28,949 nt of DNA from a virus. The translations under genes were made by a program, and so were the position numbers. The notes under the pieces were generated by a model. It ran no database searches. It saw nothing but the letters and a program-made list of their open reading frames with translations, and was not told where the DNA came from. This document shows positions 1 through 28,949 of the stretch, piece after piece (positions within the stretch are counted from its first letter, which is position 1; every line of letters starts with the position of its first letter). The stretch spans positions 1 to 28,949 of IMG/VR virus record IMGVR_UViG_3300017917_003737. The stretch is one strand, 5' to 3'.

Positions 1-381
1 AACAAAAAGCGCATTAGTTACATTTGTTGGACCTTTGGATGTTTTATCTTCTTCAATATCTTTTAACTTTTTTTGCAAATCCATTAACTTATCTGTTGCG
101 TCAGCAACATTTTTAATGAGTTGTCCAGCAACTTCATATGCTCTTGGCATTTCACTTTCTTGTGCTAATTCTAAAATCCCATTAATTGCTTCTTGTCCTT
201 TTTCAATTATTGAATATAGATTGCCACGAGTATATTCATAATCTTTTTTTACATCATCATTAACCGTAGTTTCTTTGACAACATTACTAAGTGTATCCAC
301 ATTTTCTGGTTCTGAAGAAACTATTTCTCCAGAAACATTAAATGTATCATTCAATTTGTCATATTTTTTTGTCATTTTCAT
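1..381 (-). CDS. 16: Terminase small subunit gp16 (partial, C-terminus beyond window)
   Basis: The small terminase subunit recognises phage DNA and regulates the gp17 motor during packaging into the prohead. About 125 residues are visible; the frame stays open to the left window edge, so the C-terminus is missing. The visible part begins MKMTKKYDKLNDTF and continues with a helical segment containing DYEYTRGNLYSIIEKG, ILELAQESEMPRAYEV and GQLIKNVADATDKLMDLQKK, which I recognise as the conserved oligomerisation core of T4-like gp16. Two in-frame ATGs exist, at 381 and 375. The first overlaps the gp15 stop as ATGA; the second gives the start MTKKYDK, which I associate with relatives. No strong Shine-Dalgarno is seen before either, so translation is probably coupled to gp15. 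Position directly after gp15 matches T4 order. Confidence 0.93.
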   Translation of the reverse strand, partial: MKMTKKYDKLNDTFNVSGEIVSSEPENVDTLSNVVKETTVNDDVKKDYEYTRGNLYSIIEKGQEAINGILELAQESEMPRAYEVAGQLIKNVADATDKLMDLQKKLKDIEEDKTSKGPTNVTNALFV

Positions 382-1385
382 AATGAACCACTAAATCCAA
401 AATCATCTCCCAACTCTATCAATGCATTATCAGCAGCAGTAAGCAATTTAATTTGAGCTCCAGATACATGCGCTTGAACTGTTGTTGCATCAGCACCTCT
501 CTTAACTGTCAATGTATTTCCAGATTTTGTATCAACATACATTTCTTCATTATCAATAACAATATAAACATTTTCTGAAATCGAAGAAGCATCATTAACA
601 GTTATTTGTGTAGTATCTACTCCAATATCTTGAGTTAAATTAGTTACTACATTATCAGTATAACTTTGTATTGCTCTTGGTTCAACAGAATATGTAATTT
701 CTCTTGATGGAGTCTTTGTAACATCTCCAGAAACATATCCAATAGAAACTTTTTTGATAAGATCTTTTGCTGCGGAAGATGCGGAAGAAATAGGTCCAAA
801 AAGATAAGTTTTTGCAGTAAACCTTAATGTATAAATTAAAGCTCTCCTTGTCGTAAAGTCTCCCTCATAATCATCCTGCATTGATATGCTTTCTATCACA
901 ACTGGAACATCTCTCTTTTCGCCAATAGACTCAACTAAATTAACTGATAAATTATATGAAGGTTGAAAATAAGGTAGTATCTGCTCTATAATTTGGAGCA
1001 TGTCGTCATTAAGTTTAGTATATATTGATAACTCAAAAGTCATATTATATGGAACTGGCATATATGCCTTTCTTACATCAGTACCAACTCCAGCAATAGA
1101 AGTTATAAAAGTTTGTGTTGTAGTAACTTTTCTACTTCCATCATAATTTAAACCCACAAATTCAAATGACATTCTTGGTAATGTAATTTGAACGGGTTTA
1201 TTTAAATTTGGAGATTGCTCAAGTCTTGCTAGAAATTTTTGTGTTGGACCGTAAGCAAGAGGAACTTTAATTACACTTTGAACATTTCCAGAAGAATCCT
1301 TATGTTTTATTTCAATATCATTGAAAAGATTTCCAAATGAAATTACAGTTCTTCTTAGTATTTCGTGATAAAAATATTCAAACAT
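378..1385 (-). CDS. 15: Tail sheath stabiliser / tail terminator gp15
   Basis: gp15 caps the completed tail and sheath and forms the surface that joins the head. The N-terminus MFEYFYHEILRR and the block around residues 116-142, with FELSIYTKLNDDMLQIIEQ followed by ILPYFQP, match T4 gp15 as I remember it (FEYF/RR start, DDMFQIVEQILPYFQP). Another conserved stretch is DYEGDFTTRRALIYTLRF at about 172-189. At 335 residues it is longer than T4 gp15 (272). The extra length is mostly a module at residues 253-314 (bases 444-629) with IDNEEMYVD and TLTVKRGADATTVQAHVSG, a pattern also seen in the two giant proteins of this window. A short tail GDDFGFSG follows. The gene has its own late promoter box directly upstream and an AGGA about nine bases before the ATG. 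Its TGA overlaps the gp16 start. Confidence 0.94.
   Translation of the reverse strand: MFEYFYHEILRRTVISFGNLFNDIEIKHKDSSGNVQSVIKVPLAYGPTQKFLARLEQSPNLNKPVQITLPRMSFEFVGLNYDGSRKVTTTQTFITSIAGVGTDVRKAYMPVPYNMTFELSIYTKLNDDMLQIIEQILPYFQPSYNLSVNLVESIGEKRDVPVVIESISMQDDYEGDFTTRRALIYTLRFTAKTYLFGPISSASSAAKDLIKKVSIGYVSGDVTKTPSREITYSVEPRAIQSYTDNVVTNLTQDIGVDTTQITVNDASSISENVYIVIDNEEMYVDTKSGNTLTVKRGADATTVQAHVSGAQIKLLTAADNALIELGDDFGFSGSL
444..629 (-). repeat. IDxEE...RG..GT..H..G module in gp15
   Basis: Residues 253-314 of gp15 show the pattern ITVNDASS, IDNEEMYVD, TLTVKRGADATT and AHVSGA. Similar units occur in the 2494-residue protein (near bases 5070-5220: IGDEIISYT, ISRGIDGTIA) and twice in the giant gp7 (near 24870-24980: IDDEIILYT, CVRGFSG; and near 15745-15900: IDDEIMKID, VNRPWMGTGLSTHSE). 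This is a protein-level repeat shared between virion proteins, read directly from the translations. Confidence 0.75.
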
Positions 1386-1427
1386 TCTATTATATCCTGC
1401 CTTTTCTTTTCAATTTATAGTTAAATT

Positions 1428-1435
1428 TATTTATA
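1428..1435 (-). promoter_or_regulatory. T4-type late promoter upstream of gp15
   Basis: The minus strand reads TATAAATA here, an exact match to the T4 late promoter -10 element recognised by gp55-programmed RNA polymerase. It begins immediately after the TAA stop of gp14 and lies 42 bases before the gp15 ATG, inside the longest gap of the neck block. The match and position are seen; promoter activity is inferred. Confidence 0.75.
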
Positions 1436-2815
1436 TTAAGGATTTCCAAAAGGATTGGATTCTGTAAAATCTAAAATTGTATCTCCTTCAGTCTCTATTT
1501 CATTATTTTGTGGATATGCATTTGTGGTATTAAATTCTTGTGAAGATTTTAATTGATATGTTGCAGAGCTAGTAGAACCTACTATTGTCTCTCCAATAAT
1601 AAATTCTTTAGTTGGATTGAATATTTCAAGTTTTCCTGTGATAGCATTCCAAGATTTTACCAGAGCTGTAGCTCCACTTTGACTTCCAGTAATTGTTTCA
1701 TTTAACTTGTATGTTCCTATACCAACCATATATGGAGAACCAATGGTAATTGTTGGTGCCGATACATAACCAGAACCAGCATTAATGATTCTAATGGCAC
1801 TAATTGTTCCAGCAGCACTTACTACTGCAACTCCTCTTGCAGTAGTTCCAATTCCTGGAGAACTGAATGTAACAGATGGTGGTGAAGTATATCCAGAACC
1901 ACCATTTGAAATAGTTACAATTCCAATAGCTTGATTTGAAATTCTTGTTGTAGCAGCTGCTCCACTTCCACCACCACCAACAAATACAACTCCAGGTGCT
2001 ACAGTGTATCCAAATCCAGGATTAATAATTTGAACCCCCTGTACTTTTGAACCAGTTTCTGTTCCATCACAATTAATTAATCCATCAATTAATGTTGCAA
2101 TACCAACAGCAGTGCCTCCATGCGATGGTGATGAAGAAATTGCTACAGTTGGTGCAGATGTATATCTTTCACCTCTATTTGTTACAATAATAGAAGTGAC
2201 AGCTCCATTCACAACAGAAGTAAAAGCCGTTGCGGTTGAACCAGCAGCGACTAGTGTTAGTGTTTGTAAATTTGCTTCTATTTCAACACTATCATCTATT
2301 TCAGGTATACTTGTATCGAGAACTTCATCTTCAGGTCTAAATAATTCACAAGTTAAAGTATATACATACGTTTTCTGCAATTGATAAAAAGGTTTTTCAT
2401 GTTCAACAAATTTAATTTCAAAAAGTCTATCTCCAAGAGGAAAGTAGATTAAATCTCCTTCTTTTGGACGTGTTGATAACTCAATATTTGGTATATTCTT
2501 TATCAATGGTTGAATATAAAGTTCAAATCTTTCTTTAGAAATTGTAATTGTTAATTCATTTAAAGCTTGTATTCCAAATTTTGAAAGTATATTTGTATTT
2601 GCTGCATACCCTTCATAATTTTCTACATATGCTTCAATGGGATATGAACTGTCGAATTTTGAAAGAATTACCTCTTTAATAATAGTATTTTTTGTCAAGT
2701 ATTTTCTAGGAATATAGTATATTTCAACACCATACATTCTCAATTGTTCATTGATTAAGTCTTGAACTAGACTCTGTTCTGTCTTGGAACCTTGTAGAAA
2801 AAATGGATTTAGCAT
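1436..2815 (-). CDS. 14: Neck protein gp14 with inserted beta-repeat region
   Basis: gp14 is a head-completion (neck) protein that closes the filled head and receives the tail. Residues 1-190 carry the family core: LNPFFLQGSKTEQSLVQDLI, MYGVEIYYIPRKYLTKNTI, YVENYEGYAANTNILSKFG, and EGDLIYFPLGDRLFEIKFVE followed by KPFYQLQKTY. These line up with T4 gp14 (RGVECYYVPREYV, EGDLIYFPMDNSLFELTFVE). At 459 residues it is far longer than T4 gp14 (256). The excess is about 225 residues: four GSGYxSxPxVxI-type units at about 205-362, then a TSGA-type unit at 366-425 (SGATALVKSWN, EFIIGETIVGSTSSATY). The short tail DTILDFTESNPFG looks like the family's own C-terminus, so the repeats appear inserted rather than appended. 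The start overlaps the gp13 stop (TAATG), with AGGAT just upstream. What the repeats do on the virion is unknown. Confidence 0.93.
   Translation of the reverse strand: MLNPFFLQGSKTEQSLVQDLINEQLRMYGVEIYYIPRKYLTKNTIIKEVILSKFDSSYPIEAYVENYEGYAANTNILSKFGIQALNELTITISKERFELYIQPLIKNIPNIELSTRPKEGDLIYFPLGDRLFEIKFVEHEKPFYQLQKTYVYTLTCELFRPEDEVLDTSIPEIDDSVEIEANLQTLTLVAAGSTATAFTSVVNGAVTSIIVTNRGERYTSAPTVAISSSPSHGGTAVGIATLIDGLINCDGTETGSKVQGVQIINPGFGYTVAPGVVFVGGGGSGAAATTRISNQAIGIVTISNGGSGYTSPPSVTFSSPGIGTTARGVAVVSAAGTISAIRIINAGSGYVSAPTITIGSPYMVGIGTYKLNETITGSQSGATALVKSWNAITGKLEIFNPTKEFIIGETIVGSTSSATYQLKSSQEFNTTNAYPQNNEIETEGDTILDFTESNPFGNP
1730..2203 (-). repeat. Four tandem GSGYxSxPxVxI units in gp14
   Basis: Units centre on VTNRGERYTSAPTVAIS, INPGFGYTVAPGVVFV, ISNGGSGYTSPPSVTFS and INAGSGYVSAPTITIGS, spaced about 40-50 residues apart and separated by glycine/alanine-rich linkers such as GIGTTARGVAVV. 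The same unit type recurs in gp8, the 2494-residue protein and giant gp7. On the plus strand the DNA shows the recurrent string tatccagaaccacc or close variants. Confidence 0.85.
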
Positions 2816-3657
2816 TATCCTATCATGTCCAGAGGTGGAAGTTCATATGTACTAGACATTCTTTCCATTAAAATATCGATTTCTCTCTGGGCATCATCAT
2901 AAATTTGCCTGCCATTAAGTTCAACGCCACCGGGCAATTTTACTCCCTGAAATTTAATTAAGTTTTGTCCCCATTGGCGTTTAATGAGAGAAGTTAGATA
3001 TGGTTTTAAAAATGAATCATTCCAAACTCTACTATAATCATTTGGGTTTAAAACTGAATAGCAGTCAATTATAAAATAATTTCCTACGCTGACGCTTCCC
3101 CAATCAATATCTAAATATAATCTATCTTGTCTTTTATTAAATCTTATCTGTTTTTGTGTATTTAAAAGAAAATCTAAGTCTTCTAGGTAACTTTTTACCA
3201 TCGCATAACTCAATAATTCTGTTGTTCCCCAGTAGTAAATATCGTTTAAAAACAGTTGATATTTAACACTAAACATATTATGAGTTATAGTGTTAGTACC
3301 GTCAAAAGTAAAAATTTTATTGATGCCAATTATGTTAGGTGGAATTTGTAAATAATTGCTATTTTCATAATAGTTGAAGGTAGTCGCAGTTCCAACTATA
3401 TTTGATGTAGCTGATGTGGTTGCAATTCCAACTCCAGTGTTTGGTCTTGCTCTTCCTCTATCAATATCTTCCTGGGTTATTTGATACTTGTAAAAAGTAG
3501 GATAAACACCATCAAAATGCCTTTCTTGAAAAAATTGAACAGCATCATCTACTAAATCTTCTATCTGCTCATCAGCAACGTTTATCTCCAAAACGGGCGC
3601 ACCCAGTTTCCTTTTGCAATAGTCTATTAATTCTTGCCTAGTAGATGGTTGCGCCAT
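2815..3657 (-). CDS. 13: Neck protein gp13
   Basis: gp13 forms, with gp14, the neck that seals the packaged head and provides the tail docking site. Recognisable features are the N-terminal helix TRQELIDYCKRKLGAPV, then DLVDDAVQFFQERHFDG, then a middle region including SRVWNDSFLKPYLTSLIKRQ and GVELNGRQIYDDAQREIDIL, and the terminal YELPPLDMIG, a hallmark of T4-like gp13. At 280 residues it is close to T4 gp13 (309), so unlike gp14 it is not greatly expanded. It does contain a short GVGIATTSATSNIVGTATT stretch (about residues 75-93) resembling linkers in the giant proteins. A late-promoter-like box lies 18 bases upstream, and a GAGAGA is present at a reasonable distance from the ATG. The stop overlaps the gp14 start. 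Confidence 0.94.
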   Translation of the reverse strand: MAQPSTRQELIDYCKRKLGAPVLEINVADEQIEDLVDDAVQFFQERHFDGVYPTFYKYQITQEDIDRGRARPNTGVGIATTSATSNIVGTATTFNYYENSNYLQIPPNIIGINKIFTFDGTNTITHNMFSVKYQLFLNDIYYWGTTELLSYAMVKSYLEDLDFLLNTQKQIRFNKRQDRLYLDIDWGSVSVGNYFIIDCYSVLNPNDYSRVWNDSFLKPYLTSLIKRQWGQNLIKFQGVKLPGGVELNGRQIYDDAQREIDILMERMSSTYELPPLDMIG

Positions 3658-3675
3658 TTTTTATGTCTCTCAAAA

Positions 3676-3683
3676 TATTTATT
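3676..3683 (-). promoter_or_regulatory. Late-promoter-like box upstream of gp13
   Basis: The minus strand reads AATAAATA, one mismatch from the T4 late box TATAAATA. It shares its first two bases with the TAA stop of the preceding 58-codon gene (TAATAAATA). A transcript beginning some six bases downstream would have a leader of about 12 bases before the gp13 ATG. Confidence 0.5.
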
Positions 3684-3858
3684 AAATGTTTTTGGCTAAG
3701 TTAGAAAGAACTTCCTGTTGTTTCATATAAAGTTTCATGTAGGCTTTACTTATAGTTCTCAAATCTTCGACATCATCTATAGAATCTATTTCCATACATG
3801 CCTTTGTGTATTCAAAATTTTTAGATAAATTTTCCAATTCAATGTCATCTGGGTTCAT
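3682..3858 (-). CDS. Conserved-looking small helical protein (58 aa)
   Basis: This short frame starts with ATG at 3858 and ends with TAA at 3684-3682, encoding 58 residues: MNPDDIELENLSKNFEY, then TKACMEIDSIDDVEDLRTI, then SKAYMKLYMKQQEVLSNLAK. It is acidic at the N-terminus and amphipathic helical afterwards, with no membrane segment or metal motif. Support for it being real: a good Shine-Dalgarno (AGGAG at 3871-3867, eight bases before the ATG), a 14-base overlap with the end of the upstream coiled-coil gene, and precise filling of the gap before gp13. It resembles small uncharacterised proteins of T4-like phages in composition, but I cannot assign a function. In T4 this position holds fibritin, which it does not resemble. 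Confidence 0.8.
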   Translation of the reverse strand: MNPDDIELENLSKNFEYTKACMEIDSIDDVEDLRTISKAYMKLYMKQQEVLSNLAKNI

Positions 3859-4072
3859 TTGCCAATCTCCTCAGTAAGTGTTTTATTTCATCAATATCAT
3901 CTTTAATATTAGCAACATCAGACTCAAGATTTTGTATCTTTTGATTCTCTTCACTTTTCATGTTTTTTCTTGACACATATTCTTGATATTCTGACATATT
4001 TCTATTTACGATTGAGTTTGTTTTTGGATCTCGATATAAATGAGAGTGTCCTTCAACTTTTAGATATTCCAT
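3845..4072 (-). CDS. Small coiled-coil protein (75 aa)
   Basis: The protein starts MEYLKVEGHSHLYRDP, followed by KTNSIVNRNMSEYQEY, and ends in a heptad-like helix at about residues 42-70 (KIQNLESDVANIKDDIDEIKH, LLRRLA). I chose the ATG at 4072 because it lies one base after the stop of the 2494-residue gene and gives a start that I recall from marine T4-like phages. A longer reading from a TTG at 4087 is possible but would overlap that gene. The coiled coil suggests an oligomer. Its position between a tail-fibre-like protein and the neck genes is where T4 carries the trimeric fibritin (wac), but the protein is far too short to be fibritin and I see no foldon. Function unknown; a virion or assembly role is inference only. 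Confidence 0.8.
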   Translation of the reverse strand: MEYLKVEGHSHLYRDPKTNSIVNRNMSEYQEYVSRKNMKSEENQKIQNLESDVANIKDDIDEIKHLLRRLANEPR

Positions 4073-4073
4073 A

Positions 4074-7000
4074 TTATGCAAGAGCAATAACTCTCAAATC
4101 TTTCATTCTAGGAACATAAACTTGATTTGTAGATGTCATGATTATCTTAATTCTATAAGACTTAAACGAGGGTAAATTATCAACTGTAAAAGTATGCTCT
4201 TTATATTGAATTTCCGATGGTAAGAATCCAACATTAGATGCTGGAGGAACAAAAACATCAGATAATCCATCACTATCTGCAAGATTAATGATTTGTCCTT
4301 TTTCATTAATATTGTTATATCCAGGGAAAGGAACATAAATAGGACTAAAATTCTCAGACTCACTGATGGCATAAAATGCTCTTATATTTGAGTATAGATT
4401 TACATGAGCATTTACAAGAATTTTTAATGATGTAGCTGGATTTTCTAAAACAATTTCTTTTGATAGATATTGGAATGCTGTTGGATCTTCAGAGATGCTA
4501 TTTACTCTATTATCAGTCGCATAATCTGAGATGACGCTATTAACTCTATTTGAAGTTAAAATTGTGCTAATTCTTTGAGTATCTATCACTGGAGTTACTC
4601 TAGAATCTATAGAATCTAAATTGATTCTCAAATTCATTGATTTATTTCCAGGAAGAGTTCCTAGTTTATTTGTTTCATTTATTTTTGAAGAAATGATACG
4701 AGGACTTGTTAAATAATTTGTTTTGTTCAGTGATACAGACTCAAAACCTTGATCTACGAAAGAAATTTCATTTCCACTAATACTAGAACCAGATATTGTT
4801 CTAACTTCAGCATTAATAGAAGTTCCTTGAACTGTTAGATTTTGGACAACAGGTGTTATTGCCTCAAATGGTATATTTTGAGTCGCTTTTGTATTATATC
4901 CGCCAGCAGTCTTTGTTTGATTTACATAAAGTTTTGGATAACCTAATCCATCAGTTCTTCCAGTTCCACTTGAACCCATATCTAACTTTATGTTATAAGA
5001 ATCAAAAGTTATAGGATTTGAAACTGTAACATCACCCAAATAATGAGTTTTATTGATTCTTCTTAGTGATACACCACCAAGTTCGTACTTATAAACAGGA
5101 GTTCCGGCAGGATAATTTCTTGCAATAGTTCCATCAATTCCTCTAGAAATAGTTCCTCCAAGTGTTCCTGTAGATGTAGAGGTATATGAAATAATTTCAT
5201 CACCAATAAGAACATATCCAATATTTGTTGTGGCAATGCCTACATTTTCAAAACTTGTAAGATTAGCAACACTATCTACTGATATAGATGCAGTTGATGA
5301 TGAATTATAATCAACTGAAAGTTTTGTTGGTGCAACATCAGACTGTGCATTAGAAATTGTTACATAATTAGTTTCAAAATACATTCCATGGTTTCTATGG
5401 TTAACAACTATGTGTAGTCCATCATCAATTACATCAATTTCAGAAATTTGAACATTGCCACCAGAAGAACTATTCAACGTAGTTGTTAGTCCAGAATTAT
5501 TAATGTATTGTACAGTTTTGCCGACACCAGAAACAATAAAGTCTCCTTGAACATTATCCAAAATAAGTTGACTTGTATTTGCAATAGAAACTACAGACAA
5601 TCTGGCATTTAATCCTAAAGAATTGTTGCCAATTGTTCCAATTCCCAAAACATCTCCAACAACATATCCAGTTCCAGATTCTGAAATCGTTGCTGCAACT
5701 GCAACTCCATTTGTAATGGTAATATTTGCTTTTGCGTTTTTACCAACACTAGTAATATTGGTAAGAGGAACTCCATTAAATTGATATGTACCAGAAGATG
5801 GAGTATATCCAATACCAGCGTTAATGATATTTAAAGTTCCTGTTGCAATTCCAGCATTTCCAACGTAATTTCCAGTAGCATTTGTTCCTTGCTGTAAAAT
5901 AGTATTACCTAAAACTAAAGCAGAATCTTGAAGAGTAGAACCAAGTCCTACTCTAATCTTTCTTGAATTCAATCTCAACGAGTTTGGCATTAATGTAGCA
6001 ATTTCATTATTTCCTAAAGAAAGTTCTGGATTATAGAATTCTATGGATCCACTTGGAACAAACTCTGCTCTGTAGAGAGTAAATTTGAGATCTTCCCATT
6101 GACTTGGTTCCCAAGTTGAGGCATTTTGAGACTTGAAGAGAGAACCAAGATAAGGTTGATTAGAAATAAATGTCTGTGTAATTAAATCATTTTCACCAAT
6201 TCTTGAAATATAAACATTATATTTTGTTGATAGTGAAGCCAAGCACATGCAATATTCGGTTCCGCCACCCTCCAAATATACTGGAGATTTAAAAGTAAAT
6301 GTTGTTGGTACAGAACCATCTGCAGATACGTTAACTTCAGATGGATTTAAGATAACTTCAGAAAATGGAATTACTTTTTGTGTTGGGAATCCACCTTGCA
6401 TGGTTCTCAACTGGAAAGTAACAGGTATATCTAAATCATCTTTTGAACTAAAGAATACTTCACACTTTGTTAAGAAAATTCCTGTTTCATCTTCAACCAA
6501 GAATGATTGTGCAAGAGGATCATACCAAACAATGTTTGTATTTGTTCTAGTAGATGAAGAAATTGCTTGTGTTGATATAACCTGAGTTCCAGTTGTTCTG
6601 GCAGTTGCTCTTTCTTCAAATTCTCTCTTGTTTTCAATTCTTGCATTTCTAACAGAAATAATATTTTCTTGAACGGTTTCTATCGTTCCGCTAGAAATAA
6701 ATCCTTCTTCAGCAATTGTTGTTGCATTATTTTGATCGTTGGAAACATTATTAATAAGAGTAAAGACTTTATTTCCAGATTCAAATCGAGGATTATTGGT
6801 TTGATTTGGATTAGGAATATAAAAACTTCCAATTAAAGTTGCAGAAATATCAGAAATTAATCTGACATCTGAAATTGTTGCTTGTGCTCCACTTGTTTGT
6901 CCAACAAGAACCATGTCTTTTGCAACCCATCCAGAAAATCCTCCTTCTGGTTGATTTGAAAGAGAGAATGTATCAACATTTAATACTGTTGATGTTGATG

Positions 7001-10000
7001 AATAAGTTGATGGTAAAGTTTGTGCATTATATGGATTGATTGTAAAAATATTTGATGGGGAATCGTACTGTCCCTCTTTATGGTTTGCCTTAGCAACTCT
7101 AAAAGTAATATTAGGGTTACTATTTGCTGGATCTAATGGAACAATTCCTGTAGATACTGTTCTACCAACAACAGTTTCTCCAACTTGGAAAACACCAGAA
7201 ATCATGCTTATTTCAAGTAGTTTTGGTACACAGTATTTCGTTACATTTACCCCATCAAAAAATGCATAAAGTTGAGTAGATGGTTTTACTTTTTTAGCAA
7301 CAAATTGTACATTTCTCGATCTCATGAAAGAGATTAAGTTTCTACTTACAACTCTATCTCCAACAGAAGTATTATCAAATTGCTCTGTAACAATTGTTCT
7401 ATTTCCAGTTCTTGTTTGAACTCCAGTATCTCTGACTTCTCTCAAAGTATCTTTGAATACTGTGGTTGTTGATTCAGTTATCCATTCACCACCAGTTAAA
7501 TTACCATTTCCACGAAGTCCTCTTTGTCCCCAACGCCCACCACTATTTGTAGTTTCTGTTCTCTCTCTTGTGTTTTCTATAACTTCTTGTCCTGTCCAAC
7601 TTGTTTCCCAAGAGTTCCAAATTGTGGGTGATAGTCCAGTTTGTGGATCTACGTTTAATGTTCTTGATGCTAGTGCAAGAGTTTCTGCATAATTTCCTTC
7701 AGTATTAATAACTTTCGCTTCAAGTCTTACAGTATCAACCCAAGTATCTGAAGCAGGGCTAAGTTCAACAGAACCCTGCCAAAAACTTACTAAAAATGGA
7801 GTTACACTCTCAGATCTAGTTGCAAATGTTTGCTTTAACCACTCTACTTCAGAGTAATTGAGAGTAATTACATCTCCAGTTTTCTTTATGTTGGTTCCTT
7901 CTGGAGATGCAAATGCCAAATCTCTATTTGGATCTACGTTAGTAACTGGACCTGCAATTAAATCAATAGAATCCGTATAATGTTGAGGTCTTAATTCTTT
8001 ATTTTTAATATCAATACTATTTTTAAATTCAAATCCATTTTCTTGAGCAAGAAGCGAAGTGAAGTTATCAACAAAAAATCCAGACTTAAATCTATTGAGT
8101 CCAGAAGCATCAGGAACAAACAAATTGGAAGTATTTGTTTCTAGTAGTGATAAAGAAGTATAATATTCTAAGGTTCTAATTCTATTTTCAAGTTGTTTAA
8201 TATCAACCATTCTATATCTCTTGTGCTCTAAGAAAGTTATAGAAGCTTGAGATATATCATAAAGATATGGTGGTAAAGATACTGATGCTATTTCTAAAGA
8301 ATCATCAACAGAAACTGGTTTTTCTGGTTTTTCTGATGGTATCCCATACTTTATTTGGAATTTTCCATCTTTAGTCAAATAAACTCTGTCTATTCTTCCG
8401 AGATAGAATGAGAAGTTTGTAACAATAGATTCATTAGATGCTAAGATATTTGCTGCAGAATTTCCCGAAGTATTAAAAGTTCTTCCATAAAATTCTAATG
8501 GAGAAGGAGAATTTTGTGATACAGTATATGGAGAAACTCTGGGTCTTATATCAATAGTATCAGTATTTCTTGTTGAATTGACTGTTTGTATTTCCTTGAC
8601 ATAATCAAAACCGTCATAGGACTCTACGGTTGTTATATCTCCGTTGTCTGATGGTTGATAATATCCGTTTGAAAAATAAACTTTTAGTTTTCTATTAGTT
8701 TCTTTTGTTCCTGGTTTTTTGTTAATTACACCGTAATCATAAAAAGATGGATTTTGTCCATTGGAATATGTGTAATTAAAAGATACATTAAGACTTGATG
8801 TATTTAATGTTGTAACAACTGCTTGAATTTTTGATTCTTCAAAAAATACAACTTCACCTTCTTTGAAATTTGTATTATTTTTTAGAATGAAAGATATTTG
8901 AGAATCTGATAATCTTTCTGCACAAATAGCACTTGCTCCACTTGTTTGTCCTGTTATTATCTCCCCTATGAGGATATCAGATGTTTTTCCTGTTGGACCT
9001 GTTATAGATGACAATTCTGCAGTAGGTGCAGATGGGTTTGAAGTATCTATTGATTCATAAATCCCATGAATTTCTATAACATCTGGAATATTCAATGAAA
9101 TATTTTCATCTTGGACTCTGGTTCCGTATGGATAATTTCCATAAGTTAATCCATCATTTAAAGTGGTTGATCCAATACCAGAAGAAGAATATTTTGATTT
9201 ATCTATAATTAGAGAATTTACTCTATTTTTAATTTTAATCTTGGATTTTGGTTTAATTTTTCTAAGAGTAGCTACTAAGGTAGCAGTGCAATCAGAACCA
9301 AGATTATAAATTCTTAATTGATTTGAAGCTGCATTTAATGAAACTTTATCTGATGTTAAAGTTTCTGTTGTACCATCAGATCTAATTAGTAAATATCTCT
9401 CTGCATCAAATGGTAAAAATGTTTCGTTTTCATCTGCGACAACTGCAGCACTAAGTTGGTTATTTGAAATAATAACATTATAAGATTTTCTAATTGTCAA
9501 TGATGCATCAGTTAAATCGACATTAGATATATTTGACTTTGGTAATTCTGTATAGAAAGAATTATCTGGTGAACTTTCTAAATTTGTTGCTACCAATTTC
9601 AAATCAGTTATTTGTAAAGTTGAATTTGGTAATAATCCAGAGCAAACACCCGTCACAGTTGTAACTCCTGTTACAGTTACTTCTGTTGTTCCTACGCTAA
9701 CAACAGAGACAAAAACTGGATCGGAAGAAGTTTGATTACTAAACTTCAGAAGATTATTTGGTTTTACTTTTGAAGTAAATATTGGATTAGTACTCTTAAT
9801 CGTACTAATGCCGATTGCATTATATGCACTAATTGTAGATACCCCAACGGTAAAAATTTCAGACTGTAGTGTGTCGGCTGAAAAAGTTGATGCCGAACCA
9901 ACAATACCAAAAACAGATTTTACATCAGATATTCCATAAGAAGTAACTGCAGTAGCAACTCTTGTATTTTCTATTCCATTGAAAATAAAAGGTTCATTTG

Positions 10001-11558
10001 TAGAGAAATTTCCAGTTTTTTCATAAACTGTTAAAGCAGTTCCTGCTGATACTGAACTCTTTAGGAATGCAGTTGCACCACTATATTTTCCTTTTACAAA
10101 GGTGGGAACTTGTAAAGTGATGGGCTCATTAAGTGTAATTTCAGTTGTTGTTTGTACATCATATAAAGAAATATTCCACTCATTTAATTGTGAATTATTT
10201 GAATTATAAGAACCAGAATCTAATTTAAAATCATATACTCTAGCAACTCCTATTTCTTTACCAGATGCTAGAGTTGATGCTGCACCAATTCTTGAATTTC
10301 TTAAACTTAAAACATAAGTATTTCCAATTCCAATAGTTGGAGCTCCATGAACTCTGTTCAATTTTAAAGTTGAACCAGTATTATAATTTATGGATTGGTT
10401 TTTTAATTCTTTTGTAGTTCTTGGTTTTTGAACATCTAGAAAAGTAGGACTGATAGTTTCAATTTCATATCCTCTTACAAATGCTTTACCTGGAGAAATT
10501 TGATAAAGAGCAGTATCTTTCGATGGAACAGCTCCACCATAAGTTAATTGATTTGCGTTAAAAATTCCTCTATTTCCAAGATTATCATTTAGAGACTCTT
10601 TAACTGACAAATCAAAAGGAGTTACGTAATAATCTCCAGATTCTGAATAAGTTCTTCTTGCAAGTTCATCCTCTATAATACTATAATCTGTATTTTTCTT
10701 CTGAGATCTTAATACGCCATTGTTTATTGTCGCCAATTCAATGAAATTATTATCATCAAAATCATCTAAACTTTTTTTGAAGAGAGATGTTGTAATTTTT
10801 AATCTATCTGCTCCAGGTGCGGAGTAATTATTAAATCCACTAGAATTATCATTTAAAGATGGATCTATGTCCGAATTAATTATTTCTTCAGTTATTAATA
10901 GTCCAACTCTATAGCTTGGTTTGCTATCATATTGATCTAAAAGAATTGTTTCATCACTAACATTTAAAAATTGTCCTTTAGCAAAATACACTCCATTGGA
11001 AATAGAGAATGCAGAACCAATAGAAGTTGAATTTGTAGCAACTGTAGAGGCAAACGCTTCTCCAGATGCAATAATTGTATTAGCGGAAGATATAGTAATG
11101 TTTGAAGATAATAATTCTCCATCAGAGAATTGGAGAGTAGAATTATCTTGAGAATTTGAACTCAAATAGCTAATATAAAGAGTTGTATTTCCTCTTTCGG
11201 ACTCATTGGATAAAATTATTTTATTTACAACTGCGGTTACTCCAGAAGTTAATCCTGTAATTTTTGAACCAATTAGTTGATTGATATAATCTGAAACGGG
11301 AACACCAAGATAATTATTTTCAAGTTCTACAGCATAGTATGTGGAGCTGTATGCTGTATTTCCTGGAATTACTTTTGCACCCTCTTTAAAAAAGTGCTGC
11401 CCAAATCTTTCGATTTGATTTTGAAGAATAGACTGTAATGTTGTCAGTTCTCTGGCTTGAACAGGATATCCTGGTTTAAAAAGAACCTTGTAATAGTCAT
11501 TATTTGCATCAAAGTCATCAAAATATGGAGCAACATTGAGGTTTGTTTCTTGTGACAT
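4074..11558 (-). CDS. Giant DUF4815-type virion structural protein (2494 aa)
   Basis: The N-terminus (APYFDDFDANNDYYKVLF, then KPGYPVQARELTTLQSILQ, RFGQHFFKEGAKVIPG) and the later SPGKAFVRGYEIE (about residues 352-364) are typical of the DUF4815 family of phage structural proteins. Further blocks are SRNVQFVAKKVKPSTQLYAF (near base 7300), and YDPLAQSFLVEDETGIFLTK with FRLRTMQGG-like FQLRTMQGGFPTQKVIPF (about residues 1680-1730), all common in marine T4-like phages. The middle and C-terminal parts contain shared modules: TSGA type near 11220-11290, 10030-10110, 8880-8990 and 6870-6920; GxGY type near 5640-5835; and one DEI...RGxxGT unit near 5070-5220. It sits between gp8 and the neck genes, the place of T4 gp9-gp12 and wac. 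I infer a peripheral baseplate or fibre-network role. AAGGA precedes the ATG by three bases and overlaps the gp8 stop. Confidence 0.88.
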   Translation of the reverse strand: MSQETNLNVAPYFDDFDANNDYYKVLFKPGYPVQARELTTLQSILQNQIERFGQHFFKEGAKVIPGNTAYSSTYYAVELENNYLGVPVSDYINQLIGSKITGLTSGVTAVVNKIILSNESERGNTTLYISYLSSNSQDNSTLQFSDGELLSSNITISSANTIIASGEAFASTVATNSTSIGSAFSISNGVYFAKGQFLNVSDETILLDQYDSKPSYRVGLLITEEIINSDIDPSLNDNSSGFNNYSAPGADRLKITTSLFKKSLDDFDDNNFIELATINNGVLRSQKKNTDYSIIEDELARRTYSESGDYYVTPFDLSVKESLNDNLGNRGIFNANQLTYGGAVPSKDTALYQISPGKAFVRGYEIETISPTFLDVQKPRTTKELKNQSINYNTGSTLKLNRVHGAPTIGIGNTYVLSLRNSRIGAASTLASGKEIGVARVYDFKLDSGSYNSNNSQLNEWNISLYDVQTTTEITLNEPITLQVPTFVKGKYSGATAFLKSSVSAGTALTVYEKTGNFSTNEPFIFNGIENTRVATAVTSYGISDVKSVFGIVGSASTFSADTLQSEIFTVGVSTISAYNAIGISTIKSTNPIFTSKVKPNNLLKFSNQTSSDPVFVSVVSVGTTEVTVTGVTTVTGVCSGLLPNSTLQITDLKLVATNLESSPDNSFYTELPKSNISNVDLTDASLTIRKSYNVIISNNQLSAAVVADENETFLPFDAERYLLIRSDGTTETLTSDKVSLNAASNQLRIYNLGSDCTATLVATLRKIKPKSKIKIKNRVNSLIIDKSKYSSSGIGSTTLNDGLTYGNYPYGTRVQDENISLNIPDVIEIHGIYESIDTSNPSAPTAELSSITGPTGKTSDILIGEIITGQTSGASAICAERLSDSQISFILKNNTNFKEGEVVFFEESKIQAVVTTLNTSSLNVSFNYTYSNGQNPSFYDYGVINKKPGTKETNRKLKVYFSNGYYQPSDNGDITTVESYDGFDYVKEIQTVNSTRNTDTIDIRPRVSPYTVSQNSPSPLEFYGRTFNTSGNSAANILASNESIVTNFSFYLGRIDRVYLTKDGKFQIKYGIPSEKPEKPVSVDDSLEIASVSLPPYLYDISQASITFLEHKRYRMVDIKQLENRIRTLEYYTSLSLLETNTSNLFVPDASGLNRFKSGFFVDNFTSLLAQENGFEFKNSIDIKNKELRPQHYTDSIDLIAGPVTNVDPNRDLAFASPEGTNIKKTGDVITLNYSEVEWLKQTFATRSESVTPFLVSFWQGSVELSPASDTWVDTVRLEAKVINTEGNYAETLALASRTLNVDPQTGLSPTIWNSWETSWTGQEVIENTRERTETTNSGGRWGQRGLRGNGNLTGGEWITESTTTVFKDTLREVRDTGVQTRTGNRTIVTEQFDNTSVGDRVVSRNLISFMRSRNVQFVAKKVKPSTQLYAFFDGVNVTKYCVPKLLEISMISGVFQVGETVVGRTVSTGIVPLDPANSNPNITFRVAKANHKEGQYDSPSNIFTINPYNAQTLPSTYSSTSTVLNVDTFSLSNQPEGGFSGWVAKDMVLVGQTSGAQATISDVRLISDISATLIGSFYIPNPNQTNNPRFESGNKVFTLINNVSNDQNNATTIAEEGFISSGTIETVQENIISVRNARIENKREFEERATARTTGTQVISTQAISSSTRTNTNIVWYDPLAQSFLVEDETGIFLTKCEVFFSSKDDLDIPVTFQLRTMQGGFPTQKVIPFSEVILNPSEVNVSADGSVPTTFTFKSPVYLEGGGTEYCMCLASLSTKYNVYISRIGENDLITQTFISNQPYLGSLFKSQNASTWEPSQWEDLKFTLYRAEFVPSGSIEFYNPELSLGNNEIATLMPNSLRLNSRKIRVGLGSTLQDSALVLGNTILQQGTNATGNYVGNAGIATGTLNIINAGIGYTPSSGTYQFNGVPLTNITSVGKNAKANITITNGVAVAATISESGTGYVVGDVLGIGTIGNNSLGLNARLSVVSIANTSQLILDNVQGDFIVSGVGKTVQYINNSGLTTTLNSSSGGNVQISEIDVIDDGLHIVVNHRNHGMYFETNYVTISNAQSDVAPTKLSVDYNSSSTASISVDSVANLTSFENVGIATTNIGYVLIGDEIISYTSTSTGTLGGTISRGIDGTIARNYPAGTPVYKYELGGVSLRRINKTHYLGDVTVSNPITFDSYNIKLDMGSSGTGRTDGLGYPKLYVNQTKTAGGYNTKATQNIPFEAITPVVQNLTVQGTSINAEVRTISGSSISGNEISFVDQGFESVSLNKTNYLTSPRIISSKINETNKLGTLPGNKSMNLRINLDSIDSRVTPVIDTQRISTILTSNRVNSVISDYATDNRVNSISEDPTAFQYLSKEIVLENPATSLKILVNAHVNLYSNIRAFYAISESENFSPIYVPFPGYNNINEKGQIINLADSDGLSDVFVPPASNVGFLPSEIQYKEHTFTVDNLPSFKSYRIKIIMTSTNQVYVPRMKDLRVIALA

Positions 11559-11564
11559 AATTCC

Positions 11565-13118
11565 TTAGAACTGCAAAATGACTTTAATATCTTCTTTTTG
11601 ACTTGCTGATCTTGTGATAGAAGGTCTATTATCAACATAGATGATGTTTCCAGAATATTTTTTAACTTCTGGTTGTGCAACACCCATAGTAAATGATTGA
11701 CCTAGATAATATTTCCTACTATTTATTACAGTTGAGATACCTGTAAATGAAGTCTGTATTGCTAAATTAGTTGATCCACCAAGAATGTTTAAAGAGCCAC
11801 CAGCATCTGGAGTTGCAGTAAATCTATGCAATCTAAAACCATATGTTGGTGATGTATTTTGTGTTCCATCAGTATTAAATCCTGCCGTTGCTCTATCTTG
11901 CCAATATTTAAGAACCCCTGTTGTTTTATCGTAAGATACAACTCTTCCGACTGCAGTAGAACCTAATCCAACAGTTTGAGTAATAAAACTATCTGCCGTA
12001 AAAGTTGTAGAATCATATCCGGTGCCTGTTAATTTTAAAGCATATACCGCGCTTGCTTTTGGTAAGTCAAGATTTTCTGTAGAATTATATGCTTTTGGAT
12101 TTTCAACTATTCCTATTCTAGAAATTTGATTTCCTGTTATAAAATCTGGATTTTCAGCGTCATTCTCAATTCTTGAATATATCAAAGCATTTCTAGCACC
12201 GAGTTCTCTATAAATATCCGCACCATGTCCCCCTTGTGGTGGAATAATTACGTTAAATACTGGAGATGTAGATCCAGTTGGAACATTTCCACCAACTAAG
12301 TCTAATGTACCAAAAGTATATCCAGAACCACCAGAAGAAATAGTTACCGACTCAACTTTAGAACCACTGTTAATAACAACAGTTGCTTCAGCACCATATC
12401 CATCACCCCTAATAGGAACTCTGGTATAAATTCTATTTGCAGTTCCTAATCCAACACCTCTGTTTTTTATAGTAACAATTTTTAACTGTCCACTTGAAGA
12501 GGCATTATTTCTAACTGCAGCATTATCTGTGTTTGTTTCCCAATCTGCAGGAACTGGTATAAAATTGGTTGAATCAAATTTTATAATGTCACTTGGTTTG
12601 ATTGTATAAAGATATTTCCATACATAACCATCTCCACTAGTTCCCGCTTCTCTTGGCTCTAAATCAGTAAAAGTTGGTTCATCTAAAGATACTCTTCCAG
12701 AAGGGTTTTCTGGATTGGTTCCATTTTGGAGGCAAATATAAACTTTATAATCTGAGTTTACAACATAATAGTTCGCATCATATAAACTAATTGCATTAGA
12801 AGGTTTTGATGGATTTTCTGCTTTAATATCATGACGGTACATATCATAAGTGACACCAGACTGCCAAGTTATTTTTCTAACAACTTGCTTTACATCTGAA
12901 GGAGTCACTTTTTTGAGAGCAATCATTGTATCCCAATAATTATTCTCTTCATCAAAATTATCTCTTGGATCTGGAGGTGATGTATCCCAAGTTGATTTTA
13001 CTTCAGTTGCATTTGGTAACCCAACAAAGGTATAGTATGAATTACTGGTTGATGCAACACTAGCAACAAATTCCTTTGCATTCAATATACGAAGTTGATC
13101 AGTTATGATTGCTGACAT
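11565..13118 (-). CDS. 8: Baseplate wedge subunit gp8
   Basis: gp8 is a dimeric component of each baseplate wedge, joining gp10 and gp7 in T4. The best family signature is GTSGDGYVWKYLYTIKPSD at about residues 184-202, matching GDGYVWEYLFEI in T4 gp8, followed by NFIPVPADWE (T4: EYIVVPWPEE). The N-terminal part has YYTFVGLPNA, WDTMIALKKVTPSD and the VVNSDYKVYICLQN strand. At 517 residues it is longer than T4 gp8 (334). The C-terminal half contains a GxGY unit (VTISSGGSGYTFGTLDLVGG, near bases 12290-12350), RELGARNALIYSRIEND and a glycine-rich region. A late-promoter-like box lies just upstream, but no clear Shine-Dalgarno precedes the ATG; the nearest candidate region reads ACTCCGTAAA. The stop is six bases from the next gene's ATG. 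Confidence 0.9.
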   Translation of the reverse strand: MSAIITDQLRILNAKEFVASVASTSNSYYTFVGLPNATEVKSTWDTSPPDPRDNFDEENNYWDTMIALKKVTPSDVKQVVRKITWQSGVTYDMYRHDIKAENPSKPSNAISLYDANYYVVNSDYKVYICLQNGTNPENPSGRVSLDEPTFTDLEPREAGTSGDGYVWKYLYTIKPSDIIKFDSTNFIPVPADWETNTDNAAVRNNASSSGQLKIVTIKNRGVGLGTANRIYTRVPIRGDGYGAEATVVINSGSKVESVTISSGGSGYTFGTLDLVGGNVPTGSTSPVFNVIIPPQGGHGADIYRELGARNALIYSRIENDAENPDFITGNQISRIGIVENPKAYNSTENLDLPKASAVYALKLTGTGYDSTTFTADSFITQTVGLGSTAVGRVVSYDKTTGVLKYWQDRATAGFNTDGTQNTSPTYGFRLHRFTATPDAGGSLNILGGSTNLAIQTSFTGISTVINSRKYYLGQSFTMGVAQPEVKKYSGNIIYVDNRPSITRSASQKEDIKVILQF

Positions 13119-13136
13119 TTTACGGAGTTTTTTATC

Positions 13137-13144
13137 TATTTATT
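13137..13144 (-). promoter_or_regulatory. Late-promoter-like box upstream of gp8
   Basis: The minus strand reads CTAAATAAATA, containing both CTAAATA (13147-13141) and AATAAATA (13144-13137). The TAA stop of giant gp7 at 13146-13144 lies inside it. The box is 18 bases from the gp8 ATG, giving a very short leader if used. One mismatch from TATAAATA; activity is inferred. Confidence 0.5.
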
Positions 13145-16100
13145 TAGAAATAATCGAGATATTTTAAAGGAGACGTTCTATTCAAAATTGCAGATGTAGA
13201 AATTCCAGAAGAACCATTTAAGGTATATGCAGTAAAAGATTTTGCAGATACTCTAGTTCCCAAATCAACTCTTCCCCAAGAATATTCTCCATAGAACTCT
13301 GTAGAACCTATTCCAGAGATATCACCTAAATTACGAACACTAACAGTTACTCTTTTTACATATGTAACTCCGACACCAGCAACTGCTGTAGTTGCTGTTG
13401 AAACAGAAGCTACTTCATAGACACAATCTAAGAATTGTGTGGTTATCCCCAAAATGGTATTGTTTTGATATAAAGAAGTAACTCCACTTCCAATATTGCT
13501 GTTATTAACAACAAAATAATCTCCAGTTTGAATACCACTAATAGTAGTGGCTACACTAACAATAGAAGTGTCTCTTAGATATGAATCTATTGGAACGAAT
13601 AAGTCAAAAACAAATCCAGTGGATGCAACCCCTACGGATGTTGATGTTACTCCAACAATAATACCAAAATCACCACTATAAGAACTTGATTTATTTTTTT
13701 CGAAAGTAAGTGTTGGCGATTCAATTAGAACTGCAGGAGGATTAGATGAAGTATATCCAATTCCTGGTATTGAAATTGAAATTGAAGAAACTGTTCCACC
13801 AACCGAAATTGTCGAAGATGCAGTTGCAGTTGTTCCAAGTCCGACAGGTATATTATCATTAATGTAATAAGTTGTTTTTGGAGTTGATATTCCATATCCA
13901 ACAGGATCTCCAATGGTAACAACTGGAGATGTTGTATATCCAACTCCACCATCTTTAATGACAATAGAGGATATTGTTCCACCAATCGATACTACTGCAG
14001 TTGCAGAAGCTCCAACTATATTATCTTGGGAAACCATAATAATATTTTGTTTATTTACTGTCGTTTGATTTTCTTTGACAGAATCAAAGAAAGATTTCAC
14101 ACTTTCAACATAAACAACAGTAGAACCAACACCAACAGATTGAATGATGTGTGTTGATGGATTGACTAATGCTTCATTCAAAATTCTACTCTTACTAATA
14201 ATTTGTCCATTGATAATTTTATCAGATGTTTGTTTACACCATTCTACTGTTCTTTGATTTGCTGGATTTGCACTTATATTAGCGCCATTATATGGGTTGG
14301 TTTCAACAGTATCGGAAGAAATAACGTCTGTAACCAATCTTTCTTCTTGGTTAGCAATTATTAAAGTATCACCTACCTTTACAGTTTCAAGAACATCACG
14401 GAAAATTACATCAATATCTCCACTTCCTTTATAGAAAAGAATTTTGCATTTATCACCAGAGTCTGAACCATCAACTGAAGCACCTTTTGGCGCTTCTGCA
14501 AACGTTATTGTGCTGCCTCCCGTAAAAGTATATCCTTCTCCAGGAACTTGTAAGACATCATTTAAAAATACAAGTAAAGTTGCTTGTATATCAATATTAG
14601 AACCTTTTGCTGCCCTAATTGTTAATGGAGAAGAATTTTTAGATATTGTAAATGCTTTTCTAATGCCATTAAATTTATTTTCTATTTTATCTAAAACTTC
14701 CAATTCTCCAAGGTTCCATCCACTGAATTCATCCGAAATTGTTTTATCAATTGTTATTTGGAATTCCTTAAATGTTTTAGACGTGTCTGTTGGTATTCCA
14801 GTAAGTCCGCCAGATGCAATCGTTAATATTTGATTTTGTCCATAATTATATCCTGGATTTTTGATTTCAAAATCAATTACACTAGATCCTTGTCCGACAA
14901 TGATATCAACTGTTGCTTGTGTTCCAAATCCAGATGGAGAATCTGAACTATAAATCAAAGGGATATCCGAATAAGATAGTGGACTATCAAATACTACAAT
15001 TGGTGGATTTGTGGTTGTATAACCTGCACCTGGATTTGTAATTGCAACGCTTACAATATTTCCTCCACTAATCGCTGCAGTTCCAATAAATTCAATTGAA
15101 CGTGTTCCAGTTGATACTGTAGTTACTCCAACTCTTACTGTTGTTTGAATTCCAGCTCTATATCCAGAACCACTATTTCCAATACTAATTGAGGATATTG
15201 TACCTGCTATAGAAACAATTGCAGTGCCGCCCGCTGCTACAAGAGGTTGATATCCAAATCCATTTGTAGAACCAACAGAAACGATTATTCCACCAATGGG
15301 TATTGATGCATTGTTTGGATCGTATGAAACAGATGTCGCAGCTCCTGTAAAGGTAATGCTGGTAATTCCAGATACTTCACTTAAACTATAATCTTGAGGT
15401 GTGGATAATTGTCCAGTAGGACCTTGGAAAACTCCATTTATTAATACTACAGAATTATTAGTTGAAAATCCTGTAACATTTTGCTTATTTGATTTTAAAG
15501 TAAATATCTTTTGGGTTGCATTGAAAAATTCAGAAATATCATCAAAAATATAATTTTTGACATAAGTTTCTTCTACACTATTTTCTGGAGCAGATCTTAA
15601 GAAACTTCTTCCTTGGAATTTGGAAAAAGTTGTTATACCTACCCAGTCTCTTTCATCTGGAGGATTAGTTGTACTTCCAATAGGAACATGTCCTTGTGGA
15701 GCAGTGATGAAATTAATTGTATTGTCTACAATATTATAATTTCCTTGTACTTTGGTAACAACAGAATATTCGGAGTGTGTAGATAAACCAGTTCCCATCC
15801 AAGGGCGATTAACCAAGATGTGATTTGTACTTCCAAGTCCAACAGTATCAATTTTCATTATTTCATCATCTATTTTAATCAAGTCTCCACTAAAGAAAGA
15901 GGTAATACCAGAGAACTGAATTATATCATCAACAAGTCCAATATGAGTTGTTAATCCAGTAGTAACAGATGTCGATACAATTGGGGATTGGAAATAATTA
16001 TCAAGGGTAATTATGCATTTTGAATTTTGATTCTTTGTAGTAAATGTGTGATATGTTCCAACACCAACTGAAGTTATATCAAGAGGAACAGGGATAGTTT

Positions 16101-19100
16101 TTAGAGCATCCTCGGCAGATCTAGCAAGTTTTATCTTTTGCTCATTAACTTTAATTACAAAAACAGATGATGGCAGAAGATTTGTTTCGCCAATCCCAGC
16201 AAAAGAAGTTGTTCCTATTCCTATTGGACTTGAATAATCAGTATTATATGAATATGATAATTCTTCGCCTGTTACAAAGAAGTGTTCTGGTATTGAAATT
16301 GTATCATTTGAGATGTCAACAACAGATGAACTTGAACCATTAAAGTTTCTGAGGAATATATCTTTTTGCTTGTGTTGTAAATTAAATGCTCGTCTTACGT
16401 CAGACTCTGTTCCTTGATAGAATCCATATCCAGAACTTATTACCGCATTATTTAAATCTATTTCTATCGATGAACTATCTTCTACATCAACTAACTGCAA
16501 ACTTGTTTGGAAAACACGAACCTGAGCATCTATGTTTGGTAAAGGAGTAAAATACAAGTTAGTATATGATGAGGATACTGCAGCACCAACTGTTCCCAGT
16601 CCAGAATGAGTTACTAAATTAGCATATTCTGTAATATATGCTTGTGTTGTATCGTTTAAAACGATTACCTCAGACATTTCATAACGATTATTTGTGGTGT
16701 CCTCTACACTTATAATAAAGTAACTGCAGGTATGATCATTTGGAGTAGCATTGGGATATCTTGAAATAATATTTTCAGTTGGAGTTGCTGATGAGGATAT
16801 GGATGTAAAAGATGAATCTAAAAATGCGATATTTTCAGAATAAATTCCAAGATATTGTGTTCCTATTCCTGTGGATAAAGTACTAGCAATAGAAACCGTT
16901 ACAGCATTAACAGTTGCTGCTATACCAACATTAGGAGTAAAGTCTACCTTTACATTTCCACCAGAAATGTAAGCATTATATGTTCCTAAACCAGAACTAG
17001 AAAATACGTCTGCAGAATGATTCGTAATTTGTCCATAATCAAGCAATTCTACATTTGTTCCATCATGAATTAAATTCAGTTCATCAAACTGAAGTTGTCC
17101 ATTATTTCCATCAATTTCTAAAATTATCTTGGATGTTCTATAAGTTGATGCTACTGATACTATTGTGGTTGTTACACCAACAGAAGTTGATACTTTAGAC
17201 GAATTAATAGTTACTACATCCCCTAGAGATGTAGTACCGACTCCTGATATAGAGGGAAGAATATCAAAACTAATGTGACTGATATTGTAGTTGTTTACTG
17301 CATATTTTGTTGGATAGAATAAGAGTTGTCCTTCAGTTCCAGAAATTGAAAAATCAAAACTTCCCATATCAAACTGACTTTCTACCCTACCATATTGATT
17401 TAAATATCCTTGAGAACCATTTTGAAGTAAAGAAACTATTAAAAATTGTCTCTTGTTAGTGTCTCTTTTATCTACCACATATGTAAAATATTTTTTGGAT
17501 GTTCGATTAAGAGGGAATAAGTCAACTACAGAATATTTCGTTGGTCTTGGGTTGCTATTAAATTGGGTACTAATATCATCAATTATTAATACTCGGTTTC
17601 CGAATGATTCATAATAATCTGTTAAAACTTTTGAATTGAAATAGATTTCATCAGATATAATTTCAGATTCTAATGTTAGTGCATTTTCAGTAATTAAATC
17701 AAAATCACTATAACAATTTGTATTAGCTTCACCATAAATATCAACTACTATATCAAGAGTTCCACCTCTAAAATCTGAATATACACCTTTGTAATTTTTA
17801 TCTTTAGACTCAATGATTAAATCGCTAAATTTTAAGAAACCTGCGGTGTGGTTAAGAGAACTTACTGGATCTTGCCATTTTTCTAAAGAAACTTTTGATT
17901 TTAGTGAATAAGAGAAGTTTTGGTAGTAGTTATTATCAGAAATTCTTTCCGTATCAAAGTTTAAAAATCCAGTATTTTTACTCCATCCCCTTTTAACTAT
18001 TGAAGTGGGTGCAAGTTTAATTTCCGAGTTAATATCTATTTTAGACTTAATAGCTCCTTGAGTTTTAGATGTTTGTCCGACTAATACATCTCCAACTTTA
18101 AAGTCTTTTGTAGAAGAAACTTTAAGTAGTTCAATTTCATTATTCCAACTTTCAACTTTTCCATTATTATCTTTAGAAGAAACTGTTTCTCCAAGAATAA
18201 AATTATTTTTCTTTAATTTTGCATCAAATACTGGGAAATCCTTTTCTGCAATTATTCTTCCAGATGAATTAATTGAATCATAATTTCCTGGAATTTCACC
18301 GTCCTTTAAGTATCCATTTAATCTATATGTTACAACTCCCACACTCCCACCTAGAGCACTTGCTCCAGAAGGTACTTTAGTTAAAGTGAATAGGGCATAT
18401 CCATAGTTGGAAGAATTATAACCTTTTCCTGTAGTTCCTATTCCAATACTTGCATTTGGATTAACTGATATATTTTCAATTAAAACTTTATCACCAACTG
18501 AGAATGGGAAAGAATCACTAAATCCAGTATTAAGTCCAACACTAACTTCTTTTGTTGTATTGTTAAAAGTAATATTTCGAATTCCTACTCCATTTTGATT
18601 GTTGGTAGGTATAATTCTAGGTGTTACATTATAAATTCCAAAAGTATTTTTTAAAATTTTGACTTGAGTATCTCCAACCTTATATGATAAATCGACATCA
18701 TCGATAACTTTCCCAGTATATCCGTCAACTACAACAAGTTTTGGTGCAATAAAGTAATTTCTTCCAGCAGAAGAAATTCCAATACTACTGAATGATGACA
18801 AAGGTTCAATCGAAAGAATTTCGGGTAAATTGCAAACTGGTCTTAAAGTTTTGTCTGATGGGAAGTCAAATCCAATATCTTCTATTTTATTTGAAACAAT
18901 TTTTCCAATTGTTTTGCTTGCAGGTTCAAGTATAAAACCATATCCATTTGCAGATATAATAGTAGAGACACCAACAACATTTGAATAACCTTTTCCTGGA
19001 TATGTTATAGAAATTTTTTCTATTCCACCATCAGCAGAGTTTGATTTTGTAGAATATGTAATATTTGCATTATTTGAATTGTAGAAAGAACTTTCTGGGT

Positions 19101-22100
19101 TTTTGGACAGGTTGTATGTAAATGTTGTAGAACCTATTCCAGAAACATTAAAGGTTCCTTCATACAAACTACTTACTACTTCTATTTGATTTGAATTTGA
19201 AACTTCTGTATCAATGTAGAGTTCTTTTTTATTTTGAGATACAAATTGAGAATTAATTGGGGAAAACTTATAGTATAAGTTTAAAGGAATAAAATCATTA
19301 ACTTTTAAAGTTAATGCCGCATCTGTTGATATACCAATTCTTCCAGTTTTTGTTACTTCAAAACTACGATTAACTTTAGATGAATCAAATACATTTTTAA
19401 ATTCAGAATCTACATAAAGATTCATATCAAAAGCAGGGTATGAAGTAGAACCACTTAGATTTGATAGAGATGCGTCTGATAAATCAAATTTTACAGTATT
19501 ATTTTTATATGCCTTAATTGGGGGATTAATTAAAGATAAAGTTCCTAGAGAAGAACTTGTTATACTAACCACTTCTGGATTAAATTCAAAAGTTTGGTAC
19601 TTATTTTTACATAACTTTATTTTATTATTTGTAAATCTATAAATGTAATATATTTCCTCATCATTTAATCCACCACATGGAGATGTTGAGGTATGAATTA
19701 CTTTATCGCCATTTTCAAATCCGTGATTTGTAATCTCTATAGTATTATTCAAAATATCTACATTATCAGAAACAAAATATTTTGGATTAAATACTATTCT
19801 TCTGTTGTAGTCGTCATATTTGACTGTAATGACAGTCGTTATTCCTGATTTTACATATATATCAATCTCATCATTTAAACTCAGTCCATGTGTTGATGCA
19901 GTAGAAACAGTAACATAATTTTTAGTTATTTCTCCAGTAACAACATTTTGTTTTTGAGTTTTGAAACTATGATAAACACCTGTTCCAACCCCAACAAAGT
20001 AAAGTAAACCGGTACTTGCTGTTGTACTTGCAATTCCGACAAAAGTTCCAGTTGATCCTAAACCAACTTTATACGTTGATACTCCAATTAAATCATTTGA
20101 AATTTTGCCGACGTATAATACTGATGAATTGGAAAGTGTTGTTATAATACCACTTGCATTAAGAATTGAAATAGAACTGCCATCGTTATTATTATATTTT
20201 AATACATCGCCAGTATTTAAATTATGTTTTGGAATATAAATTGATTGGGTAGGAACAAAGATTTGAGTTATTCCAGCTCCTGGATTTGAGAAGAAAATAG
20301 TTGCTCCAATTCCAATCCCAGTTCCTGTACCAATTCCTAGTGCTTCTACAGGATTAAAATAAATCTCTTTATTAAGTTCAAAAGTTACTTCATTTTCTGG
20401 AGAAGATTTGAAAGTAAATTTTCTAGTATTCTCATATAAAACTGTAGAGGCAGTGTGTGCAGAAGATACCGTGTTTTCTTGAGATCTTAGAACTCTAATT
20501 CTTGAATTTAAAGTATCAACGTTTAAAACTTTTACTTTTTCATTACCAACAGAAATAATATCGTTTTCTCTTATTGAAAAAACATTCGAGTTTAAATTAC
20601 CAGATACATTCAAATAAGTTACAATTCCAGTAATACCATTTGTACCAACTCCAGTATTTAAAATAAGTTTCTCTGTTCTTACACCAATATTGAAATTATT
20701 TTGAAGATAACTGATTGATGTATTAATGCCAGATAGAGAAACTAAATCATTATTTTTTAAGTTGTGATAGGATGGAGAGAATGCAATATATGATCCATTA
20801 GCATCATAAGGAATAATTTCAAGTTCAGATATGGTAGTGGATGCAACTGAAATATTTGTTACTGTTTTGCCTTTTACTTTACTGACTTTTGCCTGCGCTT
20901 TTTGGGAAAAACTATTTCCACCAAAAATAATTTTATCATTAACTTTATAACCAGTTCCTCCAGTTACAATTCCTATAGAATCAATACTTCCCTTTGTTAC
21001 TTCTTCAATATTAATAGTTTGTGGTTTTATTTTATTTGGTTGGAATAAGAAGTCATAATTTGCTCTAGATTCCGTTAAATTATATGGAGTTGTGTTTCTA
21101 AACCAAGAAGAATCATTTAAATTATATGATGTTTGATTATAACCTTTTGTATAATTAAAGGAATTTGGTTTTGATTTAAACGAATTTCCTATTAAATAAG
21201 GAAAAACTGGTATTCTATACTTATAGAATGTTGAAGAATTTTCAACTCTATCTGGATTTATAGTTGCAAAATAAGCATATGTTCCATTTGGAAATTCTGG
21301 AGTGATGCAAAAACGTCCATTGTGCTCATCCAAATCTCCAGAATTATTAAATTCATAATCCTCTACAAAGAATCCTTGTGTATATGGAGGTCTATTAGGT
21401 TTAGTAACTGGTGCATAACCAGATTTCATTGCTCTAAAAGTGCTACCACCAGATTTTTGAGAGAAACCATATGGACCATATATTGGATTTCCATCATATG
21501 CCCAACCAATTATTGGTGAATGAATTCCAGATGGAGATTCTTCTCCACCTATCTTTGATAAATCTGGTATTCCATATTGAATTTCATTATCCTGATTCTT
21601 TCCATAAATAGACTCTCTTAATTTTCTTGGAGCATATAAATGGGTATATTGAATACCAAATTCTTCATTTGATGATGGGGATAAAATTCCATCATCATCA
21701 GAAATAATATTTAAATATTTTTCAAATAAATTGACAGTCCATTTTTGAATATTTGCGTTGAATAAAGCTTCACTACCATTTGGAATTATTGAAACTCTAG
21801 TCTTTTCCGAATACCCTATTCCAGGAGCATCAATTTTTACTGATTTAATTTTTCCATCTTTTATAATAGGAACCAATTTTGCATATTTACCAGTTCCAGA
21901 AACTACAATCTCTGGTGGTGAATTATAATTTGATCCTTCATTTGTAACTAAAACTTCTACTATTCTACCATTATTAACTATGGGGAGGAGTTCAGCAGAC
22001 GAACCACTATTAAGAGTAAAAATAGGTTGTCTATTATAATTAAAAATATCAGTTACTCCATATCCAACTCCAGAACTGGTTACTTGTACAGATTCAATTG

Positions 22101-25100
22101 TTCCTCTGACTATTGGTTGAACTTTTGCAGAAAAATCTTGTCCAGAGAAAATAGAGACTCCTATTTCTCCAATAACAGAAACTTGAATGGGTTCATAATT
22201 GAAAGTATGAGTTCCAGAACCTGTTGTTTTTAAATCAATATATTGCTTATTATTAAAATAGAATAACTTTGCAGTAGTCCCAACACCAACACTTGACAAT
22301 TTAAAATTATTATTATCAACTTTAGTTACAATATAAGAAGTTAATGAATTTATTCCAGATACTGGAGATAAGTCATATGAATACTGAACAATATCTCCCG
22401 TATTATATCCATGATCAATTATGTTGATAGAATTAGATGCTGTATTAATTCCAGAGGGAGTTGTTGCTCTTCTTTTATTTTCATAATTTTCTCCAGAATC
22501 AACAATTACAATATTTGATATTATTTGTTTTTTATCAAAAGATTGTATTTTATGAACTCCAATTCCATAAGAGTTTAGAGATACGGTATTAAGTCCAGAA
22601 GTTGCATCACCTATTGTATTGTAGAGTTTTATAGTTGATGCATCTATAGTTTTTGCAAAGTAAATTGAATTTGTAACAATTCCAGAAATACCTTGCTGCC
22701 CATCAGTTTTATAAACTACTTTTTCAATATTTCTGAATTTATGATATGTAGAAAACCCAATAGTATTATTTGTTAGATTTACAAAGGCAGATTCTAAAGT
22801 TGCATTGAAGGAAACTGAATGTTCTATAAATTTTGTATTAACCTCTGCTTTTGCTCCTACACCATTTCCGCCAGTTATTGTAATTATTGGTTTTGACACA
22901 TAGTCAAAACCAGAATCTAAAATGTCAATTCTCTGGAAAGAACCTTTAACAGCGCAGATACCAGTTGCTCCCGTTCCAACTTTGTCAGTAATGGATAAAA
23001 TAGGAGGATTAATTACATCATAATCTTTTCCTTTAGATGAAACATCAATACTTTCTATAGATCCATAATAAATTACATCATTTGATTTGTAATTTAAAAT
23101 TTCTACGCCATTAATTAAAATACCAGTTCTTCCTGGATTAGTAGTATAATTACCACTTTCATTATTTGGAGATTTAATTTCTTTTAATAAATTCTGATGT
23201 TGAATATCTTTGTTATAAAAATCTAAGGGTTCTATAGTATTTGATGTTACAATGCCAGATACAGAAATGTATTGTTTATTATATAAATTGGCTTGACTGG
23301 TTGCTAATTTAAATTGATTAGGGCTACTAAGTCTTTGCACATAGTAAACTCCTTCTTCCATGTTACTGAATTTACTTGTAGTTGTAACTTCAGTGCCATC
23401 TATAGTTTGTTTGTTAATAAAAGGTTTGTAATAAACAGCGTCTCCAGTGTAATATCCATGATCGGGGACAGTAACAGTAAATGTTTCTCCACTGTAAGGT
23501 CCACTTAATGTTATTTTTCTGTCATAAAAATTTAATGGTTGATTATAATAAGTTGGTAGAGAAGATGCTGCAACTAAAACATCTTGATTAAAGTTTGCAT
23601 AAGTATTTTGTACATTTGAAGTATATGGTGTAATATATGAATACTTTGAAAGATTTGAACTTAGTTTTGGTTTGGAAAGAATTCTTTGAACAACAAATTT
23701 TAAACCACTTATAGAGATACTTCCCTGTCCAGTTATTGAAAAAGTAAATGCGTCAGTAATACCATTAATATAACAAGATTTTGATGATGAAGTAGAATCA
23801 GTAATAATTAAGTTGTCACCAATACTAAAGTTATTTTTTACATACGTTTTGACTCTGTAAGTAAAATTAGATGAATCAAGCAAAGTTATTGATTCTACAT
23901 CAAATTTTGTTGCTAGATTGTAAATCCAACTATCAGTTTGTGGACTAGATGTTGTGATACCAAGAGATTTTATTGTTGCGGTATCATTTTTAGAAAAATA
24001 ATAAGTTGGACTATTTACTACAAGTTCTGATAAAACAGAACCTACTCTCACATCAACTCTAGATGTAGTTCCGAGTCCAACATATCCATACGCATAAGCA
24101 TCTAACCGCACATCTTCTGAAGAATTAATGCTTCCAGTTAAACTTGATACTCCAACAAATTGATTTACTGTCTTTGATGAATACGATACAATACCTGTTG
24201 ATCCAGAAGAATATTTTACAACTAAATCTCCAGATTTGGGAAATCCAACAGTAGAGTCAACATCTATAATTGAAGAACCAGCAGAAACTGCTGTGATCAC
24301 TTTTGTTTTAGGGTGGACTGAGAAGTCTCCAAATACACTACCATCAAATGTAATGTCTTTAGAATAATCAAAGTCAACACTTAGTTGATAATATTCCTTT
24401 CCGCCATAAAAAAGTTTTTCTACATCAGTGACAGAAGCATATGCTTTAGGAATATTATAGTTTGAATATTCATTTTGAAACAAAGTATTGTTTAACAGCT
24501 CTAGAGGATTACCAGATATTGATTCTACAACTAAATCTTTTGTAACTCTATATTGAGCATCAGAGGGTCTAAAAAGATAGTCTCTTGGTTTAATTACCTC
24601 TACTTTTTCTCCATATAAAGCACCAAATAGTATTTTGAAAGATTCATCAGTGCCTTTAGTTTGATAAAAATCTTTTGCTCTAGAAATAAAGAGTCTCTCA
24701 TTTACATCCGAATCAAGTTCTCTCTCTTCAAATCCAGGTGTAAACTGATACTTTATTTTTGTGAGAAATTGTTTTAATAGAAGGGAGCTTAAATTTATAA
24801 CTTTTGTGTCTTTTTTGTGCTCAGCAATTTCTGAGGTAGAAAATGTTAAACTGTCTGTAGAAACAACATTTGTATAAGAGGTAACTCCACTAAATCCCCT
24901 TACACAACCTATAAATGAGTTATTAGTTTTTCCTGTATAAAGAATAATTTCATCATCAATTTGAATTAAACCATATTTTTCTGGGAACTGATAAGTTCCT
25001 AAAACATTTTTTGTAATGTCAAACTTAACATTAATAGTAGTATCAAAGAAAGAAACTGCAGCAGATGTCTCTGTAAACTCACTGCTATCAGTTAAAGACT

Positions 25101-25281
25101 CTAATTTTAGATATTGATCTATGTTCTGTATTAAATCAACAGAAGATCCAGGATATTCTTGAGAAATATAGTACTGCTTTAAAAAGTCAGTAATAAGTGG
25201 AAAATCTTCTCTTACAAAAGAGGGTAGTTGGTGCTCAACTATATTTTGAATCTGTACTCTCTTGGAATCTGTTGATATCAT
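13144..25281 (-). CDS. 7: Giant baseplate wedge protein with gp7-like segment and YHYH-like domain (4045 aa)
   Basis: In T4, gp7 is the wedge initiator. Here residues 201-229 (RAKDFYQTKGTDESFKILFG, then ALYGEKVEV) closely resemble a segment of T4 gp7 that I recall as DFYSTKGIEASYKFLFKVLY. The preceding helices (PLITDFLKQYYISQ at 28-41, LLLKQFLTKIKYQF at 167-180) are compatible. Together with the place between gp6 and gp8, this supports gp7. T4 gp7 has 1032 residues; this protein has 4045, with the gp7 segment near the N-terminus. The rest is beta-rich repeats: about 14 GxGY units, about five H-G-x-TGD-x-V units, and two DEI...RG units. A degenerate YHYH domain lies at about 1245-1340 (IIGWAYDGNPIYGPYGF, PEFPNGTYAYFATI). 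The frame is unbroken for 12.1 kb. It starts one base after the gp6 stop with only a weak Shine-Dalgarno, suggesting coupling. A fibre-bearing or host-contact role for the extension is inference. Confidence 0.88.
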   Translation of the reverse strand: MISTDSKRVQIQNIVEHQLPSFVREDFPLITDFLKQYYISQEYPGSSVDLIQNIDQYLKLESLTDSSEFTETSAAVSFFDTTINVKFDITKNVLGTYQFPEKYGLIQIDDEIILYTGKTNNSFIGCVRGFSGVTSYTNVVSTDSLTFSTSEIAEHKKDTKVINLSSLLLKQFLTKIKYQFTPGFEERELDSDVNERLFISRAKDFYQTKGTDESFKILFGALYGEKVEVIKPRDYLFRPSDAQYRVTKDLVVESISGNPLELLNNTLFQNEYSNYNIPKAYASVTDVEKLFYGGKEYYQLSVDFDYSKDITFDGSVFGDFSVHPKTKVITAVSAGSSIIDVDSTVGFPKSGDLVVKYSSGSTGIVSYSSKTVNQFVGVSSLTGSINSSEDVRLDAYAYGYVGLGTTSRVDVRVGSVLSELVVNSPTYYFSKNDTATIKSLGITTSSPQTDSWIYNLATKFDVESITLLDSSNFTYRVKTYVKNNFSIGDNLIITDSTSSSKSCYINGITDAFTFSITGQGSISISGLKFVVQRILSKPKLSSNLSKYSYITPYTSNVQNTYANFNQDVLVAASSLPTYYNQPLNFYDRKITLSGPYSGETFTVTVPDHGYYTGDAVYYKPFINKQTIDGTEVTTTSKFSNMEEGVYYVQRLSSPNQFKLATSQANLYNKQYISVSGIVTSNTIEPLDFYNKDIQHQNLLKEIKSPNNESGNYTTNPGRTGILINGVEILNYKSNDVIYYGSIESIDVSSKGKDYDVINPPILSITDKVGTGATGICAVKGSFQRIDILDSGFDYVSKPIITITGGNGVGAKAEVNTKFIEHSVSFNATLESAFVNLTNNTIGFSTYHKFRNIEKVVYKTDGQQGISGIVTNSIYFAKTIDASTIKLYNTIGDATSGLNTVSLNSYGIGVHKIQSFDKKQIISNIVIVDSGENYENKRRATTPSGINTASNSINIIDHGYNTGDIVQYSYDLSPVSGINSLTSYIVTKVDNNNFKLSSVGVGTTAKLFYFNNKQYIDLKTTGSGTHTFNYEPIQVSVIGEIGVSIFSGQDFSAKVQPIVRGTIESVQVTSSGVGYGVTDIFNYNRQPIFTLNSGSSAELLPIVNNGRIVEVLVTNEGSNYNSPPEIVVSGTGKYAKLVPIIKDGKIKSVKIDAPGIGYSEKTRVSIIPNGSEALFNANIQKWTVNLFEKYLNIISDDDGILSPSSNEEFGIQYTHLYAPRKLRESIYGKNQDNEIQYGIPDLSKIGGEESPSGIHSPIIGWAYDGNPIYGPYGFSQKSGGSTFRAMKSGYAPVTKPNRPPYTQGFFVEDYEFNNSGDLDEHNGRFCITPEFPNGTYAYFATINPDRVENSSTFYKYRIPVFPYLIGNSFKSKPNSFNYTKGYNQTSYNLNDSSWFRNTTPYNLTESRANYDFLFQPNKIKPQTINIEEVTKGSIDSIGIVTGGTGYKVNDKIIFGGNSFSQKAQAKVSKVKGKTVTNISVASTTISELEIIPYDANGSYIAFSPSYHNLKNNDLVSLSGINTSISYLQNNFNIGVRTEKLILNTGVGTNGITGIVTYLNVSGNLNSNVFSIRENDIISVGNEKVKVLNVDTLNSRIRVLRSQENTVSSAHTASTVLYENTRKFTFKSSPENEVTFELNKEIYFNPVEALGIGTGTGIGIGATIFFSNPGAGITQIFVPTQSIYIPKHNLNTGDVLKYNNNDGSSISILNASGIITTLSNSSVLYVGKISNDLIGVSTYKVGLGSTGTFVGIASTTASTGLLYFVGVGTGVYHSFKTQKQNVVTGEITKNYVTVSTASTHGLSLNDEIDIYVKSGITTVITVKYDDYNRRIVFNPKYFVSDNVDILNNTIEITNHGFENGDKVIHTSTSPCGGLNDEEIYYIYRFTNNKIKLCKNKYQTFEFNPEVVSITSSSLGTLSLINPPIKAYKNNTVKFDLSDASLSNLSGSTSYPAFDMNLYVDSEFKNVFDSSKVNRSFEVTKTGRIGISTDAALTLKVNDFIPLNLYYKFSPINSQFVSQNKKELYIDTEVSNSNQIEVVSSLYEGTFNVSGIGSTTFTYNLSKNPESSFYNSNNANITYSTKSNSADGGIEKISITYPGKGYSNVVGVSTIISANGYGFILEPASKTIGKIVSNKIEDIGFDFPSDKTLRPVCNLPEILSIEPLSSFSSIGISSAGRNYFIAPKLVVVDGYTGKVIDDVDLSYKVGDTQVKILKNTFGIYNVTPRIIPTNNQNGVGIRNITFNNTTKEVSVGLNTGFSDSFPFSVGDKVLIENISVNPNASIGIGTTGKGYNSSNYGYALFTLTKVPSGASALGGSVGVVTYRLNGYLKDGEIPGNYDSINSSGRIIAEKDFPVFDAKLKKNNFILGETVSSKDNNGKVESWNNEIELLKVSSTKDFKVGDVLVGQTSKTQGAIKSKIDINSEIKLAPTSIVKRGWSKNTGFLNFDTERISDNNYYQNFSYSLKSKVSLEKWQDPVSSLNHTAGFLKFSDLIIESKDKNYKGVYSDFRGGTLDIVVDIYGEANTNCYSDFDLITENALTLESEIISDEIYFNSKVLTDYYESFGNRVLIIDDISTQFNSNPRPTKYSVVDLFPLNRTSKKYFTYVVDKRDTNKRQFLIVSLLQNGSQGYLNQYGRVESQFDMGSFDFSISGTEGQLLFYPTKYAVNNYNISHISFDILPSISGVGTTSLGDVVTINSSKVSTSVGVTTTIVSVASTYRTSKIILEIDGNNGQLQFDELNLIHDGTNVELLDYGQITNHSADVFSSSGLGTYNAYISGGNVKVDFTPNVGIAATVNAVTVSIASTLSTGIGTQYLGIYSENIAFLDSSFTSISSSATPTENIISRYPNATPNDHTCSYFIISVEDTTNNRYEMSEVIVLNDTTQAYITEYANLVTHSGLGTVGAAVSSSYTNLYFTPLPNIDAQVRVFQTSLQLVDVEDSSSIEIDLNNAVISSGYGFYQGTESDVRRAFNLQHKQKDIFLRNFNGSSSSVVDISNDTISIPEHFFVTGEELSYSYNTDYSSPIGIGTTSFAGIGETNLLPSSVFVIKVNEQKIKLARSAEDALKTIPVPLDITSVGVGTYHTFTTKNQNSKCIITLDNYFQSPIVSTSVTTGLTTHIGLVDDIIQFSGITSFFSGDLIKIDDEIMKIDTVGLGSTNHILVNRPWMGTGLSTHSEYSVVTKVQGNYNIVDNTINFITAPQGHVPIGSTTNPPDERDWVGITTFSKFQGRSFLRSAPENSVEETYVKNYIFDDISEFFNATQKIFTLKSNKQNVTGFSTNNSVVLINGVFQGPTGQLSTPQDYSLSEVSGITSITFTGAATSVSYDPNNASIPIGGIIVSVGSTNGFGYQPLVAAGGTAIVSIAGTISSISIGNSGSGYRAGIQTTVRVGVTTVSTGTRSIEFIGTAAISGGNIVSVAITNPGAGYTTTNPPIVVFDSPLSYSDIPLIYSSDSPSGFGTQATVDIIVGQGSSVIDFEIKNPGYNYGQNQILTIASGGLTGIPTDTSKTFKEFQITIDKTISDEFSGWNLGELEVLDKIENKFNGIRKAFTISKNSSPLTIRAAKGSNIDIQATLLVFLNDVLQVPGEGYTFTGGSTITFAEAPKGASVDGSDSGDKCKILFYKGSGDIDVIFRDVLETVKVGDTLIIANQEERLVTDVISSDTVETNPYNGANISANPANQRTVEWCKQTSDKIINGQIISKSRILNEALVNPSTHIIQSVGVGSTVVYVESVKSFFDSVKENQTTVNKQNIIMVSQDNIVGASATAVVSIGGTISSIVIKDGGVGYTTSPVVTIGDPVGYGISTPKTTYYINDNIPVGLGTTATASSTISVGGTVSSISISIPGIGYTSSNPPAVLIESPTLTFEKNKSSSYSGDFGIIVGVTSTSVGVASTGFVFDLFVPIDSYLRDTSIVSVATTISGIQTGDYFVVNNSNIGSGVTSLYQNNTILGITTQFLDCVYEVASVSTATTAVAGVGVTYVKRVTVSVRNLGDISGIGSTEFYGEYSWGRVDLGTRVSAKSFTAYTLNGSSGISTSAILNRTSPLKYLDYF
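13700..14010 (-). repeat. Two GxGYTSxxP units near the gp7 C-terminus
   Basis: The units read ISSIVIKDGGVGYTTSPVVT and VSSISISIPGIGYTSSNPPA, each preceded by a VSIGGT or ISVGGT strand. Spacing is about 55 residues, and each is followed by a glycine/threonine linker (PVGYGISTPKT, LGTTATAS). Confidence 0.8.
14810..15290 (-). repeat. Cluster of GxGY units in gp7
   Basis: Three to four units are readable: ISSISIGNSGSGYRAG, VSVAITNPGAGYTTTNPPIV, and the more diverged IDFEIKNPGYNYGQNQILTI. They alternate with VSIAGT- and AISGGN-type strands, the same architecture as the gp14 insert. Confidence 0.8.
18700..19030 (-). repeat. Two diverged GxGY units in gp7
   Basis: IEKISITYPGKGYSNVVGVS and FSSIGISSAGRNYFIAPKLV are diverged copies of the same unit, lying in the central third of the protein and separated by a YGFILEPASKT stretch. 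Confidence 0.65.
21255..21560 (-). other. Degenerate YHYH-like domain within gp7
   Basis: Residues about 1240-1340 contain GWAYDGNPIYGPYGF, SGGSTFRAMKSGY, GRFCITPEFPNGTYAYFATI and, just after, FPYLIGNSFK. This matches the order of motifs in the YHYH family (DGxPIYGPYGY ... GTYHYH ... FPYxxG). The signature YHYH reads YAYF and the DGH is DGN, so the histidines that name the family are absent. Confidence 0.8.
21780..23060 (-). repeat. N-terminal-third cluster of GxGY and H-G-TGD units in gp7
   Basis: Readable units, in protein order, are IESIDVSSKGKDYDVINPPI, FQRIDILDSGFDYVSKPIIT, IVIVDSGENYENKRR, IDHGYNTGDIVQYS (a different module), IESVQVTSSGVGYGVTD, IVEVLVTNEGSNYNSPPEIV and IKSVKIDAPGIGYSEKTRVS. 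They precede the YHYH-like domain. Divergence between copies is high, so the array is old. Confidence 0.75.
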
Positions 25282-25282
25282 T

Positions 25283-27247
25283 TTATCTTACTAAAAGTCC
25301 GTTTGAATAACTTGAAGAAACTAGGTAACTAGTTCCTGTTATATCGTATCCTGAAGAAATTTGATCTGGTTTTGTATTAATGACTGTTTTAGATGAATCA
25401 AGTTGTAAGTATAAATCTTGCAGTCCTATTACATCATTAGAATATGGAGAGGCGGAAATTTCTATTAAAGGAAATCCTCTATTAATGACAGTGTTTGTAA
25501 TATTAATTGGAGAAAGTTTAATTTCTCCCTTAACATAATCAATGGTTCCAATGTTTTTTCTAACAATTTCTGGTTGTGTAGGTGAAAATAATCTAAAGAG
25601 AAAAATGGATCCAGTTTGTTTATCCTGATTTGCTACATCTGAAAGATATACTGTGCCAGGAATTCCACTAACATTAAATCCAGAAGACTTGATGTTAAAA
25701 CTATTTTCACTAATACCATTAATATTTAATCCAGAATATTCCATATTAATGACTTTTTCGTCTTTAATATGGAATCTATTTCCAAAGCAAATTTCATATT
25801 CAGCAAAACTATTTAACACAACTCTCATATCCCTTCTCATGATAATAGTTGTGATATTGGATGTAATTGAATCACTGCTATCATCAATTACCTTTAGAAA
25901 TTTGCTGTATTTGAATCTGGCACCAAACTTATTAAGTTCTGTTGATTGAGCATATCTATCAACTGTATTAGAAATAATTGTAGAAACCGAATTTGCTGAT
26001 TGTGCTAAATTTGTATTATAATATGCATTAATTGTTGGTTCAATATAAAGATACTTAAGATCGATAATTTCTGGAACAATTCCTGCTACAGAATATTTCT
26101 TGAGTTCTCTCTTTATATTATCTTTAATATAGTTGGATAAGTATGCGCCATTTGCAGGTTTAATACTGATATAAACCTTTCCAAACTGAGGGGGAGTTAA
26201 CTCCTCTCCACCAAATGCAGAAATAGATTCTGTTTCATTGTATATACTTGGAACAATGGCTTCATAATCTTTTGCAGTTACTGCTCTATTTTGAGATGCA
26301 TAAATTCTAGATGCATACTTTTTAATAGATTCTACACCTTCAATATCTTTACCAAAAGCAGAAATTTGATTCGTTGTAATCAGAGAAATTCCAGCAGCAG
26401 CGGGAGTATTTTCTCTTGGAGAGATGATTTTTCCACTAAAATTGAATTGAGAGATATTATTTGCTGCCTCCCCATTTGAAACCAAATAAGACACTTCAAG
26501 ATAGTTTGGAGACTGTAATTTGGTTCCAAATACACCATCTCCAAATATTAATTCATATCTTTCATCTTCAATTTCTTGTACAAAGAATACTGGAGAGTCT
26601 GGAGTTATAGTGAATAAACTATCTGCTTGAATATATTTTCTATTAATATCTGCAGAAACGTTTGGTTTCCAAACTACTCTTATTGATGAGGTATCAATTT
26701 GAGAATTTGGAAGAATAAATCTCTGATTAGGATCGTATGAATCTACTGTAAATGTTGTAGTGATATAAGTGCCTTCATAAACATCGATACTGTTAAATGA
26801 TGCAATGTTATCAACTACAGGAACAGTGATATCATCAAGAATAGAAAAAGTATAACTCTGATTCCCAAAGGCAGATGTAGAACAAATAACGCCTTTTTTG
26901 AGAGTTAAAGTTTGTGGTTTTGTTGGATATGCAGTAGAGTTTGAGGTATCTACAAAGAAGGATATATTTGCTTTCGACGATTTTCTAGATTTTGGAACAT
27001 AACCAATATTTCTAGCAAGAGAAACTACATTTTCTCTAAGGGTTGCGCTATCAATAAAAACTTCATTTGATACCATATTGGCATTGTATGAAGTAATATA
27101 AGTGTTATATGCCAAAACATCAAGAATTACAGATAAATTAGATCCCTCAAAATCATAATCCGTGAAATTTGAGTTGGATCTAAGATAATCTTTAATAGAT
27201 GTTTTAATCTGATCGAAATCTAGATTTGTAAAATTAACTAGTGGCAT
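25283..27247 (-). CDS. 6: Baseplate wedge subunit gp6 (baseplate J-like)
   Basis: gp6 forms the continuous ring that connects the wedges around the baseplate hub. The N-terminal block (NFTDYDFEGSNLSVILDVLA, then YNTYITSYNANMVSNEVFI, TLRENVVSLARNIGYVPKSR, about residues 27-108) aligns with T4 gp6 (FLDYDFEGSRLNVLCDLLAYNT, NLRSSVVQAAQDNGYLP). The middle region fits the baseplate-J fold: YELIFGDGVFGTKL, then AVTAKDYEAIVPSIY, KVYISIKPANGAYLSNYIKD, and YSVAGIVPEIIDLKYLYIEP. At 654 residues it is essentially the T4 length (660), so it has not been expanded like its neighbours. Its ATG overlaps the gp25 stop (TAATG), and one base separates its stop from gp7, suggesting a coupled gp25-gp6-gp7 unit. 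I see no GxGY or TSGA modules here. Confidence 0.96.
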   Translation of the reverse strand: MPLVNFTNLDFDQIKTSIKDYLRSNSNFTDYDFEGSNLSVILDVLAYNTYITSYNANMVSNEVFIDSATLRENVVSLARNIGYVPKSRKSSKANISFFVDTSNSTAYPTKPQTLTLKKGVICSTSAFGNQSYTFSILDDITVPVVDNIASFNSIDVYEGTYITTTFTVDSYDPNQRFILPNSQIDTSSIRVVWKPNVSADINRKYIQADSLFTITPDSPVFFVQEIEDERYELIFGDGVFGTKLQSPNYLEVSYLVSNGEAANNISQFNFSGKIISPRENTPAAAGISLITTNQISAFGKDIEGVESIKKYASRIYASQNRAVTAKDYEAIVPSIYNETESISAFGGEELTPPQFGKVYISIKPANGAYLSNYIKDNIKRELKKYSVAGIVPEIIDLKYLYIEPTINAYYNTNLAQSANSVSTIISNTVDRYAQSTELNKFGARFKYSKFLKVIDDSSDSITSNITTIIMRRDMRVVLNSFAEYEICFGNRFHIKDEKVINMEYSGLNINGISENSFNIKSSGFNVSGIPGTVYLSDVANQDKQTGSIFLFRLFSPTQPEIVRKNIGTIDYVKGEIKLSPINITNTVINRGFPLIEISASPYSNDVIGLQDLYLQLDSSKTVINTKPDQISSGYDITGTSYLVSSSYSNGLLVR

Positions 27248-27648
27248 TATCGTGTTGGCTGTAATGCAAATGATAATTGTTGTGGTTGTGCGTCAATTCC
27301 AACGATATAATATTTAATTGTGACGTTTAATTCGCCGTTATCATAATCCGGAACTGCATCGACTGATATTAATTCAACTCTAGGTTCATAGTTTTTAATA
27401 ACATTTTCAATTTCATCTCTAACTGATGATGCAGTAATGTCATCTAATGACTCAAATAACAAAGAATTCACTCTTGAACCTAAGTTGCTATCAAAAAATC
27501 GCTCACCTCTGTTAGTAAGAACGAGATTACGAACAGAACGAGCGATTGCATTCTCATTTGTAAGCGCAATCAAATCATAGGTTAAAGGATTAACCTGAAA
27601 AGACATGCTAATGTCTTTAAATGACTTACTGACGCGCTCTACGGGCAT
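27247..27648 (-). CDS. 25: Baseplate wedge protein gp25 (GPW/gp25 family)
   Basis: gp25 is the lysozyme-like wedge protein that links gp6 to the sheath and starts sheath assembly. The family signatures are ARSVRNLVLTNRGERFFDSN (36-55), LGSRVNSLLFE (56-66) and the EPR triad at residues 88-90 in NYEPRVELISVD. Length is 133 residues, as expected for the family (T4: 132). The start MPVERVSKSFKDIS is one I associate with marine T4-like phages. A second ATG at residue 15 is possible but would remove that conserved start. No convincing Shine-Dalgarno precedes the chosen ATG (TTATAATATTCA), although a late-promoter-like box lies 20 bases upstream. The stop overlaps the gp6 start. Confidence 0.96.
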   Translation of the reverse strand: MPVERVSKSFKDISMSFQVNPLTYDLIALTNENAIARSVRNLVLTNRGERFFDSNLGSRVNSLLFESLDDITASSVRDEIENVIKNYEPRVELISVDAVPDYDNGELNVTIKYYIVGIDAQPQQLSFALQPTR

Positions 27649-27668
27649 TGAATATTATAATTCTATCT

Positions 27669-27676
27669 TATTTATT
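27669..27676 (-). promoter_or_regulatory. Late-promoter-like box upstream of gp25
   Basis: The minus strand reads TAATAAATAAGA, giving AATAAATA (one mismatch from the T4 late box). Its first two bases are the last two of the TAA stop of the 84-residue gene. It would initiate the whole baseplate block gp25-gp6-gp7. Activity is inferred. Confidence 0.55.
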
Positions 27677-27929
27677 ACCCTTTTATGGATCCATAAGTTG
27701 GTTCAGTACCATAATCCCAGTCATCATAGTCGTCATCATTACGAATTTTTTCATGAATTTCGTTTTGATGGAAAAAATCATGTTTTTTGGGAGTTAAATC
27801 GTCACTTGCAATCTCACGAAGCATCTTTTGCTTCTCAATTTTACCTTCCCAACCGTATTCTGATGCTAAAAATTGAGTTCCCCACTCATTTTTCATAAAA
27901 TTTTCGTCCTTATCGACTTGTTTTGTCAT
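27675..27929 (-). CDS. Hypothetical acidic-tailed protein (84 aa)
   Basis: I do not recognise a function. The protein is soluble and charged: MTKQVDKDENFMKNEWGTQF, then LASEYGWEGKIEKQKMLREI, then DDLTPKKHDFFHQNEIHEKI, and an acidic, aromatic tail RNDDDYDDWDYGTEPTYGS. There is no signal peptide, membrane segment or cysteine motif. It has a good Shine-Dalgarno (AGGAG, six bases before the ATG) that is partly enclosed in a hairpin. It is followed directly by gp25 and, unlike the upstream small genes, is not overlapped at its start. A plus-strand frame of 97 codons covers the same bases but has no comparable start signal. I associate proteins like this with the position before gp25 in marine T4-like phages, but that is memory, not a search. 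Confidence 0.82.
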   Translation of the reverse strand: MTKQVDKDENFMKNEWGTQFLASEYGWEGKIEKQKMLREIASDDLTPKKHDFFHQNEIHEKIRNDDDYDDWDYGTEPTYGSIKG

Positions 27930-27938
27930 TTTTTGCTC

Positions 27939-27955
27939 CTGATTTGTTAAATCAG
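27939..27955 (-). promoter_or_regulatory. Small hairpin overlapping the ribosome binding site of the 84-aa gene
   Basis: On the minus strand CTGATTT and AAATCAG form a perfect seven-pair stem around a three-base loop (AAC). The AGGAG at 27940-27936 shares its first two bases with the stem, so folding could reduce ribosome access. On the plus strand the same stem is followed by AACTTTTTT and could look like a weak terminator, but there is no plus-strand gene to end. The stem is mostly A-T pairs, so stability is low. Confidence 0.4.
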
Positions 27956-27961
27956 AACTTT

Positions 27962-28180
27962 TTACGGGGTTTCTATCCCGAAATCTGAGATATTTTGTCG
28001 ATTAAAAGTATAATTTTTTTGAATTCTAATGTCTCTGTTGTTAAATACCCAACATTCTCCTGTATTATCTAGGAAGACAACCCATTCCAAGTCATGTTCT
28101 TGTGAACGATCTATCATAAAAAATGCCCAACCCTTACCTTTGGGGGTAAGAACTGGGATTTGTGGATTAAGTTGTAGCAT
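27962..28180 (-). CDS. Hypothetical small beta-rich protein (72 aa)
   Basis: The sequence is MLQLNPQIPVLTPKGKGWAF, FMIDRSQEHDLEWVVFLDNT, GECWVFNNRDIRIQKNYTF, then NRQNISDFGIETP. The alternating hydrophobic pattern and the PxxTPKGKGWAFFxID and DNTGECWVFxN elements suggest a compact beta barrel or sheet of about 60 residues. I recall similar small proteins in marine T4-like phages, all without known function. The ATG lies inside the end of the SET gene (14-base overlap), with no strong Shine-Dalgarno, so translation is likely coupled. After its stop come 32 bases containing the hairpin and ribosome site of the next gene. Confidence 0.82.
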   Translation of the reverse strand: MLQLNPQIPVLTPKGKGWAFFMIDRSQEHDLEWVVFLDNTGECWVFNNRDIRIQKNYTFNRQNISDFGIETP

Positions 28181-28538
28181 TTTTAGTGCTTAGTGCATCT
28201 TCTTCAAAAGGAAAAGTCAACTCTTCACCTTCTTTTATGTCTCTTAGGGCAAATATTTCATCACTAGTGCCGCCAACATTAGGATGTTCGCTCCAATTAA
28301 TAAAACGATCATGATCAAATGGGAATCTATGCATATTAGTAACGGGATCTAACCACCCATAGTGAAGAATATATTCTTGTGCCTTCTGCGGTAATTCAGA
28401 AAATTGTTCTGGTGTCCATTCTCGATCAAGTCCAGGAGTAAACTCCCAGACTTTAGTTCCTTTTGGAATGAATTCAGATGCAAACATTCCAAATCCATGA
28501 ATAGAACTTTTTTCGAGATAGGACTTAATCAATAACAT
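28167..28538 (-). CDS. SET-domain protein (putative lysine methyltransferase)
   Basis: All three SET motifs are readable in a 123-residue protein, about the size of the minimal chlorella-virus vSET (119). They are IHGFGMFASEFIPKGTKVWE at 13-32 (GxG, S-adenosylmethionine binding), INWSEHPN at 80-87 (counterpart of NHSxxPN), and FALRDIKEGEELTFPF at 96-111 (counterpart of AxRDIxxGEELTxDY). SET proteins transfer methyl groups from S-adenosylmethionine to lysines. Two points are unusual: the His of NHS is Trp here (NWS), and the Tyr that normally ends the GEELTxxY motif is Phe111, so activity is uncertain. There is no post-SET cysteine cluster. The insert at 40-70 (WTPEQFSELPQKAQEYILHY) is helical. 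The ATG overlaps the upstream stop (TGATG) with AAGG nearby. The substrate is unknown; a phage virion or host protein is possible. Confidence 0.88.
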   Translation of the reverse strand: MLLIKSYLEKSSIHGFGMFASEFIPKGTKVWEFTPGLDREWTPEQFSELPQKAQEYILHYGWLDPVTNMHRFPFDHDRFINWSEHPNVGGTSDEIFALRDIKEGEELTFPFEEDALSTKNATT

Positions 28539-28684
28539 CAGCCCTTACCTTGCCCGCGATATTTCTTTTTACGTCCATTACGAGAAGTTGCGCTGAGTAA
28601 TGTACGAGCTGAGCGTCCTTGTCGAGTTTTCTTAGGTGCTCCAGATTGAAAAGATACTTTACTACTTCCACCAACTTTAGCCAT
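28538..28684 (-). CDS. Highly basic small protein (48 aa)
   Basis: This short frame encodes MAKVGGSSKVSFQSGAPKKT, then RQGRSARTLLSATSRNGRKK, then KYRGQGKG. About 13 of 48 residues are Lys or Arg and only Gly, Ser and Thr rival them; there is no acidic residue, so the protein is strongly cationic and probably disordered. A strong Shine-Dalgarno (GGAGG, seven bases before the ATG) lies within the end of the upstream gene, and both ends overlap neighbours by one or more bases (TAATG at the start, TGATG at the end), which supports it being real. Nucleic-acid binding is a plausible inference from charge only; a substrate of the adjacent SET protein is a speculative alternative. I recall near-identical small proteins in marine T4-like phages with no assigned role. 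Confidence 0.87.
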   Translation of the reverse strand: MAKVGGSSKVSFQSGAPKKTRQGRSARTLLSATSRNGRKKKYRGQGKG

Positions 28685-28836
28685 TAAATTTCCTCCAATT
28701 CGATGAGTTCTGGTTCAATAAGTTCTCCCGAGAAAAACGATTCTGAGAGATCTTGAAGAACCTCAGTACATTCTTCTGCACTGAGGTTCATATAGATTTT
28801 ACGCCCTTTATAAAGAATATTATAAAGTTTTTCCAT
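28684..28836 (-). CDS. Hypothetical small acidic protein (50 aa)
   Basis: The chosen ATG at 28836 gives MEKLYNILYKGRKIYMNLSA, then EECTEVLQDLSESFFSGELI, then EPELIELEEI. A start further upstream (28887) would run through the end of the preceding frame and is unlikely; 28836 overlaps that gene's TGA as TGATG, the same coupling seen at the next junctions. The N-terminus looks like a short beta hairpin, followed by an acidic helix (LSAEECTEVLQDLSESFF). It is oppositely charged to the basic 48-residue protein encoded next. I recall similar proteins (a short YxxYxxNLSxEEC start) in marine T4-like phages; no function is known. Confidence 0.78.
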   Translation of the reverse strand: MEKLYNILYKGRKIYMNLSAEECTEVLQDLSESFFSGELIEPELIELEEI

Positions 28837-28949
28837 CAGATAATACGAGTCTTTTCGTGCCCAACACGAATACGAGGATCGCACCAAATCTCAAAACCTT
28901 GATCTTTAGCATCAAGACAGAATGAAACATCCTCACCACACATATCCTG
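28836..28949 (-). CDS. C-terminal fragment of a glycosyltransferase-like protein (partial)
   Basis: The frame is open from the right window edge and ends with TGA at 28838-28836, leaving 37 residues. They include MCGEDVSFCLDAKDQGFEIW and CDPRIRVGHEKTRII. The GEDVxFCxxAKxxGFxIWxDPxxxVGH pattern is characteristic of the C-terminal end of GT-A-fold family 2-like glycosyltransferases, where the acidic pair and the terminal His lie near the active site. The N-terminal nucleotide-binding half, including any DxD, is outside the window, so the substrate cannot be judged. The stop overlaps the next ATG by one base, making this the first visible member of a coupled cluster of small genes. Confidence 0.75.
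   Translation of the reverse strand, partial: QDMCGEDVSFCLDAKDQGFEIWCDPRIRVGHEKTRII

Follow-up and report, generated by a model that had tools for sequence, protein, structure and literature searches.

Whether a viral SET-domain protein with unusual residues at the catalytic positions still methylates lysine, or has been turned to another use, is the question raised by a virus record of 28,949 bases (referred to below as the window, the whole stretch of DNA that was analysed). The protein is encoded on the minus strand by an ORF with an ATG start. It had been put forward in a preliminary description, without a strand, as a minimal SET domain of 123 residues, and this was upheld by the match of residues 15-109 to Pfam SET PF00856 (E 1.6e-12, 48.2 bits, above the cut-off of 22.4).

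28167..28538, minus strand: SET-domain protein P0001, 123 aa (Pfam SET, AF2 model, structural match to vSET)

No match to the SET protein was obtained in the PHROGs search, and among 50,697 phage records searched at E values up to 1e-3 it matched only two, both distant (36% and 28% identical); the SET protein of SynMITS9220M01 is approximately 28% identical to it. The AF2 model, made with 18 sequences, had a pLDDT of 87.9 and a pTM of 0.76, with a low-confidence tail at residues 114-123. Comparison of the model with the PDB gave vSET (3kma) as the top row, with Z 12.0, rmsd 2.3 and 97 aligned residues; the match spanned residues 3-111 of the model and 3-105 of the chain, these ranges giving the end residues only. 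From the model and the vSET match, a SET fold is predicted for the phage protein. vSET (PBCV-1 A612L, PDB 3kma and 1n3j), its best structural match, is likewise a minimal SET with a single domain, about 120 aa long, and 25% identical over the match. The phage protein departs from vSET in carrying Trp in place of the NHS His, and Phe at the end of the aligned range, a position that in vSET we take to be its catalytic Tyr105.

The active-site positions were assigned by alignment to relatives and MLL proteins.

28488..28496, minus strand: Gly15-Phe16-Gly17, the GxG cofactor motif, kept (in the alignment G17 is invariant and G15 is present in at least 90%)
28440..28442, minus strand: Phe33, which corresponds to Set1 Tyr967 and SET7/9 Tyr245 (alignment; also Phe in most near bacterial relatives)
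28290..28298, minus strand: Asn81-Trp82-Ser83 (codons AAT TGG AGC), replacing Asn-His-Ser; Trp invariant in five distinct clade members
28206..28214, minus strand: Phe109-Pro110-Phe111 (codon TTT; alignment to relatives and MLL proteins)

Residues 79-83 read FINWS and residues 105-111 read EELTFPF. The earlier claims that the Asn of the NHS motif is kept while its His is Trp, and that the Tyr position ending GEELTxxY is Phe, both proved correct: Asn81 is retained, Trp82 takes the place of the His, the Phe/Tyr switch corresponds to Phe109, and the catalytic Tyr (Set1 Tyr1054, SET7/9 Tyr335) corresponds to Phe111. Of the features of active SET methyltransferases, those for the cofactor, GxG and the NHS Asn, are thus present (G15, G17 and N81), and the NHS His and catalytic Tyr are absent. 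The roles of channel and catalytic residues were assigned after the accessible text of PMC3585878. With Phe at positions 33, 109 and 111, three canonical tyrosine positions of the channel would be without a hydroxyl. Phe33 is ordinary for the subgroup, being Phe in 10 of 10 bacterial relatives (L011-L020), unlike Trp82 and Phe111, which together are peculiar to the clade of the window. Tyr residues invariant across this clade are Y7, Y56 and Y60. Thr34 is also invariant there and, as a guess from its position, might be the equivalent of Suv4-20 Ser161.

A comparison of relatives at Phe111, as had been proposed, showed that the altered positions are real and that relatives almost always have His and Tyr. 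In 57 SET rows (five from the clade, four from other phages, ten from bacterial loci and 38 from a further 39 loci, with fragments below 60 aa and identical sequences dropped, but with two trimmed copies of at least one gene, L011 and L142, both entered), positions 82/111 were His/Tyr in 48, Trp/Phe in 5, all from the clade, Glu/Tyr in 2, Asn/Tyr in 1 and His/Asp in 1. The second count covered 61 distinct viral SETs, which came from 90 loci; 59 had His/Tyr, one had His/Phe (L208) and one had NYS (L209, found at two loci, with nothing aligned at position 111). The preliminary description had named Phe here in all active phage or bacterial SET proteins of this subgroup as evidence that would count against it; Tyr was found instead in 51 of the 52 rows outside the clade, and in 59 of the 61 sequences of the second count. 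The three readings given there, namely changed specificity, use of another Tyr and a non-catalytic reader of lysines, are all compatible with the sequence. Phe at 111 is not wholly clade-specific, since L208 combines NHS with Phe at the Tyr position; the Trp/Phe pair was absent from all other rows checked. Altered sites were also seen in the phage SETs L209 and L210, where NYS is accompanied by a shifted C-terminal Tyr region. A Phycisphaerales genome with one of the bacterial relatives (L011) has a second SET some 2 kb off (L161), in which NHS is intact and WND stands where the catalytic Tyr would be.

Eight viral contigs (L001-L008) encode a SET that is 77-93% identical to that of the window and has the same NWS and FPF. 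Together with the window they yield five distinct proteins, in all five of which both motifs are present, and a degenerate DNA pattern of the NWS region matched the same eight contigs and no others. The clade had a long stem and a support of 100/99 in trees that included the columns of residues 82 and 111, one of them being a tree of 33 of the 61 viral representatives and 13 bacterial rows, hand-picked. Over 117 codons, ten pairwise comparisons gave dN of 0.03-0.16, dS of 0.23-1.8 and dN/dS of approximately 0.07-0.15, which is rough for the several pairs with dS near or above 1. HGFG, KGTKVWEFTPGLDREW, RFPFDHDRFINWS and EELTFPFEEDALS do not vary among the five sequences, and the pocket motifs are among the best-conserved stretches of the clade. 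The SET protein is maintained: purifying selection is strong in the one clade in which the Trp/Phe pair is fixed. Two unusual residues might in principle point to a decaying gene or a sequencing artefact, but this is hardly credible, because the same residues occur in separate contigs, the frame is kept open and dN/dS is low; decay was ruled out by the last of these.

In length and in the motifs SxIHGxGxFA and KGTKVWEF the protein is like small bacterial SETs (such as L012, L014 and L011), to which it is 30-40% identical over the alignment; unlike the phage protein, L011-L020 keep NH and Tyr in 10 of 10. The reading tentatively placed first, held with a little less than even confidence, is that of a bacterial-type minimal SET in which the NHS His and the catalytic Tyr gave way jointly to Trp and Phe, a change then kept by selection, and which likely binds SAM and a lysine peptide, has little or no methyl-transfer activity, and acts mainly by binding. 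The protein is probably an enzyme of a known kind that has been repurposed, weakened or inactivated. In the accessible text of PMC3585878, His297 of SET7/9 is reported as implicated in positioning Tyr335, and for this reason the His and Tyr may have changed as one unit. The lysine channel would then lack a hydroxyl at its three canonical tyrosine positions, which would make binding with poor or no methyl transfer the most likely outcome; SAM and a lysine-bearing peptide could still be held, and the protein would act chiefly through such binding. Lined, to judge from the alignment, by the aromatic residues F33, W82, F109 and F111, the channel might suit a methyl-lysine reader. The restriction of the Trp/Phe pair to the clade, the dN/dS of approximately 0.07-0.15, the kept GxG and Asn81 and the match to the vSET fold speak for a binding protein, as do changes of the NHS His in yeast Set1, where His1017Leu and His1017Arg, the two bulky changes tested, were null (PMC3585878, accessible text). 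Against it, the same source gives for Set1 Tyr1054Phe 45, 28 and 3% of mono-, di- and trimethylation (Tyr967Phe: 50, 1 and 4%) and for His1017Ala an activity at least that of wild type, so neither His nor Tyr is strictly required. The well-conserved pocket motifs also fit an active enzyme.

A further precedent for the binding protein is the MLL5/SETD5 family of inactive SETs, which shares with the phage protein Phe at the catalytic Tyr position and an altered NH motif. As described in the part of PMC5094779 that is accessible, MLL5 has RR in place of NH and has lost GxG; it binds no SAM and is inactive. The parallel is only partial, because MLL5 has also lost GxG and Asn and its peptide cleft is occluded, whereas GxG and Asn are kept in the phage SET, in which a loss of the MLL5/SETD5 type is absent. 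The same precedent (PMC5094779, same text) could be taken, with the changes to some active-site motif residues, for a pure scaffold, a SET fold that binds neither SAM nor lysine and works by its surface only. This is unlikely, given that the clade shows no variation at GxG, Asn81 and the pocket motifs around them.

It is quite possible, if somewhat doubtful, that the protein still works as a lysine methyltransferase, changed in its specificity for product or substrate. Its wider, hydroxyl-free aromatic channel would then favour a different methylation state or a lysine that is methylated beforehand. The SAM motifs are kept and selection is strong, and Suv4-20h2 is active without the conserved active-site tyrosines, with Ser161 and a hydrophobic pocket holding the lysine (PMC3874154, accessible part). 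The Suv4-20h2 channel retains the SET-C Tyr217, however, according to that part of the source, a residue that might correspond to Phe111, and Suv4-20 was for this reason held back as a close parallel. In the phage protein three canonical channel hydroxyls would be missing at once and the NHS His is replaced by a bulky residue. Of these two inferred readings, a binding protein was judged slightly more likely than an altered-specificity methyltransferase. By its residues the phage clade appears intermediate, with cofactor residues as in active enzymes, channel tyrosines all Phe and His changed to Trp. A clade with both the His and the Tyr exchanged, set beside His/Tyr relatives, amounts to a natural experiment that asks if the pair is needed for SET chemistry.

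The SET gene had also been described as lying beside virion genes, and this is the case: on its minus strand the window has baseplate and neck genes in a T4-like cluster, in which gp8, neck and sheath-stabiliser genes are present besides the following.

28538..28684, minus strand: small Lys/Arg-rich protein, 48 aa, directly upstream of SET (relatives across Synechococcus phages)
27962..28180, minus strand: 72-aa protein, directly downstream, overlapping the 3' end of SET (common in related phages without SET)
27675..27929, minus strand: 84-aa protein
27247..27648, minus strand: gp25-like baseplate wedge subunit (Pfam GPW_gp25, E 3.1e-15; phrog_261, E 2.6e-53)
25283-27247: gp6 (Pfam/PHROGs)

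The nearest named DNA comprises a marine single-cell virus fragment and the Synechococcus phages S-SM2 and SynMITS9220M01 (approximately 71-74% identical, over small parts), and a phage of T4-like cyanophage type is therefore likely. The stop of the basic gene overlaps the start of SET (TGATG) in the window, L001 and L002, and the basic gene abuts SET in all seven clade records examined. In a scan with the 72-aa protein, SET was present in 6 of the best 80 of 220 matches, and in 63 of these 80 the basic gene lay at most 60 nt from the 72-aa gene. A contig with SET (L054) and one without (L057) aligned at 81% as far as the basic gene extends and at 76% from a point barely within the 72-aa gene onwards, with SET filling the gap of approximately 370 bases between the two genes. 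SET was absent from fifteen related contigs of 36-215 kb, and in SynMITS9220M01 and S-SM2 the slot holds other cargo, purM. The SET gene is optional cargo, inserted directly after the small Lys/Arg-rich gene, and its nearness to virion genes is therefore weak evidence for virion targets. A single scan of genome contigs returned 10 loci, none labelled cyanobacterial.

Phage SET proteins are already known, as annotations: among those of Synechococcus phages (SynMITS9220M01, S-B05, Sf-CH1b) and their relatives, one record is annotated as a SET-domain lysine N-methyltransferase. No study of a SET protein in a cyanophage was found in the open-access literature searched, and in the accessible text of a review of bacterial SET proteins (PMC3980110) the word 'phage' is absent. 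A scan with the SynMITS9220M01 SET gave 80 loci, 44 of which (L163-L206) were examined for neighbours. All 44 SETs are His/Tyr; 41 of the loci include gp25 downstream of SET, and a small basic gene lies 14-108 nt directly upstream of SET in 37, while a different gene is upstream in L176, L177 and L205 and four more loci have only 82-168 nt of upstream sequence. In SynMITS9220M01, as in most of these loci, SET thus sits with the small basic gene on one side and gp25 on the other. This His/Tyr family is widespread in T4-like cyanophages, and several named Synechococcus phages annotate the place only as 'hypothetical protein'. In the same hand-picked tree, left free, the two cyanophage SET lineages fell on opposite sides of a 96/89 branch; one common clade for both was not rejected by the AU test (p 0.104).

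The basic gene and SET therefore form a repeated neighbourhood, either a functional pair or a cargo hot spot. Other cyanophages have a divergent His/Tyr SET lineage at this same place, which makes the basic protein a candidate partner or substrate of SET; the candidate is a concrete one, since SET genes recur immediately downstream of a single small basic gene. The protein is also widespread without SET. Its conserved core reads PKKTRQG...TSRN..KKxYRGQG, and the protein is cyanophage-wide. Among 123 loci with a match, selected by regex, no lysine peculiar to SET carriers was seen, the core being the same in 35 distinct sequences with SET and 48 without. A bolder proposal, to which we give a low probability, is that this histone-tail-like basic protein and SET are a pair, that the His/Tyr SET methylates the basic protein, and that the separately acquired SET of the window clade, its writer chemistry lost, would read or shield the same protein or its methylated lysine.

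Phage SETs outside the slot between the basic gene and gp25 adjoin other genes. In three loci (L213, L218 and L247) SET follows, after 12-17 nt, an ORF with what we take to be a ribonucleotide reductase-like C-terminus (CxACEG-like motif). Within the clade, L006 has between the SET/72-aa genes and gp25 a frame (L006:5602-5943) that by its motifs is presumably speD-like (S-adenosylmethionine decarboxylase), and in this phage, a SET carrier, the slot may thus hold an enzyme that consumes SAM as well.
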